A stretch of DNA of 64,000 nt, taken from contig NZ_LT907978.1 in the NCBI RefSeq assembly GCF_900209925.1, forward strand, positions 666,001-730,000, given 5' to 3'. This document shows positions 1 to 64,000 of the stretch, in pieces. Position numbers and translations under genes: made by a program. Source of the stretch: Anaerobutyricum hallii (GTDB taxonomy: Bacteria; Bacillota; Clostridia; Lachnospirales; Lachnospiraceae). Position 1 is the stretch's first letter. Every line of letters begins with the position of its first letter. The notes below the pieces were generated by a model, which saw only the letters and a program-made list of their open reading frames with translations, did not search any database and was not told the origin of the DNA.

Positions 1-966
1 CGAACACCGATTCCTCTGATGACAGGAACAGATTTTGAGGGGATATCACGTGTCATAGAAAAACAAACAGGAATTCCTGTATTCTACTTTCCGACAAGTG
101 GAATGCATACCTATGTAAAGGGAGCAGGAATGGCAATGGAAACAATCGCAAGAGAACTTGTGCCAGCAGGTAGGAAATCTGTAAAAGAAAGAAAAAACAA
201 GCAGGAGAATCCATTGAAAATCAATATTCTAGGAGCAACTCCGCTTGATTTTTCCATAAACTCTACCTTAGATTCTATAAAAGAATTTCTAAGCCGACAT
301 TTTGAGATTATCAGTACTTTTGCTATGGGAAGCTCTATAGAAGACATACAAAGAGCAGGAGAAGCAGACATAAATCTTGTCATCTCATCTGTTGGAGTTT
401 TGGCGGCAAAAGCATTAGAAGAACGTTTTCATACCCCATATGTTATTGGTACACCAATCATTGGGTTTGAAAATGTATTAGCTGAAAAATTAATAGAATC
501 CGCCTGGACAAAAAAGTCACAGACAGCCTATTTTAGTGTTTTACAAAAAGCACACAAAAAAGATACAGCTAATTTTACAACAATACAAAATACAGAAGCT
601 GTTTCTAATTTAAATAAAATAAAAAGACTAACAGAAACAATAGAAAAAAATAAAGTCAGCGGTAACGTTTATATTATCGGTGAATCTGTTATATCCCAGT
701 CATTAAAAGCGGCACTGGCATTACGATACGGAATAGAAGCCACTGTAATCTGTCCGCTTGAGACAGAACCGGAATATACAGAGAAAGATGTCTTACTCCT
801 TTCTTCCGAGGAAGACATCAAAGAAGCAATAATGGATGCCGACACCGTAATTGCCGACCCAATCTATAAAACAATCTGTTCCGAAAAAGTAAATTTTGTG
901 GCAATGCCACACGAAGCATACTCAGGAAGAATCTACAGAAAAGAAGTTTGTGATTTTATTCATTGA
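1..966 (+). CDS. Nitrogenase component 1-like oxidoreductase, 3' part
   Basis: The reading frame is open from base 1, so the gene begins outside the window; 321 residues are visible. The visible part resembles the NifD/NifK/NifE superfamily (Oxidored_nitro): a TGIPVFYFPTSGMHTY segment, then Rossmann-like repeats with glycine-rich turns (NILGATPLDFS, VYIIGESVISQSL). No other nitrogenase gene is seen here, so nitrogen fixation is not implied. Such stand-alone homologues occur in anaerobes next to NifH-like ATPases and can serve other reductive or assembly roles. The N-terminal cofactor-binding cysteines would lie upstream, so the exact function stays open. A palindrome follows the stop directly. 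Confidence 0.6.
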   Translation, partial: RTPIPLMTGTDFEGISRVIEKQTGIPVFYFPTSGMHTYVKGAGMAMETIARELVPAGRKSVKERKNKQENPLKINILGATPLDFSINSTLDSIKEFLSRHFEIISTFAMGSSIEDIQRAGEADINLVISSVGVLAAKALEERFHTPYVIGTPIIGFENVLAEKLIESAWTKKSQTAYFSVLQKAHKKDTANFTTIQNTEAVSNLNKIKRLTETIEKNKVSGNVYIIGESVISQSLKAALALRYGIEATVICPLETEPEYTEKDVLLLSSEEDIKEAIMDADTVIADPIYKTICSEKVNFVAMPHEAYSGRIYRKEVCDFIH

Positions 967-970
967 GAGA

Positions 971-1098
971 AACAGACGAAAAAAGAAATATTGCCATATC
1001 CCATCTGCTCTGTAGTCGCTGTGTTTAAGATGCTTGTCCGCATCTTAGACACGCTCCGAAGCCGCATCTGGGATATGGCAATATTTCTTTTTTCTGTT
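971..1098. repeat. Long nested palindrome, family A copy 1
   Basis: The left arm (971-1003) begins AACAGACGAA and pairs over about 30 bp with the right arm (1069-1098), which ends TTCTGTT. The left end carries an extra ACG absent from the right. Inside lies TAGTCGCT, a hairpin (TAAGATGC 1026-1033 with GCATCTTA 1040-1047), then GCTCCGA. The same order occurs at 59981-60119. The A-rich left arm and T-rich right arm could also end transcription of the upstream gene. Confidence 0.75.
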
Positions 1099-1107
1099 TT
1101 TTGGCAG

Positions 1108-1340
1108 GATAAGGGGGAGAAGTCAGAAGTCTTCTACTTGCTCGGAAGATGTATCGTCCAGACGATTATGTTCTTTCTTTAACGAGTAGAAAAGAAAAAG
1201 GGCTTATCATCAGTGAAACTTGAAAAAAGTCAGCATAGTGGAGAGAGCATCGCAACTGTAATGTGAGAGCGGGTAAATAAAATTCCATGACAGAGATATC
1301 TTCCGAGCAAGTAGTAGTCTTCTGACTTCTTCCCCTTATC
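1108..1340. repeat. Long nested palindrome, family A copy 2
   Basis: A left arm at 1108-1150 pairs with 1298-1340 over about 43 bp with only a few mismatches (for example CTTGCTCGGAAGAT with ATCTTCCGAGCAAG). The interior carries GCAACTGTAATGTGAGAGC at 1252-1270, identical to 1407-1425 in the next copy. There is no credible gene inside. Confidence 0.7.
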
Positions 1341-1379
1341 TCCCCAAAGACTATTGAATTCATTCACGTGGAGCCAACA

Positions 1380-1507
1380 AACAGAAAATAAAAAGAATAG
1401 ACCATTGCAACTGTAATGTGAGAGCAAGTAAAAATGCCGAACAGGCATTTTCTACGCAGTGATATCTTTACAGTTGCAATGGTCTATTCTTTTTATTTTC
1501 GTCTGTT
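1380..1507. repeat. Long nested palindrome, family A copy 3
   Basis: The arms at 1380-1416 and 1468-1507 pair almost perfectly over about 37 bp (for example GACCATTGCAACTG with CAGTTGCAATGGTC). The right end carries an extra CGT (TTTTCGTCTGTT) relative to the left AACAGAAAA. The core hairpin AAAATGCC-GAACA-GGCATTTT at 1430-1450 lies in a 30-nt stretch (1427-1456) that is identical to 56773-56802. Together, copies 1 to 3 fill most of the 645-base gap before the next gene. Confidence 0.8.
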
Positions 1508-1536
1508 CCCTAATGAATTAAATAGTAAATCATCAC

Positions 1537-1565
1537 TTGGAAAAAGCTTTAAAATATTATATACT
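1537..1565 (+). promoter_or_regulatory. Probable sigma-A promoter of the cytidylate kinase-like gene
   Basis: TTGGAA at 1537-1542 and TATACT at 1560-1565 are separated by 17 bases, about 45 bases ahead of the start codon at 1612. Confidence 0.6.
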
Positions 1566-1611
1566 AGGGAGAGATGAATTTCGAAATATTTAGAGCATGA
1601 GGAGGATGAAA

Positions 1612-2208
1612 ATGAAGAAGAATATTATCGCGATCAGCCGAGAGTTTGGTAGTGGAGGAAGAACGATCGGAAAGCTTGTTGCAGAGAAACTTGGTATTGA
1701 ATTTTATGATAAGGATATTATTAAAAAAGTAGCAGAAGAGTCAGGTCTTACAAGAAAGTATGTCGAGCATTACGGAGAGTTTGCTCCATCTTCTGATCAG
1801 CGTTTTGCGTATTCTTTTGTAGGTCTTGATGAAGATTCCAGTTCCCCGCTTGTTCAGCTATGGAAGACAAGAGAAAAGGTAATTACAGATTTCGCAACGG
1901 CAAAGCCATGTGTTATTGTTGGTAGCTGTGCAGACTATATTTTAAGAGACAGGGAAGATTGTCTGAAAGTATTTTTATATGCGGATTCAGATACGAAGGA
2001 AAAGCGTATTCAGGAAATCTATGGCGAAGTTGGGTTAAAGCTTAAAAACCGGGTAAAAGATATGGATATTCGAAGAAGCCTGAATTATAAGTATTTTACA
2101 GGTCAGGATTGGGGTAAGGCACAGAATTACGATATGGCTCTTAACAGAGGAAGCCTGGGTGTTGAGAAGTGTGCACAACTTATCGTAGAAGCTGCATTAG
2201 GAGAATAG
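1612..2208 (+). CDS. Cytidylate kinase-like family protein
   Basis: This 198-residue protein starts MKKNIIAISREFGSGG, a P-loop variant typical of the AAA_26/cytidylate kinase-like family (GSGGRTIGK, about residues 13-21). Family members are presumed nucleoside monophosphate kinases, but their substrate is mostly unproven. The ATG at 1612 is chosen because AGGAGG (1600-1605) lies 6 bases upstream; in-frame ATGs at 1597 and 1606 are too close to or ahead of that site. It has its own promoter and stands alone after a palindrome cluster. It is too divergent to call Cmk itself. Confidence 0.75.
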   Translation: MKKNIIAISREFGSGGRTIGKLVAEKLGIEFYDKDIIKKVAEESGLTRKYVEHYGEFAPSSDQRFAYSFVGLDEDSSSPLVQLWKTREKVITDFATAKPCVIVGSCADYILRDREDCLKVFLYADSDTKEKRIQEIYGEVGLKLKNRVKDMDIRRSLNYKYFTGQDWGKAQNYDMALNRGSLGVEKCAQLIVEAALGE

Positions 2209-2287
2209 GATTAAAGACGTTACATCTATGAGATTCGATCACAGATTACAAAAAATTACAGAAAAATAGTATGGGAGTAATTTGAGA

Positions 2288-4069
2288 ATGAAACGGGAAC
2301 TGGAATTATTAAGAGTGAAAATGAAAGAAACAGGTGTAGATGCCTGCCTGATTCCTACAAGTGATTTTCATGGTTCAGAATATGTAGGGGATTATTTTAA
2401 GTGCAGAGAATATATATCCGGATTTACCGGTTCTGCGGGCACCTTAGTTGTTACTTTGGATGAAGCGGGACTTTGGACAGATGGAAGATATTTTTTACAG
2501 GCAGCAAAACAGTTATCTGGTTCTGGTATCACTTTGATGAGAGAACGTCAGCCAGGAGTTCCTTCAATAGAGGAATATTTAAAGACAACATTAAAGAAAG
2601 GTGAGACCTTAGGCTTTGATGGCAGATGCATTATGGCAGAGTATGCAGATACCCTGATCACACAGCTGAATGCACAGGGAGTGGCGGTCCGTACAGACAT
2701 TGATCTGCCTGGTGCTGTGTGGGAGAAGCGTCCACCGTTATCAGCGCAGGCAGTATGGCCGCTTCCTGTGGAGTATGCCGGGGAGAGCAGTGAAAGTAAG
2801 ATCAAACGTGTTCGGGAATTCCTTTCTGAAAAGAAGGCACAGTACTTACTGTTAACTTCTTTAGAAGATATCGCGTGGCTTTTAAATATGCGAGGTAACG
2901 ATGTGGAATCTACACCGGTTATTTTAAGTTATCTTTTATTAGGACAACAGGAAATAATCTGGTATGTACAGGAGGAATGTCTTTCCGAAAAGATCAAGAT
3001 CCTTCTAGAGATGCAGGGAATAAAAAATGCTCCGTATGCACAAATTTATGAGGATGTGAAGAAGCTTCCGGAAGAAGCATCGGTATATTATGATAAAGCG
3101 GCAGTAAATACAGCATTAGTTTCTGCATTGCCAGAAAAAGTGAAGAAGATAGAAGGTGTCAATCCGACTCTTTTGTTCAAAGCAAAAAAGAATCCTGTAG
3201 AAGTGGAAAATGAACGAAAAGCTCATATAAAAGACGGTGTCGCAGTTACAAAGTTTATTTACTGGTTAAAGAAAAATGCAGGGAAACAGAAAGTAACAGA
3301 GCGCACTGCGGCTGCAAAGTTAGAAGAGTTCAGAATGGCACAGGAGAATTATATAGAACCAAGCTTTGCACCGATCATTGCATATAAAGAACATGGAGCT
3401 ATCGTACACTACAGCGCAACAAAAGAATCTGATATCGAGATACAGCCGGAAAGCTTCGTGTTAGCAGATACTGGCGGACATTATCTGGAAGGTACGACCG
3501 ATATTACAAGAACAATCGCACTGGGGACATTGACTCAGGAAGAAAAAGAAATGTACACAACTGTATTAAAAGGACATATTCAGCTGGAAACCGCTCGTTT
3601 TTTACAGGGCTGCAGCGGTCAGAGCCTGGATATACTCGCAAGAGCTCCATTGTGGGAAAAAGGACTTGATTATAATCATGGAACCGGTCATGGAGTAGGT
3701 TATCTTTTAAGTGTTCATGAAGGTCCGAACAGCTTCCGCTATCGTCCATCTGTCAATGGACGAAATGACTGTATTTTAGAAGAAGGAATGATAACATCAG
3801 ATGAACCGGGAATTTATTTAGAAGGAAAGTTTGGAATCCGTCTGGAAAACATGATCGTATGCCAAAAAGATGTAGAAAACGAATATGGCAGTTTTCTGTG
3901 TTTTGATTCCCTCACCCTTGTACCATTTGATCTTTCTGCGATTATTCTTGAAGAACTAAGTACAAAAGAAAGAAGATGGCTTGAACAATATCATAAGAAA
4001 GTATTTGAAACAATTTCTCCCTATCTGACAGAAGAAGAAACAGAGTGGTTAAAAGAAACTTTAATCTAA
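2288..4069 (+). CDS. Xaa-Pro aminopeptidase (aminopeptidase P, M24B)
   Basis: This cytoplasmic metallopeptidase removes N-terminal residues that precede proline. It has 593 residues, the long three-domain form: two creatinase-N-like domains (about residues 1-300) and a C-terminal pita-bread catalytic domain. Metal ligands are visible in DTGGHYLEGTTDITRT (two Asp), HGTGHGVG (His), SDEPGIYLE (Glu) and GIRLENM (Glu). The ATG at 2288 sits 10 bases after GGAG (2274-2277); a TTG at 2282 is possible but too close. It is probably a single-gene unit ending at the palindrome at 4120. Confidence 0.9.
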   Translation: MKRELELLRVKMKETGVDACLIPTSDFHGSEYVGDYFKCREYISGFTGSAGTLVVTLDEAGLWTDGRYFLQAAKQLSGSGITLMRERQPGVPSIEEYLKTTLKKGETLGFDGRCIMAEYADTLITQLNAQGVAVRTDIDLPGAVWEKRPPLSAQAVWPLPVEYAGESSESKIKRVREFLSEKKAQYLLLTSLEDIAWLLNMRGNDVESTPVILSYLLLGQQEIIWYVQEECLSEKIKILLEMQGIKNAPYAQIYEDVKKLPEEASVYYDKAAVNTALVSALPEKVKKIEGVNPTLLFKAKKNPVEVENERKAHIKDGVAVTKFIYWLKKNAGKQKVTERTAAAKLEEFRMAQENYIEPSFAPIIAYKEHGAIVHYSATKESDIEIQPESFVLADTGGHYLEGTTDITRTIALGTLTQEEKEMYTTVLKGHIQLETARFLQGCSGQSLDILARAPLWEKGLDYNHGTGHGVGYLLSVHEGPNSFRYRPSVNGRNDCILEEGMITSDEPGIYLEGKFGIRLENMIVCQKDVENEYGSFLCFDSLTLVPFDLSAIILEELSTKERRWLEQYHKKVFETISPYLTEEETEWLKETLI

Positions 4070-4119
4070 ACTTTAATTTAGACTTTGCTTTAAATTTTGC
4101 TTTATTGGGAAAAACAATA

Positions 4120-4223
4120 AAAAACAGCATAACAGCGCATTTGTAAAGACAGTCGCAGGTAGAAAATACTTCGTTGTATTTTTATTTACTCTGATGTTAC
4201 ACATACGCTGCTATGCTGTTTTT
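4120..4223. repeat. Long nested palindrome, family A copy 4
   Basis: Arms AAAAACAGCATAACAGCG (4120-4137) and CGCTGCTATGCTGTTTTT (4206-4223) pair with one mismatch. The core at about 4149-4197, with GTAGAAAATAC-loop-GTATTTTTATTTAC, matches the core of copies 3 and 6 read on the opposite strand. It lies between two convergent genes and probably ends transcription in both directions. Confidence 0.75.
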
Positions 4224-4234
4224 CGTTTCATTTT

Positions 4235-4957
4235 TTAAATCCAGCCACCATCGAATCTTATGATCTGTCCGGTTAGATATTCAGGAGATTCGGTAATCTG
4301 GTAGCAGAAAGCAGCAGCTTCTTCCGGGGATGCAAAACGTCCGTAAGGGATTTCTTCAGAAAGAGCAGCCCGTTCCTCCTCGTCAAAACAGCGATTCATG
4401 TCAGTATCAATGACACCAAAGCTTATTCCGTTAACAGAAATATGAGAAGGAGCCAGTTCTTTTGCAAGGGCTTTTGTAAGGGCATTTATGGCACCTTTTG
4501 AAGCAGAATAGGCAGCTTCACAAGAAGCACCGACTTCTCCCCATACAGAGGATATATTTAAAATTTTTCCGCTGTGCCGGTGAAGCATATGAGGGATTAC
4601 AGCTTTTGACATATAAAATACAGAGTCAAGATTCGTCCCCATAAGGGTATGCCATTCCTCAGAAGTCATATCTGACAAAAGACCGATATGGGAAATACCG
4701 GCATTATTAATTAAAAGATCAATCTGTCCAAAAGTATCCATCGCTTTTTGTGTCATTGTGATAGCTGTTTTCTCTTCTGCGACAGAGCCAAAACAGGAAA
4801 TGACTCTTGTTTTTTTGGAAAGTTCTTTTTCTACAGCGGCTAAGGCATCTTTATCATGACCGCCGTTTAATGTAAGACAATAGCCTTTATCTGCATAAAA
4901 ACGGGCAAGAGCAAGGCCAATTCCTCTGGTGGCACCTGTAATGAGTATTGATTTCAT
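4235..4957 (-). CDS. SDR-family oxidoreductase (FabG/YmfI-like)
   Basis: This 240-residue classical short-chain dehydrogenase has the cofactor motif TGATRGIG (residues 7-14), NNAG (about 86-89), the catalytic Ser in NISSVWG and YSASK (about 150-154). It probably uses NADPH to reduce a carbonyl. FabG and the EF-P 5-aminopentanone reductase YmfI are both plausible; there is no fatty-acid or YmfH neighbour to decide. It is transcribed alone, convergent with the aminopeptidase P gene, with GAGGAG just ahead of the ATG. Confidence 0.85.
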   Translation of the reverse strand: MKSILITGATRGIGLALARFYADKGYCLTLNGGHDKDALAAVEKELSKKTRVISCFGSVAEEKTAITMTQKAMDTFGQIDLLINNAGISHIGLLSDMTSEEWHTLMGTNLDSVFYMSKAVIPHMLHRHSGKILNISSVWGEVGASCEAAYSASKGAINALTKALAKELAPSHISVNGISFGVIDTDMNRCFDEEERAALSEEIPYGRFASPEEAAAFCYQITESPEYLTGQIIRFDGGWI

Positions 4958-5081
4958 ATATAAAACTCCTCGTATGATTTTGTAGCAATATTATATAGTC
5001 TGATAACTAGAACTACAAGATAAAATTTATTTCAATATTTAGAATTTATTTCCATTCAGACAAAAACACAGAAACGAAAAC

Positions 5082-5110
5082 TTGCAATAGAAAAAGAACT
5101 TTGATATACT
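5082..5110 (+). promoter_or_regulatory. Probable sigma-A promoter of the LCP-like gene
   Basis: TTGCAA (5082-5087) and TATACT (5105-5110) are separated by 17 bases. The predicted leader of about 130 bases contains the family B palindrome at 5167-5226. Confidence 0.65.
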
Positions 5111-5166
5111 TAACAGATGAAATACGGAGTAATCCGTAAGATCACGACAATATGGAGTAAAACAGG

Positions 5167-5226
5167 ATGTACTTTCAGAGGAAGATTTTTTCGCAAGATG
5201 AAGCACAAAAGATTCCGGGAGTACAT
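5167..5226. repeat. Short palindrome with GTAC ends, family B copy 1
   Basis: This 60-bp element begins ATGTACTTTCAGAGGAAGA and ends AAGATTCCGGGAGTACAT, a diverged version of the element at 43040-43096. It lies in the 5' leader just ahead of the Shine-Dalgarno sequence AGGAGGG (5238-5243). Confidence 0.6.
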
Positions 5227-5247
5227 GAGGTAAAACAGGAGGGCAAG

Positions 5248-6708
5248 ATGAAAAAGCCAAGTTTTATAAAAAGATTTTTCTCCTTCCTTTTAAGAGTATG
5301 TGTTGTGCTCGCCTTGATGGCTGTGATTGCCGTTGGTTCTTTTGAGGGAGTAACATATTATCTGACAGGAAGTTTTACGAGTGTAAAGAAGGCCGTAAAA
5401 GAAGAGACAGATCAGCAGGAAGTACAGGAAGACACTACAGACATTGCTAAGAATAATAAGAATATGGAGAATACACTGGTATTTGTTCATGATGAGAATA
5501 CCAATAAAGATTATACAAGCCTGAATATGTATGATAAGAAGACGAAGGCATTTGATGTATTATTGATGCCATGTAATGCACAGGTGTCTGTAAGTGAGAG
5601 TCTTGTGAAGGAACTTCGTGAGACGATATCAGATATAAGCAGTACAGTAAGCATGTCAGATGTGGCACGTGCTTTTGGTGATAAGAAGTATGAGACATAT
5701 GTAAAGATTATGGAAGATATCAGTGGTGTGAAGATTTCCGGCTATGATGTAATGTCTTCTAATGATTTTAAGAAGCTTTTGAATGCGGGCAATACAGTAA
5801 CATATCATCTTGATAATGCAGTTTCTTATCGTGATGCAGATAATGTATTACAGAGTATTGAGGCGGGAGATGTAGAACTTGATGGCGATACCGCTTATGC
5901 TCTTATGACTTATATGGATGGAACAGATGATGAGGAGACCAGAAGATTAGAGAGAGCGAATGATTATCTTACAAAGTACATGGAAGAAATCTTTACAAAG
6001 AATAATAATTCAGCACTTGCTAAAAAGTATGACAGCCTTGTAAAAGCGGAGGATACAGATGATCTGACATCAACAGAAGATATTCTTAAAGGGCTGACAG
6101 AGGATGGATTCACTCTTCGTATTATGCAGGGAAGCGAGACAAAAGGAGTATTTTCTTTAGATTCTCAGAAAGTAAAACTTCAGGTTGCTGCGCTTACAAA
6201 GAAAGCAGAATCTTACACAAAGAATGGTTCATCAAAGGCTTCTTCAAGTACCGCTTCTTCTGGCAGCACAGAAAGTTCTAAGAAGTATTCGATTGAAGTT
6301 TATAATGCAGCGTATGTTTCCGGTCTGGCAAAAGAATGGGAGACGTATCTTGAAGACGAAGGATACACGATTAGTCTTATCGATTCTTATCAGGAAGAGG
6401 GACCGATTTCCCAGACAAGAATTAATGTTACTGAAGAAGGAATGGGAGAAGATTTACTGAATTACTTCCCGGATGCAGAGATTAATGTAGTAGATTCCAT
6501 TTCAACAGGTGGAGATATTCAGATCTATGTCGGAACAGACAGTACAAAGGTACCAGAAGGAAGCGGAGAGTCCACAACAGCAGAGGAAGATGTTGATGAT
6601 GAGAGTGATGACAGTACCTCTGATGATGATACAGAGGAATCTCAATCTGCAGACAATACAGAAGACACAGATACATCTGACGGATATGATTTCAGCTCAG
6701 GAGAATAG
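5248..6708 (+). CDS. Membrane-anchored LCP-like protein with LytR_C domain, degenerate active site
   Basis: The protein has 486 residues: a short basic N-terminus, one membrane segment (about residues 10-32), an extracellular region resembling LytR-CpsA-Psr phosphotransferases (about 65-290), a Ser-rich linker, a LytR_C domain (about 345-430, KKYSIEVYNAAYVSGLA) and an Asp/Glu/Ser-rich tail. LCP enzymes attach teichoic acid or capsule to peptidoglycan. Here the usual SIPRD-type segment reads LMPCNA, so a conserved Arg is missing, and the early GVD-type motif reads VHD. It may therefore bind rather than transfer. The ATG at 5248 follows AGGAGGG with good spacing; an ATG at 5167 lies inside a repeat and is rejected. 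It is probably co-transcribed with the next gene. Confidence 0.6.
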   Translation: MKKPSFIKRFFSFLLRVCVVLALMAVIAVGSFEGVTYYLTGSFTSVKKAVKEETDQQEVQEDTTDIAKNNKNMENTLVFVHDENTNKDYTSLNMYDKKTKAFDVLLMPCNAQVSVSESLVKELRETISDISSTVSMSDVARAFGDKKYETYVKIMEDISGVKISGYDVMSSNDFKKLLNAGNTVTYHLDNAVSYRDADNVLQSIEAGDVELDGDTAYALMTYMDGTDDEETRRLERANDYLTKYMEEIFTKNNNSALAKKYDSLVKAEDTDDLTSTEDILKGLTEDGFTLRIMQGSETKGVFSLDSQKVKLQVAALTKKAESYTKNGSSKASSSTASSGSTESSKKYSIEVYNAAYVSGLAKEWETYLEDEGYTISLIDSYQEEGPISQTRINVTEEGMGEDLLNYFPDAEINVVDSISTGGDIQIYVGTDSTKVPEGSGESTTAEEDVDDESDDSTSDDDTEESQSADNTEDTDTSDGYDFSSGE

Positions 6709-6801
6709 CAAATAAAAACGTTGCTTGAATTATAGACGGAAAGATATTTAAAAGATATTTAATAGAAAGATATTTATAGGATAAAAGAAAGGAACCTTAA
6801 C

Positions 6802-7665
6802 ATGAAAGATCGTTACCACAAAAAAGCGAATGTACTCGGTATAGATGTATCAATGATGCGGGTGGACAAGGCGGTCAATGTATCAATGGAACTGATGCGT
6901 GGAAAGGGGCTTCCTGTAATCTATTTTTTATCAGCAGTCAGTTCATTATTGTGCCAGAATAATGCAGGAGCAGCAGAGTATGTTGCTTCCTGTAATCTGG
7001 TGCTTTCAGGAGATCGTCATATGGAGCTTGCAGTACGCCATCAGCAAGAGGATGGGGAAGTTCCGCAAGGTATAGGAGAATTTGCAGATAATTATCTTAA
7101 GAGATTATTTGCAAAGCTAAACCGAGAGGGACGAAGCATTTATACGATTATGGATCAGGAGGAACATCTTACTTCCTTAGAAGAATATATGGAGGAATCT
7201 TATCGCAGTATAGAAGTCCATGGAGGCATTATTGGAAAGAATGTGAAAGGTGAGGCAGACCGTATTGTGAATGAGATCAATGCCTGTATTCCAGACATCG
7301 TATTTGTCTGCCTTCCGGCAGAAAGACAGATTAAATTTATGGAAAAGTATGCAGCGATGATGAATACCCGTCTTTGTATTCTTATAGAATCTGTACAGCC
7401 ATTGATTCGGAAGGAAACAGAAGAGATTCCATTGTGGGTACAGAAGCTCCACCTGGAGGGAATTTATTCCTGGTTTAAAAAGGAACAGAAGATTCGGAAT
7501 ACGATTGTTGGTTCTGTTTTTAAAAAGAAGGTAATGAGAGAAGTGCCGGAAGACATTTCTTTAACGGAACCGGAAGAAACATCAAAGGAAAGTATTTTGG
7601 AAAAACAGGAAGAATTATGTAATGACAAAGCGGATGAGAGCAAAAATAATAAAAACGTACAATGA
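6802..7665 (+). CDS. WecG/TagA/CpsF-like glycosyltransferase homologue, degenerate
   Basis: This 287-residue cytosolic protein has the overall pattern of the family that adds ManNAc or ManNAcA to lipid-linked precursors: ADRIVNEINACIPDIVFVCLPAERQIKF corresponds to the INA-KPDILFVALGAPKQE region, and PLWVQKLHLEGIYSWF to the AP-W-Q-LGLEW end. The family's PDG segment, with its catalytic Asp, reads LSGDRHMELAV, and the VGG-FD segment reads IESVQP. It is therefore a divergent, possibly inactive or re-purposed member. The lysine- and glutamate-rich C-terminal tail is low complexity. It follows the LCP-like gene by 93 bases. Confidence 0.55.
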   Translation: MKDRYHKKANVLGIDVSMMRVDKAVNVSMELMRGKGLPVIYFLSAVSSLLCQNNAGAAEYVASCNLVLSGDRHMELAVRHQQEDGEVPQGIGEFADNYLKRLFAKLNREGRSIYTIMDQEEHLTSLEEYMEESYRSIEVHGGIIGKNVKGEADRIVNEINACIPDIVFVCLPAERQIKFMEKYAAMMNTRLCILIESVQPLIRKETEEIPLWVQKLHLEGIYSWFKKEQKIRNTIVGSVFKKKVMREVPEDISLTEPEETSKESILEKQEELCNDKADESKNNKNVQ

Positions 7666-7701
7666 ATTTGTCATAAGAATAACAAAATAAGAAAGAAATA
7701 A

Positions 7702-7744
7702 GGACACTTTTCACAAAAATAAAATGGAAAAGTGTCTTTTTTTA
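7702..7744 (+). terminator. Rho-independent terminator after the TagA-like gene
   Basis: GGACACTTTTC (7702-7712) pairs with GAAAAGTGTC (7727-7736), followed by a T run. The rest of the 337-base gap up to 8003 holds only A/T-rich sequence, the family B copy at 7938 and a ribosome-binding site; no clear promoter is seen. Confidence 0.85.
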
Positions 7745-7937
7745 AAAATTGCTTTAAGAAATGTACAATATCTCAGTTGTTTTTTGCCCAGAGCGTAGGA
7801 AAAATGGTAAAAATGTCTAATGAATAAAATATGCTTAACAATTTAGATGAAATAGCAGGCATATTTTCGTGAGTTTTCTCCTAGAATTATTTACAAATTT
7901 TAGGTATGATAGATAGGGACAAAATATTTATAGCATA

Positions 7938-7981
7938 ATGTACTCTCGGAGTCTTTCTTGTACTTGATTTTGTGAGTACAT
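7938..7981. repeat. Short palindrome with GTAC ends, family B copy 2
   Basis: The left half ATGTACTCTCGGAGTCTTT matches the left half of 43040-43096, as does the loop GTACTTGATTTTGTG. The right half is shortened to GAGTACAT. It lies just ahead of AGGAGG of the ABC-like gene. Confidence 0.7.
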
Positions 7982-8002
7982 CATATTTTTAGGAGGTTAT
8001 TT

Positions 8003-8734
8003 ATGGCTAGTTTATCACTTAGACATCTTAGCAAAACATATGATAACGGAGTCAATGCAATCAAGGACGTTACCCTTGAAGTTGATGATAAAGAATTTAT
8101 GGTACTTGCCGGTTCGATGGGATGCGGCATTTCTACGGTATTAAGAATGATCGCAGGAGTAGAAGATATTACAGATGGGGAGCTTCTTGTTGACGGAGAA
8201 CGAATGAATGAGACTCCTTCTATTGACAGAGATATGGCAATGATTTTTAAGAATGGAAAGTTATATCCGCAGATGAATATTTATGATAATCTTGCATTTG
8301 GGCTTAAGTTAAAGGAATTGCCAATTGGAGAGATTGATGCGAGAATCGCAGAAGTTACACAGGTACTTAATATTGGACATCTTCTTGATAAGATGACGGA
8401 AGATTTAGATGAAAAAGAACGTGCGTTAGTTGTTCTTGGTCGTGCCATTGTAAAGAAACCAAAAGTATTTCTTTTAGATGAACCGTTTTCAAGTCTGAGT
8501 AAGGAACTGAAAAAGGAGATGCAGGAGCTGTTATGGAGTCTTTATGAGAAGATGCAGATCACAGTCGTTTATGTGACACATAATAGTGAAGATATTCGAC
8601 ACACAGATACAAGAGTCGCTGTTATGAATGATGGAAGTGTACAGCAGATTGGAACAATCGGAGAACTTTATGATAATCCGGCAACACCATATGTTTCTGA
8701 GTTTTTAGGAGTTGCTGTGGAAGAAGTATGTTAA
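8003..8734 (+). CDS. MsmK/UgpC-type ABC ATPase homologue with disabled ATP site
   Basis: This 243-residue protein aligns over its whole length with sugar-importer ATPases (MsmK, UgpC, MalK), but these run to about 360-370 residues because of a C-terminal TOBE domain, absent here. Walker A reads GSMGCGIST: the invariant Lys is Ile (codon ATT at 8129-8131). The Q-loop Gln is replaced (MIFKNGKLYP), the LSGGQ signature reads LDEKE, and the D-loop Asp is Ser (EPFSSLS). Walker B (VFLLDEP) and the switch His (VTHNSED) remain. ATP hydrolysis is unlikely; a structural or regulatory role is inferred. There is no permease gene nearby. A PucR/CdaR-like regulator follows. Confidence 0.8.
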   Translation: MASLSLRHLSKTYDNGVNAIKDVTLEVDDKEFMVLAGSMGCGISTVLRMIAGVEDITDGELLVDGERMNETPSIDRDMAMIFKNGKLYPQMNIYDNLAFGLKLKELPIGEIDARIAEVTQVLNIGHLLDKMTEDLDEKERALVVLGRAIVKKPKVFLLDEPFSSLSKELKKEMQELLWSLYEKMQITVVYVTHNSEDIRHTDTRVAVMNDGSVQQIGTIGELYDNPATPYVSEFLGVAVEEVC

Positions 8735-8818
8735 TAAATAATAGGTGATTTTTTACATAGACACCGGGCTTTTGTAGCTTTTATACATGAATGAACATAA
8801 AAAATAATAAATTTTCAC

Positions 8819-8860
8819 AAGAGGGAATGTATTTTTCGTATATTTCCTCTTTTTTTTTTG
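8819..8860 (+). terminator. Rho-independent terminator after the ABC-like gene
   Basis: AAGAGGGAATGTA pairs with TATATTTCCTCTT around a TTTTTCG loop, followed by a long T run. Confidence 0.85.
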
Positions 8861-8940
8861 TCAATTTTGTATTAAAATAAAGAAAGATTGTTGCGTATAA
8901 CAGAAAAGATGCGATGAGAGGGAAAGACAGGAGTGATACG

Positions 8941-10029
8941 ATGATTTCAAATCAGATTTTACAGGATACCATTGATGGTATTAAGGCAATTACAAGAATT
9001 GACTTGTGCGTCATGGATACGGAAGGAAAACCGCTTGCCTCCACATTAGATGCAGTTGAAGAATATAAAGAGGCGGTGCTGGTATTTGCAGAGTCTTTAG
9101 CAGAGAGTCAGGCGTTACAGGGATACCAGTTTTTTAAAGTTTTTGATGAGAACCAGTTAGAGTACATCATTCTCGTCAAAGGTGAGACTGATGATGTGTA
9201 TATGGTTGGAAAGATGGCTGCTTTCCAGGTACAGAATCTGTTAATTGCCTATAAGGAACGTTTTGATAAAGATAATTTTATCAAGAATTTGTTATTAGAT
9301 AACTTACTGCTGGTTGATATTTATAACCGGGCTAAGAAGCTTCATATTGAGACCGATGTAAGAAGATGTGTATTTATTGTTGAGACAAAGAATGACAGAG
9401 ATAATAATGCGTTTGAAACTGTCCGTAATATTTTTTCTGCTAAGACAAGAGACTTTATCACTGCGGTTGATGAGAAGAACATTATTCTTGTAAAAGAAGT
9501 GAAGAACGGAGAAGGATACGACGAGCTTACGAAGACCGCACAGGTTATTGTAGATATGCTTAATACAGAAGCAATGACAAAGGTTCATGTTGCCTTTGGT
9601 ACGATCGTGAATGAGATTAAAGAAGTATCCCGCTCTTATAAAGAAGCGAAGATGGCGATGGATGTCGGAAAGATTTTCTATCCGGATAAGAATGTTATCG
9701 CATACAGCCGTCTTGGTATCGGACGTTTGATCTATCAGCTTCCGTTACCACTCTGTAAGATGTTTATCAAAGAGATTTTTGATGGACGTTCTCCGGATGA
9801 GTTTGACGAAGAGACATTGCAGACGATCAACAAGTTCTTTGAGAATAATCTGAATGTATCAGAGACATCCAGACAGCTTTATATTCATCGAAATACATTA
9901 GTATATCGTCTGGATAAGCTTCAGAAGAGCACAGGGCTTGATCTTAGAGTATTTGAAGATGCAATTACTTTTAAGATTGCTCTTATGGTAGTAAAATACA
10001 TGAAGTACATGGAAAGTATCGAATATTAA
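8941..10029 (+). CDS. PucR/CdaR-family transcriptional regulator
   Basis: This 362-residue protein has an N-terminal sensor-like region (about 1-120), a middle GGDEF-like CdaR domain (about 130-280) and a C-terminal Fis-type helix-turn-helix (NVSETSRQLYIHRNTLVYRLDKL, about 315-337). CdaR/PucR proteins activate catabolic genes for sugar diacids, purines and similar compounds; the ligand here is unknown. The ATG at 8941 is 7 bases after CAGGAG (8928-8933); the upstream ATG at 8914 has no such site. It follows the disabled ABC ATPase gene after a terminator, so it is probably its own unit. A partnership with that protein is only an inference from adjacency. Confidence 0.8.
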   Translation: MISNQILQDTIDGIKAITRIDLCVMDTEGKPLASTLDAVEEYKEAVLVFAESLAESQALQGYQFFKVFDENQLEYIILVKGETDDVYMVGKMAAFQVQNLLIAYKERFDKDNFIKNLLLDNLLLVDIYNRAKKLHIETDVRRCVFIVETKNDRDNNAFETVRNIFSAKTRDFITAVDEKNIILVKEVKNGEGYDELTKTAQVIVDMLNTEAMTKVHVAFGTIVNEIKEVSRSYKEAKMAMDVGKIFYPDKNVIAYSRLGIGRLIYQLPLPLCKMFIKEIFDGRSPDEFDEETLQTINKFFENNLNVSETSRQLYIHRNTLVYRLDKLQKSTGLDLRVFEDAITFKIALMVVKYMKYMESIEY

Positions 10030-10033
10030 TAAT

Positions 10034-10070
10034 AAAGCCTCCTGTCGGTATCGTCAGGAGGCTTTGTTAT
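10034..10070 (+). terminator. Rho-independent terminator
   Basis: AAAGCCTCCTG (10034-10044) pairs with CAGGAGGCTTT directly after the regulator stop codon. Confidence 0.8.
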
Positions 10071-10164
10071 TAATAGTGCTTGTACTGTATTATAGAATAC
10101 AAGTTGAATGCAAGACACTGATACAGTACACTACATTGTTGCGGTGAAGAGAAAGGCAGATGAA

Positions 10165-11457
10165 ATGGACGTAAAAGACAAAGAAATGACTATCGAATTA
10201 GAAAGTGTTTCAGAAGAAGAATCTAAACAGCAGACGGAGGAGAGTTCTGATAAAAAACAGCAGCATAAACGAAAGGGCGGCTGTTTTAAAACGGTAATGC
10301 TGGCGTTTGCGATGGTTATCGTGGTTGGAGTCAGCTTTTTTGCAGGAAGACAGAGTGTGATGACATCTTCCGGATTTGGGACTGGACTTAATAATGGAAC
10401 GATTCTTAGAAAGCTAAGTTTATTAGAAGCTTATACAGGCAAATATTATCTTAATAAAATAGATGCAGATAATGTGGAGCAAAATATTTATAAGGGATTT
10501 GCAAAAGGGTTACAGGACCCTTATGCAGAATACTATACAAAGGAAGAATTCAAACAGTTAACCGAAGAAGATTCCGGAGAATATGAAGGAATCGGTATTT
10601 CTGTAGCAAAAGATACCGATACCGGATATGCAGAGATCGTATCGGTATTTAAAGACCAGCCGGCATATAAAGCAGGGCTTAAAACGGGAGATCTGATCAT
10701 TGCTGTCAATAAAAAAAGTACAATGAATATGGAATTACAGGAAGTCGTTTCAGAAATCAAAAAGAAAGAAAATAAAAAGGTTGTTCTTACAATCTACAGA
10801 GATAAAAAGTCAAAAGATTATACAGTAAAGAAGTCTTCTGTACAGTTAGATACCGTCTCTTATAAAATGAAGGAGAAAAAGATTGGTTATATTGCAGTAA
10901 GCCAGTTCCTTGAGAATACTGGTGATCAGTTTGATAAAGCAGTTACTGCTCTTGAGAAAAAAGGAATGAAGAGTCTGATCATTGATCTTCGAGACAATGG
11001 TGGAGGACTGTTAAACACTTGTACACAGATGGTGTCACGTGTGATAGATAAAGATAAATTGATTGTGTATACGAAAGACAAAGAAGGAAATAAAGAAGAA
11101 TTCAAGAGTGATTCTGGTAAAACATTAGATATTCCGATTATTATTTTAGTCAATGGAAATACAGCCAGCGCGTCAGAGATTATGACAGGATGTCTGAAGG
11201 ATTATGGCAAGGCAACCGTTGTAGGAACGACAACATACGGAAAAGGAATCGTCCAGAATATTATGCCGCTTACGGATGGCTCAGCGATTAAGTTTACAAT
11301 CGCAAAGTATTATACACCAAACGGTACGGATATTCATAAAAAGGGAATTAAACCAGATGTTAAAGTAAAAATGAGCGATGCACAGTGGAAGAAAGCACAG
11401 ACAGATGAAAAGGCAGACAAACAACTGAAAAAGGCAATAGAACTGCTTGAAAAATAA
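10165..11457 (+). CDS. S41-family C-terminal processing protease (CtpA/CtpB-like)
   Basis: This membrane-anchored serine protease has 430 residues: an acidic, charged cytosolic N-terminus, one membrane helix (about residues 45-65, TVMLAFAMVIVVGVSFFAG), a PDZ domain (about 135-215) and the S41 core with catalytic Ser in NTASASEIM and Lys in TYGKGIVQ. Homologues trim extracytoplasmic proteins; in spore formers CtpB acts in sigma-K signalling. The start at 10165 follows GAAAGG by 8 bases; an ATG at 10108 without a ribosome-binding site is the alternative. Confidence 0.9.
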   Translation: MDVKDKEMTIELESVSEEESKQQTEESSDKKQQHKRKGGCFKTVMLAFAMVIVVGVSFFAGRQSVMTSSGFGTGLNNGTILRKLSLLEAYTGKYYLNKIDADNVEQNIYKGFAKGLQDPYAEYYTKEEFKQLTEEDSGEYEGIGISVAKDTDTGYAEIVSVFKDQPAYKAGLKTGDLIIAVNKKSTMNMELQEVVSEIKKKENKKVVLTIYRDKKSKDYTVKKSSVQLDTVSYKMKEKKIGYIAVSQFLENTGDQFDKAVTALEKKGMKSLIIDLRDNGGGLLNTCTQMVSRVIDKDKLIVYTKDKEGNKEEFKSDSGKTLDIPIIILVNGNTASASEIMTGCLKDYGKATVVGTTTYGKGIVQNIMPLTDGSAIKFTIAKYYTPNGTDIHKKGIKPDVKVKMSDAQWKKAQTDEKADKQLKKAIELLEK

Positions 11458-11474
11458 AAAACAGAAAAATAAAA

Positions 11475-11510
11475 ACAGGAACTTTTGGGTAAGAATCCAG
11501 AAGTTCCTGT
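11475..11510. terminator. Terminator hairpin between ctpA-like and DUF5721 genes
   Basis: ACAGGAACTT (11475-11484) pairs with AAGTTCCTGT (11501-11510) between convergent genes, preceded by A-rich sequence, so it may act in both directions. Confidence 0.65.
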
Positions 11511-11540
11511 CGTTAGATGTACAGTGAAAAGTCAGCGATG

Positions 11541-12023
11541 TTAAAGCGCAGCTTTCTCTTTTAGAAACTTTGCCAGATATTCATCAAAGGCATATTCTAA
11601 CGATTTGTCGAGAGAAAAGTTCTTATAGGAAATACCGGTGGTTATGAGCAATGTTTTTGGGTCATATAAAATATTCACATAAATGCCTTCAATATCATCT
11701 TCACGAAATGTGCTGTTACTATGTGAGATCAGGTAAGAAACCGATTGTTTTGGGAGACCGAGAACAATTTTACAGGAAAGAGGAAGACGTTTTCCTTTGA
11801 TAATATCAAAAATACGGTTACGAACTTCTTTCCAGTAACAAAAGTCGCGATTTAGCGTCTGTTCTACGCTTGTATCATAGAACCCTTCATTGATTCGTCC
11901 CTGAATCTGGTAACTGACCCCCATCTTGATGGATGCTTCGATAAAATAAAAGTGATCGAATGTATTTCCAGATAAGAGATGGGACATAAAGTTTTTGGTA
12001 TCGGAAACTTGTATTGATAGCAT
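11541..12023 (-). CDS. DUF5721-family protein
   Basis: This 160-residue protein has no recognised catalytic motif and resembles the DUF5721 family found in Lachnospiraceae; its function is unknown. The start is the ATG whose complement lies at 12021-12023, preceded on the minus strand by GGAGGGA (12031-12037). The open frame extends further upstream only through non-coding sequence. It is divergent from the M18 aminopeptidase gene, and the 142-base gap must hold both promoters. No membrane segment or signal peptide is seen. Confidence 0.65.
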   Translation of the reverse strand: MLSIQVSDTKNFMSHLLSGNTFDHFYFIEASIKMGVSYQIQGRINEGFYDTSVEQTLNRDFCYWKEVRNRIFDIIKGKRLPLSCKIVLGLPKQSVSYLISHSNSTFREDDIEGIYVNILYDPKTLLITTGISYKNFSLDKSLEYAFDEYLAKFLKEKAAL

Positions 12024-12165
12024 AAATGACTCCCTCCAAATAGAATTTTGATTTAGAATATAAAAATATAAAATGCCTTGGTATACTTGACTTAGTAAAA
12101 GATGATTTTTCATGTCTTGAAATAGATAATAGCATAGATTATTTTTTTTGAAAAGGAGTATAAAA

Positions 12166-13440
12166 ATGAATGTTTTAACAGAATGTTTAAGTCGGGGAAC
12201 ATCGCCGGCAAGCGTCATTTCTTTTGCAAAAGAATATTTAAAACAGGAAGGTTTTGAAGAATTATATTATGATAAGATGCTTTCACCAAAGGAGAATGGA
12301 AAGTTTTTTATTACGCCATTTCCAGATGTATTATTTGCCTTTACTACAGGAAACGCAAAGGCAAAGATTCAGTCTCTTCGGATGGCATTTGCCCATGTAG
12401 ACCAGCCCTGTTTTAAAGTAAAGGGAAAGCCGGATTTTAAAAGTATGGGATGTGCGATGCTTAATGTGGAAGTATACGGAGGAATGATGGATCACACGTG
12501 GTTTGACCGTCCTCTTGGTATAGCAGGAACAATCATGTTAAGGGGAGAGGATGTTTTTAAGCCGGAAGAAGTACTCTATGACAGTAAGAGACCGATTGCT
12601 GTTATTCCGGGACTTGCGATTCACATGCAGCGTGAGGCAAATAATGGATGGAAGATCGATCGCCAAAAAGAACTGATGCCGTTGATGGGGATTGCGAATG
12701 GGCGTTGGACAGAAGGTGCATTTTTACATTTCCTTTCAGAGGAACTTTCCGTAGATGAAAGTGAGATTTTAAGTTATGATCTTAATTTATATAATTATGA
12801 TCAGCCACAGCTTTGTGGAGTAAAAGAAGAAATCTTATGCAGCCCTCGAATTGATAATCTGGCATCTGTTAGCGCATTATTGGAGTCAATTACTGATGGA
12901 GAAAGAGAAAGTGGAATCAATCTGATCGGACTGTTTAACCATGAGGAAGTGGGAAGTTTCACGAAGTCAGGTGCAGATTCGACCTTGCTTGGATGCATTT
13001 TGAATCGGATTTTATCGGGAATGGGATGCTCGAAAGAACAGATAGAGATTTCACTTGCACAAAGTTATTATCTTTCTGTGGACGGCGCGCATGCAGCACA
13101 TCCAAATTATACGGATCGTTGTGATACAACAACGAGGGCATATATCGGTCAGGGAGCAACGATAAAAGTAAGTGGTACGCAAAAGTATGCATCCGATTGC
13201 CGTATGTATGCGATACTTCTTGGGCTTGCTGAAAAATACGACATTTTATTACAGGAGATCAATGACAGGAATACGATTCGTGGCGGGACAACATTAGGAC
13301 CGATGATTGGTTCCCATTTGCCAATGATGGGATGTGATCTCGGAATCCCGATGCTTGCGATGCATTCTGCGAGAGAGACAATGGCAATGGAAGATTATAT
13401 CAGCCTATGTCGATTAGTGACGGCTTTTTTTACAGAGTAA
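12166..13440 (+). CDS. M18-family aminopeptidase
   Basis: This 424-residue cytosolic zinc aminopeptidase removes acidic or neutral N-terminal residues. Family motifs present are DHTWFDRPLG (His metal ligand), CSPRIDNLASV (bridging Asp), NHEEVGS (catalytic and metal Glu), SVDGAHAAHPNY (Asp) and the C-terminal LAMHSARETM (His). The ATG at 12166 follows AAAAGGAG by 7 bases. The upstream open frame to 12148 is not supported. Confidence 0.9.
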   Translation: MNVLTECLSRGTSPASVISFAKEYLKQEGFEELYYDKMLSPKENGKFFITPFPDVLFAFTTGNAKAKIQSLRMAFAHVDQPCFKVKGKPDFKSMGCAMLNVEVYGGMMDHTWFDRPLGIAGTIMLRGEDVFKPEEVLYDSKRPIAVIPGLAIHMQREANNGWKIDRQKELMPLMGIANGRWTEGAFLHFLSEELSVDESEILSYDLNLYNYDQPQLCGVKEEILCSPRIDNLASVSALLESITDGERESGINLIGLFNHEEVGSFTKSGADSTLLGCILNRILSGMGCSKEQIEISLAQSYYLSVDGAHAAHPNYTDRCDTTTRAYIGQGATIKVSGTQKYASDCRMYAILLGLAEKYDILLQEINDRNTIRGGTTLGPMIGSHLPMMGCDLGIPMLAMHSARETMAMEDYISLCRLVTAFFTE

Positions 13441-13445
13441 ATTAG

Positions 13446-13473
13446 TCTATTTTTCTAATCCTTCGCATATACT
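13446..13473 (+). promoter_or_regulatory. Possible sigma-E promoter of spoIVA
   Basis: TCTATT (13446-13451) and CATATACT (13466-13473), 14 bases apart, resemble the sigma-E pattern (an ATA-rich -35 and CATACA-T -10). Mother-cell expression of spoIVA by sigma-E is established in Bacillus. Confidence 0.4.
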
Positions 13474-13498
13474 GGAATAGTATTGGGGAGGGATTTTC

Positions 13499-14968
13499 AT
13501 GGAAAAACAAAATATATATCAGGATATTTCTGCCAGAACAGGCGGAGAGATTTACCTTGGTGTGGTTGGACCGGTCCGAAGCGGCAAATCAACTTTTATT
13601 AAGCGATTTATGGAACTGCTCGTACTTCCTGCAATAAAAGATGAAAATGAACGAAAAAGAACGATGGATGAGCTTCCACAAAGTGGGACCGGAAAGATTG
13701 TTATGACAACGGAACCAAAATTCATTCCAAAAGAAGCAGCGGAACTGCCGATGGAAGATATGAAAATAAAAATCCGTTTGATTGATTGTGTGGGATTTAT
13801 GATTCCCGGAGCCGGAGGAAATCTGGAGAACGGACAGGAACGCCTTGTAAAAACTCCATGGTTTGATTATGAAGTTCCGTTTACAAAAGCAGCAGAATAC
13901 GGTACGAGAAAAGTAATCAGAGATCATTCAACAATAGGAATTCTTGTAACGGCGGATGGTTCCTTTGGGGAGATTCCGAGAGATTCCTATGTAGAAGCAG
14001 AGAAAAAGACAGTAGCAGAGTTAAATGAGATTGGTAAACCGTTTTTAGTTCTTGTAAATAGTGAGCGGCCGTATTCAAAAGCAACGCAGGCATTAACAGA
14101 AAAGCTTGCCAAAGAATACGGCACAAGTGTTATGGCAGTAAATTGTGATCAGCTCAGACAGGAAGATATTTTAGAAATACTGAAAAATGTATTGCTGGAG
14201 TTTCCGTTATCGTCGGTGGGATTTTATTTGCCGAAATGGGTAGAAACATTAAGAGATGATCATTGGATGAAGAAGTCTATTCTTGATCTTGTGAAAGAAT
14301 TTATGGCAGATAAGGGGAAGATGAAAGATCTTTATCAGAAAGTTTTTCCATCGAACGATTACATAGAGTCTGGTAAAATAGAAAAAATTCATATGGATAC
14401 CGGAACAGTCGATGTTAAAATACAGATTAGAGATTCTTATTATTATGATATTTTATCTGATTTGACAGGACTTCCGATAAAAAGTGAATATCATTTGATC
14501 CGTCTGATGAAGGAATTATCGGGAAAGAAGAAGGAATTTGAAGAAGTATCGCAGGCACTAAAAGATGCAAGAGAACGAGGATACGGTGTTATGAAACCTG
14601 TTCTTTCAGAAATTACACTTTCTGAGCCAGAAGTTGTGAAACATGGAAACAAATACGGGGTTAAAATCCGGGCAGAAGCACCGTCAATTCATCTGATCCG
14701 GGCAAATCTTACAACTGAAGTAGCACCGATTGTTGGAACACAGCTTCAGGCAGAAGATCTGATTACGTATATAAAAGAGCAGGCCGGTGAGGAACCTGAC
14801 GAAATCTGGAATGTAAATATTTTTGGAAAAACATTAGAACAATTAGTGGATGACGGTATATCCGGAAAAGTCACAAAAATCAATGATGACAGCCAGGAAA
14901 AACTGCAAAATGCCATGGAAAAAATCGTAAATGAAAGCAGTGGCGGATTAATCTGTATTATTATATAA
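13499..14968 (+). CDS. spoIVA: Stage IV sporulation protein A
   Basis: This spore-coat morphogenetic ATPase forms the basement layer of the coat around the forespore. At 489 residues it has the usual length. The N-terminal TRAFAC-like ATPase domain carries Walker A GPVRSGKST (about residues 24-32) and the IDCVGFMIPGAGG region. The C-terminus ends in a hydrophobic GGLICIII needed for membrane-surface targeting in Bacillus. It is a marker of endospore formation. A short promoter-sized gap precedes it and a terminator follows. Confidence 0.97.
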   Translation: MEKQNIYQDISARTGGEIYLGVVGPVRSGKSTFIKRFMELLVLPAIKDENERKRTMDELPQSGTGKIVMTTEPKFIPKEAAELPMEDMKIKIRLIDCVGFMIPGAGGNLENGQERLVKTPWFDYEVPFTKAAEYGTRKVIRDHSTIGILVTADGSFGEIPRDSYVEAEKKTVAELNEIGKPFLVLVNSERPYSKATQALTEKLAKEYGTSVMAVNCDQLRQEDILEILKNVLLEFPLSSVGFYLPKWVETLRDDHWMKKSILDLVKEFMADKGKMKDLYQKVFPSNDYIESGKIEKIHMDTGTVDVKIQIRDSYYYDILSDLTGLPIKSEYHLIRLMKELSGKKKEFEEVSQALKDARERGYGVMKPVLSEITLSEPEVVKHGNKYGVKIRAEAPSIHLIRANLTTEVAPIVGTQLQAEDLITYIKEQAGEEPDEIWNVNIFGKTLEQLVDDGISGKVTKINDDSQEKLQNAMEKIVNESSGGLICIII

Positions 14969-14972
14969 TAAT

Positions 14973-14995
14973 AGGGTCAAAATACTTTTGACCCT
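14973..14995 (+). terminator. Hairpin after spoIVA
   Basis: AGGGTCAAAA pairs perfectly with TTTTGACCCT around TAC. There is no long T tail, so termination strength is uncertain. Confidence 0.6.
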
Positions 14996-15008
14996 GACAT
15001 CATCATAG

Positions 15009-15034
15009 ATATTCAAGTCGAGCCGCCGCGAGCC
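15009..15034. repeat. 26-bp sequence shared with 60651-60676
   Basis: ATATTCAAGTCGAGC followed by CGCCGCGAG recurs with two differences, in inverse orientation, at 60651-60676, which is the right arm of a palindrome there. This copy may be a remnant of such an element. Confidence 0.6.
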
Positions 15035-15064
15035 TGAAAAGGTGGAATAAAGCATACATTTTAC

Positions 15065-15093
15065 TTGCACAAAATGGAAAAATATGGTATAAT
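15065..15093 (+). promoter_or_regulatory. Sigma-A promoter of the alarmone synthetase gene
   Basis: TTGCAC (15065-15070) and TATAAT (15088-15093) are exactly 17 bases apart, which gives a very short leader before the ATG at 15111. Confidence 0.75.
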
Positions 15094-15110
15094 AATTTGG
15101 GGGTGATCAC

Positions 15111-15911
15111 ATGGAGATACAGCTTTGGAGAGAACTGCTTGACCCATACCAGCTGGCAGTCGATGAACTGACTGTTAAGTTTCATCATATTATAGAAGAA
15201 CATCGTAATCAGGGCTTATATTCACCGATAGAGTCTGTCGATGGACGAGTGAAGAGTATTGTCAGTATTTTAGATAAGATGCAGCGCAAGAATGTATCGA
15301 TGAATGATATTGAGAAGAAGATAGAAGACCTGGCAGGAATTCGTATTATCTGTCAGTTCGTGGAGGATATAGACCGGGTTGTGAATCTTATAAAGAATCG
15401 CACAGATATGAAGGTGAAGTGTGAGAAAGATTATGTAAGTCATATGAAGACCAGTGGATATCGTAGTTACCATATGATTATTTTATATACAGTGAATACG
15501 ATCCATGGTCCAAAGGAGCTGAGTGCAGAGATTCAGATCCGGACGATGGCGATGAACTTCTGGGCAACGATCGAGCATTCTTTGCAGTATAAGTATAAGG
15601 AGAATATTCCAGAATATATTCAGCAAAAGCTTTTAGATGCGTCAGAGGCGATCATTGAGGTAGATCATGAGATGTCTGATGTAAGAGATGAGATTATGGA
15701 TGCGCAGAATTCTCACAGAAAGAAAGAGACATTAGTTAAGGATATTTTGAATAATATTCAGAATTTATATAAGGTTGCTAATCAGAGAGAAGTAACCAAG
15801 ATTCAGGATGAGTTTTATAAAGTATATGTGCTTGATGATATGCTGCAGCTAAAGCATTTTGCAAGACAGCTTGATATCATTTCTGAAGGATATCGTGCAC
15901 AGAGCTTGTAA
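15111..15911 (+). CDS. Small alarmone synthetase (RelQ/YjbM type)
   Basis: This 266-residue single-domain GTP pyrophosphokinase makes (p)ppGpp by moving pyrophosphate from ATP to GTP or GDP. The RelA/SpoT synthetase fold is clear: DGRVKSIVSILDKM, DLAGIRIICQF, the catalytic-loop-like KTSGYRSYHMII and AEIQIRTMAMNFWATIEH. No hydrolase, TGS or ACT domain is present. It starts at an ATG after GGGGGTGATC. The next gene follows 45 bases later and may share the transcript. Confidence 0.92.
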   Translation: MEIQLWRELLDPYQLAVDELTVKFHHIIEEHRNQGLYSPIESVDGRVKSIVSILDKMQRKNVSMNDIEKKIEDLAGIRIICQFVEDIDRVVNLIKNRTDMKVKCEKDYVSHMKTSGYRSYHMIILYTVNTIHGPKELSAEIQIRTMAMNFWATIEHSLQYKYKENIPEYIQQKLLDASEAIIEVDHEMSDVRDEIMDAQNSHRKKETLVKDILNNIQNLYKVANQREVTKIQDEFYKVYVLDDMLQLKHFARQLDIISEGYRAQSL

Positions 15912-15956
15912 AGAGGTTTGGTGTATACATTATGGATTCAGTACAGGAGGAAGTGG

Positions 15957-17357
15957 ATGAATTTACCAAAGGATTATCAAAGTAAGATGCAGGAGATGCT
16001 TGGAGAGGAGTATTTACAGTATCTAGATAGTTTTAATCATAGTTATGGACAGACGCTTCGGGTGAATCAGTTAAAGATGGAACCGGCGGATTTTATCCGC
16101 CGGTTCCTTTTAAGCGGACAGGTTTCCTGGTGTAATACAGGATTTTATTATGAGGGAGAACAGAAATTATCCGCACACCCGTATTATTATGCAGGAGTTT
16201 ATTATTTGCAGGAGCCGAGTGCGATGGCACCGGCAGCTTTTTTACCAGTAGAACCGGGAGACAGGGTGCTTGATCTTTGTGCGGCACCAGGGGGAAAGTC
16301 TACGGCACTTGCGGCAAAGCTTCAGGGAGAAGGAATTTTGATATCGAATGATATCAGTGCTTCCCGGTGTAAGCCGCTCCTTAAAAATATGGAGATGGCA
16401 GGCATTACGAATGCGGTGATAACCTGTGAATCACCGGAAAAGCTTGCAGACCGGTTCTTTGGATATTTTGACAAAGTGCTTGTGGATGCCCCATGTTCCG
16501 GGGAAGGAATGTTTCGACGGGAATCATCGATGGTAAAGAGCTGGTCACTTGAAGAAGTGGATCGGTATGCAGAATTACAAAGAGAGATTCTTTCTCATGC
16601 AGCACAGATGGTAAAACCAGGAGGATATCTGTTGTATTCGACTTGCACTTTTGCCAGGGAAGAGGATGAACAAACCGTAGAATTTTTTTTAGAACAGAAT
16701 GATGATTTTTCTCTGCAGGAACTTCCAATCTGTGATGGTATTGAAGAAGGCAGGCCAGAATGGACGGTAAGCGGAAGAGAAGATGTAAAGAACTGCCGAC
16801 GTTTTTTACCGTATAAAGTAAGAGGAGAAGGACATTTTGCAGCATTGTTTAAGAAGCGTGAAGAAGCAGAGTGCTTAGATAAGGCTTTTGAAAAGGCAGA
16901 TAGAAAGCGGATAGTAAAGGAACAGACGATATCGAAAGAAAAGATTCCGGATGCGATGGAAGAATTTATGCGTGATATTCCGGAATGGAAACAGTGGAAG
17001 AAGCGGTTATTTTTTATAAAAGAAAGAGCGTTTATCCTGCCAGAACATTGTCCGGATCTTAGAGGGTTACGTATCGTGCGTTCCGGACTCTATCTTGGAG
17101 ATTGTCTAAAGAAGCGTTTTGAACCAAGCCAGGCACTGGCAATAGCATTGCATCCATCTGGATATAAAAGAAGTATTTCATTCCCAGCGGAAGATATTCG
17201 TGTGGAAAAGTACCTTCGTGGCGAGACAGTGGATATGGATGATAGCGAACTTTCTGGATGGACACTTTTTTGTGTAGATGAATTTCCACTTGGATGGGGA
17301 AAGTATAACAGAGGAAGATTGAAGAATAAATATAATCCGGGCTGGCGTAAATTATAA
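15957..17357 (+). CDS. RsmF/NOL1-NOP2-sun family rRNA C5-cytosine methyltransferase
   Basis: This 466-residue SAM-dependent enzyme methylates cytosine in rRNA. Motifs are VLDLCAAPGGKST (SAM binding), the DAPCSGEGMF loop with the PC cysteine and the STCTFAREEDEQ catalytic cysteine. The C-terminus matches the RsmF PUA-like domain (RIVRSGLYLGDCLKKRFEPSQALA). The ATG at 15957 follows AGGAGG by 6 bases; the frame opens earlier at 15918 but overlaps leader sequence. A perfect 12-bp hairpin lies inside the coding region at 16079-16107. Confidence 0.9.
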   Translation: MNLPKDYQSKMQEMLGEEYLQYLDSFNHSYGQTLRVNQLKMEPADFIRRFLLSGQVSWCNTGFYYEGEQKLSAHPYYYAGVYYLQEPSAMAPAAFLPVEPGDRVLDLCAAPGGKSTALAAKLQGEGILISNDISASRCKPLLKNMEMAGITNAVITCESPEKLADRFFGYFDKVLVDAPCSGEGMFRRESSMVKSWSLEEVDRYAELQREILSHAAQMVKPGGYLLYSTCTFAREEDEQTVEFFLEQNDDFSLQELPICDGIEEGRPEWTVSGREDVKNCRRFLPYKVRGEGHFAALFKKREEAECLDKAFEKADRKRIVKEQTISKEKIPDAMEEFMRDIPEWKQWKKRLFFIKERAFILPEHCPDLRGLRIVRSGLYLGDCLKKRFEPSQALAIALHPSGYKRSISFPAEDIRVEKYLRGETVDMDDSELSGWTLFCVDEFPLGWGKYNRGRLKNKYNPGWRKL

Positions 17358-17431
17358 ATACAGAAGAACAGTTATATATAAGCAGAGATAAAGTACTCCG
17401 CCAGAGACTATAACAGGAAAGGAATAAGAAT

Positions 17432-18148
17432 ATGCCGGAAAATGCAAAGAAAGTCAGACTGGATAAGTTTTTGACACAGGCTGCGGAGCTTACCAGAAGC
17501 GAGGCAAAGCAAAAGATTAAAAAGGGCAGTGTGACAGTGAACAAAGAATTTATTAAGAAACCGGAAGTAAAGATCTCTTTGCAGGATCGTGTATGCATTG
17601 ATGGAGAAGAGGTCCTATATGAACAGTACCGTTATATTATGCTGCATAAACCAGCAGGAGTGATCAGTGCCACAGAGGATGCTGAAGACAGAACGGTTCT
17701 TGACCTGATAGCAGAAGGAAAGAAGGGGCTTTTTCCGGTTGGAAGGTTGGATAAAGATACCGAGGGACTGTTACTGCTTACGAATGATGGCGTACTGGCG
17801 CATAATCTTTTGTCACCAAAAAAGCATATAGATAAAACATATTTTGCAATTCTTGATGGTCCGGTGGGAACAAAGGAACAGGAACTATTTTTACAGGGGC
17901 TTGATATCGGAGATGAGAAGCTGGCACTTCCGGCGAAGTTAGAATTGACAGAGAATAAGAATGAGGTTTTTATTACTGTACAGGAAGGACGTTTTCATCA
18001 GGTCAAGAGAATGGCGCAGGCAGTAGGAAGAAATGTTACGTACTTAAAAAGGATTTCTATGGGAAATCTGGTTCTTGATCCGAACCTGAAAAAAGGGGAA
18101 TACAGATCACTGACCGAGAAAGAGCTTACCAGTTTAAAGAAAAAATAA
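17432..18148 (+). CDS. RsuA/RluB-family pseudouridine synthase
   Basis: This 238-residue protein isomerises uridine to pseudouridine in rRNA. It has an N-terminal S4 RNA-binding domain (RLDKFLTQAAELTRSEAKQ, about residues 8-60) and the catalytic motif GRLDKDTEGLLLLTND with the active Asp. Length and layout fit RsuA (16S position 516) or RluB. It runs in the same direction as the RsmF-like and YgiQ genes, all with short gaps. Confidence 0.9.
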   Translation: MPENAKKVRLDKFLTQAAELTRSEAKQKIKKGSVTVNKEFIKKPEVKISLQDRVCIDGEEVLYEQYRYIMLHKPAGVISATEDAEDRTVLDLIAEGKKGLFPVGRLDKDTEGLLLLTNDGVLAHNLLSPKKHIDKTYFAILDGPVGTKEQELFLQGLDIGDEKLALPAKLELTENKNEVFITVQEGRFHQVKRMAQAVGRNVTYLKRISMGNLVLDPNLKKGEYRSLTEKELTSLKKK

Positions 18149-18178
18149 ACGGAAAGATAAACGGAAAGGAATTACTTT

Positions 18179-20224
18179 ATGGCAAAAGAAAACGGCTTTT
18201 TGCCCATCAATAAAAAAGAAATGAGAGAACGAGGCTGGAAGCAGGCAGATTTTGTTTATGTTTGTGGAGATGCTTATGTAGATCATCCTTCTTTTGGAGC
18301 AGCAATCATTACGAGGCTTTTAGAAGATGCAGGATATAAGGTCGCATTTATCGCACAGCCAGATTGGAACGATGAGAACAGTATTGCGGTTTGTGGAGAA
18401 CCAAGACTGGCATTTATCGTGTCAGCCGGCAATATGGATTCCATGGTGAATCATTATACTTCGTTTAAAAAGAGAAGGCATCAGGATGCGTATACACCGG
18501 GAGGCGGTTTTTCCGGAAGACCGAACCGGCCAACCATTGTATACAGCAATCTGATTCGAAAGACGTATAAAAAGACGCCGATTTTGCTGGGAGGAATTGA
18601 AGCGTCCTTAAGAAGAATGGCGCATTATGATTATTGGAGTGATAAAGTAAAGCGTTCTGTTTTATTGGATTCTGGTGCAGATCTGCTTATGTACGGAATG
18701 GGAGAGCATTCGATTCTTGAAATCGCGGAGGCATTGGATTCAGGAATAGACGTGCATGATATTACGTATGTCAGAGGAACTGTTTTTAAATGTAAAGACT
18801 TAGAAGAACTTTCCTGCGAATATGAATTGCTGCCATCTTATGAGGAAATCACAGAATCAAAAGAAACATTTGCCAGAAGTTATTATCAGCAATATATTAA
18901 CACAGATGCGATTACTGCAAAGACATTAGTAGAACCTTACAAGAAAAAGGAATATCTTGTGCAGAATCCGCCGTCATTGCCTCTTACGGTAGAGGAGATG
19001 GATCATGTATACGAACTGCCGTATATGAGAAAGTGGCATCCTTCGTATGATAAGCTTGGCGGGGTTCCCGCATTGAAGGAGATTAAGTTCTCTCTTACAA
19101 GTAACAGGGGCTGCTTTGGAGGCTGCAGTTTTTGTGCATTAACTTTCCATCAGGGAAGAAGAATTCAGATAAGAAGCCAGGAATCTATTTTAAAAGAAGC
19201 AGAGATTTTGATTAAAGATCCGGAATTTAAAGGTTATATTCATGATGTAGGAGGACCAACGGCAGATTTTCGTCATACGGCTTGTGAAAAACAGTTGAAA
19301 TATGGAGTCTGTACGAATAAACAATGTCTGTTTCCAAAGCCGTGTGCGAACATGAACGCAGATCATGGAGACTATATTACACTTCTTCGTCGTTTGAGGG
19401 CACTGCCGGGAGTAAAGAAAGTATTTATTCGCTCAGGAATCCGTTTTGATTATGTGCTGGCAGATAAAAAGGATCATTTCTTAGAAGAACTTTGTAAATA
19501 TCATGTCAGCGGGCAGCTCAAAGTTGCTCCGGAGCATATTTGTGACAGTGTTTTACGACTTATGGGCAAGCCTTCAAATCACGTGTATGAACAGTTTGCA
19601 AGAGAATATCGAAATATGAATAAAAAGCTGGGAAAGAAGCAGTATATGGTTCCGTATTTAATGTCTTCCCATCCGGGATCTCATTTAAAAGAAGCGATTG
19701 CTTTAGCAGAATATATTCGTGATCTTGGATATATGCCGGAACAGGTACAGGATTTTTATCCGACCCCGGGAACAATTTCTACATGCATGTATTATACAGG
19801 TTTCGATCCACGAACGATGGAGAAAGTCTATGTTCCGGTAAGTTTAAAAGAAAAACAGATGCAGAGGGCATTAATTCAGTATCGGAATCCGGAAAATTAT
19901 GATATTGTAAAAGCAGCATTGATTCAAGGTGGCAGAGAAGATCTGATCGGTTTTGATGAGCATTGCCTGATTCCGCCAAGAAAGATGGGAAAGAACTATC
20001 ATCCAGCACAGAAACATTCTGTGGAGAAAAACAATGCTTTTAAGACAGACAAATTTAAAACAGACAGGTTTAAAACAGAAAAATCTAAAACAGAAAAATC
20101 TAAAATAGAAAGAGCTAAAGCAGACAGATTTAAAACAGACAGAGCTTCCGGGAAGGAAGAAGGCAGAGGAAAGGCAAAGAAGAAGACGATCCGTAACGTT
20201 CATAAAAAGAAGAAGCGTGGATAG
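18179..20224 (+). CDS. YgiQ-family radical SAM protein
   Basis: This 681-residue protein has an N-terminal cobalamin-binding-like UPF0313 domain and a radical SAM core with the cluster motif RGCFGGCSFCA (three Cys, about residues 312-322). The family's reaction is not established. After about residue 615 there is a lysine-rich, imperfectly repeated tail built of (F/S)KT(D/E)(K/R) units. The next gene begins 11 bases after the stop, so they are probably one operon. Confidence 0.88.
   Translation: MAKENGFLPINKKEMRERGWKQADFVYVCGDAYVDHPSFGAAIITRLLEDAGYKVAFIAQPDWNDENSIAVCGEPRLAFIVSAGNMDSMVNHYTSFKKRRHQDAYTPGGGFSGRPNRPTIVYSNLIRKTYKKTPILLGGIEASLRRMAHYDYWSDKVKRSVLLDSGADLLMYGMGEHSILEIAEALDSGIDVHDITYVRGTVFKCKDLEELSCEYELLPSYEEITESKETFARSYYQQYINTDAITAKTLVEPYKKKEYLVQNPPSLPLTVEEMDHVYELPYMRKWHPSYDKLGGVPALKEIKFSLTSNRGCFGGCSFCALTFHQGRRIQIRSQESILKEAEILIKDPEFKGYIHDVGGPTADFRHTACEKQLKYGVCTNKQCLFPKPCANMNADHGDYITLLRRLRALPGVKKVFIRSGIRFDYVLADKKDHFLEELCKYHVSGQLKVAPEHICDSVLRLMGKPSNHVYEQFAREYRNMNKKLGKKQYMVPYLMSSHPGSHLKEAIALAEYIRDLGYMPEQVQDFYPTPGTISTCMYYTGFDPRTMEKVYVPVSLKEKQMQRALIQYRNPENYDIVKAALIQGGREDLIGFDEHCLIPPRKMGKNYHPAQKHSVEKNNAFKTDKFKTDRFKTEKSKTEKSKIERAKADRFKTDRASGKEEGRGKAKKKTIRNVHKKKKRG
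20038..20148 (+). repeat. Tandem repeat encoding the YgiQ C-terminal tail
   Basis: Degenerate 15-base units such as TTTAAAACAGACAGG and TCTAAAACAGAAAAA repeat about seven times and keep the frame. The unit number could vary between strains. Confidence 0.7.
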
Positions 20225-20235
20225 GAGGAAACCAG

Positions 20236-20997
20236 ATGAATATAGGAATCATTACCGGTGCTTCATCGGGAATGGGGAAAGAGTTTGTGAAACTGACGAT
20301 GCAAAATCACCTGGAATTAGATGAGATATGGGTGATTGCCAGAAGAAAGGAACGTCTGGAAGCCTGGTCAGATCTTTATAAAGAACAGAAGTTTCGTATT
20401 CTTCCCCTTGATCTTCAAAAGAAAGAAGATATGGACTATCTTGGAAAGACATTGGAAGAAGTACAGCCACATATAGAATTATTTATTCACTGTGCGGGAT
20501 TTGGCATTATGGGAAGGATTCAGGAGATTTCTATGGAAGAGCAGGCTGAGATGGTAGATGTGAACTGCCGAAGTGTTGTTGAAGTGTCCTCACTTGTGCT
20601 TCCTTATATGAAATACAGAGGACGAATGATTTATATGGCATCAGCAGCAGCCTTTCTCCCTCAGCCGGGCTTTGCGGTATATGCGGCAAGTAAAGCATTT
20701 GTTTTAAGTTATGTGCGGGCGTTACGTGCAGAAAGCAGAGAAAAACAGCTTCGTGTGACGGCAGTATGTCCGGGAGCGGTAAAAACAGAATTTTTTAATC
20801 GTGCACTTACGAAAAAACATTTGCCAGCATATAAAAAGCTAGTCATGGCAGACCCGAAGAAAGTGGTAAAAAAGGCCTGGCAGGATAATGAGAAGAATAA
20901 AGAAGTTTCCGTATACGGAAAAGTGATGAAGCTTACACATCTGGTAACAAAATTACTTCCACACAGTCTTTTTCTGCAATTTATTGGAAGGAAATAA
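20236..20997 (+). CDS. SDR-family NAD(P)-dependent oxidoreductase
   Basis: This 253-residue short-chain dehydrogenase has the cofactor motif TGASSGMGKEF (residues 7-17), an HCAGFG segment in place of NNAG, and YAASKAF with the catalytic Tyr and Lys. It resembles the DltE/YqjQ-like group, whose substrates are mostly unknown. It is tightly placed between ygiQ and an rluA-type gene. Confidence 0.85.
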   Translation: MNIGIITGASSGMGKEFVKLTMQNHLELDEIWVIARRKERLEAWSDLYKEQKFRILPLDLQKKEDMDYLGKTLEEVQPHIELFIHCAGFGIMGRIQEISMEEQAEMVDVNCRSVVEVSSLVLPYMKYRGRMIYMASAAAFLPQPGFAVYAASKAFVLSYVRALRAESREKQLRVTAVCPGAVKTEFFNRALTKKHLPAYKKLVMADPKKVVKKAWQDNEKNKEVSVYGKVMKLTHLVTKLLPHSLFLQFIGRK

Positions 20998-21002
20998 AAC
21001 AA

Positions 21003-22148
21003 ATGAAAGAAATAACAATTACAAAAAGAGAAGAGGGACAGCGTTTTGACCGATTTCTTGGAAAGTATCTTCCGGGAGCTTCCTCCGGTTTTCTTCATAA
21101 GATGCTCAGAAAGAAGAATATTAAGCTTAATGGGAAAAAGGCAGAAGGACGGGAGAAGCTCAGTGCCGGAGATGTGATCCAGATTTTCTTTTCGGATGAG
21201 ACATTTGAGAAGTTTCAAAAACCGCAGGAAGGCGGAAAACAGGATGCATTTACAGATGGTAAAAGTATGGTACAGAGAACGCCGGGGAAACAGATAGAAA
21301 GAACGAAACAAAAGAAAAGACTGACAAAAGAAGAGATGAATCTTCGCGAACAGGTAAAAGTTCTCTATTCTTCTGAAGATATTCTTGTATTTCACAAACC
21401 GGCAGGAATGCTTTCACAAAGAGCCAAAGCAGACGATGATTCTTTAAATGATTATCTGATCGATTACTGTATAAAAAATGGAATTATTTCACGAGAGGAG
21501 CTGGCAGCCTTTCGTCCATCTGTTGCAAATCGTCTTGACCGGAATACAAGCGGGATTGTTCTTGCAGGAATTTCAATCCGGGGACTTCAGACCTTATCTA
21601 CCATGTTAAGAGAGCGTACTCTTGGAAAGTATTATCTTTGTCTTGTAGAGGGAAGAGTAAAAGAAGATGCCCGTATCCCAGGGTATCTGACCAAGGAAGA
21701 ACGGAATAATAAAGTTGCACTTCATAAAGAAAAAGTAGAAGGGGCATCGTATATCGAGACAGAGTATACGGTTCTTAAAAGTACGGAAAGGGCGAGTCTT
21801 TTAAAAATTCGTCTTATTACAGGAAAGAGTCATCAGATCAGAGGACATCTGGCTTCTACGGGACATCCGGTGTTCGGTGATTATAAATATGGTAATAGAG
21901 AGTTTAATAACCAGATCAAATGGAAAGAGGGAATTAACTATCAGCTTTTGCACAGTTATGAACTGATTGTGCCGGAAGGAGCAGGAGAACTTTCAGGATT
22001 ACACATTATTGATCCGGTGCCCGAAGCCTTTCATCAGGTTCAGAAAAATTGGAATTTAGAATTTTCAGGGCTTTCTTATACCAAGACTTCCCATCAAACT
22101 GCTTCTCGTTTAGATAAGAGAAAAAATGACAGAGAGGGACGGAAGTAA
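21003..22148 (+). CDS. RluA-family pseudouridine synthase
   Basis: This 381-residue protein has an N-terminal S4 domain (QRFDRFLGKYLPGASSGFLHKML), a charged linker and a catalytic domain with ANRLDRNTSGIVLAG (active Asp) and the ITGKSHQIRGHLA C-terminal motif. It modifies 23S rRNA (RluC/RluD-like). GGAAGG lies 11 bases before the ATG. The stop overlaps the start of recU by one base, pointing to translational coupling. Confidence 0.9.
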   Translation: MKEITITKREEGQRFDRFLGKYLPGASSGFLHKMLRKKNIKLNGKKAEGREKLSAGDVIQIFFSDETFEKFQKPQEGGKQDAFTDGKSMVQRTPGKQIERTKQKKRLTKEEMNLREQVKVLYSSEDILVFHKPAGMLSQRAKADDDSLNDYLIDYCIKNGIISREELAAFRPSVANRLDRNTSGIVLAGISIRGLQTLSTMLRERTLGKYYLCLVEGRVKEDARIPGYLTKEERNNKVALHKEKVEGASYIETEYTVLKSTERASLLKIRLITGKSHQIRGHLASTGHPVFGDYKYGNREFNNQIKWKEGINYQLLHSYELIVPEGAGELSGLHIIDPVPEAFHQVQKNWNLEFSGLSYTKTSHQTASRLDKRKNDREGRK

Positions 22149-22687
22149 TGGCAACCTGGAATTCAAGAGGACTTCGGGGTTCTGTCTTAGAGGAACTGAT
22201 CAATTATGCGAATCAAAAGTATAAAGACAAAGACCTGGCTCTTATTCAGAAGATTCCTACGCCCATTACACCAGTTCGTTTTGATAAAGAATCAAGGCAT
22301 ATCACGCTTGCCTATTTTGAAAAGAAAAGTACAGTGGATTATATTGGGGCAGTGCAGGGAATTCCCGTTTGCTTTGATGCAAAGGAATGTGCTGCCGATA
22401 CGTTTTCTTTACAGAATTTACATCCTCACCAGGTAGAGTTTATGAAAAATTTTGAAAAACAAAATGGAATCAGTTTTTTGTTAATCTACTATACACATCG
22501 GCAAAAATGTTATTATCTGAGATTCTCAGAAATGATGAAGTATTGGGAGCGAATGGAACAGGGAGGTCCTAAAAATTTTAAATATGAAGAATTATCTCCG
22601 GCTTTTTTTGTGCCGGCAGCCGGCGGGATTGCATTACATTACCTTGTAGCAATGCAGGAAGATTTAAAAGAAAGAAGTGTTCGGTAG
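22148..22687 (+). CDS. recU: Holliday junction resolvase RecU
   Basis: This 179-residue nuclease resolves four-way junctions in Firmicutes. NSRGLRGSVLEELIN near the N-terminus, the catalytic STVDYIGAVQGIPVCFDAKE segment (acidic residues and Lys), and HPHQVEFMKNF are all typical. It is slightly shorter than the Bacillus protein. In many Firmicutes recU sits beside a PBP gene; here it ends an rRNA-modification operon instead. Confidence 0.92.
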   Translation: MATWNSRGLRGSVLEELINYANQKYKDKDLALIQKIPTPITPVRFDKESRHITLAYFEKKSTVDYIGAVQGIPVCFDAKECAADTFSLQNLHPHQVEFMKNFEKQNGISFLLIYYTHRQKCYYLRFSEMMKYWERMEQGGPKNFKYEELSPAFFVPAAGGIALHYLVAMQEDLKERSVR

Positions 22688-22688
22688 A

Positions 22689-22717
22689 TTGACGAACCTT
22701 CATTTTTCATATATAAT
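22689..22717 (+). promoter_or_regulatory. Sigma-A promoter of the yicC-remA-gmk operon
   Basis: TTGACG (22689-22694) and TATAAT (22712-22717) are separated by 17 bases, close to consensus. Confidence 0.8.
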
Positions 22718-22773
22718 AAGACTTTGTAAAATTTTGAGGATTATAATGTTTTTAGATATGAGGTGAGAGAAAA

Positions 22774-23652
22774 GTGATTAAGAGCATGACAGGATTCGGA
22801 CGCGGGGAGAGTGTGTCAGAGGACTGTAAGGTAACTGTGGAGATTAAAGCGGTGAACCATAGATATTGCGATCTGAATATGAAGCTTCCAAGAAAGCTTA
22901 ATTATTTAGAAGCGGATATCCGGAACTTTTTAAAACAATCTATTCAGCGTGGTAAGGTAGATGTTTTTATAAATTACGAAGATTTATCGGCAAAAGATGT
23001 GAATGTCCGCCTGAATGAAGAGCTGGGCAGAGAGTATTATGCCGCACTGACAAGATTAGGCGAAACGCTTGGAATTTCAAGCGAAGTAACCGCATTACAG
23101 ATTGGAAGATTTGCTGATGTACTTACGTTAGAAGATGTGCCTGTGAATCAGGATTCGATCAAAGAACAGATCATGGAAGCTTTAAAAGAAGCCACGAATC
23201 ACTTTTCTGCCAGCAGAGAAAAAGAAGGCGAGAATCTCAGAAACGATATTCTTATAAAGCTTGATGAAATGAAAGAGAATGTTACCTTTATCGAAGAAAG
23301 GTATCCGGCGATTGTCAGTGAATACCGTAAAAAGCTTGAAGATAAAGTTGCAGAACTTCTAGAGGACTCTAATATAGATGAGAGTCGTATTGCAGCAGAA
23401 GTTGTTATCTATTCAGATAAGATCTGTGTAGATGAAGAGACTGTCCGCTTAAAGAGCCACATTGATGGAATGCGTGATGAACTCTTAAAGGGCGGTAATG
23501 TCGGACGTAAGCTCGACTTTATTGCACAGGAGATGAACCGAGAGGCAAACACTATTTTATCAAAGGCGAATGATATCGAAGTGTCAGATCATGCAATTGA
23601 TTTAAAAACAGAGATTGAAAAAATTCGTGAACAGGTGCAGAATATAGAGTAG
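22774..23652 (+). CDS. YicC-family endoribonuclease
   Basis: At 292 residues it has the usual length of YicC/YloC. The N-terminus MIKSMTGFGRGE and the C-terminal DUF1732 part (GRKLDFIAQEMNREANTI, then a coiled segment) are diagnostic. The family cleaves RNA and affects stationary-phase physiology. It starts at GTG after GAGGTGAG. It leads the conserved yicC-remA-gmk-rpoZ order. Confidence 0.92.
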   Translation: MIKSMTGFGRGESVSEDCKVTVEIKAVNHRYCDLNMKLPRKLNYLEADIRNFLKQSIQRGKVDVFINYEDLSAKDVNVRLNEELGREYYAALTRLGETLGISSEVTALQIGRFADVLTLEDVPVNQDSIKEQIMEALKEATNHFSASREKEGENLRNDILIKLDEMKENVTFIEERYPAIVSEYRKKLEDKVAELLEDSNIDESRIAAEVVIYSDKICVDEETVRLKSHIDGMRDELLKGGNVGRKLDFIAQEMNREANTILSKANDIEVSDHAIDLKTEIEKIREQVQNIE

Positions 23653-23663
23653 ACGGAGAGAGA

Positions 23664-23933
23664 ATGGCAGATTTTATTAATGTAGGTTTTGGAAATATGG
23701 TGAATGGAGATAAGATTATTTCCATGGTCAGTACAGATGCCGCGCCAGTCAAAAGAATGATACAGAATGCAAGAGACGAAGGAAAGGCAGTTGATGCCAC
23801 CTGTGGACGGCGTACAAGGACAGTGCTTGTTATGGAAAGTGACCATCTTATTTTATCTGCCCTTACGACAGATACGTTATCTTCCAGATGCCATAATAAA
23901 CGCAGTGATGAGGATGAGGAAAATGAAAGATAA
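23664..23933 (+). CDS. remA: RemA family regulatory protein (DUF370)
   Basis: This 89-residue DNA-binding protein controls matrix and osmoprotection genes in Bacillus. MADFINVGFGNMVNGDKIISMVSTDAAPVKRMI is the typical opening. It overlaps gmk by 11 bases, and its place between yicC and gmk is conserved across Firmicutes. Confidence 0.92.
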   Translation: MADFINVGFGNMVNGDKIISMVSTDAAPVKRMIQNARDEGKAVDATCGRRTRTVLVMESDHLILSALTTDTLSSRCHNKRSDEDEENER

Positions 23934-24570
23934 GGGAACATTAGTTGTAATTTCCGGATTTTCCGGTGCAGGCAAAGGAACAGTATCAAAAGCTCTCGTT
24001 GAAAAGTTTGGATACAGTCTTTCGGTTTCGGCAACAACCCGTCAGCCGAGAGAAGGAGAACAGGACGGAAGAGAATACTACTTCAAATCAGAAGATGATT
24101 TCTTACGTCTGATCGATTATAATGGATTTATTGAATACGCACAGTATGTAGATCATTATTATGGAACTCCAAGAAAGTTTGTAGAAGACGAGCTTGAAGC
24201 AGGACATGTTGTGATCCTTGAGATTGAAGTACAGGGTGCGATGAAGATAAAGGAGCAGTATCCGGATGCAATTCTTTTATTTATTACAGCGCCATCAATC
24301 GAAGTACTTAAGAACCGTCTGATCGGACGAGGTACGGAGACAGCGGAAGTCGTAGAGAAGAGAATGCGAAGAGCAGCAGAAGAAGCAGAAAGTATTGAAC
24401 AGTATGAGTTTATCGTCAGCAACGAAGAAGGTAAGCTTGAAGATTGTATGAATACGATTCATTCTATTATTGAAAGCGAGTCCTGTCGTATTACAAAGAG
24501 ACAGGAATTTGTGGCAAGCCTTCGAGAAGGTTTGGAAGAATATAAAGAGAATACCGAAAAAGAAAAATAA
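23923..24570 (+). CDS. gmk: Guanylate kinase
   Basis: This 215-residue enzyme converts GMP to GDP with ATP. The P-loop reads SGFSGAGKGT (residues 9-18), followed by the GMP-binding TTRQPREGEQDGREYYF and EVQGAMKIKEQYP. The ATG at 23923 lies inside the end of remA, with GAGGA 8 bases upstream; the longer open frame from 23767 only overlaps remA. Confidence 0.96.
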   Translation: MKDKGTLVVISGFSGAGKGTVSKALVEKFGYSLSVSATTRQPREGEQDGREYYFKSEDDFLRLIDYNGFIEYAQYVDHYYGTPRKFVEDELEAGHVVILEIEVQGAMKIKEQYPDAILLFITAPSIEVLKNRLIGRGTETAEVVEKRMRRAAEEAESIEQYEFIVSNEEGKLEDCMNTIHSIIESESCRITKRQEFVASLREGLEEYKENTEKEK

Positions 24571-24595
24571 GACAAAGAGAAAGGAGACTTATTTT

Positions 24596-24916
24596 ATGTT
24601 ACACCCATCTTATACAGAGTTAATGGAAAAGATTAATAAAGAAGGCGAACAGGGAGAAGAACCGGTTATCAACAGCCGTTATTCTATTGTTATTGCAACT
24701 TCTAAAAGAGCAAGAGAGATTATTGCAGGTGATGAACCTTTAGTAAGTGGAATGGAAGGAGAGAAACCTTTATCCATTGCTGTTAAGGAATTATATGATT
24801 CTAAACTTAAGATTCTTCCGGGAGAAGATGATGTTGTTGAAGATGAAGAGAATCTTTCTAACGAAGAGTTTGAAGAATTAGGAGAAGTTGATCCGGCATT
24901 TACAAATGTGGAGTAG
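24596..24916 (+). CDS. rpoZ: RNA polymerase omega subunit
   Basis: This 106-residue small subunit helps assemble RNA polymerase. NSRYSIVIATSKRAREI is the conserved omega motif, and the C-terminus is acidic. AAAGGAG precedes the ATG at good spacing. A terminator-like hairpin begins 4 bases after its stop, inside the next open frame. Confidence 0.95.
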   Translation: MLHPSYTELMEKINKEGEQGEEPVINSRYSIVIATSKRAREIIAGDEPLVSGMEGEKPLSIAVKELYDSKLKILPGEDDVVEDEENLSNEEFEELGEVDPAFTNVE

Positions 24917-25517
24917 TAAGAAAAAGGCAGACACCAGTATCCAGGGTCTGCCTTTTTATATCAGAAAAGATACGTTTTTAAAAGCAGATGGCAAGTGGAA
25001 AGCAGCCTATATTTTATCAGCATTCCTGGTAATTGCTATGTTATGCATGATTTTTTGTTTTTCAGCAGCAGATGCCACACATTCCTCGCATTTAAGTGAA
25101 GGAGTATGCATTCGGCTTGTTCGTGAAGTCAGTTCGGTTTTCCCGGAACAGTTTCCTAAAGAGAGAATGCTTGAAATCGCAGCGATCATAGAGTTTCCGA
25201 TTCGGAAATGTGCACATTTTTCAGAATATGCAGTGTTGAGTATTACTGTAAATTTATATTTGTGGGTTTGCCTTCGCATGGAACGATTGCTAGAAGCAAA
25301 GAAATGGAAGATTTTTTTAAGAGCAGAAGTTTTTTGTGCCTTGTATGCCTGCAGTGATGAACTTCATCAGTATTTTGTGCCGGGAAGAAGTTGTCGTTTT
25401 TTTGATGTCTGTGTGGACAGTACAGGTGCATTTTTCGGAGCATTGTTATTCTGGGGAATGTATTTTTATTTGAGCAAACGAAAAAGACAGGAAATTTTTA
25501 GAGTGGATGGATGTTGA
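24906..25517 (+). CDS. VanZ-like membrane protein
   Basis: This protein of about 203 residues has four predicted membrane segments and VanZ-like signatures: IRKCAHFSEYAVLS and ALYACSDELHQYFVPGRSCRFFDVCVDSTGAFFG. VanZ-family proteins have no settled biochemical role; VanZ itself gives low-level teicoplanin resistance. The start is uncertain: ATG 24906 overlaps rpoZ by 11 bases with no clear ribosome-binding site, and there is no good later in-frame start before the first helix. The rpoZ hairpin at 24921-24957 lies within its first codons. Confidence 0.75.
   Translation: MWSSKKKADTSIQGLPFYIRKDTFLKADGKWKAAYILSAFLVIAMLCMIFCFSAADATHSSHLSEGVCIRLVREVSSVFPEQFPKERMLEIAAIIEFPIRKCAHFSEYAVLSITVNLYLWVCLRMERLLEAKKWKIFLRAEVFCALYACSDELHQYFVPGRSCRFFDVCVDSTGAFFGALLFWGMYFYLSKRKRQEIFRVDGC
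24921..24957 (+). terminator. Terminator-like hairpin after rpoZ, inside the VanZ-like reading frame
   Basis: AAAAAGGCAGAC (24921-24932) pairs perfectly with GTCTGCCTTTTT (24946-24957). The stem ends in a T run, the classic intrinsic terminator form. Confidence 0.75.
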
Positions 25518-25542
25518 CGCTTTTTTATAAAACAGCTACAAT
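25514..25542 (+). promoter_or_regulatory. Sigma-A promoter ahead of murE
   Basis: TTGACG (25514-25519) and TACAAT (25537-25542) are separated by 17 bases. It overlaps the end of the VanZ-like gene and gives murE-priA-def-fmt and later genes an independent start. Confidence 0.75.
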
Positions 25543-25645
25543 AAAAATACGTATGAAATAATGGATAATAGAATCGATGTATGTCGATTTAAAGATAAAA
25601 GAAAGAAGAAAAGCGGATTTTCCGGACTTGAAGGGAGCGTTTGAA

Positions 25646-27106
25646 ATGAAGTGCAGTCAGTTATTAGAACATATAGAGTATACATGTTTACAGGGAAGCA
25701 CAGATGTAAAGGTCAGTGCGGTAGTGAATGATTCAAGAAAGATAGAAGAAGGCTGTCTTTTCTTGTGTATTAAGGGAGCTTCTTTTGATGGACATACGTT
25801 TGCGGCAGAGGCGGCCAAAAAGGGAGCAGCAGTTTTAGTTGTAGAAGATGCAGTAGAAGTACCGGAAAGCGTAACAGTAATTAAAGTAGATAACACTCGT
25901 TATGCCATGGCATTGATTTCAGCAGCATGGTTTGGTTATCCGGCGAATGAACTTACAACAATCGCTGTTACCGGAACGAAGGGAAAGACGACAACAACCT
26001 ATATGGTAAAGGCGTTATTAGAAGAAGCCGGACATAAAGTTGGTGTCATCGGAACGATTGAGGTTGTTATTGGAGAGAAACATATCCCTGTCAATAATAC
26101 GACACCGGAATCTTATGATATTCACAGCTATTTCAGACAGATGGCAGAAGAAGACTGTGATGTAGTTGTTATGGAGGCATCTTCACAGGGCTTTAAGTTA
26201 GACAGAACTGCCGGAATTCTGTTTGATTACGGCTTATTTACAAACCTTTCTCCCGATCATATCGGACCGAATGAACATAAGGATTTTGCGGAATATCTTT
26301 CTTGCAAAGCAAAGCTGTTTCAACAGTGTAAATATGGATATGCGAATCTTGATGATGAGCATTTTGCAGAGATTACGAAGAAGGCCACTTGCCAGATCGA
26401 GACATTTGGCTTAAATGAAAAGGCAGATTTAGTGGCATATGATGTAGCACTTACGAGAGACAGAGATTTCTTAGGTGTGGATTTTGATTTAAAGGGAACA
26501 TATGAAGGCAGAATTTCCTGCGGGGTACCGGGAACATTTAATGTGCATAATGCATTAGGAGCAATCTGCATTGCCGGCCATATGGGTGTAACAGTAGAAC
26601 AGATGAATAAAGCACTTCGTCATTTCAGTGTGAAGGGAAGAGTACAGATTGTACCTACAGGATATGATTATACATTGATTATTGATTATGCACATAATGC
26701 AGTAGCGTTAGAGAGTATTTTGAATACATTAAGAGCATATGATCCTCCAAGACTGATTAGTTTATTTGGATGTGGCGGAAACCGTTCCAAGCTTCGTCGT
26801 TATGAGATGGGAGAAGTATCCGGCAAGCTTGCGGATTTTACGATTATCACATCGGATAATCCAAGATTTGAGGAGCCACAGGCAATTATCGATGATATTT
26901 TAACAGGAATGAAAAAGACAGACGGAGAATATATTTCTATTATTGACCGCCGGGAAGCGATTTCCTATGCGATGCATCACGCACAGCCGGGCGATATTGT
27001 AGTTCTTGCCGGAAAAGGTCATGAAACATATCAGGAGATTGAAGGCAAGAAGTATCACATGAGCGAAGAAGAAATTGTTCAGGATGTTCTTGACGGTAAA
27101 TATTAA
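25646..27106 (+). CDS. murE: UDP-MurNAc-L-Ala-D-Glu:meso-diaminopimelate ligase
   Basis: This 486-residue cytosolic Mur ligase adds the third stem-peptide residue. The ATP loop reads TGTKGKTTTTYMVK (about residue 110), HNAVALESIL is in the C-terminal domain, and the specificity motif SDNPRFEEP points to meso-diaminopimelate rather than lysine. The ATG at 25646 follows AAGGGAG; the open frame upstream to 25577 is leader. It lies outside the division cluster, between the VanZ-like gene and priA, where many Firmicutes carry coaBC. Confidence 0.95.
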   Translation: MKCSQLLEHIEYTCLQGSTDVKVSAVVNDSRKIEEGCLFLCIKGASFDGHTFAAEAAKKGAAVLVVEDAVEVPESVTVIKVDNTRYAMALISAAWFGYPANELTTIAVTGTKGKTTTTYMVKALLEEAGHKVGVIGTIEVVIGEKHIPVNNTTPESYDIHSYFRQMAEEDCDVVVMEASSQGFKLDRTAGILFDYGLFTNLSPDHIGPNEHKDFAEYLSCKAKLFQQCKYGYANLDDEHFAEITKKATCQIETFGLNEKADLVAYDVALTRDRDFLGVDFDLKGTYEGRISCGVPGTFNVHNALGAICIAGHMGVTVEQMNKALRHFSVKGRVQIVPTGYDYTLIIDYAHNAVALESILNTLRAYDPPRLISLFGCGGNRSKLRRYEMGEVSGKLADFTIITSDNPRFEEPQAIIDDILTGMKKTDGEYISIIDRREAISYAMHHAQPGDIVVLAGKGHETYQEIEGKKYHMSEEEIVQDVLDGKY

Positions 27107-27121
27107 AGCAAGGGAAATATT

Positions 27122-29374
27122 ATGGGAGACAGTAATATAAGATATGCTGACATAATTATAGACATTTCCCATGAGGCACTCGATAAGGTATTCCAGTACA
27201 GAGTGCCTCTTTCCTTATGGGAAGAAGTGCAGCCAGGTAGTCGGGTTTTCGTTCCGTTTGGAAGAGGAAACCGGGAAACGGAAGGATATGTCATTGCGAT
27301 TCGCCAAGAGGCAGACTATGAGGAAAGTAAGATTAAGGAAATTCTCCGGGTAAATACAGAGGGGATTTCTGTAGAGTCTGAATTGATCCAGGTTGCGTCT
27401 TTTTTAAAAGAAAAGTATGGTTCGACAATGATACAGGCACTTAGGACAGTGTTGCCGGTAAAGACAAAAATGAAACCGAAAGAAGAAGTTTTTATCACAC
27501 TTTCTATGGAAAAAGATACGGCACAGCAATTACTTTGCGAATGGGAACGTAAGCATTTTACAGCCAGAGCAAGATTTTTATCAACACTGCTCAAAAAAGA
27601 AAGAATGCGAAAAGAAGAAGCGGTGAAGGCGTGTAATTTTCCTTTGAAAGAGCTTAGAAAGCTTTCAGAACAGGGGATTATAAAGTTAGAGTCAAGGATT
27701 AAGTATAGAAATCCGTTTCCAGAACTTGTAACAAGAAAGCAAGGCTGGCCTTTAAATGATGAGCAAAGAGCAATCGTAGATAATTTTAAAGAAGAATACA
27801 GGAAGGGAGAGCGAAGAACCTATCTGCTGTACGGTATTACAGGAAGTGGCAAGACAGAGGTTTATCTTTCTTTAATCAAAGAAGTTCTTGCGGCAGGCAG
27901 ACAGGTTATCGTGCTGATTCCGGAAATCTCTCTTACTTATCAGACAGTACGACGTTTTTATGAGCGCTTTGGAGAACGAATTGCTGTCATTAATTCCAGA
28001 ATGTCAAAGGGAGAGAAGTCAGATGCCTGCGAGAGAATCCGGGCAGGCGAGGCGGATGTTATCATCGGGGCACGTTCGGCTCTGTTTGCTCCAACAGAAC
28101 GGCTGGGGCTGATTGTGATAGATGAGGAACATGATGGCGCCTACAAAAGTGATACTTCCCCAAAGTATCATGCAAGGGAAACCGCTATTTATCGGGCTAA
28201 GCTTTGTGGAGCCAGTGTTGTTCTGGGTTCTGCTACGCCCTCTGTAGAGGCATATGCACATGCTTTGAACGGAGAATATCAGTTATGGACCTTAAAAAAG
28301 CGAGCTGGGAATGCAATCTTACCTAATACACAGATTGTTGACCTTAGAGAAGAGTTTAAAAAGGGCAACCGTTCGATTTTTAGCGAGGAACTTCATAAAA
28401 AGATAACGGAATGTCTGGAAAGAAAAGAACAGATCATGCTGTTTTTAAATCGACGCGGTTTTGCAGGTTTTGTTTCCTGCCGGGCCTGTGGCCAGGTGAT
28501 CAAGTGCCCGCATTGTGATGTTACACTGACCTATCATCGAAATGGAAAGCTGCGTTGTCATTATTGTGGGCATGAAGAAGTGTTCACAAAACAGTGTCCG
28601 ATTTGTAAAAGTCCACATGTGGCGGCATTTGGTCTTGGCACAGAAAAGGTAGAAGCGGCGCTTCATCAGGAGTTTCCAGCCGCCAGAGTACTCCGAATGG
28701 ATATGGATACGACAAAAAGAAAGCATGCCCACGAAGAAATGCTTGCTGCTTTTGCAGCCGGGAGGGCAGATATTCTTCTGGGAACCCAGATGATCGTAAA
28801 AGGGCATGATTATGCCAATGTCACTTTAGTAGGAATCCTTGCAGCGGATCTGTCTCTTCACGAGCAGGATTTTCGAAGTGGTGAGAAAACATTCCAGCTT
28901 TTATGTCAGGCAGCCGGGAGAGCCGGAAGAGGAGAGAAGGCAGGTAATGTTATTATCCAGACATACTCTCCAGAACATTATGCAATCGTTGCTGCAGCCA
29001 GACATTCTTATGAGAATTTCTTTAAGGAAGAATATACATACCGGAAATTAATGGCTTATCCGCCATGTGCACATATGCTGGTCATTCTGATACAATCCGG
29101 TGATGAATCGCAGTCGATCATCGCAATGCTCCGTATTGAAAAGATAATAGAGCAAAGTCAGTCAGGAGAGATGGATCCGATACAGATTTTAAATCCTGGA
29201 CAGGCGAGTCTTTCAAAACTTAAAGATGTATATAGACAGGTTCTTTACTTAAAACATAAAGAAGAAGAGAGATTATTGGATTTAAAGAGACGGTTAGAGC
29301 CAGTTTTAGAGAAGCATCCGATGTTTGCGGGAATATCCATACAGTTTGATTTTGACCCGCTCTCACATTACTAA
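27122..29374 (+). CDS. priA: Primosomal protein N' (PriA helicase)
   Basis: This 750-residue replication-restart helicase has a 3'-DNA-binding N-terminus (VPFGRGNRETEGYVI), Walker A GITGSGKTEVY (about residue 240), a DEEH box (IVIDEEHDGAY), and the cysteine cluster CRACGQVIKCPHC...CHYC...CPIC that binds two zinc ions. The QAAGRAGR motif VI is present. It follows murE by 15 bases. Confidence 0.96.
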   Translation: MGDSNIRYADIIIDISHEALDKVFQYRVPLSLWEEVQPGSRVFVPFGRGNRETEGYVIAIRQEADYEESKIKEILRVNTEGISVESELIQVASFLKEKYGSTMIQALRTVLPVKTKMKPKEEVFITLSMEKDTAQQLLCEWERKHFTARARFLSTLLKKERMRKEEAVKACNFPLKELRKLSEQGIIKLESRIKYRNPFPELVTRKQGWPLNDEQRAIVDNFKEEYRKGERRTYLLYGITGSGKTEVYLSLIKEVLAAGRQVIVLIPEISLTYQTVRRFYERFGERIAVINSRMSKGEKSDACERIRAGEADVIIGARSALFAPTERLGLIVIDEEHDGAYKSDTSPKYHARETAIYRAKLCGASVVLGSATPSVEAYAHALNGEYQLWTLKKRAGNAILPNTQIVDLREEFKKGNRSIFSEELHKKITECLERKEQIMLFLNRRGFAGFVSCRACGQVIKCPHCDVTLTYHRNGKLRCHYCGHEEVFTKQCPICKSPHVAAFGLGTEKVEAALHQEFPAARVLRMDMDTTKRKHAHEEMLAAFAAGRADILLGTQMIVKGHDYANVTLVGILAADLSLHEQDFRSGEKTFQLLCQAAGRAGRGEKAGNVIIQTYSPEHYAIVAAARHSYENFFKEEYTYRKLMAYPPCAHMLVILIQSGDESQSIIAMLRIEKIIEQSQSGEMDPIQILNPGQASLSKLKDVYRQVLYLKHKEEERLLDLKRRLEPVLEKHPMFAGISIQFDFDPLSHY

Positions 29375-29379
29375 TTCAC

Positions 29380-29408
29380 TTTACGACAGGCGCTTACGAT
29401 GTTATAAT
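29380..29408 (+). promoter_or_regulatory. Probable sigma-A promoter of def-fmt
   Basis: TTTACG (29380-29385) and TATAAT (29403-29408) are 17 bases apart, between priA and def. Confidence 0.65.
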
Positions 29409-29442
29409 CGAGAGTGCATTAAAAATACGAGGAGGAAAAGAA

Positions 29443-29919
29443 ATGGCAATTCGTAAAATTCGCTTTATTGGCGATCCATGTTTAAATAAAGTATGTAAAC
29501 CGGTACAGAAGATCACCCCTTCAATCGAGACACTGATCGAGGATATGTTCGATACAATGTATGAGGCAAGAGGGGTTGGTTTAGCAGCACCACAGATAGG
29601 AATTTTAAGAAGAATCTGTGTCATTGATGTTATGGATGGTGATCCAATTATTTTAATTAATCCAGAAATTATTGAAACATCCGGAGAACAGACCGATGAA
29701 GAAGGATGCTTAAGTATCCCAGGCAAGTGTGCTAGTGTGACACGAGCAGATTATGTTAAGGTTAAGTCCTTTGATATGGATCTGAATCCTGTAATTATTG
29801 AAGGAGAGGGACTTCGTGCAAGAGCTCTTTTACATGAGATGGATCATCTTGATGGTATCCTTTATGGAGAGAGAGCTAATGAGCCGTATCACGATGTGGA
29901 GGAAGAAGAATGCGAGTAG
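29443..29919 (+). CDS. def: Peptide deformylase
   Basis: This 158-residue metalloenzyme removes the formyl group from nascent proteins. Its three motifs are complete: GVGLAAPQIG, EEGCLS (Cys ligand) and LLHEMDHLDG (two His ligands and catalytic Glu). GAGGAGG precedes the ATG. It overlaps fmt by 10 bases. Confidence 0.96.
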   Translation: MAIRKIRFIGDPCLNKVCKPVQKITPSIETLIEDMFDTMYEARGVGLAAPQIGILRRICVIDVMDGDPIILINPEIIETSGEQTDEEGCLSIPGKCASVTRADYVKVKSFDMDLNPVIIEGEGLRARALLHEMDHLDGILYGERANEPYHDVEEEECE

Positions 29920-30857
29920 TATTTATGGGAACACCGGATTTTGCGGTTCCTACATTAGAAGCTCTTATAGAGAAGCATGAAGTTGTCGGTGTCGTGACAC
30001 AGCCGGATAAGAGAAAAGGCCGCGGTAAAGCGATGGCATTTTCACCGGTGAAGGAGAAGGCATTAGAACATGAGATTCCGGTTTATCAGCCGGTAAAGGT
30101 AAGAGAAGAAGCATTTGTTCAGATCCTTCGTGAACTAGATCCAGAGGTGATCGTTGTTGCTGCCTTTGGACAGATTCTTCCGGAAAGCATTTTAAATATG
30201 CCGAAGTATGGATGTATTAATGTACATGCTTCCTTACTTCCAAAGTATCGTGGTGCAGCACCGATTCAGTGGTCCGTTATTGACGGAGAAAAGGAAACCG
30301 GTGTTACGATTATGTATATGGAAAAGGGCTTAGATACCGGAGATATGATAGAACACGTTGTTGTACCGATTGATGCGAAAGAAACCGGAGAATCTCTTCA
30401 TGATAAGCTTGCAGTGGCAGGAGGTCCGCTGTTATTAGATGTTCTTGCAAAGTTAGAGAATGGAACAGCTGTACGGACTCCGCAGAATGATGCAGATAGC
30501 TGCTATGCAAAAATGCTTACAAAGGATTTAGGTAAGATTGACTGGAATAAAGATGCGGTATCTATTGAACGTCTGATCAGAGGACTGAATTCCTGGCCAA
30601 GTGCGTATACTGCATTTCATGATAAGACACTTAAGATCTGGGATGCTGATGTGGAAGAAGGAAGCAGTGATGCACAGCCGGGAACCGTTGTAAAAGTTAC
30701 ACCGGATGCCCTTTATGTGCAGACAGGAAAGAATCTTCTTAAACTGAATGAAGTACAGATCCAGGGCAAAAAGAGAATGCCAGTAAAGGCATTTTTACTT
30801 GGACATAAAGTAGAAATCGGGACTTTACTTGGACAAGATAATGAAAACAATCGTTGA
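29910..30857 (+). CDS. fmt: Methionyl-tRNA formyltransferase
   Basis: This 315-residue enzyme formylates initiator Met-tRNA using 10-formyl-THF. The N-terminal domain carries FMGTPDFAVP and the catalytic INVHASLLPKYRGAAPIQWS region (Asn, His), with a C-terminal OB-like domain (LIRGLNSWPSAYT). It starts within the def 3' end and is translationally coupled. Confidence 0.96.
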   Translation: MRVVFMGTPDFAVPTLEALIEKHEVVGVVTQPDKRKGRGKAMAFSPVKEKALEHEIPVYQPVKVREEAFVQILRELDPEVIVVAAFGQILPESILNMPKYGCINVHASLLPKYRGAAPIQWSVIDGEKETGVTIMYMEKGLDTGDMIEHVVVPIDAKETGESLHDKLAVAGGPLLLDVLAKLENGTAVRTPQNDADSCYAKMLTKDLGKIDWNKDAVSIERLIRGLNSWPSAYTAFHDKTLKIWDADVEEGSSDAQPGTVVKVTPDALYVQTGKNLLKLNEVQIQGKKRMPVKAFLLGHKVEIGTLLGQDNENNR

Positions 30858-30886
30858 CAGGTCAGAGAAGAAGAAAGGAAAAGCAG

Positions 30887-32242
30887 ATGGAGAAGCGGAC
30901 AGATATGAGAGCGGAAGCTCTCGATACGCTGATTGATATTGAAAGAAATAAAAAGCTTTCTCATATTGCAATCGGAGAGACACTGATGCGCCACCAGTTT
31001 GAAAAAAAGTCTGACAGGGCTTTTTATACCAGACTTTGTGAGGGAGTAACAGAGAGAAAGATTTATCTGGATTATATCCTTGATACGTATTCAAAAACGC
31101 CAATGAGAAAGTGTAAGCCGCTCATACGCTCTCTTCTGCGAATGGGAGCATACCAGATCCTGTTTATGGATGTAAGAGACGCGGCTGCCTGTTCGGAGGC
31201 AGTATCTCTTGCAAAAAAAAGAGGATTTGGCAGACTCAGTGGTTTTGTAAATGGAGTTTTACGAACCATCGTAAGAGAAAAAGATAGTCTGCCTGTTCCT
31301 GACAAAAAAGAATTTGATAAGTATCTGAGCATCACATATTCTGTACCGGAATGGCTTAGTCGTCTCATGATCGATCAGTATGGTGCTCAAACCGCAGAGA
31401 CGATGTTTGCTTCTTTTTTAGAGGCAAGACCACTGACGATCCGTACCAATCTTTCTGTAATTACACCAGAGACATTAGAAGAGGAACTGAAAAAAGAGGG
31501 GGTCAGTGTGGAAAGAGGAAGCTATCTTCCCTATGCCCTTACGATTTCTCATTTGAATTATCTTGGGAAGCTTGCAGCTTTCCGTCAGGGAAAGTTTGCA
31601 GTGCAGGATGAGAGTTCACAGCTTGCTGTAGAAGTTGCAGATATCAACGAAGGCGATTTTGTTCTTGATGTCTGTGCGGCACCAGGCGGGAAGACATTCC
31701 ATGCGGCAGACCGGCTTCATGGAACCGGAAAGGTTCTTTCAAGAGATTTAACAGAATATAAGACAGATCTGATCGAGGAGAATAAAGACCGGATGTGTTA
31801 TGAGAATGTAGAAGTACAGCAATGGGATGCACTTGTAGAAGATGAACGTCTTTTAGAAAGTGTGGATGTTCTTCTTGCAGATCTTCCCTGTAGCGGACTG
31901 GGCATTATGGGAAGGAAGAATGATATCAAATATCAGATGACACAACAGCAGCTTTCTGAGCTTGCACAGCTGCAAAGAAATATACTTTCCGTTATCTGGA
32001 AGTATGTAAAGCCAGGCGGAGAGATGATTTTCTCTACCTGTACACTGAACCGGGGAGAGAATGTAGAGAATATCCGCTGGATAGAAGAGAATACACCAAT
32101 GCGTCTGGTATCGATAGAAGACTATCTGCCAGAGAACCTTAAAGGCAGAACAGGAAGTCAGGGATATTTACAGCTGATACCGGGTAAGGATAGCTGTGAT
32201 GGCTTCTTCATTTCAAAATTTGAAAGACCGGAGGCGAGATAG
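30887..32242 (+). CDS. rsmB: 16S rRNA (cytosine-967-C5)-methyltransferase
   Basis: This 451-residue protein has an N-terminal NusB-like RNA-binding domain (about residues 5-140) and a C-terminal SAM domain with DVCAAPGGKTFHAA, ADLPCSGLGIMGRK and FSTCTLNRGEN. The ATG at 30887 is preceded by AAAGG at 8 bases; a TTG at 30854 overlapping fmt is less likely. The stop is immediately followed by the rlmN ATG. Confidence 0.94.
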   Translation: MEKRTDMRAEALDTLIDIERNKKLSHIAIGETLMRHQFEKKSDRAFYTRLCEGVTERKIYLDYILDTYSKTPMRKCKPLIRSLLRMGAYQILFMDVRDAAACSEAVSLAKKRGFGRLSGFVNGVLRTIVREKDSLPVPDKKEFDKYLSITYSVPEWLSRLMIDQYGAQTAETMFASFLEARPLTIRTNLSVITPETLEEELKKEGVSVERGSYLPYALTISHLNYLGKLAAFRQGKFAVQDESSQLAVEVADINEGDFVLDVCAAPGGKTFHAADRLHGTGKVLSRDLTEYKTDLIEENKDRMCYENVEVQQWDALVEDERLLESVDVLLADLPCSGLGIMGRKNDIKYQMTQQQLSELAQLQRNILSVIWKYVKPGGEMIFSTCTLNRGENVENIRWIEENTPMRLVSIEDYLPENLKGRTGSQGYLQLIPGKDSCDGFFISKFERPEAR

Positions 32243-33280
32243 ATGGATTTAAAATCCATGACAATGGAAGAACTGACAGATTGTATAGTAGAACTTGGCG
32301 AGAAGAAGTTTCGGGCAAAGCAGATTTATGGATGGCTGCATCAGAAGCTGGTAAGAAGTCCGGAAGAGATGAGCAATGTTCCGGCAAAGTGTCTGGAGAA
32401 GCTTTTAAAAGAGCATCCTTTTTATGGAGTAGAAGAAGTAGAACATTATGTATCAAAGATAGATGGTACACAGAAGTTTTTATTTTCTCTGCATGATGGA
32501 AATATGGTAGAGAGTGTATTGATGAAGTATAAACATGGAAACTCCGTTTGTATTTCTTCACAGGCAGGCTGCCGTATGGGCTGCCGTTTCTGTGCATCTA
32601 CGTTACTTGGATTGTCAAGAAACTTATATCCATCCGAAATGCTCGATCAGATCTATGCGATTCAGAAAGCTACAGGGGAGAGAGTATCGCATCTTGTAGT
32701 AATGGGAACAGGAGAACCATTTGATAATTTTGAATCATTATGCCGTATGATTGAACTGCTCTGTTCACCGGAAGGATTGAATATCAGTCATAGAAATATT
32801 ACAGTATCCACCTGCGGAATCGTACCAAAGATTTATGAATTTGCAGATAGAAATCCGCAGGTTACCTTGGCGATTTCTTTACATTCGCCAAATGATACGA
32901 TGCGAAAAGAACTGATGCCGATCGCAAATAAATATTCTATGGATGAACTGATGAAGGCTGCGAAGTATTATACGAAGACAACCGGCCGGAGAATTACATT
33001 TGAATACAGCCTTGTAAAAGGAGTTAACGATAAAAAGGAACATGCCGAAGAACTCATTTCAAGAGTGAAAGGCATGAACTGCCATGTTAATCTTATTCCG
33101 GTAAATCCAATCAAAGAAAGAGATTTTGAACAATCTACACAGAATAATGTAACGGCATTTAAACATATACTGGAACGACAGCATATTCAGGTGACGGTCC
33201 GCAGGGAGATGGGAAGAGATATTCAGGCTGCGTGCGGACAGTTAAGGAAAAGCTATAAAGAAAGGAGTGGGAATGAATGA
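32243..33280 (+). CDS. rlmN: 23S rRNA/tRNA adenine-C2 methyltransferase
   Basis: This 345-residue radical SAM enzyme methylates A2503 of 23S rRNA and A37 of some tRNAs. The cluster motif is GCRMGCRFCAST (about residues 112-123), with a conserved Cys near the C-terminus (IQAACGQL) that carries the methyl group. Its stop overlaps the prpC start by 4 bases. Confidence 0.96.
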   Translation: MDLKSMTMEELTDCIVELGEKKFRAKQIYGWLHQKLVRSPEEMSNVPAKCLEKLLKEHPFYGVEEVEHYVSKIDGTQKFLFSLHDGNMVESVLMKYKHGNSVCISSQAGCRMGCRFCASTLLGLSRNLYPSEMLDQIYAIQKATGERVSHLVVMGTGEPFDNFESLCRMIELLCSPEGLNISHRNITVSTCGIVPKIYEFADRNPQVTLAISLHSPNDTMRKELMPIANKYSMDELMKAAKYYTKTTGRRITFEYSLVKGVNDKKEHAEELISRVKGMNCHVNLIPVNPIKERDFEQSTQNNVTAFKHILERQHIQVTVRREMGRDIQAACGQLRKSYKERSGNE

Positions 33281-34008
33281 AATCTTTCGGCATGACGGAC
33301 ATTGGAAGAAAGCGAAAAGTCAATCAGGATTATCTGTTTTTTTCTGATGAGCCGATTGGCTGTTTCCCCAATCTCTACATTGTAGCAGACGGAATGGGTG
33401 GACATAAGGCTGGCGATAAAGCATCCTCTTATGCGGTAAACCGTTTTGTGGAGCTGGCGAAGAAAGAGAAGAAAGAACTTCCCTTCCTCGTTATGGAACG
33501 ACTTTTAAATGAAGTAAATGAAGCAGTATACGAACTGTCTTGTAAAGAAGAACAGTATGCAGGAATGGGTACAACATTTGTAGCAGCGACAGTAGTAGAT
33601 AAAACAGCATATATTATGAATGTGGGAGATAGCCGGCTATATTATTTTGATGGCAAGATCCGTCAGGTAACAATGGACCATTCTCTCGTGGAAGAACTGG
33701 TTCGAGCTGGCGAGATTGACCGGTCAGAAAGCCGGAATCATCCACAGAAAAATATTATAACAAAGGCAGTAGGTGTGGCAGAAGATATTCAGCCGGATTT
33801 CTTCATTGTTGATATGGAAGAAGGAAGTTCGCTTTTATTATGTTCTGACGGACTGACAAATATGGTAGACGATGAAAAACTAGAAGAGATTTTATCAGAG
33901 GATTGTACAGAAGAAGAATATGCAGGTAAATGCATAGAAGAAGCTTTGTTTTATGGTGGCCTTGATAATATTGCGGTTGTCATCGCCCGGAATAGAAGTG
34001 GGAGGTGA
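33277..34008 (+). CDS. prpC: PP2C-family Ser/Thr phosphatase
   Basis: This 243-residue phosphatase reverses phosphorylation by the partner kinase. PPM motifs are GRKRKVNQDYLFF, VADGMGGHKAGDKAS (two metal-binding Asp regions), NVGDSRLYYF, LLLCSDGLTNMV and GGLDNIAVVI. It is coupled to rlmN upstream and to the kinase downstream. Confidence 0.95.
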   Translation: MKSFGMTDIGRKRKVNQDYLFFSDEPIGCFPNLYIVADGMGGHKAGDKASSYAVNRFVELAKKEKKELPFLVMERLLNEVNEAVYELSCKEEQYAGMGTTFVAATVVDKTAYIMNVGDSRLYYFDGKIRQVTMDHSLVEELVRAGEIDRSESRNHPQKNIITKAVGVAEDIQPDFFIVDMEEGSSLLLCSDGLTNMVDDEKLEEILSEDCTEEEYAGKCIEEALFYGGLDNIAVVIARNRSGR

Positions 34009-34013
34009 AAACA

Positions 34014-36119
34014 TTGCTGCAAAAAGGGACTATTTTAGCTGGAAGATATGAAATACTCGAACATATCGGTTCCGGAGGTATGGCAGATGTATACAAAGCC
34101 AGATGCCATAAATTAAACCGTTATGTAGCAATCAAAGTTCTGCGCCGGGAGTATTGTGATAATGAAAGCTTTGTGCGAAAGTTTACAGTGGAAGCGCAGT
34201 CTACAGCCGGATTGATTCATCCTAATATTGTAAATATTTATGATGCCGGGAATGAAGAAGGTATCCATTATATCGTGATGGAACTGGCGGAAGGAATGAC
34301 ATTAAAACGCTATATCAGACGATATGGGCGGTTAAGTGCCAGAGAGACCGTAGATTTCGCGATTCAGATTGCAAGTGGATTGCAGGCTGCACATGAGCAT
34401 CATATTATACACAGAGACATTAAGCCACAAAATATTCTGGTGTCAGACAGTGGAACGATTAAAGTTACAGACTTTGGAATTGCCAGAGCAGCAACAGGAG
34501 ATGATACGATTTCATCAAGTGCGATGGGATCGGTACGTTATCTTTCACCGGAACAGGCAAGAGGCGGCTATGCCGATGAAAGAAGTGATATTTATTCTCT
34601 TGGTATCACTATTTATGAGATGGCTACGGGAAAGGTTCCTTTTGATGGGGAAAATACAGTTGCGATCGCATTGATGCATTTGCGGGATGAAATTACTCCG
34701 CCGCGTTGTTATTTCCCGGATATTCCATCCAGTCTGGAAAAAATTATTTTAAAATGTACTATGAAACAGCCGGAACAGCGATATCAGAGTGCAGCAGAAC
34801 TTATTCTTGATCTGCAGAAGGTATTTTTGTCTCCGGACGGTAATTATGTATATGTGGATCCATTAGTAGATGATTCACCGACAATTCAGAGAAATACAGA
34901 AGATATAGAGAAAATTCGTAAATCCCTGACAGGAACAGAAAGAAAAAGAAACGTAGAAGAAAAGAAATCTCAAGTGGAAGAAGAGGGAGAAGAGGAAGAA
35001 GATTATAAAGATGATGCATCCATGAATCCAAAGCTTGAAAAGCTGATTCTTGTAATTACGATAGCCTTCGGTGTTTTAGTTGCCTGTATCGTCTTTTATC
35101 TTGTTGGGAATTCTCTTCATTTATTCCGGACATCTTCTAATAAAGGAACGACACAGGCAGCGGTTGAGACAACAACAGAAGCACCAAAGGAGGCAACGAC
35201 TGAATCAAAGCCAGAGGATACAAAATATACAAAGATGCCAAATCTGATCGGACTTACGAAAAATGCGGCCGAAGATGAGATGAAAGCGCTGGGATTAAAA
35301 GCAGACTTTGCGTATGAAGACGGAAGCAGCAGTGCAGACAGTGATCTTATCGTAAAAAAACAACAGTATAATAAAGATGATGCGGTTGCAATTGGTTCTA
35401 CAGTAAAGATTACACTTGGTAAGAAAGATTCAGCAGATGCGACAACAACTGCAGAAAAAGTGGAAGTACCGGCTATGGTGAATTATACAGAGAAAAAGGC
35501 CGAAAAAGAATTAACGAAGGCTGGACTCAAAGTAAAGAAAGCATATGCGACAAGCGATACCGTAAAGGAAGGTTATGTGATCAAACAGAGTCCAAAAGGC
35601 GGAACCATCGTTAATAAAGGATTTGCTGTAACGATTACGATCAGTAAAGGTGTAGGAAAGACAACCGTACCGTCGCTGATCGGTGTCTCACAAAGTGTTG
35701 CAGAAAGAGAGCTGAATCAGGTTGGATTAAAGCTTGGTACAGTAAGCTATGACTATAGTGGAGAAGTTGGCGTAGGCGATGTTATTTCTCAGGGAATTGA
35801 GTCAGGAACATCGGTAGATAAAGGAACAAAAGTATCGGTTGTCCTAAGCCTTGGAGAACAGGAAAGTTATCGTTACGAAGGAAGCGTAAATATTGAAGAA
35901 CAGCCATTTGATGAGGGGGCTTCCGGAAGTATAAAGCTTGTGTTAAAGCAGGATTCCTGGGAAAGTACCATTTATTCAAAGAGTAGTGTAAGCAATGATG
36001 ATTTTCCGCTAAACATTACATTTGAGGGAGACAGAGAAGGTGGCGGAACTGTAATTATGTATGTAAATGGCAAACAATATAACACATATAGTGTAAATTT
36101 AAGTGCGATTTCAGATTAG
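34014..36119 (+). CDS. prkC: PASTA-domain Ser/Thr protein kinase
   Basis: This 701-residue receptor kinase senses peptidoglycan fragments or lipid II and phosphorylates cell-wall, translation and germination targets. The cytosolic kinase domain (about residues 8-270) has GSGGMADVYKAR, VAIKVL, HRDIKPQNIL and DFGIARA. A charged linker, one membrane helix (LEKLILVITIAFGVLVACIV), then three PASTA repeats (starting near KMPNLIGLTKNAAED, VPAMVNYTEKKAEKE and VPSLIGVSQSVAERE) and a further C-terminal domain follow. The TTG at 34014 is 8 bases after GGAGG (34001-34005) and is preferred over GTG 34005, which overlaps that site. Confidence 0.95.
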   Translation: MLQKGTILAGRYEILEHIGSGGMADVYKARCHKLNRYVAIKVLRREYCDNESFVRKFTVEAQSTAGLIHPNIVNIYDAGNEEGIHYIVMELAEGMTLKRYIRRYGRLSARETVDFAIQIASGLQAAHEHHIIHRDIKPQNILVSDSGTIKVTDFGIARAATGDDTISSSAMGSVRYLSPEQARGGYADERSDIYSLGITIYEMATGKVPFDGENTVAIALMHLRDEITPPRCYFPDIPSSLEKIILKCTMKQPEQRYQSAAELILDLQKVFLSPDGNYVYVDPLVDDSPTIQRNTEDIEKIRKSLTGTERKRNVEEKKSQVEEEGEEEEDYKDDASMNPKLEKLILVITIAFGVLVACIVFYLVGNSLHLFRTSSNKGTTQAAVETTTEAPKEATTESKPEDTKYTKMPNLIGLTKNAAEDEMKALGLKADFAYEDGSSSADSDLIVKKQQYNKDDAVAIGSTVKITLGKKDSADATTTAEKVEVPAMVNYTEKKAEKELTKAGLKVKKAYATSDTVKEGYVIKQSPKGGTIVNKGFAVTITISKGVGKTTVPSLIGVSQSVAERELNQVGLKLGTVSYDYSGEVGVGDVISQGIESGTSVDKGTKVSVVLSLGEQESYRYEGSVNIEEQPFDEGASGSIKLVLKQDSWESTIYSKSSVSNDDFPLNITFEGDREGGGTVIMYVNGKQYNTYSVNLSAISD

Positions 36120-36146
36120 AAGCTTGCATATTTTATGGAGGAAAGA

Positions 36147-37025
36147 ATGACAGGAAAGATTATGAAAGGAATCGGAGGATTCTATTATGTATATGTAGAA
36201 CAGCAAGGGCTTTATGAATGTCGTGCAAGAGGCATTTTCCGCAATAAAAAGATGAAACCGAATGTTGGTGACGTTGTAGATATTGATGTTTTATCTGAAG
36301 AAGAAAAAACAGGGAACCTTGTAAAGATTCATAAAAGAAAGAATCAGTTGATTCGTCCGATGGCATCGAATGTGGATCAGGCGCTTGTCATTTTCTCTAT
36401 TCATGAACCAGAACCGAACTTTCATTTGCTGAATCGCTTTTTAATCACAATGGAGCAACAGGAGATACCGGTAATTATCTGTTTTAATAAGACAGACCTC
36501 TCTACAGAACAGCAGCAGGAACAGTTAAGAAAAGATTATGAAAACAGCGGCTGTATCGTCGTGTTTCAGGCAGCAGCAAAAGGCGAGGGGATTACCCAGG
36601 TAGAAGAGCTTCTGCGAGGAAAGACAACCATTATGGCAGGACCCTCCGGAGTCGGAAAGTCATCTACTTTAAATTGCATCAGCAAGGACAGGCAGATGGA
36701 GACAGGGGAAGTCAGTGAGAAGATCAAAAGAGGAAAGCATACGACAAGACATTCAGAATTAATTTATATTGGAGAAGATACCTACCTGATGGACACACCG
36801 GGCTTTAGTTCTCTTTTCCTTGAAAATATTGAAAAAGAAGATTTGAAGTATTATTTTCCTGAATTTACACCTTATGAAAATACATGCAAGTTTAACGGAT
36901 GCTGTCATATTCATGAACCTGGATGTGAAGTAAAAAAAGCATTAGAAGAAGGAAAAATCAGCAAAATGCGTTATGATGATTACTGTATGTTTTATGAGGA
37001 ACTGGCACAGCAGAAGAAATGGTAA
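36147..37025 (+). CDS. rsgA: Ribosome small-subunit-dependent GTPase A
   Basis: This 292-residue circularly permuted GTPase assists late 30S maturation. It has an OB fold, then CFNKTDLS (G4), GPSGVGKSST (G1) and DTPGFSS (G3), and a zinc site CKFNGCCHIHEPGC. The ATG at 36147 follows GGAGG; ATG 36135 overlaps that site. rpe, often between rsgA and thiN in Firmicutes, is absent. Confidence 0.95.
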   Translation: MTGKIMKGIGGFYYVYVEQQGLYECRARGIFRNKKMKPNVGDVVDIDVLSEEEKTGNLVKIHKRKNQLIRPMASNVDQALVIFSIHEPEPNFHLLNRFLITMEQQEIPVIICFNKTDLSTEQQQEQLRKDYENSGCIVVFQAAAKGEGITQVEELLRGKTTIMAGPSGVGKSSTLNCISKDRQMETGEVSEKIKRGKHTTRHSELIYIGEDTYLMDTPGFSSLFLENIEKEDLKYYFPEFTPYENTCKFNGCCHIHEPGCEVKKALEEGKISKMRYDDYCMFYEELAQQKKW

Positions 37026-37149
37026 TGAATTAGTAATGAATTAATGAATGATTCCTATCTATCAATATGAATTTCAAAGAAGAGGAAAACAGTGACTCTG
37101 TAAGAACAGAAAGTCAGAAAGATAGAAAGTCAGAAAGGAATATCGAGGA

Positions 37150-37839
37150 ATGCAGAAAAAGAAGAGTATTTTAATTGTAAGTGGCGGAAGCATAGATGTG
37201 GATTTTGCCAAAGAATATTTAAGAGAAAGACAGTATGACCATATTGTTGCAGCAGACTCTGGTCTTGCACACTGCAAAGAGATTGGAATAGAACCAACAG
37301 ATATCCTTGGAGACTTTGACAGCCTTAGAAATTTAGAATTGTTAGAATACTACAGACAAAAAGGAATACCATTACGTGAATTTCCAACACGAAAAGATTA
37401 TACCGATACACATCTTGCAGTGAAGTATGCAATAGACCTAAAAGCAGAAGAAGTAACCATTTTAGGAGCAACGGGAACGAGATATGATCATACACTTGCC
37501 AATATCAGTCTGCTGGCATTATTACGTGATGAAGGAATCGACGCACAGATTGTTGATGCCCATAACGAAATAGAAATCCTTCGTGGTCCGGCCGAGAAAA
37601 AATATAAGAAAAAATATCATCGGAAAGGCAGCGAAACAGAGCAAAAGAAAGAATACTTCTCTATTATTGCATTTTCACCAGAGGTAACAGGCATTGATGA
37701 AGAGGGATTTTCTTATCCTTTACATCAGGCAGCCCTTTATAACAAAGAAAGCATCGGTGTCAGCAACGAAATTGTGGAGAAGGAAGCTACTTTACGATTA
37801 CAAAGTGGATATCTTATCGTTATGAGAACAACAGATTAG
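37150..37839 (+). CDS. thiN: Thiamine diphosphokinase
   Basis: This 229-residue enzyme phosphorylates thiamine to thiamine diphosphate. ADSGLAHCKEIGIEPTDILGDFDS, FPTRKDYTDTHLA and ILGATGTRYDHTLANI are the family motifs. The 124-base gap after rsgA contains a direct repeat of AGAAAGTCAGAAAG (from 37108) just ahead of its ribosome-binding site. No TPP riboswitch is seen. Confidence 0.93.
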   Translation: MQKKKSILIVSGGSIDVDFAKEYLRERQYDHIVAADSGLAHCKEIGIEPTDILGDFDSLRNLELLEYYRQKGIPLREFPTRKDYTDTHLAVKYAIDLKAEEVTILGATGTRYDHTLANISLLALLRDEGIDAQIVDAHNEIEILRGPAEKKYKKKYHRKGSETEQKKEYFSIIAFSPEVTGIDEEGFSYPLHQAALYNKESIGVSNEIVEKEATLRLQSGYLIVMRTTD

Positions 37840-37860
37840 AAAAGACAGTGTAAAAAGGCG

Positions 37861-37888
37861 TTGTTTTTAGAAAAAATTGTGCTATAAT
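37861..37888 (+). promoter_or_regulatory. Probable sigma-A promoter of the LRR protein gene
   Basis: TTGTTT (37861-37866) and TATAAT (37883-37888) are 16 bases apart, 53 bases ahead of the ATG at 37941. Confidence 0.6.
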
Positions 37889-37940
37889 AACCCCTGTGAA
37901 AGTTTTGAAAGTACATGATATTTACAGGAGGAAAAAAATA

Positions 37941-38981
37941 ATGAAAAAACAACTAAAAGCAATTTCTGCCTGTCTGCTGTCTGCATTACTTGCAACAACA
38001 GCTTTCCCTTTTTCCAAAGTAGAGGCAAAGTCAAAATGGGTTGAGATCAATGGAGTCAATTACGAAATAAACCGAATGACAGGTGAATGTGAAGCCAGTC
38101 TGAATGTAACACAGGGAAAGAGCGAGGTAACAATTCCAAATAAAGTTTCCTATCAGGGAGATACTTATAAAGTAACTTTCTTTAGCTGGGATGACTGGGA
38201 GCAGGACTGGAAAGAAGAGACAAGTCGTACATATAAACCAGCAGCCGGTTCTTATCAGGCCGTACTTGAAAAGATCACTATTGCAAAAGGCGTTCGTGTT
38301 TCTGAACCAGCATGCCACTATCAGAAGCTTAAAACAATTATTTTTGAAGACCCGGCAGGAGTTTCCGGAACAGAATTTTATGATTGTCCACAGCTTCAGA
38401 GCCTCTACATTCCTAAAAAAGTAAAATACTGGCCAACGGTGAGAAAGTGCCCAAAAGTAAAGATTACAGCATCTTCTGCTAATCCGTATTTAAAAGTAAT
38501 CAATAATGACATTTACTCAAAGAATGGAAAAGTTCTTTATAGTGTAGCAAGCACAAAAACAAAGTATAAAGTAAAGAAGTCTGTAAAAGAAATAGAAGAT
38601 GGTGCTTTTTACAAAAATGACAGCATTAAGAGTATTTATCTTCCGGATTCTATAAAAGAAATCGGAGAAGAAGCGTTTGGAGACATGGAGAACCTCCAGT
38701 CAATCCGCTTTAGCAGATCAATCAGTGAATTAGACTATGCAATGTTTAATAAGTGTAAAAAGTTAAAAACAGTCAAGCTTCCAAAAAGAATTCAGACGAT
38801 TCGCGGAAACTTTGGAGGAAAGAAAAACTGCTATCTTAAAAAAATATATATCAATGCGGTAAATTTAAAGAAGAGTAATTTAAAAAGTCTTCCGAAAAAA
38901 TGCAAAGTATATGTAAAGAGTAAAAATGTAAAAAATCAGGTCAAAAAAGCTGGATTTAAAGGAAAAGTGATAATCCGGTAA
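37941..38981 (+). CDS. Secreted BspA-type leucine-rich repeat protein
   Basis: This 346-residue protein has a signal peptide (MKKQLKAISACLLSALLATT, cut probably near VEAKS) followed by LRR_5/BspA-like repeats (KEIEDGAFYKNDSIKSIYLP, KEIGEEAFGDMENLQSIRF). It has no sortase or membrane anchor, so it is likely released or held by its strongly basic C-terminus. BspA-like proteins often bind host or bacterial surfaces. AGGAGG precedes the ATG at 37941. It is a single gene with its own terminator. Confidence 0.85.
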   Translation: MKKQLKAISACLLSALLATTAFPFSKVEAKSKWVEINGVNYEINRMTGECEASLNVTQGKSEVTIPNKVSYQGDTYKVTFFSWDDWEQDWKEETSRTYKPAAGSYQAVLEKITIAKGVRVSEPACHYQKLKTIIFEDPAGVSGTEFYDCPQLQSLYIPKKVKYWPTVRKCPKVKITASSANPYLKVINNDIYSKNGKVLYSVASTKTKYKVKKSVKEIEDGAFYKNDSIKSIYLPDSIKEIGEEAFGDMENLQSIRFSRSISELDYAMFNKCKKLKTVKLPKRIQTIRGNFGGKKNCYLKKIYINAVNLKKSNLKSLPKKCKVYVKSKNVKNQVKKAGFKGKVIIR

Positions 38982-38991
38982 AGAAAAGAGA

Positions 38992-39040
38992 AAAGGAAAT
39001 CTTACTTAGGTATTTGTCCAAGTAAGATTTCCTTTTTTTA
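38992..39040. terminator. Terminator between LRR gene and ychF
   Basis: AAAGGAAATCTTACTT (38992-39007) pairs perfectly with AAGTAAGATTTCCTTT and ends in T7. Flanking A and T runs suit convergent use. Confidence 0.9.
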
Positions 39041-39071
39041 TTTTTAATGCTGTTTTGACCCTGTTATCATT

Positions 39072-40169
39072 TTATACATTAAATTTAAATAATACAACGT
39101 CTCCGTCTTGCATGACATATTCTTTTCCCTCAGAACGTACAAGACCCTTTTCTCTTGCAGCAGTCATGCTTCCATTTTCAATTAAATCCTGATAACTGAT
39201 AACATCAGCTTTGATAAATCCACGTTCAAAATCAGAATGGATTTTTCCGGCTGCCTGTGGAGCTTTTGTGCCACGAGTGATTGTCCATGCCTTTGATTCG
39301 ATCGGACCGGCAGTAAGATAAGAGATAAGACCAAGCAGAGAATAGCTTGCTTTGATGAGCTTTTCAAGTCCAGACTCTTTTAAGCCGAGATCTTCAAGGA
39401 ACATTGCTTTTTCATCATCGTCAAGTTCTGCGATCTCCTGCTCGATCTGAGCGCATACAACAAATACTTCTGCTTCACAGCCCTTCGCATATTCTCTGAC
39501 TTTTTGTACAAAAGGATTTTCTGCACCATCATCTGCCAGGTCATCTTCAGAAACGTTAGCCGCAAAGATAACAGGTTTATCTGTAAGAAGATTACATTCG
39601 CTTAATAATGCCTGCTCGTCCTCATCTTCAGTAACAAATGTTTTAGCAAGCTGTCCATCTTCAAGATGTGCTTTTACTTTCTTTAAAAATTCTACTTCTG
39701 CAGCAATCTTCTTATCATTATGAGCTGCTCGTGCGGACTTGGAAATACGGCGGTCTAATACTTCGATATCAGAGAAAATCAACTCAAAGTTAATTGTTTC
39801 GATATCACGAAGAGGATCGACACTTCCATCAACATGAATAACATTACTGTCTTCAAAACAACGTACCACATGAACGATCGCATCTACTTCACGAATATTT
39901 GCAAGGAACTGGTTTCCAAGACCCTCTCCTTTAGAAGCACCTTTTACAAGTCCGGCGATATCAACAAATTCAATTGTAGCCGGAACAATCTTTGCAGAAT
40001 CATACATATCAGACAGTACTTTAAGACGCTGATCCGGAACGGCAACAATACCAATATTCGGATCTATAGTACAGAATGGATAATTGGCAGACTCTGCTCC
40101 AGCCTTTGTCAGAGAGTTAAATAATGTACTCTTTCCAACGTTAGGAAGGCCAACAATACCTAATTTCAT
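39072..40169 (-). CDS. ychF: Redox-regulated ATPase YchF (OLA1 family)
   Basis: This 365-residue Obg-family protein prefers ATP. P-loop [15 protein letters not shown] opens the protein, [14 protein letters not shown] is switch II, and the NKxD position reads NVSE, the signature of ATP specificity. The C-terminus is a TGS-like domain ([16 protein letters not shown]). The minus-strand leader contains a family B palindrome at 40193-40317. Confidence 0.96.
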
Positions 40170-40192
40170 AAAAATTCCTCCTATGTTGTTTT

Positions 40193-40317
40193 ATGTACTC
40201 CTGTAGCTTTTCCTATTCTCAAATCCCATTAATGTGAGTATTACGTACACATCAAAAATTCTGCCAGTACATTTTAGAAAATCTGGAAATCAAGAATGGA
40301 AGTCTTTAGGAGTACAT
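40193..40317. repeat. Palindrome with GTAC ends, family B copy 3 (enlarged)
   Basis: The ends ATGTACTCCT and AGGAGTACAT are inverted copies 125 bp apart. The inside has GTAGCTTTT against GAAGTCTTT and further GTAC-bearing segments (ACGTACAC, CAGTACAT). It lies 24 bases ahead of the ychF start on the minus strand. The 364-base gap to lgt holds this element, a promoter for lgt, and copy 4. Confidence 0.6.
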
Positions 40318-40429
40318 CTTAAATTCATAATTTCAATCTATTATTCTAACATAGAAAGCAAGAAAAAGACAGAAGTTTTACTATAGAATTCGGTGAAATT
40401 CTTTTTTCCTTTCTCTCCGGTGAATTAAA

Positions 40430-40458
40430 TTGAAAAATTTCTTTGGGAGGGATATAAT
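40430..40458 (+). promoter_or_regulatory. Sigma-A promoter of lgt
   Basis: TTGAAA (40430-40435) and TATAAT (40453-40458) are 17 bases apart. The transcript would begin just before the family B copy at 40471. Confidence 0.75.
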
Positions 40459-40470
40459 AAATAAAATAAT

Positions 40471-40501
40471 ATGTACTCCAAGAAAGACTCCGAGAGTACA
40501 T
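40471..40501. repeat. Short palindrome with GTAC ends, family B copy 4 (internally deleted)
   Basis: ATGTACTC plus CAAG joins directly to AAAGACTCCGAGAGTACAT, the right half of the full element at 43040-43096 read on the opposite strand. It lies at the very start of the predicted lgt transcript. Confidence 0.7.
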
Positions 40502-40533
40502 TAATAAGAACAGGAGGTTAGTGAACGGAAGTT

Positions 40534-41421
40534 ATGCAGTACACAGATATTCGATTTCCGCATCTTGGAATTGTTCTTTCCCATGTGGGAAGATATATCT
40601 CCATAGGGGATTTTCAGATTATGTTTTACGGAATTATCATTGCATGCGGATTTCTTGTCGGTTTGTGGGTGGCGCAACAGGAGGCAAAAAGAACAGGGCA
40701 GAATTCGGAAATTTACATGGATTACCTGCTTGTTATGATGATTCCGGCGATTATTGGTGCAAGAATTTATTATGTTGTATTTTCATGGGATTCTTATAAA
40801 GACAATATTCCGGAGATATTTAATTTAAGACATGGAGGACTTGGAATTGTAGGAGGCGTGGCTATGGCGGTTCTTGTCCTTTTTCTCTTTGCAAAAGCAA
40901 AAAAGCAGAGTGCGCTTTTAATGCTTGATACGCTGACAATGGGACTGCTTATCGGTCAAATTATGGGACGATGGGGAAACTTTTTCAACAGAGAAGCTTT
41001 TGGAGGTTATACCAACGGACCACTTGCTATGCAGATTCCGCTAAAGTATTTTGAACAGTATGGCAGGGTGTCAGAACTTGAGAGTTCAGGAATCCTTAAG
41101 CATCTTGTTACACTTACTGTTCATGGGGAGAAGCTGTCTTATATTCAGGTACATCCTACTTTTCTTTATGAAGGAATGTGGAATCTTCTTCTGTTGCTTT
41201 TTATCTTTATTTATCGGAAACATAAGAAGTTTGATGGAGAACTTTTATGTATTTATCTGATGGGATATGGATTAGGACGTTTCTTTATTGAGGGACTTCG
41301 AGTAGATCAGCTGCTTATCGGTCATACGGGAATAGCAGTTACACAGGTTGTATGTATTTGTATTTTTGTTGGAGGACTGATTGGGATGGTTCTTGGGCAT
41401 AGAAAGAGTAAGGCTTGCTAA
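40534..41421 (+). CDS. lgt: Prolipoprotein diacylglyceryl transferase
   Basis: This 295-residue membrane enzyme attaches diacylglycerol to the lipobox cysteine of lipoproteins. Conserved features are FYGIIIACGFL, the Lgt signature GRWGNFFNREAFGG and HPTFLYEGMWN, within seven membrane segments. The start is dictated by homology (IRFPHLGIVLSHVG), yet the strong AGGAGG (40512-40517) is 16 bases upstream and better spaced for an out-of-frame GTG at 40521. Confidence 0.95.
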   Translation: MQYTDIRFPHLGIVLSHVGRYISIGDFQIMFYGIIIACGFLVGLWVAQQEAKRTGQNSEIYMDYLLVMMIPAIIGARIYYVVFSWDSYKDNIPEIFNLRHGGLGIVGGVAMAVLVLFLFAKAKKQSALLMLDTLTMGLLIGQIMGRWGNFFNREAFGGYTNGPLAMQIPLKYFEQYGRVSELESSGILKHLVTLTVHGEKLSYIQVHPTFLYEGMWNLLLLLFIFIYRKHKKFDGELLCIYLMGYGLGRFFIEGLRVDQLLIGHTGIAVTQVVCICIFVGGLIGMVLGHRKSKAC

Positions 41422-41443
41422 AGTCGCCTGTTTATGCTATAAT
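41415..41443 (+). promoter_or_regulatory. Probable sigma-A promoter of the exporter pair
   Basis: TTGCTA (41415-41420) and TATAAT (41438-41443) are 17 bases apart, at the end of lgt. Confidence 0.6.
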
Positions 41444-41495
41444 TCCTTAGGTTTTTACAAAAAATAAGCAAAAAGCCAATGGGCTGGAGGATGTT

Positions 41496-42278
41496 ATGAA
41501 GCGATTTTGGAAGGATTTAAAGAGTCACTATCGCTACGCCATTTATTCTGCAAAGTCAGAATTAAAATCAGAGGTTGCCAATTCCTACCTGAACTGGATT
41601 TGGTGGGTGTTAGAACCATTCTGCTTTATGCTGATTTATGCGTTTATTTTTGGCGTTGTGTTTAATGCAAGCGAACAGTATTTCCCGGTATTTATCTTCC
41701 TTGGTATTACCGCCTGGGATTTTTTCAACCGATGTCTGACACAGAGTGTAAAGCTTTTAAAGAATAATAAGTCTATTGTAACGAAGGTATATATACCAAA
41801 GTTTATTTTACTCATATCCAAGATGTTTTTTAATGGATATAAGATGCTTTTTTCTTTTGCGATTATCGTGATCATGGTTATTTATTTCAGGATACCGATT
41901 ACGTTGAATGTATTATATGTTATTCCGATATTTATCGTGTTGTTTGTAGTGACATTTGCCTGCATGACACATCTGATGCATTACGGAGTATTTATTCAGG
42001 ACTTAGCGAATGTAACGAATATTGTTCTTCGTATGGTATTTTATTTGACGGGTATTTTTTATAACATTGAGAAAAGATTACCTGCGAAATATACAGGAAT
42101 CCTGATGAAAGGAAATCCGATGGCACTTGTGTTAAGTGGTATTAGAAAGTGCATTTTATATGGTCAGGCACCGGATGTGAAGTGGCTTTTTATATGGTTT
42201 ATTATCGGTATAATTGTTGCTGCGTTGGGAATTCGTAAGATTTATAAGAACGAAAACAGCTATGTAAAGGTGATTTAA
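41496..42278 (+). CDS. ABC-2 type polysaccharide/teichoic acid export permease
   Basis: This 260-residue protein of six membrane segments resembles TagG/Wzm permeases: SEVANSYLNWIWWVLEPFCFMLIYAFIFGVVF near the N-terminus and GNPMALVLSGIRKCILYGQ near the end. With the next gene it would export a lipid-linked glycopolymer. No polymer synthesis genes lie in the window. The start and stop overlap pattern (last base shared with the ATPase ATG) indicates coupling. Confidence 0.85.
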   Translation: MKRFWKDLKSHYRYAIYSAKSELKSEVANSYLNWIWWVLEPFCFMLIYAFIFGVVFNASEQYFPVFIFLGITAWDFFNRCLTQSVKLLKNNKSIVTKVYIPKFILLISKMFFNGYKMLFSFAIIVIMVIYFRIPITLNVLYVIPIFIVLFVVTFACMTHLMHYGVFIQDLANVTNIVLRMVFYLTGIFYNIEKRLPAKYTGILMKGNPMALVLSGIRKCILYGQAPDVKWLFIWFIIGIIVAALGIRKIYKNENSYVKVI

Positions 42279-43015
42279 TGGAAGAGAATAGAAACAGTGC
42301 AATTAGCGTAAGAAATGTATGCATTGATTATAAGAGTTTAAAGACAGGTTCAATTAAAGAAAATCTGTTCAAAATAAAAAAAGTTGAGCAGGAAATATTC
42401 CATGCAGTAAGAAATGTTTCTTTTGAAGTTCCGGAAGGACAGATTCTTGGAATTACCGGAAAGAACGGTAGCGGAAAGTCAACGATGCTCCGGGCGATTG
42501 CCGGAATCTTTTCGGCAGACAGTGGAGAGATTGATCTTCATGGACATACCATTTCCCTTCTGTCAATCGGTGTTGGTTTTAAAAATGAACTGTCAGGAAG
42601 AGAGAATATTATTTTATCTGGTATGCTCCTTGGATTCTCAAGAGACTTCATTATGGAGAAGATGCCGGAAATCATAGAATTTGCTGGAATTGGCAACTTT
42701 ATTGATATGCCGGTAAAAACATATTCAAGTGGTATGTATTCTAAGCTTGCTTTCTCAATTACAGCGATTCTTGAAACAGAGATTATGCTTATTGATGAGG
42801 TGCTTAGTGTAGGTGACCAGAAGTTTAAGAAGAAGAGTTATAATAAGATGAAGGAGCTGATCTCTAAAAGAGACCGTACGGTAGTTATTGTTTCACACAG
42901 TATGTCTACGTTAGAAGATTTATGTGACCAGATTATCTGGATGCATGATGGAGAAATCGTAATGTATGATAAACCGGAGATTGTACTTCCTGTTTATACA
43001 GATTTCATGAGATAA
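42278..43015 (+). CDS. ABC-type polysaccharide/teichoic acid export ATPase
   Basis: This 245-residue TagH/Wzt-like ATPase is intact: Walker A GKNGSGKSTMLR (about residue 62), the signature YSSGMYSKLAFS, Walker B IMLIDEVLSVGD and switch His VSHSM. There is no C-terminal substrate-binding extension like that of Wzt. It forms an operon with the permease. Confidence 0.88.
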   Translation: MEENRNSAISVRNVCIDYKSLKTGSIKENLFKIKKVEQEIFHAVRNVSFEVPEGQILGITGKNGSGKSTMLRAIAGIFSADSGEIDLHGHTISLLSIGVGFKNELSGRENIILSGMLLGFSRDFIMEKMPEIIEFAGIGNFIDMPVKTYSSGMYSKLAFSITAILETEIMLIDEVLSVGDQKFKKKSYNKMKELISKRDRTVVIVSHSMSTLEDLCDQIIWMHDGEIVMYDKPEIVLPVYTDFMR

Positions 43016-43039
43016 GTTAAATGTTATAAGAATAAATAA

Positions 43040-43096
43040 ATGTACTCTCGGAGTCTTTTTCACAAAATCAAGTACAAAAAGATTCCGAGAGTACAT
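43040..43096. repeat. Short palindrome with GTAC ends, family B copy 5 (full length)
   Basis: This is the best-preserved copy. ATGTACTCTCGGAGTCTTTT pairs with AAAAGATTCCGAGAGTACAT with one mismatch, around a 17-base loop holding AATCAAGTAC. It lies after the exporter operon and about 150 bases ahead of rsmH, so it might act as a terminator or as a leader element. Confidence 0.75.
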
Positions 43097-43250
43097 ATAA
43101 CAGAAAAAGGGGAACGGTTGTTTTTTGATAGACAATCGTTCTTTTTCTTTAGAATTTTGCAGGTAAAACATTGAAAATAACACTATATTTATATTGCATT
43201 ACAGACATTGATGATATAAAATAAAATTTAAATGGGATACGGAGGTAAAA

Positions 43251-44198
43251 ATGGAATTTGTTCATAAATCAATCATGCTAGAGGAAGTCATTGAGTCTCT
43301 GGCAATTAAGCCAAATGGAATTTATGTAGATGGAACTTTAGGTGGTGCAGGACATTCTTCTGAAATTGCAAAAAGGCTGGGGCCGGAAGGCAGACTGATT
43401 GGGATTGACCAGGATGGAGAGGCGATTGCGGCGGCAACAAAGCGGCTGGAACCGTATAAGGATCGAGTAACGATTGTCAGAAGCAATTATGCACAGATGT
43501 GTCAGGTGCTTAAAGAACTGGGTATTTCCAAAGTAGATGGGATTCTTCTTGATCTTGGAGTTTCTTCTTATCAGCTTGATAATGCAGAGCGTGGTTTTAC
43601 ATATCGTGAAGATGTTCCACTGGATATGCGTATGGATCAGCGTCAGACGAAGACGGCAAGGGACATTGTGAATGAGTACAGTGAGATGGAACTGTATCAT
43701 ATGATTCGTAATTACGGAGAAGATAAGTTTGCCAAGAATATTGCCAAGCATATTGTTGCAGCAAGACAGGAGGCACCGGTGGAGACCACAGGACAGCTTA
43801 TCGAGATTATAAAGGCGGCTATACCGAAAAAGGTACGTGCTACAGGTGGACATCCGGCAAAGAAGACTTTTCAGGCAATTCGTATTGAACTGAATCATGA
43901 GCTGGATGTGTTGAAGAATAATTTAGAAGATATGATCGACATTTTAGACGATGAAGGAAGAATTGCGATCATTACGTTCCATTCTTTAGAAGACCGCATT
44001 GTAAAGAATATTTTTAGAACCTGTGAACGTCCTTGTATCTGTCCTCCGGAATTTCCGGTATGTGTATGCGGAAGAGAATCAAAAGGTAAGGTAATCACAA
44101 GAAAGCCGATTGTGCCTGGAAGGGAAGAATTGGAGGAGAACAGCCGCTCGAAAAGCGCAAAGCTTCGTGTTTTTGAGCGGAGAATTACAAAGGAATAG
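43251..44198 (+). CDS. rsmH: 16S rRNA (cytosine-1402-N4)-methyltransferase
   Basis: This 315-residue protein (MraW) opens the division/cell-wall cluster. [12 protein letters not shown], the SAM motif [21 protein letters not shown] and [12 protein letters not shown] are typical. mraZ, its usual upstream neighbour, is absent here. GGAGG precedes the ATG. Confidence 0.96.
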
Positions 44199-44216
44199 AA
44201 TATGCATCATAATCAC

Positions 44217-44238
44217 AGGAGAAGAAATCTCCTTTTTT
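44217..44238 (+). terminator. Small terminator-like hairpin between rsmH and ftsL
   Basis: AGGAGA pairs with TCTCCT around AGAAA and is followed by T6. The stem is short, so it may attenuate rather than stop transcription. Confidence 0.5.
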
Positions 44239-44270
44239 ATGAGTGAAGAATGAAGGTTGGAGGTTAGAAT

Positions 44271-44804
44271 ATGGCGTTTCGTGATACATCAGAACGTTAC
44301 GAGTATATTTACGGAAGTAACGTTAAAAAGTTAGATAGAGAAACTGCAGGCAGTACAAAGTCCGGCAGTCCAAAGCGTGCAGGGAATACTGCTCGTAAAT
44401 CAGAATATGCAGTGGAACGAAGTAAGGCAGCAAGTGCTTATTCAGAAACGGCAATTCAGAAGAATACGGCCCGATTTCTGGCATTTGACTGGAAGTATAC
44501 GCTGATTGCTGTAATCGCAGTAGTTTTATGTGCTTCCGCGGCAATGTTTTATCTGCATGGAACCGTACAGTTGAATGTAATGGAAAAGCAGATTTCAGAT
44601 TTAAAGACAGAGAAGGCAACATTACTCAGCAAGCAGAATGCAATAAAAGCAGAGATTGATAAGTCCATTAATTTAGATGAAATTAAAGAATATGTAGAAA
44701 AGAATTTACATATGATCTACCCGGAAGATTCAAACATACTCCTCTATAAAGGAGAGTCTGATGATTATTTCAGACAATATGAGAGTGTAAATTCAGGAAA
44801 GTAA
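44271..44804 (+). CDS. FtsL-like septum formation protein
   Basis: This 177-residue bitopic protein has a basic cytosolic part (about 1-80), one membrane helix (YTLIAVIAVVLCASAAMFYLHG, about 85-106) and an extracellular coiled coil (QISDLKTEKATLLSKQNAI). Position between rsmH and the PBP genes plus this topology identify the FtsL/DivIC-type divisome component; sequence alone is weak. It is followed 15 bases later by the first PBP. Confidence 0.75.
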   Translation: MAFRDTSERYEYIYGSNVKKLDRETAGSTKSGSPKRAGNTARKSEYAVERSKAASAYSETAIQKNTARFLAFDWKYTLIAVIAVVLCASAAMFYLHGTVQLNVMEKQISDLKTEKATLLSKQNAIKAEIDKSINLDEIKEYVEKNLHMIYPEDSNILLYKGESDDYFRQYESVNSGK

Positions 44805-44819
44805 AAAGCAGGTGGTAAA

Positions 44820-46790
44820 GTGGCGAAGAAAGTAAAGAAGATGAAACGCCTGACTGACCAGATGAGAGGTAAGCTGATATTGGTATTTATAGGTATCATC
44901 TGCCTCTTTTTCATTTTGGCAGTAAGGCTTACATATTGGACAGTAAACAAAGGCAGTGAATTTGAGACAAAGGTACTCGGACAACAAAAACATGACAGCT
45001 CGGTCATTCCTTTTGAGCGTGGAAAGATTTATGACAGGAATGGAAATATTCTGGCAACAAATGAAAAGATTTACACGCTGGTATTAGAACCAAAGAATAT
45101 TCTGCTTCGGAAGAAGAAATATGAAGCTGCAACAATTAACGCTTTACATGAATACTTTGGATTTAGTAAAAAGAACTTAAAAAAAGTAATCGAAGGGAAT
45201 AAAGATTCCTATTATGTAGTTTATAAAAAGAATATGACCTATGATGAAGTTGCAAAGTTTCAGAAGTTCCTTGATATGGCAGATGATTCAACGAAAGGGG
45301 TGTCGGATGCTAAAAAGGCAAAGATTGAAAGTGCTAAACAAGTAAAGGGAATTTCTTTTGAAGAAGATTATAAAAGAATTTATCCATATAATTCTCTTGC
45401 TTGTCGTATTTTAGGCTTTACATCTTCAGGCAATGTAGGAAACTGGGGAATTGAACAGTCTTATAATGAACAGCTTAATGGAGTGAATGGACGTGCATAC
45501 TATTATTTTAATGAGGAGTTAGATCAGGAACAGACTGTAAAAGAAGCGAAGAACGGTAACTCCGTAGTGAGTACGATTGATATGCAGATCCAGAAAATCA
45601 TAGAAGAAAAGTTAAATGATTTTGACAGTAAGATTGGAAGTAAGATAACAAATGTTTTAGTTATGGATCCACAAAATGGTGAGATTTTAGGAATGGCAAG
45701 TTCAAATCCATATGATTTAAATGAACCAATGGATGAAAAGAAGCTGCTATCTTTATATTCTCAGAGTGAGATTGATGAAATGAAAGCATACACCAAAGAG
45801 AAAGAAGCAGAAGAAGCAGAAGAAGAGGAGTCAGGAGAAGAATCCTCTGAAGCAGAAACGGAACAGGAAGATAAAGATACAGAAAAGAAAAAGACGATTT
45901 ATGATGCGTTCTATGAACTCTGGAGAAATGCGATCATCAGTGATACAAACGAGCCGGGATCTACTTATAAGCCATTTACTGTAGCGACAGGATTGGAAAG
46001 TGGAGTACTTACCGGAAATGAAAGTTATTTTTGTACGGGTTCTCTTATGGTCGGAAAGCGTAACATTGGATGTTCGCATATACATGGAAATATCACTTTA
46101 AAAGATGCAGTTGCCAAGTCCTGTAATGTTGCTATGATGAATATCGCATTTAATGAAGGTGCAGAAACATTTTATAATTATCAGAATCTTTTTGGCTTTG
46201 GACGAAGTACAGGAATTGATCTTCCAGGTGAGGCAGAAACAAAGAATCTTGTATATAATGCCTCGAATTATTCCAATAGTGTCACGCTTGCAACGAATGC
46301 TTTTGGTCAGAACTTCAACTGTACGATGATGCAGATGGCAGCAGGTTTTTGTTCTCTCATTAATGGGGGGAATTATTACCGGCCACATATCGTAAAACAG
46401 ATTCAGAGTGATGGCGGAGATGTCGTAAAAGATGTTGGAAAAGAAGTATTAAGAAAGACCGTTTCCGAAGAAACATCAGCATCGATCCGTTCCTATATGC
46501 AGGAAACGGTAGAGAACGGAACCGGTACGAAAGCGAAGATTGAAGGATATACAATCGGAGGAAAGACTGGTACCGCTGAAAAGATACCAAGAAATAAAAA
46601 AGATTACTATGTTTCTTTTATTGGATTTACTCCGGTAGAAAAGCCAGAGTTACTGGTTTATGTAACGATTGATGAACCGAATGTATCATTCCAGGCGAAT
46701 GCAGGTTTAGCAGTAGAACTTGAGAAGTCCTGTATGGAAGAAATAGTAAATGTTCTTGGAATTAAACCGGCAACAAGTACTAAGGAATAA
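44820..46790 (+). CDS. Class B penicillin-binding protein (FtsI/PBP2B-like)
   Basis: This 656-residue septal transpeptidase has an N-terminal membrane anchor, a dimerisation domain (VIPFERGKIYDRNGNILATN) and a transpeptidase domain with GSTYKPF (active Ser), KSCNVAM (SxN) and GGKTGTAEK (KTG). An unusual acidic, Glu/Ser-rich insertion (about residues 320-362) sits just before the active-site motif. There are no PASTA repeats. It starts at GTG 44820. It is probably the vegetative divisome partner of FtsW. Confidence 0.92.
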   Translation: MAKKVKKMKRLTDQMRGKLILVFIGIICLFFILAVRLTYWTVNKGSEFETKVLGQQKHDSSVIPFERGKIYDRNGNILATNEKIYTLVLEPKNILLRKKKYEAATINALHEYFGFSKKNLKKVIEGNKDSYYVVYKKNMTYDEVAKFQKFLDMADDSTKGVSDAKKAKIESAKQVKGISFEEDYKRIYPYNSLACRILGFTSSGNVGNWGIEQSYNEQLNGVNGRAYYYFNEELDQEQTVKEAKNGNSVVSTIDMQIQKIIEEKLNDFDSKIGSKITNVLVMDPQNGEILGMASSNPYDLNEPMDEKKLLSLYSQSEIDEMKAYTKEKEAEEAEEEESGEESSEAETEQEDKDTEKKKTIYDAFYELWRNAIISDTNEPGSTYKPFTVATGLESGVLTGNESYFCTGSLMVGKRNIGCSHIHGNITLKDAVAKSCNVAMMNIAFNEGAETFYNYQNLFGFGRSTGIDLPGEAETKNLVYNASNYSNSVTLATNAFGQNFNCTMMQMAAGFCSLINGGNYYRPHIVKQIQSDGGDVVKDVGKEVLRKTVSEETSASIRSYMQETVENGTGTKAKIEGYTIGGKTGTAEKIPRNKKDYYVSFIGFTPVEKPELLVYVTIDEPNVSFQANAGLAVELEKSCMEEIVNVLGIKPATSTKE

Positions 46791-46826
46791 GTTTTTGCGT
46801 ATACTGATTAATAAACTATTTCTGAG

Positions 46827-48545
46827 GTGAGCGATATAGAGATTCATTTATTTCAGAAAAGAAAATACAATCTTGTTTTCTTATGCTTTTTCCTGGCATT
46901 TTTACTTCTGACTGGACGATTGATCTACCTAACTGTTTTTCGCTCAGAAGAATTAAGTAAAAGAGCATTAAGCATTGAGCAAAGAGAACGAACGATAAAG
47001 GCAGCAAGAGGGAAAGTTTATGACAGGAATGGAGTGGTGCTAGCAGATAATCAAGCGGTATGTTCTGTTTCTGTCATTTACTATCAGATAAAAGAACCGG
47101 AAAAAGTAATTCGGCTTTTATCACAAAAGCTTGCGATTCCCGAAAAAGAAGTAAGAAAAAAGGTAGAGAAGATATCATCAAGAGAAAAAATAAAAAGTAA
47201 TGTACCAAAAGCGATAGCAGATGAGATTCGGGAAGCGGGACTTTCCGGGGTCAAAGTAGATGAAGATTATAAGCGCTACTATCCATTTGGCACACTGGCA
47301 TCTAAAGTATTGGGATTTGCAGGAGCAGATAACCAGGGTATTTTAGGGCTGGAGTCCCGATATGATTCTACATTAAAAGGAACAGATGGCAAGATACTTA
47401 CTATGACAGATTATCAGGGAATTGAAGTGGAGAACCTTGCAGAGGATCGAATCGAGCCGGTAAGTGGTGATGATCTGTATCTTTCACTTGATTATAATAT
47501 ACAATGTTATGTACAGCAGGCAGCGCAGAAAGTTTTAAAAGCAAAAAAGGCGAAAAGAGTCTCAGCTATTTTAATGAATCCACAAAATGGAGAAATCTAT
47601 GCGCTTGTCAGCCTTCCGGAGTATGATTTAAATGAACCGTTTACTTTAATTGAAGAATATAAAGATCAAGGGAAGACTCAGAATGATAAGTTAAATAATA
47701 TGTGGAGAAATCCTGTGATCAGTGATTCCTATGAGCCTGGATCAACATTCAAAATCGTAACAGCGACGGCAGCATTAGAGGAGAAGAAAGTAACTTTACA
47801 GGATTCTTTTTTCTGCTCAGGATTTAAGCTTGTGGAGGATAGAAAAATACGCTGCCATAAAACGCAGGGGCATGGGGCGGAGACATTTCAGCAGGGATTT
47901 ATGAATTCCTGTAATCCGGTTTTTATGGAAATCGGAGCAAGAGTCGGGGCAAAAGACATGCTGAAGTATTATCAGAAGCTGGGGCTTTACGAAAGAACAG
48001 GAGTGGATCTTCCGGGAGAGGCAAACTCCATTATGCATAAACTTAGTAAAATAGGTGCGGTAGAACTTGCCACAATGTCATTTGGGCAGTCGATACAGAT
48101 TACACCTTTGCAGCTGCTTCGGGCAGTAAGCGCAGGAATTAATGGAGGAAAGCTTGTAACCCCGCATCTGGCAATGGAAAAGAAAGACAGCATTACGAAA
48201 GAAATAACACAGTATGAATATCCTATAAAGCCGGGTGCGGTTTCAGAAGAAACTTCACAGACATTAAGAGAACTTTTAGAAGCAGTAGTGGCGGAGGGAA
48301 CAGGGAAGAATGGGCAGGTTGCAGGATATCGTGTGGGAGGAAAGACTGCAACAAGTGAAAAACTTCCGAGAAGAAGCGGAAAGTATATTTCCTCTTTTCT
48401 GGGATTTGCTCCAGCAGATTGTCCAAAGATTCTGGGACTTGTATTGATCGATGAACCGCAGGGAGTCTATTATGGTGGTGTAATTGCGGCTCCGGTCATG
48501 GCAGAAATTTTTCAAAATGTCCTGCCCTATCTTGATAATCTGTGA
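46827..48545 (+). CDS. Class B penicillin-binding protein (SpoVD-like)
   Basis: This protein of about 572 residues has a membrane anchor, KAARGKVYDRNGVVLADN, then GSTFKIV (active Ser), NSCNPVF (SxN) and GGKTATSEK, where the usual KTG reads KTA. It has no C-terminal PASTA domain, unlike Bacillus SpoVD. Being second in the cluster it may be the sporulation-specific copy. The start is unclear: GTG 46827 overlaps the only Shine-Dalgarno-like GAGGTGAG, and no ATG exists in frame near the N-terminus. Confidence 0.85.
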   Translation: MSDIEIHLFQKRKYNLVFLCFFLAFLLLTGRLIYLTVFRSEELSKRALSIEQRERTIKAARGKVYDRNGVVLADNQAVCSVSVIYYQIKEPEKVIRLLSQKLAIPEKEVRKKVEKISSREKIKSNVPKAIADEIREAGLSGVKVDEDYKRYYPFGTLASKVLGFAGADNQGILGLESRYDSTLKGTDGKILTMTDYQGIEVENLAEDRIEPVSGDDLYLSLDYNIQCYVQQAAQKVLKAKKAKRVSAILMNPQNGEIYALVSLPEYDLNEPFTLIEEYKDQGKTQNDKLNNMWRNPVISDSYEPGSTFKIVTATAALEEKKVTLQDSFFCSGFKLVEDRKIRCHKTQGHGAETFQQGFMNSCNPVFMEIGARVGAKDMLKYYQKLGLYERTGVDLPGEANSIMHKLSKIGAVELATMSFGQSIQITPLQLLRAVSAGINGGKLVTPHLAMEKKDSITKEITQYEYPIKPGAVSEETSQTLRELLEAVVAEGTGKNGQVAGYRVGGKTATSEKLPRRSGKYISSFLGFAPADCPKILGLVLIDEPQGVYYGGVIAAPVMAEIFQNVLPYLDNL

Positions 48546-48606
48546 AAAGAGGATTATACTGTGTAAGAATGTCTTAAACTACAATAGATAAAATGGAGGT
48601 TAAATT

Positions 48607-49560
48607 ATGGATCATTCAATTGCAATACCAGCATTAGTTGCATTTTTTATTACATTAATATTAGGACCGGGACTCATCAGCTTTTTACATAAGCTGAAGT
48701 TTGGTCAGTTTATCAGAGAAGAGGGACCGGAATCTCATCTGAAGAAGTCCGGAACACCTACAATGGGTGGAATTTTATTTCTTGTTGGAATTTTAGTAGG
48801 ATGTGCTTTTTATATCCCGGATTATAAAAGAATCATTCCTGTTTTATTCGTTACTCTTGGATTCGGACTGATCGGATTCCTTGATGATTATATCAAAGTA
48901 GTAATGAAGAGAAATCTCGGGCTGACACCGGCACAGAAAATGCTTGGACAGATTGTCATTACTGCTGTTTTTGCATTTTATATGGTGAACCATTCAGGAT
49001 TAGGAACAGACGTGATTATTCCGTTTTCCGGAGGAAAAGAATGGCATCTCGGAATTTTATATATTCCAGTATTATTCGTTGTTGTGCTTGGAACAGTGAA
49101 CGGAGCGAACTTTACAGATGGACTTGATGGTCTTGCCGCAAGCGTGACAACTTTAATCGCTGTATTTTTAACAGTAATCGCTGTAGGAACAAATGCAGGA
49201 ATCCATCCGGTAATCTGTGCGGTTATCGGTGCCTTGCTGGGATTCTTATGCTTCAATACACATCCGGCTAAAGTATTTATGGGAGATACCGGTTCTCTGG
49301 CGCTTGGTGGCTTTGTTGTATCTACAGCATATATGTTAAAGATTCCGCTGTTTATTCCAATCGTTGCATTTATTTATTTTATTGAGGTACTGTCTGTTAT
49401 CATTCAGGTAACCTATTATAAAAAGACCAAAAAGCGTATTTTCAAGATGGCGCCGATTCACCATCATTTTGAGTTATCAGGATGGCCGGAGACAAAGGTT
49501 GTTTCTATTTTCTCAATTGTAACAGCAGTATTATGTCTGATCGGTATGCTCGCGTACTAA
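48607..49560 (+). CDS. mraY: Phospho-N-acetylmuramoyl-pentapeptide transferase
   Basis: This 317-residue polytopic enzyme makes lipid I from UDP-MurNAc-pentapeptide and undecaprenyl phosphate. SHLKKSGTPTMGG, FLDDYIKV, NFTDGLDGLA and APIHHHFELSGWPE are diagnostic. It is preceded by GGAGG. murF, often just upstream, is missing from this cluster. Confidence 0.97.
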   Translation: MDHSIAIPALVAFFITLILGPGLISFLHKLKFGQFIREEGPESHLKKSGTPTMGGILFLVGILVGCAFYIPDYKRIIPVLFVTLGFGLIGFLDDYIKVVMKRNLGLTPAQKMLGQIVITAVFAFYMVNHSGLGTDVIIPFSGGKEWHLGILYIPVLFVVVLGTVNGANFTDGLDGLAASVTTLIAVFLTVIAVGTNAGIHPVICAVIGALLGFLCFNTHPAKVFMGDTGSLALGGFVVSTAYMLKIPLFIPIVAFIYFIEVLSVIIQVTYYKKTKKRIFKMAPIHHHFELSGWPETKVVSIFSIVTAVLCLIGMLAY

Positions 49561-49639
49561 TTTAGAAGGATAGCATCTGAAAAATACGAGATATGACAAT
49601 AGAAAAGTGAAAAGACACAGAGAAACTTGGAGGTTTAAC

Positions 49640-51001
49640 ATGGATTTAAAAAGTAAGAAAATACTCATTGCCGGAGCTGGAATCAGTGGAATTGGCGCGG
49701 CAGCTCTTTTAGGAAAAGCAGGAATTCCAGCGGCAATCTATGATGGGAATGAAGCACTAGATCAGGCAGCAGTTGCAGCAAAATTGCCGGAAGGAATGGA
49801 AGTATCTTTTGAATTAGGCGAATTTAAAGAAGAATTAGCAGACAAATATGATATGCTGATCTTAAGTCCGGGAATTTCCATTCATCAGCCTGTAGCACAG
49901 GCATTTTATGTAAAAAATAAACCTGTATGGGGAGAGATTGAGTTAGCATCACATTTTGCAAAAGGAAAGATTGCAGCGATTACGGGAACAAATGGTAAGA
50001 CGACAACAACGGCTTTAGTAGGAAGTATTTTACGTGAGTACTATCAATCTGTTTTTGTTGTAGGAAATATCGGAATTCCATTTACCTCTGTAGCATTAGA
50101 TACAACAGAAGATTCTGCGATCGCAGCAGAGATAAGCAGCTTCCAGTTAGAGACTACAATTGATTTTCAGCCGGAAGTCAGTGCGGTATTAAATGTGACG
50201 CCAGATCATCTTGATCGCCATGGAACAATGGAAGTGTATGCAGATACGAAGTTTTCTATTTCTAAGAAACAAAATAAAGATCAGGTGATCGTATTGAATT
50301 ATGATGATCCGATTACAAGAGCTATGGCAGAAAAAGCAACGGCACATCCGGTAATGTTTAGTCGTTTAGAGGAACTTGCTGAAGGTATTATTTTAAGAGA
50401 TGATACATTTATCATTAAAGAAAATGGCAAAGAAATGCCGGTATGTACAACTTCGGAAATTAAATTGCTTGGTTCTCATAATCATGAAAATATTCTGGCA
50501 GCTATCGGCATAACATATTATATGGGAGTTCCAGTAGAGAAAATCCGAGATGCAGTTATGAAGTTTACTGCAGTAGAACATCGTATAGAATATGTCGATA
50601 CAGTAGATGGAGTAGATTATTACAATGATTCCAAAGGAACAAACCCAGATGCTGCGATTAAGGGGATTTCTGCCATGACAAAACCAACGATTTTATTAGG
50701 CGGCGGTTATGATAAGAAGTCTACGTACGATGAATGGATTGATGCATTCCATGGTAAAGTACGATATCTCATTGTAATGGGGGCAACAGCGCAGGCTATT
50801 GCGGATACTGCAAAGAAACATGGTTTTCATAATGTGATTTTTGCAGAGACCTTTGAAGAAGCTATGGATATTGCAAGAGAAAAGGCAAGACCGGGAGATG
50901 CAGTATTACTGTCTCCGGCATGTGCAAGCTGGGGCATGTTTAAAAACTATGAAGTCAGAGGAAAAGTATTTAAGGAGATCGTCCGAAAGTTTAAGGGGTG
51001 A
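49640..51001 (+). CDS. murD: UDP-MurNAc-L-alanine:D-glutamate ligase
   Basis: This 453-residue Mur ligase adds D-Glu. IAGAGISGIGAA is the N-terminal Rossmann loop, TGTNGKTTTT the ATP loop, and EHRIEYVDTVDGVDYYNDSKGTNPDA the central-to-C-terminal motif. The ATG at 49640 follows TTGGAGG; the earlier open frame is leader. It overlaps or abuts ftsW. Confidence 0.97.
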   Translation: MDLKSKKILIAGAGISGIGAAALLGKAGIPAAIYDGNEALDQAAVAAKLPEGMEVSFELGEFKEELADKYDMLILSPGISIHQPVAQAFYVKNKPVWGEIELASHFAKGKIAAITGTNGKTTTTALVGSILREYYQSVFVVGNIGIPFTSVALDTTEDSAIAAEISSFQLETTIDFQPEVSAVLNVTPDHLDRHGTMEVYADTKFSISKKQNKDQVIVLNYDDPITRAMAEKATAHPVMFSRLEELAEGIILRDDTFIIKENGKEMPVCTTSEIKLLGSHNHENILAAIGITYYMGVPVEKIRDAVMKFTAVEHRIEYVDTVDGVDYYNDSKGTNPDAAIKGISAMTKPTILLGGGYDKKSTYDEWIDAFHGKVRYLIVMGATAQAIADTAKKHGFHNVIFAETFEEAMDIAREKARPGDAVLLSPACASWGMFKNYEVRGKVFKEIVRKFKG

Positions 51002-51006
51002 ATGCT

Positions 51007-52128
51007 GTGCAAAAAAAGTCATGGGAAAGTCAAAAGATGCGGGCGCAGGCCATAGATTATTCCATATTGTTTCTGGTACTCTTTCTTGTAGGGTTTGGAC
51101 TGGTCATCTTGTATTCAACCAGTTCCTACAAAGGAAGTCTGCTACATAATGACACAGCATACTGGTTGAAAAAACAGGCATTTTTTGCAGTGATCGGAAT
51201 TGCAGGAATGATGATTATTTCCAGACTGGATTATCATATCTGGAAGAAAAAATGGTGGTTTATATGGGCTGTTTACGGTGGGACAATTGCTTTACTGCTT
51301 CTTACTTTTGTAATTGGAGCCGCAAGTCATGGCTCAAAGCGATGGCTGCCACTTGGTCCGATCAGTTTTCAGCCATCCGAGCTTGCAAAGATTACGTTGA
51401 ACTTGTTTCTAGCTGCATATATAAGCAGCAGGGCGAGACAGATGCGCACAGGAAAGGGACTTCTGGAGCCATTTCTTCTTGTACTTCCGATTGTAGGCAT
51501 CGTAGGTATTGAAAATTTAAGTACCTGTATTATATTACTTGCAATCTCCTTTATTATGATATTTGTTGCAACACCATTATATAAGCCATTTCTTGGTTTG
51601 ATCGGAATTGGTGTAGCCGGAGCTGTTTTACTTATCCTTACACAGGGATATCGAATGGAACGTATTACAGTGTGGCTGGACCCGGCATCTTCTGATAAAG
51701 GGGAACAGACCATGCAGGGACTTTATGCCATAGGGTCTGGCGGCCTTTTTGGAAAAGGACTTGGGCAGAGCATGCAAAAGCTTGGTTTTCTTCCGGAAGC
51801 GAATAATGATATGATTTTTTCGGTAATCTGTGAAGAACTGGGATTGTTTGGTGCGCTGTGCGTTCTGGCATTATTCTTTGCTTTGCTCTGGCGTTTTATG
51901 GTAATAGCGATTAATGCACCGGATCTTTATGGCTCCATGCTTGTGATAGGTGTGATTGCTCATATAGGTATCCAGGTTTTTATTAATATTGCTGTTGCGA
52001 CAAATACAATGCCAAATACAGGAATTCCTCTTCCATTTATTAGTTATGGTGGAAGTTCACTGGTCTTTCTTTTATTAGAGATGGGCTTGGTACTTTCTGT
52101 ATCCAGATATATAAAAATAAAAAAATAA
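51007..52128 (+). CDS. ftsW: Septal peptidoglycan polymerase FtsW
   Basis: This 373-residue SEDS glycosyltransferase polymerises lipid II with its cognate PBP. It has about ten membrane segments, with motifs HGSKRWLPLGPISFQPSELAK, the catalytic-region NDMIFSVICEELG, and the C-terminal NTMPNTGIPLPFISYGGSS. The GTG at 51007 is 8 bases after AAGGGG; GTG 50998 overlaps that site. murG, commonly next, is absent. Confidence 0.95.
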   Translation: MQKKSWESQKMRAQAIDYSILFLVLFLVGFGLVILYSTSSYKGSLLHNDTAYWLKKQAFFAVIGIAGMMIISRLDYHIWKKKWWFIWAVYGGTIALLLLTFVIGAASHGSKRWLPLGPISFQPSELAKITLNLFLAAYISSRARQMRTGKGLLEPFLLVLPIVGIVGIENLSTCIILLAISFIMIFVATPLYKPFLGLIGIGVAGAVLLILTQGYRMERITVWLDPASSDKGEQTMQGLYAIGSGGLFGKGLGQSMQKLGFLPEANNDMIFSVICEELGLFGALCVLALFFALLWRFMVIAINAPDLYGSMLVIGVIAHIGIQVFINIAVATNTMPNTGIPLPFISYGGSSLVFLLLEMGLVLSVSRYIKIKK

Positions 52129-52159
52129 AAAGTAAAAAGACGGGGAAAGAAATAGAAAG

Positions 52160-52933
52160 ATGGAAGAGAGAAATTTAAAACTGGTTGCAGACAATAATCC
52201 AAGAAAAAGACATCTCCTCCTGCTTCTGGTTGCTCTTGTAGTAATTATCGGATTGGGAATATATTTTCTGCTTACAGACTTTTCTATTCAAAAAGTAGAA
52301 ATAAAGGGGAATGATACATATACAAATACAGAAATACTGGATGCAATGAAAGAAGATGGGTATGTGAATAACACCCTTCTTATGATTGCGCAGAATCAGA
52401 TATTTGGACAAACCTACCTGCCGTTTATCGACAAGATATCTATGGACTATGATGACAGCCATATCCTTAAAGTACGTGTAAAAGAGAAGCTGCGGGCAGG
52501 CGTTTTTCAATATATGAATCAATATGTTTACTTCAACGAAAATGGAATTGCGATGGAGAGCGGGAATACCCTTTTTAACGGCGTTCCGGTTGTTACCGGT
52601 GTAAAGTTTAATGAAATGAAACTGAAAAAGAAAATACTCGAAAATAAAGTCCCGGTAAAGGAAAGTTACTTTAATACCATCGTATCTATTACGAAAAAGA
52701 TTGCGACGTACAAGCTGACAGTTTCTGAAATACATTTTGAAGGAGAAGATGATATTACGCTGATTTCCTCAAAGTACAAGATATATTTGGGAAGTTCCTC
52801 CTATCTTGATGGTAAAATATCAAAAATCCCATCTATATTAAAGACAATTTCGTCAAGTTATAAACAGGGAACAATTGATATGCAGTTGTATACAGATGAA
52901 AAGCCGATCATTACTTTCAAGAATATGAAGTAA
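52160..52933 (+). CDS. ftsQ: Cell division protein FtsQ/DivIB
   Basis: This 257-residue bitopic protein has a short cytosolic N-terminus, one membrane helix (HLLLLLVALVVIIGLGIYFLL, about 18-38), an extracellular POTRA domain (FSIQKVEIKGNDTYTNTEILDAM) and a beta domain (NGIAMESGNTLFNGVPVVTG). It stabilises the FtsL-DivIC complex. There is a short gap after ftsW; it is the last gene before the ftsZ promoter region. Confidence 0.9.
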   Translation: MEERNLKLVADNNPRKRHLLLLLVALVVIIGLGIYFLLTDFSIQKVEIKGNDTYTNTEILDAMKEDGYVNNTLLMIAQNQIFGQTYLPFIDKISMDYDDSHILKVRVKEKLRAGVFQYMNQYVYFNENGIAMESGNTLFNGVPVVTGVKFNEMKLKKKILENKVPVKESYFNTIVSITKKIATYKLTVSEIHFEGEDDITLISSKYKIYLGSSSYLDGKISKIPSILKTISSSYKQGTIDMQLYTDEKPIITFKNMK

Positions 52934-53032
52934 ATAATTCAAAGTATCTGTAAACATTCTCCTGATTTCTCAAGGCAATTATGGAAATTTAGATAGAAGT
53001 CAGAAAAAAAAGCAAAAATTCAATTTTTCTAG

Positions 53033-53061
53033 TTGATTATTTCTATAAAAAACCGTATTAT
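53033..53061 (+). promoter_or_regulatory. Probable sigma-A promoter of ftsZ
   Basis: TTGATT (53033-53038) and TATTAT (53056-53061) are 17 bases apart. The leader of about 155 bases holds the palindromes at 53103-53176. Confidence 0.6.
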
Positions 53062-53102
53062 ATAACTACATACATTTTAAAATCGGGTGAATTATATCAG
53101 AT

Positions 53103-53176
53103 GTGAGATGCACAGAAGAAGTATGTCATGCATTGCATGATGCGCATCTCGTAGCAAGAATGCCGGGGCATTCTTG
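53103..53176. repeat. Paired palindromes in the ftsZ leader (family C hairpin)
   Basis: GAGATGC and GCATCTC frame an inner ATGTCATGCATTGCATGAT. Next, CAAGAATGCC pairs perfectly with GGCATTCTTG at 53155-53176. The second hairpin with its GCAAGAATG/CATTCTTGA flanks recurs at 61250-61271 ahead of potA, and its GCAAG-AATGCC part resembles the core of the family A palindromes. Confidence 0.65.
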
Positions 53177-53223
53177 AAATTTGCGAATTTATATATTTAC
53201 ATAGAATAAGGAGGAGTAAAACC

Positions 53224-54381
53224 TTGTTGGAAATTATGTCAAACGAAGAATTAGCACAAGCTAAAATCCTAGTTATCGGTGTTGGTGGAGCCGGTAACAA
53301 TGCAGTTAACCGAATGGTTGACGAAGCTATCGAGGGTGTGGAATTAATTGGAATTAATACGGATAAACAGGCTCTTGATTTATGTAAAGCTCCTACAAGA
53401 GTACAGATTGGTGAGAAGCTGACGAAGGGACTGGGAGCTGGTGCGAAGCCGGAAATCGGAGCAGCAGCAGTAGATGAGAACCGCGATGAGATCACAGAAC
53501 TTGTAAAAGAAGCAGATATGGTATTCGTTACCTGTGGTATGGGTGGTGGAACCGGAACTGGTGCTGCACCTGTTGTAGCGAAGATTGCAAAGGACATGGG
53601 AATCCTTACGGTCGGTGTCGTAACAAAGCCATTTATTTTTGAGGGTAAACCTCGTATGAATAATGCACTCAGCGGAATCGAACGTCTTAAAGAGAATGTA
53701 GATACATTAATTATTATTCCTAATGATAAGCTGTTACAGATTTGTGATAAGAGAACATCTATTAAAGATGCTTTTTGTAAAGCAGATGAAGTACTCCAGC
53801 AAGGTGTACAGGGCATTACAGACTTAATCTTTAAGCCAGGTCTTATCAACCTGGATTTTGCAGATATCCAGACAGTAATGCGTGATAAAGGAATTGCTCA
53901 TATCGGAATTGGTGTTGGAAGTGGTGAAGATAAGGCAGTCGATGCGATTAAGAGCGCCATGGAAAGTCCTCTTCTTGAGACAACAGTTAGTGGAGCTACC
54001 GACATTATTATCAACTTCTCTGGTGATATTGGAATTCAGGAAGTTTATGAAGCAGTATCTTATCTCACAGAAGTTGCCGGTGACGAAGCGAACATTATCT
54101 TTGGTAATGTAGAGAGCGAAGATGTACCAGATGATGAAGTAAGTATTACGATCATTGCGACAGGACTCCACGATGTTTCCGGAAAGGGAGCATCTGCTGT
54201 AAGAGTGAACCGAAAACCAGCAGCAGATAAGAATGTAGAAGGGAATGGACCTACTTATAGCGGACAGGCAATTAAGTCAGCGCAGAGTAGCAGAACTTCA
54301 GAGAATCATGAGACAACACGAACTTATGATAACAGAGACATGGAGATTAAGATTCCGGAATTCTTACAGAAAAGAAGATAA
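53224..54381 (+). CDS. ftsZ: Cell division GTPase FtsZ
   Basis: This 385-residue tubulin homologue forms the Z ring. [13 protein letters not shown], the tubulin signature [12 protein letters not shown] and [14 protein letters not shown] are present, with a variable linker and the C-terminal binding peptide [11 protein letters not shown]. The TTG at 53224 (MLEIMSNEE) lies 9 bases after AAGGAGG, and MLEI is the usual opening in relatives; the ATG at 53236 is the alternative. Confidence 0.97.
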
Positions 54382-54425
54382 TACATAAGTAAGAGTTTTC
54401 CTCTTTTAGGCAGACAATGTCGCCA

Positions 54426-54475
54426 GAGGTCGAATAATAAAGAATTTTTCTTTATTATTTCGACCTCATTTTTTT
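54426..54475 (+). terminator. Terminator after ftsZ, containing Spo0A-box-like ends
   Basis: GAGGTCGAATAATAAAG (54426-54442) pairs with CTTTATTATTTCGACCTC (54450-54467), then T7. Its arms hold GTCGAA and TTCGAC, one base short of Spo0A boxes, about 60-90 bases ahead of spoIIGA. Confidence 0.8.
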
Positions 54476-54521
54476 ATGCAAATTTATATAATAAATTAAC
54501 CACATAACAGTAAAAGATGCT

Positions 54522-55438
54522 ATGAAGCAAATTCATCCGATTCTATTGCAGGTTTGTTACAACTTTGTGGCAGACTATATTATACTGTTCTTTATAAAAA
54601 GAGATTTATTTCCAGAAAAGAAACAATCTCAAATAATAAAGGCAGCCGCTATTTTCTCAATGACTTATGTAATCTGGGAATGGACAACAACAGGAATGTC
54701 CCCAGTTACAAGAGAGATTCTTAAATGGTGTAGTATCCTTGCTTTAATTTGTCGATTTTTTAAAATTACTTCTGTTTCACTTTTTAGAAAAACAATAACA
54801 GTATTCTTCTGTTACTTGTTTTTGATGGGAGGAAGCGTCACTTTTTTTCTTACATGTATACAGATTGACCAGGTAAAAGCAATAAAAGAAGCGTACAAAG
54901 CAATCGCTGTACTGTTTTTATCATCAGGAATTCTTTTAGCATATAAAAGAAAACAAAAACAGGAAAAGCGTGAAGAAGAAGCCTGGAAAAATATATACGA
55001 TATACAGATTTCAAGAAAAGGAAAAACAATAACATGTCGAGGGTTTTATGATTCCGGAAATCTTTTAACAAGTCGTATTACCGGACAGGGAGTATGCATT
55101 ATAACACAAGAAAAAGCAAGGGAAATATTAATGCCAAAAGAACAGCAAGAAGTAAAGAAAATTCTTACAGACTCATCGGAAAGTCTTTCATGGAGAATGT
55201 GGGCAAAACAGTTTCAGGAAGGGATGTATATATTGCAGTATTCCTCCGTTGGCAAAAAAATGCAAAAATGCCCGGAGTCATGGCAGAACAGATTGTTGTG
55301 TTGAAAAATGAGGAGGTGCTTGTAAAAACAAAAGGAATGCTTGGTATCAGTTCGGAAAAATTCGTAGAACAGAATACATTTTCTATATTACTTCCGGCCG
55401 ATATTTTTGAAAGAGAAAAAAATCGAAATATCATTTGA
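54522..55438 (+). pseudogene. spoIIGA: SpoIIGA, sigma-E processing peptidase, with a frameshift
   Basis: This membrane aspartic protease activates pro-sigma-E after asymmetric division. Frame 1 (54522 to about 55259) encodes five membrane segments and the catalytic FYDSGNLL motif. It then runs off-frame to a stop at 55304. The expected C-terminus (KMPGVMAEQIVVL... GISSEKF... SILLPADIF) continues in the -1 frame to 55438. The switch point is an A7 run at 55254-55260. Joined, the two parts give about 305 residues, the normal length. This could be a true mutation, a missing A in the sequence, or slippage-dependent expression. It sits directly ahead of sigE, as in other spore formers. Confidence 0.8.
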
Positions 55439-55452
55439 TGGAGGGTAAAAGT

Positions 55453-56196
55453 ATGGCAGTTGTATTAAATGCATCAGGAGTAAACAGAGTAAGATTTACA
55501 GTGATAAATAATATGAAGTCACTATTTCATCCACAGCGGGAAATACACTATATTGGAGGAACAGACATCCTTCCGCCGCCATTAGAACCAGAAGAAGAAG
55601 CATACGTGTTAAGTCAGCTAGATACAAAACGAAGTGAAGAAGCCAAAGCACTTTTAATTGAAAGAAATTTACGATTAGTTGTTTACATAGCAAAGAAATT
55701 TGAAAATACAGGAATCGGAGTCGAAGATTTAATTTCAATTGGAACGATCGGACTGATCAAAGCAATCCATACCTTTAAATTAGATAAAAAAATAAAACTG
55801 GCAACCTATGCCTCACGCTGCATAGAAAACGAAATTCTCATGTATCTCAGAAGAACAAATAAAACAAAACTAGAAGTATCCATCGATGAGCCATTAAACG
55901 TAGACTGGGATGGGAACGAACTTTTACTATCAGACATCTTAGGAACAGACAACGATGTGATTTCAAAAGATATTGAAGACGAGATAGATAGAAAAATGCT
56001 GAATAAAGCAATGGAAATATTATCAGAAAGAGAAAAACTGATTATTCGGTTACGTTTCGGTATAGGCGGAGACGGAAATGAAGAAAAAACACAGAAAGAA
56101 GTAGCAGATCTTCTGGGAATCTCCCAGTCTTACATATCCAGACTGGAAAAGAAAATAATCCATCGACTAAAAAGAGAAATAATAAAAATGGAATAA
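55453..56196 (+). CDS. sigE: RNA polymerase sigma-E factor (mother-cell sporulation)
   Basis: This 247-residue sigma-70 family factor has an N-terminal pro-sequence-like segment (about 1-30, including [19 protein letters not shown]) that SpoIIGA would cut. Region 2 reads [33 protein letters not shown] and region 4 ends [24 protein letters not shown]. The ATG at 55453 follows GGAGGG by 7 bases; TTG 55435 or ATG 55438 overlap spoIIGA. Confidence 0.95.
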
Positions 56197-56267
56197 AATA
56201 CTAATTTGCTGGGGGCACAGACGCCGCTTTAGTAGAAGATATTGAGCTGAATTGTAGTTAGTCTTCT

Positions 56268-56434
56268 AAAGAAAAAAAGAATTGTTATAAGTTAGATTTT
56301 GTTCCATTGCGCTAAGCATTCCATTCTGCCCAGAAAAACAGGAACTTGGGAAAAACGAGTCCCAAGTTCCTATGGTCAGAATTCCACAGCGCAAAGTCAC
56401 AAAATACAATACTTATAACAATTCTTTTTTCTTT
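56268..56434. repeat. Long nested palindrome, family A-like copy 5
   Basis: The arms at 56268-56292 and 56411-56434 (GAATTGTTATAAGT with ACTTATAACAATTC) enclose a second stem (CATTGCGCT with AGCGCAAAG) and a perfect inner hairpin AGGAACTTGGGA/TCCCAAGTTCCT (56340-56371). Outer segments near 56217 and 56480 (GCCGCT, CTGAATTG) also pair. The 671-base gap between sigE and sigG holds only these palindromes; no gene is supported. Confidence 0.7.
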
Positions 56435-56730
56435 ATCATTAGGTTTCCTTCAATTCAGCATAAAATTTTGTTTCAGCGGCTGTCTATTTTTGATAACAAA
56501 TTAGTAATTTATGTTGGAAAGAGAGGGGGATTCTCCAAAAGATGATGTGAGCTAACCAGAGAAAAATTTTTCATAAGGTAAGAGTAGGTAAATGTAATTT
56601 TTATACACCCAAATAAGAAAGTGTCTTCTTTGGGTGATGTTCCTTCTAATGAAAACCATAGCCTTCTGGGCAATCCCCTTATTCTTCCTCAAATCCAAAT
56701 ACTAATTTCCTTCTGGAGCCAAAAAGCAGA

Positions 56731-56846
56731 AAACCAGAAATTTGAGATAGAAGAAAAAGTGATGTCGGAGCGAGTAAAAATGCCGAACAGGCATTTTCTA
56801 CGAAGCGACTATCTTCACTTTTTCTTCTATCTCAAATTTCTGGTTT
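56731..56846. repeat. Long nested palindrome, family A copy 6
   Basis: The arms at 56731-56762 and 56815-56846 pair perfectly over 32 bp (for example TTTGAGATAGAAG with CTTCTATCTCAAA). The core hairpin AAAATGCC-GAACA-GGCATTTT (56777-56797) lies in 30 nt identical to 1427-1456. Beyond the right arm TTTTCGTTTC carries a CGT not matched on the left. Confidence 0.8.
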
Positions 56847-56867
56847 TCGTTTCTTTAGCCCTTCAAA

Positions 56868-57650
56868 TTAGTATTTTTCAATAAAATTTCTTATGGATTT
56901 CAGTGCATTTTTTTCAAGGCGGCTGACTTGCGCCTGCGATATACTGATTTCGTTTGCAACTTCTGTCTGGGTTTTTCCTTCAAAAAAACGTTTTTTAATA
57001 ATATGATATTCCCGACCCGGAAGTTGATTCATTGCTTCCTGGAGGGAGAGGTGCTCTACCCAGGTTTCTTCTTTGTTCTTTTTGTCGCAGATTTGATCCA
57101 TTAGAAAAAGTGGATCGTTTCCATCTTGATAGACCGGTTCAAATAAAGACATGGGTGTGGCAATAGCATCAAGAGCGTAAATGATATCTTCTTCAGAAAT
57201 ATCTGTTTCTTTTGCAATTTCTTCTATCGTAGGTGTACGATTCATAGATTTTGTGAGCTGTTCTTTTGCATAAATCGCTTTGTAAGCGGTGTCCCGCAAA
57301 GAACGGCTGACCCGTATGCTGTTATTATCTCGAAGATAGCGTCTTACTTCTCCAAGAATCATGGGTACAGCATAAGTGGAAAATTTAACATCTAAACTAC
57401 GGTCGAAATTATCCACCGCTTTCATAAGACCGATACAGCCAACTTGAAACAGATCATCAGCATGTTCATGGTTATTAGAAAAACGTTGAATGACACTTAA
57501 AACGAGGCGAAGGTTCCCTTTTACATATTTTTCGCGAGCCGCTTTATCGCCGCGTTCAATTCGTAGAAAAAGATTTTCTTTTTCTTCATTGGACAGAAGT
57601 GGCAGCTCTGAAGTATTTACTCCGCAGATTTCAACTTTGTTTAAAAACAT
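56868..57650 (-). CDS. sigG: RNA polymerase sigma-G factor (forespore sporulation)
   Basis: This 260-residue late forespore sigma factor opens MFLNKVEICGVNTSELPLLS, almost the sigma-G consensus and the segment bound by its anti-sigma factors. Region 2 reads NNHEHADDLFQVGCIGLMKAVDNFD, and region 4 TQTEVANEISISQAQVSRLEKNAL. The start is the ATG whose complement is at 57648-57650, with GGGAGG upstream on the minus strand. It faces sigE, whereas in Bacillus the two are in tandem. Confidence 0.96.
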   Translation of the reverse strand: MFLNKVEICGVNTSELPLLSNEEKENLFLRIERGDKAAREKYVKGNLRLVLSVIQRFSNNHEHADDLFQVGCIGLMKAVDNFDRSLDVKFSTYAVPMILGEVRRYLRDNNSIRVSRSLRDTAYKAIYAKEQLTKSMNRTPTIEEIAKETDISEEDIIYALDAIATPMSLFEPVYQDGNDPLFLMDQICDKKNKEETWVEHLSLQEAMNQLPGREYHIIKKRFFEGKTQTEVANEISISQAQVSRLEKNALKSIRNFIEKY

Positions 57651-57798
57651 CGCTATCCTCCCAGGGTGAAAAAATTTGAAAGCATATAAAATCAATGAGA
57701 AAGATTCTTAGAGTATAATAAAATGCATCTGTATAAAAGGATGAACTTAAAAAAGTAAAAATATTCATATAAAAGGTGAATATATTTAGAAAATCTGT

Positions 57799-57804
57799 TA
57801 TAAT
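57799..57804 (+). promoter_or_regulatory. Likely -10 box ahead of the CinA-N gene
   Basis: TATAAT preceded by TGT forms an extended -10-like site; no convincing -35 is seen. Confidence 0.4.
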
Positions 57805-57894
57805 GAAAAAAATAAGAAAAATGGCTGCACATTTTTATGGAAAAGTTCAGATTGAATTTTAGATTAGTTTTTAGATTGGTTAGGAGGATGCAGG

Positions 57895-58689
57895 ATGGTT
57901 GCAGAAATTGTATGTGTGGGAACTGAACTTCTGCTGGGAGATATCGTAAATACGAATGCACAGCATATATCAAAAGAACTTGCTCATATAGGAATAGACT
58001 TATATTATCAGACGGTAGTGGGAGATAATAAAGAACGTGTGTGGAATGTATTGGACACTGCTTTAAAGCGTGCTGATCTCATTATTATGACTGGTGGATT
58101 AGGACCGACAAAGGATGATCTTACAAAAGAAGTGGCAGCTTCTTTTTTTGGGAAGAAGTTAGTTTTTCATGAGCAGACATATGAACATGTGAGAAAAAGA
58201 TTAGAATCTTATGGAATTAGTGAGATGACAGAAAGTCAGAAAAAGCAGGCATTAGTTCCGGAAGGTGCCCTTATAGTTACGAATCCGGCAGGACTTGCTC
58301 CGGGAATTATTATGGCACAGGGAGATAAGGCGATTGTTATGCTGCCGGGACCTCCAAAAGAAATGAAAGCGGTTCTTTCAGAGTGTTGTCATCTTTTTAT
58401 TAATCGCCTTTCAGATCAGGTATTTGTATCAATCAATATCAAGTGTAAGGGGCCGGATGAACTTCCATTAAAAGAAATTGGGGAAGCACCGGTAGCTGAT
58501 TTATTAGGTGATATTCTTGATAATGAGAATCCTACTGTTGCAACATATGCAAAAGAAGATGGAGTGTTAATACGTGTAACTGCTTCCGGAAAGACAAGAG
58601 AAGAGGCTCTTACAGCTATGCAGCCAGTTGTAACAAAGATTGCGGAAATACTTGCCGGAAAGATTGCGTGGGTAAAGGAAGAAGTATAA
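57895..58689 (+). CDS. CinA N-terminal domain protein (molybdopterin-binding-like)
   Basis: This 264-residue protein matches the first half of CinA: EIVCVGTELLLGDIVNTNAQ, MTGGLGPTKDDLTKEV and MLPGPPKEMKAVL, then the KH-like part. Full CinA has about 410 residues with a C-terminal NMN-deamidase domain; here the stop falls at the domain border. The N-terminal domain has ADP-ribose pyrophosphatase activity in characterised CinA proteins. AGGAGG precedes the ATG. It is followed by sstT 26 bases later. Confidence 0.88.
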   Translation: MVAEIVCVGTELLLGDIVNTNAQHISKELAHIGIDLYYQTVVGDNKERVWNVLDTALKRADLIIMTGGLGPTKDDLTKEVAASFFGKKLVFHEQTYEHVRKRLESYGISEMTESQKKQALVPEGALIVTNPAGLAPGIIMAQGDKAIVMLPGPPKEMKAVLSECCHLFINRLSDQVFVSINIKCKGPDELPLKEIGEAPVADLLGDILDNENPTVATYAKEDGVLIRVTASGKTREEALTAMQPVVTKIAEILAGKIAWVKEEV

Positions 58690-58715
58690 AAATATTAAAT
58701 TGAAAGAGGAAAAAA

Positions 58716-59951
58716 GTGGAAACATCTAGTTTAAAAAGAATAGCAAACAAATACACACAGACCAGTCTGATTTTACGTATTTTAATCGGTATGGCAATCG
58801 GTGTGGTACTGGCACTTACTGTGCCTGAATTTACAGGAATCAAGATTCTTGGAGACCTTTTTGTAGGAGCATTAAAGGCAATCGCTCCATTACTTGTATG
58901 TCTTTTAATTATGAGTTCTTTAGCTCAGACAAAAGAAGGACATAACGGGAACATGAAAACTGTAGTAATCCTTTATATGTTCAGTACCGTAATGGGAGCG
59001 ATCGTAGCGGTAGCAGGAAGCTTTTTATTCCCATTAAAAATTACATTAGCAGATGCTGTACAGCAGGAAGCACCAAAAGGAGTTGTAGAAGTTCTTGAAA
59101 ATCTCCTTTTAAAAATTGTAGCAAACCCAATTGATGCATTGGTAAATGCAAACTATCTTGGCGTGCTTGCTTGGGCTGTTATTCTTGGAATTGCATTAAA
59201 AAAGGCAACACCAGGAACAAAGCAGATGCTTTCTGATGCATCTGATGCGGTATCTCAGGCAGTACGATGGATTATAAACCTTGCACCATTTGGTATTTTA
59301 GGACTTGTATTTAATGCGGTATCGACAAGTGGTATTCAGATTTTCACACAGTATGGAAAGCTCATACTTTTACTCGTAGGATGTATGTTATTTCAGGAAT
59401 TCATCACAAATGGTATTATTGTAGGATTTTGTCTTAAGAAAAATCCATATCCGTTAATTTCCCGCTGTGCAAGAGAAAGTGGATTAACAGCATTCTTTAC
59501 AAGAAGTTCTGCAGCAAACATTCCTGTAAATATGGAACTTTGCGAAAAAATGGGCTTAGATAAAGATAATTATTCCGTATCCATTCCGCTTGGTTCTACG
59601 ATTAATATGGATGGAGCAGCAATCACAATCACAGTAATGACCTTAGCAGCCGCATATACACTGGGAATCAGCGTAAGCATTCCAACGGCAATCGTGTTAA
59701 GTATTTTAGCAACACTTTCCGCATGTGGAGCATCAGGAATCGCTGGAGGTTCTCTCCTCTTAATCCCTGTAGCATGTTCCCTTTTCGGAATTTCCAATGA
59801 CATTGCTATGCAGGTAGTAGGTGTAGGATTTATCATCGGTGTAATTCAGGATTCCTGTGAGACAGCACTGAATTCATCTTCTGACGTATTACTTACTGCA
59901 ACAGCAGAATTTATGCAGTGGAGAAAAGCAGGAAAAGAATTACCATTTTAA
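58716..59951 (+). CDS. sstT: Serine/threonine:sodium symporter SstT
   Basis: This 411-residue DAACS-family transporter has eight membrane segments plus re-entrant loops. FFTRSSAANIPVNMELCEKMG, SIPLGSTINMDGAAITI and the DSCETALNSSSDVLLTA end are typical of SstT. It starts at GTG 58716 after AGAGGA. It is probably co-transcribed with the CinA-N gene. Confidence 0.93.
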   Translation: METSSLKRIANKYTQTSLILRILIGMAIGVVLALTVPEFTGIKILGDLFVGALKAIAPLLVCLLIMSSLAQTKEGHNGNMKTVVILYMFSTVMGAIVAVAGSFLFPLKITLADAVQQEAPKGVVEVLENLLLKIVANPIDALVNANYLGVLAWAVILGIALKKATPGTKQMLSDASDAVSQAVRWIINLAPFGILGLVFNAVSTSGIQIFTQYGKLILLLVGCMLFQEFITNGIIVGFCLKKNPYPLISRCARESGLTAFFTRSSAANIPVNMELCEKMGLDKDNYSVSIPLGSTINMDGAAITITVMTLAAAYTLGISVSIPTAIVLSILATLSACGASGIAGGSLLLIPVACSLFGISNDIAMQVVGVGFIIGVIQDSCETALNSSSDVLLTATAEFMQWRKAGKELPF

Positions 59952-59980
59952 AGCTTGAATTGCCGCAGGCAAGGTAGACG

Positions 59981-60119
59981 AAACAGACGAACCCAGAAAG
60001 AAAAATAAAGCATATTTGTGGCTTTAGTCGCTACAGGTTGAATGTTCGCTTAACCGCTCGCATTCATCCTTTGCTCCGAGGTCACAAATATGTTTTATTT
60101 TTCTTTCTGGGTTCTGTTT
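59981..60119. repeat. Long nested palindrome, family A copy 7
   Basis: The left arm (59981-60022) begins AAACAGACGAACCCAGAAAG, and the right arm (60081-60119) ends CTTTCTGGGTTCTGTTT, so the ACG is again on one side only. The core has TTTAGTCGCT, a hairpin (GAATG/CATTC) and GCTCCGAG, as in copy 1. GGTTGAATGTTCGCTT at 60036-60051 recurs inverted at 60326-60341. The 757-base gap from sstT to the XRE gene holds four such palindromes and no gene. Confidence 0.8.
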
Positions 60120-60261
60120 GTTGGCCGTCTATGCAAACGCAGAATTTATCAGAGTTCCTATTTCTCCTGTCCCCATTCCCAACCCATTCCGCAAGTGTCT
60201 AGTCAGTATATAGTATCGAAGCAAAACTTAAATTTCGATTTCACTCCAACAGCCAAAGACA

Positions 60262-60388
60262 GCCTCCGAAGCGAGCCGATAGCCTATATTTGTGGCCTTA
60301 GAGCAAGGATTGAATGTGAGCATGGAAGCGAACATTCAACCCGCAGTGATAGAGTCACAAATATAGGCTATCGGCTCGCTTCGGAGGC
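60262..60388. repeat. Long nested palindrome, family A copy 8
   Basis: The arms at 60262-60294 and 60356-60388 pair perfectly over 33 bp (CTCCGAAGCGAGCCGATAG with CTATCGGCTCGCTTCGGAG). The core holds GAGCAAGG, a hairpin (TTGAATGT/ACATTCAA) and CGCAGTGATAGAG, which matches the GAGCAAG...CGCAGTGATA order of copy 3. Confidence 0.8.
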
Positions 60389-60488
60389 GTCTCTTTGCCT
60401 GCGGCAAATTCGAAATTAATTCCCTCTTGACTAGCACACTTCTTTCTGCCATAATAGCCTTTGGAAGTTTAACTATACTAAACTTTAA

Positions 60489-60581
60489 GTTTATCTCAGT
60501 CGAGAAGGCTCTCACATCTTTCAGGTGGTGAGTGACAGCAAATTTGTCTCAGTGGGAGTCCAATCTTCGACTGAGATAAAC
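60489..60581. repeat. Palindrome, family A-like copy 9
   Basis: GTTTATCTCAGTCGA (60489-60503) pairs perfectly with TCGACTGAGATAAAC (60567-60581). The interior is poorly paired. Confidence 0.65.
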
Positions 60582-60584
60582 GCT

Positions 60585-60659
60585 CCGCGAGGATGCGCAG
60601 TGATTCTGTAAAGAATATGTCAGCTTACGCTGACCAGAATCACGCGCCAAGTCTCGCGG
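60585..60659. repeat. Palindrome, family A-like copy 10
   Basis: CCGCGAG...CGCAGTGATTCTG on the left pairs with CAGAATCACGCG...CTCGCGG on the right, with an inner TCAGC-TTACGCTGA hairpin. The right end overlaps the 26-bp sequence shared with 15009-15034. It lies 49 bases ahead of the XRE-cupin gene, so it may influence its transcription. Confidence 0.65.
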
Positions 60660-60708
60660 CTGCTCGACTTGAATATTACATAAATAGAAAGGTGTGAAGT
60701 CATGAATC

Positions 60709-61245
60709 ATGGAACTAGGAGAGAAGATTAAAGAATTGAGGAATAAACAGGGACTTACGCAGGAAGAACTTGCTGACCGGGCAGAGCTTAGTAAGGGCTT
60801 TATTTCTCAGTTGGAAAGAGATATGACCTCTCCCTCCATCGCAACATTAGAAGACCTTCTTCAATGTCTTGGAACGACTCTCGGTGAATTTTTCATGGAG
60901 GAACAGGAAGAGGAACAGATTGTGTTTACGGAGGAGGATTTTTTTGTAAAGAAGGATGAGGAATATAAGAATCAGATTAAGTGGATTATTCCGAATGCAC
61001 AGAAGAATTGCATGGAGCCAATACATTTGATTTTAGAAAAAGGTGGGGAGACCTGTCTGGATAATCCACATGAAGGAGAAGAATTTGGCTATGTATTAAA
61101 AGGTAAAGTGGAAATCCATCTTGGGAAGAAAAGTTATATTGCGAAAAAGGGAGATGCATTTTATTATAAAGCGGATAAGACACATTATTTAAAGGGTATT
61201 GAGCAGACAGAATTAATATGGGTGACTTCTCCGCCGAGTTTTTAA
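60709..61245 (+). CDS. XRE-family regulator with cupin domain (PuuR-like)
   Basis: This 178-residue protein has an N-terminal helix-turn-helix ([31 protein letters not shown], about 5-35) and a C-terminal cupin (about 105-175, [19 protein letters not shown]). This architecture fits polyamine-responsive repressors such as PuuR, and the next genes are potABCD, so control of polyamine uptake is inferred. In-frame TGA at 60703 forces the start to ATG 60709, but the good Shine-Dalgarno AGAAAGGTG is placed for an overlapping 9-codon frame at ATG 60702. Confidence 0.88.
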
Positions 61246-61249
61246 GCAG

Positions 61250-61271
61250 CAAGAATGTTGAGACATTCTTG
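61250..61271. repeat. Hairpin between the XRE-cupin gene and potA (family C)
   Basis: CAAGAATGT pairs with ACATTCTTG around TGAG. With flanks GCAG and AAAAATTT it parallels the hairpin ahead of ftsZ at 53155-53176. There is no T run, so it is not a typical terminator. Confidence 0.6.
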
Positions 61272-61304
61272 AAAAATTTAATAAAATTTATTGAGGAACA
61301 GGGA

Positions 61305-62378
61305 ATGAAAAATAAATTAGTTGAATTGGTGAATATTTCAAAATCTTTTGGTTCGACCAAAGTATTAGATGAGTTGTGTTTAGAGGTAAAGGAAAATGAA
61401 TTCCTTACTTTACTTGGACCGTCAGGTTGTGGAAAGACAACAACATTACGGATTATCGGTGGGTTTGAGAGACCGGACAGTGGAAAGGTACTGTTTGATG
61501 GAACAGATATTACGAACGTTCCGGCAAATAAAAGAAACTTAAATACGGTGTTTCAGAAATACGCATTGTTTGGTCATATGACAATTGAAGAAAATATTGC
61601 CTTTGGATTAAAAATTAAAAATAAATCGGATGTGTATATTAAAGATAAGATTAAGTATGCGTTAAAGCTTGTAAATCTGGAAGGGTTTGAGAAGAGAAAA
61701 CCAACTTCATTAAGTGGTGGTCAGCAGCAGCGAATTGCAATTGCAAGAGCGATTGTAAATGAACCGAAAGTTCTTTTATTAGATGAACCGTTAGGTGCAC
61801 TTGATTTAAAGCTGCGTCAGGATATGCAGTATGAGTTAATGCGTTTAAAAGAAGAGCTGGGAATTACATTTATTTATATTACACATGATCAGGAAGAAGC
61901 GCTTACGATGTCAGATAAGATCATCGTTATGAATAAGGGATATATCCAACAGATGGGAACACCAGAAGATATTTATAATGAGCCGGAAAATGCCTTTGTA
62001 GCAGATTTTATCGGTGACAGCAACATTATTGATGGAATTATGTTAGAAGATCGTCTCGTGGAGATTCTTGGAACGAAGTTTCCATGCGTGGATGAAGGAT
62101 TTGGAAAAAATCGTCCTGTCGATGTCGTAATTCGTCCAGAGGATGTTGTTCTTAAAGGAGAAGGAGAAGGAATCATTGACGGAATTGTAACTTCTCTTAT
62201 TTTCAAAGGTGTGCATTATGAGATGGAAGTAGAGGCGAACGGATATGAATGGCTTGTTCACAGTACAAATTGTTATCCGGTAGGTTCTAGAGTCAGTATT
62301 TCTGTAATTCCGTTTAATATTCAGATCATGCATAAGCCGGAATCAGAAGATGAAAAGGCGGTGGTAGTGGATGAGTAG
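61305..62378 (+). CDS. potA: Spermidine/putrescine ABC transporter ATPase
   Basis: This 357-residue intact importer ATPase has Walker [13 protein letters not shown] (about residue 40), signature [14 protein letters not shown], Walker [13 protein letters not shown], switch His THDQEEAL, then a TOBE domain ([10 protein letters not shown], about 270-350). The ATG at 61305 follows GAGGAACAGGG; the open frame to 61218 overlaps the regulator. It contrasts sharply with the disabled homologue at 8003. It overlaps potB by 8 bases. Confidence 0.95.
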
Positions 62379-63186
62379 AAAGGTTCTTACATCTCCGTAT
62401 ATTGTCTGGGGAGCAGCATTTATTATTTTGCCATTATTTATGGTGATATACTATGGGTGTACAGGAAGTGACGGAAGTTTTACGCTATCCAATATTACAG
62501 CAATGGCAGATCCGGTTCATTACAAAGCATTCTGGAATTCTGTCTGGATTGCGATGGCAAGTACAATGATCTGTCTGGTGATATCTTACCCTTTAGCATA
62601 TATTTTAAGTAAAGGAAAGCACAGAGGTTCTGGTGTTGTTATTATGCTTTTTGTTTTGCCGATGTGGATCAACTTTCTTCTTCGTGTTCTGGCATTACAG
62701 GTTATTTTATCAAAAACAGGAATTTTAAATGCAATCCTTGGCTTTTTCGGACTACCTTTGCAGAAGTTAATGTATACGAAAGGAGCCGTACTGATTGGAA
62801 TGGTTTATGATTATATTCCATTTATGATTTTGCCAATCTATAATGCGCTTTGTAAAATTGATAAAGATGTAATTGAGGCAGCGCATGATTTAGGAGCCAG
62901 CGCCAGAGTAACATTTCAGAAAATAATAATCCCATTGTCCTTGCCGGGAATTATCAGCGGAATTATTATGGTATTTATTCCAAGTATTTCTGAATTTGTT
63001 GTGGCAGATATTTTAGGAGGCTCAAAAGTACTTCTTTTTGGAAATGTCATTGACCAGGAATTTGATGTGGCAAATAACTGGAATTTAGGATCTGGTCTGT
63101 CTATCGTACTTATGATATTTATTTTCATCAGTATGGCGATCATGAATCGGAATGCATCAGAGGAAGGAGATAGTATGATATGGTAA
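62371..63186 (+). CDS. potB: Spermidine/putrescine ABC transporter permease PotB
   Basis: This 271-residue permease has six membrane segments and the BPD_transp_1 EAA loop [32 protein letters not shown], which contacts PotA. It overlaps potA and potC, giving one translationally coupled operon. Confidence 0.94.
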
Positions 63187-63980
63187 AAGTAAAAAGTTTT
63201 ATTGAAAAGTTTTACGTGGCATTCATAGGTTTCCTTCTCTATGCACCATTACTTGTACTTTTTGTATGTTCCTTTAATGATTCAAAAGCAAGAACAATAT
63301 GGGGAGGGTTTACTCTTCACTGGTACACAGACTTATTTCAGAATGAGGAAGTACTTTCAGCAGTAAGAACATCGCTGCTGCTTACGACACTTGCAGCGTT
63401 GATCGCAACATTAATTGGGACACTTGCCTGTATTGGAATGACAGCAATGAAGTTACGATTTCAAAAGGTAATGGAAGGACTTGCGAATATCCCGTTATTA
63501 AATGCAGATATTGTAACAGGTGTGGCTATCATGCTTTTGTTTGTGCATTTCATGTCATTAGGATTTACCTCCATGTTGATAGCTCATGTAACGCTGGGGC
63601 TGCCTTATATTATTTTGAATGTTATGCCGAGATTTCAGCAGCTTGATAAAAATGTATACGAGGCAGCGCAGGATTTAGGGGCATCTGCAGTATATGCCTT
63701 TGTCAAAGTTGTCCTGCCGGAAATTATCCCGGGAATTGTCTCAGGATTTTTCTTTGCTTTTACCGTATCGATGGATGACTTTGTTGTAACTTATTTTACA
63801 AAAGGGGCAGGAATCAATACAATTTCTACAATGCTTTATCAGCAGCTTCGAAGAGGAATCAATCCACAGATGTATGCACTTTCGACCCTTTTATTTTTGA
63901 CGATTCTTATTTTACTCGGACTCATTAACCATATGTCCGCAACAAAACAAAAAAAAGCAGACAGGAGGGAAGAACGATGA
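63180..63980 (+). CDS. potC: Spermidine/putrescine ABC transporter permease PotC
   Basis: This 266-residue second permease has an N-terminal membrane segment, FNDSKARTIWGGFTLHWY typical of PotC, and the EAA loop NVYEAAQDLGASAVYAFVKVVLPEIIPGIVSG. Its TGA overlaps the next ATG. Confidence 0.95.
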   Translation: MVKVKSFIEKFYVAFIGFLLYAPLLVLFVCSFNDSKARTIWGGFTLHWYTDLFQNEEVLSAVRTSLLLTTLAALIATLIGTLACIGMTAMKLRFQKVMEGLANIPLLNADIVTGVAIMLLFVHFMSLGFTSMLIAHVTLGLPYIILNVMPRFQQLDKNVYEAAQDLGASAVYAFVKVVLPEIIPGIVSGFFFAFTVSMDDFVVTYFTKGAGINTISTMLYQQLRRGINPQMYALSTLLFLTILILLGLINHMSATKQKKADRREER

Positions 63981-64000
63981 ATATACTGGAAAAATATTAT
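63977..64000 (+). CDS. potD: Start of the polyamine-binding protein gene potD (cut by window end)
   Basis: ATG 63977 after AGGAGGGA begins MNILEKYY and runs off the window. Only eight codons are visible; the identity rests on operon order (potABC followed by potD). Confidence 0.55.

Follow-up and report, generated by a model that had tools for sequence, protein, structure and literature searches.

REP-like repeats are known mainly from Proteobacteria, and the traits ascribed to REPs, BIMEs, and REPINs include arrangement as inverted pairs, location at gene ends, the supply of stop codons, and families limited to a lineage (as set out in PMC3733652; for REPINs, see PMC3116915). Here, a window of 64,000 nucleotides (positions 666001-730000 of a genome that consists of a single contig of 3,515,670 bases, termed the window genome) was analyzed, in which long hairpins of a comparable kind occur. 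The window family resembles REPs, BIMEs, and REPINs in its high copy number (at least 150, against a criterion of more than 100), its palindromic units in inverted pairs, its limitation to species, its position between convergent and tandem genes near the 3′ ends of ORFs, and element ends that supply stop codons. In contrast to the 20- to 40-bp units of those systems, its units are mostly 115 to 129 nt long, and no Y1 (RAYT) gene flanked by its hairpins was found. Its host belongs to the Lachnospiraceae, and none of the terms “firmicutes,” “clostridi,” and “eubacterium” appears in the text of PMC3733652.

The family thus appears to work like a REPIN but is not filed here as a member, because its size and host, and the lack of a hairpin-flanked Y1 gene, set it apart. 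REPs of the CGTC type carry CGTC at the 5′ end, as in dRS3. The window family has CGTC and, in many copies, CCA at opposite hairpin ends, with CGTC forming the 3′ end, and exhibits arms of 26 to 34 bp plus a core, unlike the 8- to 9-bp stems of CGTC REPs; membership in that group was rejected on size and stem. The GTAG tag of REPs is absent, and the units are instead bounded by the frame NNCA|G...C|GTYT, exact in 143 of 160 window-genome hairpins. A search of the literature found no description of such repeats in Anaerobutyricum. We consider it likely that the hairpins are the units of an unusually large, mobile REP/REPIN-like repeat that acts as a gene-end element.

Results

Hairpins in the window

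Six hairpins of the family are confirmed in the window (Table 1), with z-scores of -7.6 to -17.0 relative to shuffles in eight RNA folds covering the six sites. An earlier note on this DNA had listed seven copies; six are hairpins, while the site at 1108 proved to be the folded spacer between hairpins 978 and 1384. The 30-nt identity that it reported between 1427-1456 and 56773-56802 is present. The copy at 4120, said to carry the same core on the other strand, does possess a related core, but its sequence is not the same and the conserved frame is missing.

Table 1. Coordinates of the hairpins, composites, and adjoining features in the window
Feature	Position	Strand	Arms and pairing match	Remark
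Composite 1, left outer end (degenerate terminal inverted repeat and GTC frame)	953..977	-		Upstream gene has its stop codon here; ORF 1-966 ends within
Hairpin, subfamily L	978..1094	- (core strand)	978-1008/1064-1094; 94%	
Composite 1 spacer, self-folded (1100-1155/1293-1348), between two hairpins	1095..1349			Partial R module 1244-1277
R module inner end (ACTATTGAATTCATT...GGAGCCAACAAACA)	1350..1383	+		
Hairpin, subfamily R, conserved core inside perfect arms	1384..1500	+	1384-1416/1468-1500; 33 bp, 100%	
Composite 1, right outer end (GTCTGTT...AATGAATTAAATAGTAAA)	1501..1530	+		
Degenerate single hairpin, related core, without conserved frame	4120..4223	-	4120-4146/4197-4223; 89%	
Composite 2, terminal repeat AATACTAATTT / AAATTAGTATT, flanked by two convergent genes	56197..56876			Site empty in G024
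Hairpin, subfamily K	56729..56848	+	56718-56762/56815-56859; 89%	
Composite 3, ends with GCCGCAGGC/GCCTGCGGC	59952..60419			A. hallii orthologous copy, arms changed
Hairpin, G-like subfamily (frequent in A. hallii)	59989..60114	-	59989-60020/60083-60114; 97%	
Hairpin, G-like subfamily, 33-bp perfect arms	60262..60388	+	60262-60294/60356-60388; 100%	

Further repeats were observed in the same window. The left half of composite 2 is a different long hairpin (56273-56430), and this half has many near copies genome-wide. A separate folded repeat at 60489-60676 has copies at 632963-633159 (96%) and in A. hallii, and is missing at the orthologous A. hallii site. A short common sequence (AAAGACTCCGAGAGTACATT-like) occurs on both strands at 5208, 7936, 40468, and 43036, and six tandem copies at 15-nt spacing lie at 20041-20142.

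Distribution of the family

A covariance model of the core was built from a seed of nine hairpins, six of them the window copies. All six were recovered at E ≤ 1.2e-12, as training sequences and hence not independently; the rest of the genome provided the independent test, and at least 150 matches, every one at E ≤ 1.7e-9, were obtained in the window genome. At least 150 were likewise obtained in A. hallii DSM 3353, whose genes flanking the window sites are mostly 80 to 86% identical to those of the window genome at the DNA level, which places the window in a sibling species of A. hallii; all hairpin copy numbers given here are lower bounds. The other 22 genus genomes searched yielded no match at E ≤ 0.01, placing the family in two of 24. 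The earlier proposal of a dispersed family is thus borne out, and the search of the genome and its relatives that it had recommended returned many extra copies in the window genome and A. hallii. DNA searches gave a similar picture within the window genome, with at least 39 near-full matches to the 1380 copy (itself included) at 80 to 100% identity among the best 40 of 163 candidates, and at least 43 matches to 966-1105 (self counted; 40 candidates scored).

Broader scans detected little beyond these two genomes. Across the bacterial family, two of 396 genomes matched (the window genome and A. hallii), and across the class two of 393 (the window genome and G638); in both scans the best 12 candidates per genome were scored, such that small copy numbers would escape. 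G638, from another family of the class, exhibited two weak model matches (L218 and L219, E 3.5e-4) in a stretch that has five copies there. Among named genomes of 84,980 species, from which the window genome was possibly left out, the core pattern identified 41 stretches, 35 from A. hallii and six single matches elsewhere; when the latter six were scanned for hairpins, five had none and the remaining one held a short, unrelated inverted repeat. In viral contigs, the R core had no match and the core pattern one, which lacks a hairpin. No Rfam 15 family reached its gathering score across the 64-kb window, and in a scan of eight loci only tRNAs reached the gathering cut-off. Subthreshold Rfam matches to miRNA and plastid families were put down to AT-rich hairpin noise.

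Unit anatomy, composites, and the search for a mobilizing enzyme

Inside the frame, arms of approximately 26 to 34 bp are followed by the core, in which GAGC lies opposite GYGA and which contains conserved internal loops, and by an apical stem (median hairpin length 117 nt, range 69-129, for 161 hairpins). Three subfamilies, L, R, and K, were distinguished in the window genome, and a G-like group is frequent in A. hallii. The arms had been described as copy-specific; they do change in a paired way, but they are common to the members of a subfamily, as reflected in the near-full matches to the 1380 copy. The earlier suggestion that a core inserts into existing terminator stems finds no support in this anatomy: the arms sit between the conserved frame on the outside and the core on the inside and therefore belong to the element, not to the target.

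Hairpins are commonly paired. An outward-facing inverted pair (-+) was present in 51 of 94 hairpin groups (47 exactly -+ and four more containing it), the +- arrangement in none of the 94, and the remaining groups were single or same-direction. Paired units form composites of 0.4 to 1.0 kb, consisting of two hairpins and a folded spacer, with terminal inverted repeats (for example, ACTATTTGATTCATT or AATACTAATTT) at the outer ends. The element is larger than the earlier note had it, which described neither these composites nor the arms common to a subfamily nor a constant orientation and spacing relative to stop codons. Near-identical composites occur at distant sites, with one pair approximately 604 kb apart exhibiting 95.7% identity over 623 nt and another approximately 1.5 Mb apart exhibiting 90.6% over 762 nt. 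As an observation outside the hairpins, L014 2303-2733 and L017 1607-2037 constitute a 431-nt duplicate at 99.3% identity, and no ORF of at least 60 aa covers the L014 copy.

Terminal inverted repeats of this kind at both outer ends, and between-copy similarity that stops about where they lie, are reminiscent of MITEs, as are the noncoding nature of the composites and their many copies near genes. Under this alternative, the composites would be nonautonomous remnants of DNA transposons with hairpin-bearing ends, on whose terminal inverted repeats a DDE-type transposase acts. Several features depart from it. Inspection by eye recognized no target-site duplication at composite ends, no parent transposon or autonomous copy was seen in the loci examined, the outer repeat varies by class while the hairpin core is retained, and two large hairpins lie inside. 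Genes located between hairpins were considered as autonomous elements and rejected, those of L090 (NUDIX) and L091 (CrcB) being ordinary genes. We regard a MITE origin as somewhat unlikely, although it is the strongest competitor to a REP/REPIN-like repeat.

Seven matches to Y1 (IS200-type) transposases were detected in the window genome, and in the stretches read none of the seven was flanked on both sides by hairpins. One lies approximately 1.1 kb from an L copy in L140 that forms a perfect palindrome (see below), and in A. hallii, where four of six Y1 loci were read, 356 nt separate a hairpin from the start of a related IS605-type transposase match (L147 1844-3807). Reading of the ORFs indicates that both of these hairpin-near matches belong to IS605-type elements with a TnpB-like gene. 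A Y1/RAYT mobilizer is accordingly unsupported, with no flanked gene among the seven window-genome matches or the four of six A. hallii loci, and no enzyme spreading the hairpins was identified in the loci examined. Separately, genes of the PD-(D/E)XK_2 nuclease family adjoin hairpins at L092 3151-3975 and L140 3086-3691.

Covariation of the arms

Variable arm positions form Watson-Crick pairs in 98.0% of cases in L (63 copies), 97.2% in R (38), and 98.2% in K (25), as compared to shuffled maxima of 75.2, 79.4, and 74.9%, respectively. Of the 24 pairs in the seed of nine sequences, 18 exhibited double-sided changes, with a covariation score of 0.617 versus 0.250 when shuffled. A conserved core with covarying arms, as first noted from the window copies, therefore holds for the subfamilies at large. 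Comparisons in which two distinct arms differed at exactly one position numbered 62; in 47 the difference was two-sided with pairing kept (17 transitions and 30 transversions), in 12 it was one-sided, and in three it was of another kind; these counts are not independent, because the arm pairs are related by descent. Across all arm pairs, approximately 83% of differences were two-sided with pairing kept and approximately 17% were not (the L row includes one core position, G-A). In 202 distinct hairpins, the arms were perfect in 142 and imperfect in 60, with mismatches at 104 of 6027 pairs and no excess of G-U (25) over A-C (26); the L/R/K copy set contained 10 G-U and seven A-C mismatches. One L copy (L140 2736-2851), its core mirrored as well, forms a perfect palindrome of 55 bp, which fits the arm copying considered below but could also stem from deletion between inverted copies. 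The outer foot and core are conserved, and the 5′ arm, in core orientation, is purine-rich in 161 of 161 hairpins (mean 0.72); parts of the hairpin are therefore under sequence constraint.

Two processes could maintain such pairing. In the first, the hairpin would be a structured RNA, either a 3′-UTR element or a bidirectional terminator, its stem kept by RNA selection alone and its dispersal old and passive. This account fits the strong covariation, the purine-rich 5′ arms, the conserved internal loops of the core, and the fixed orientation to the upstream gene described below. It fits poorly with mismatches that lack a G-U preference, with single-position differences that are mostly two-sided transversions without a G-U intermediate, with a window in which no Rfam family reaches its gathering score, and with a family confined to two of 24 genus genomes in which whole composites recur nearly identical at far sites. 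On this balance a structured RNA of passive dispersal appears unlikely, and more so than a MITE.

In the second process, one arm would be corrected from the other at the DNA level. Arm copying during replication has been described for hairpins, with two-sided changes that lack a G-U intermediate and perfect stems among its products (PMC8794818). The window family shares with those template-switch hairpins the two-sided changes, the dispensable G-U intermediate, and the perfect stems, but differs in being a dispersed bacterial repeat, while PMC8794818 deals with RNA genes. Predominantly two-sided changes, often transversions, without an excess of G-U favor such template switching over ordinary RNA-stem evolution. 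A balance of G-U and A-C mismatches is also expected if the hairpin is selected on both strands, and RNA-level selection is thus still compatible with the data.

Location at gene ends and orthologous sites

Genes were called by a simple ORF rule (at least 90 aa), leaving out any ORF that shared more than 40 to 60 nt with a hairpin, such that the hairpins were placed beside ORFs after prior removal of those overlapping them. With this convention, 96 neighborships of a hairpin and a stop codon at a distance of at most 60 nt were identified in 85 window-genome sources, most of them chosen for holding matches; 91 exhibited one orientation and five the opposite. Of the 91, all except one (at -7) lie 9 to 38 nt from the stop codon, which substantiates the gene-end location noted earlier. 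Both neighboring genes were called for 76 of 94 groups, being convergent in 30, tandem in 38, and divergent in eight.

A scan for intrinsic terminators across 900-1700, by a rule that requires a loop of 3 to 8 nt, detected none. The L and R arms have T-rich feet. The hairpins probably terminate transcription arriving from one side or from both. The terminator role proposed earlier is plausible: at one site, that of composite 3, the relative G024 carries a plain stem, an inverted repeat of 13 bp with a T run at its end.

Fourteen stretches from eight relatives (G004-G008, G021, G024, and G031) gave nothing at E ≤ 1 with the covariance model, while it identified five hairpins in two A. hallii stretches. 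A comparison of empty and filled orthologous sites, as suggested in the earlier note, showed that occupancy differs. The composite 2 site measures 676 nt in the window and 24 nt in G024, and A. hallii has a different composite there. Seven relatives were scanned at this site: G008 and G006 have a plain 12-bp inverted repeat, with an A/T run at its foot in G008 and not in G006, and the other five have none. A plain terminator of G031 at this site was considered and discarded after a scan for arms of at least 8 bp gave none. The site at 4120 measures 171 nt in the window versus 16 nt in G024, and A. hallii appears, by eye, to have an element end without a hairpin. At the composite 1 site, A. hallii has the same outer repeat but other hairpins, and G024 has no hairpin. 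At the composite 3 site, A. hallii holds the same element: 141 of 147 spacer positions agree with the window, while both arms of its left hairpin carry changes and its right hairpin has been lost by deletion.

Ordinary intrinsic terminators that are alike by chance would account for the location directly behind stop codons and for the plain inverted repeats that some relatives have there, but are a very improbable explanation of a frame and core common to at least 150 copies, of composites hundreds of bases long at 90 to 96% identity, and of the lack of any match in 22 of 24 genus genomes. Arms conserved at each site, immobility, and a lack of extra copies had been named earlier as the marks of such terminators, and none of the three was observed.

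Discussion

The reading of the hairpins as units of a large, mobile REP/REPIN-like gene-end element draws on observed copy number, frame, orientation, distance from stop codons, empty and filled sites, and near-identical composites at distant sites. In the mechanism we propose, the unit would be a hairpin, mostly 115 to 129 nt long, whose frame is fixed and whose core is conserved, whereas its arms vary. Units would pair outward in composites of approximately 0.4 to 1.0 kb with terminal inverted repeats and would settle right behind stop codons, there probably ending transcription. The two arms would stay identical through use of one as the template for the other when the DNA is replicated, and not through selection on an RNA stem alone.

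A more far-reaching version of this proposal is offered tentatively, at slightly less than an even chance. The covariation of the arms would arise mainly from replication, through template switching within the hairpin, rather than from RNA selection, and the family would represent a new, oversized REPIN-like class of Clostridia with a mobilizer beyond the enzymes identified. If this is true, a mobile bacterial repeat passes the covariation test for structured RNA, and the family constitutes a natural record of many correction events. If correction at the DNA level is what keeps the arms paired, covariation by itself would not prove that an RNA structure is under selection, a point of consequence for the discovery of noncoding RNAs.

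For the organism, the family would amount to a giant REP-like form that takes up many gene ends, in a genus of the human gut. With two carrier species set against many noncarriers, its gain, turnover, and function become testable.
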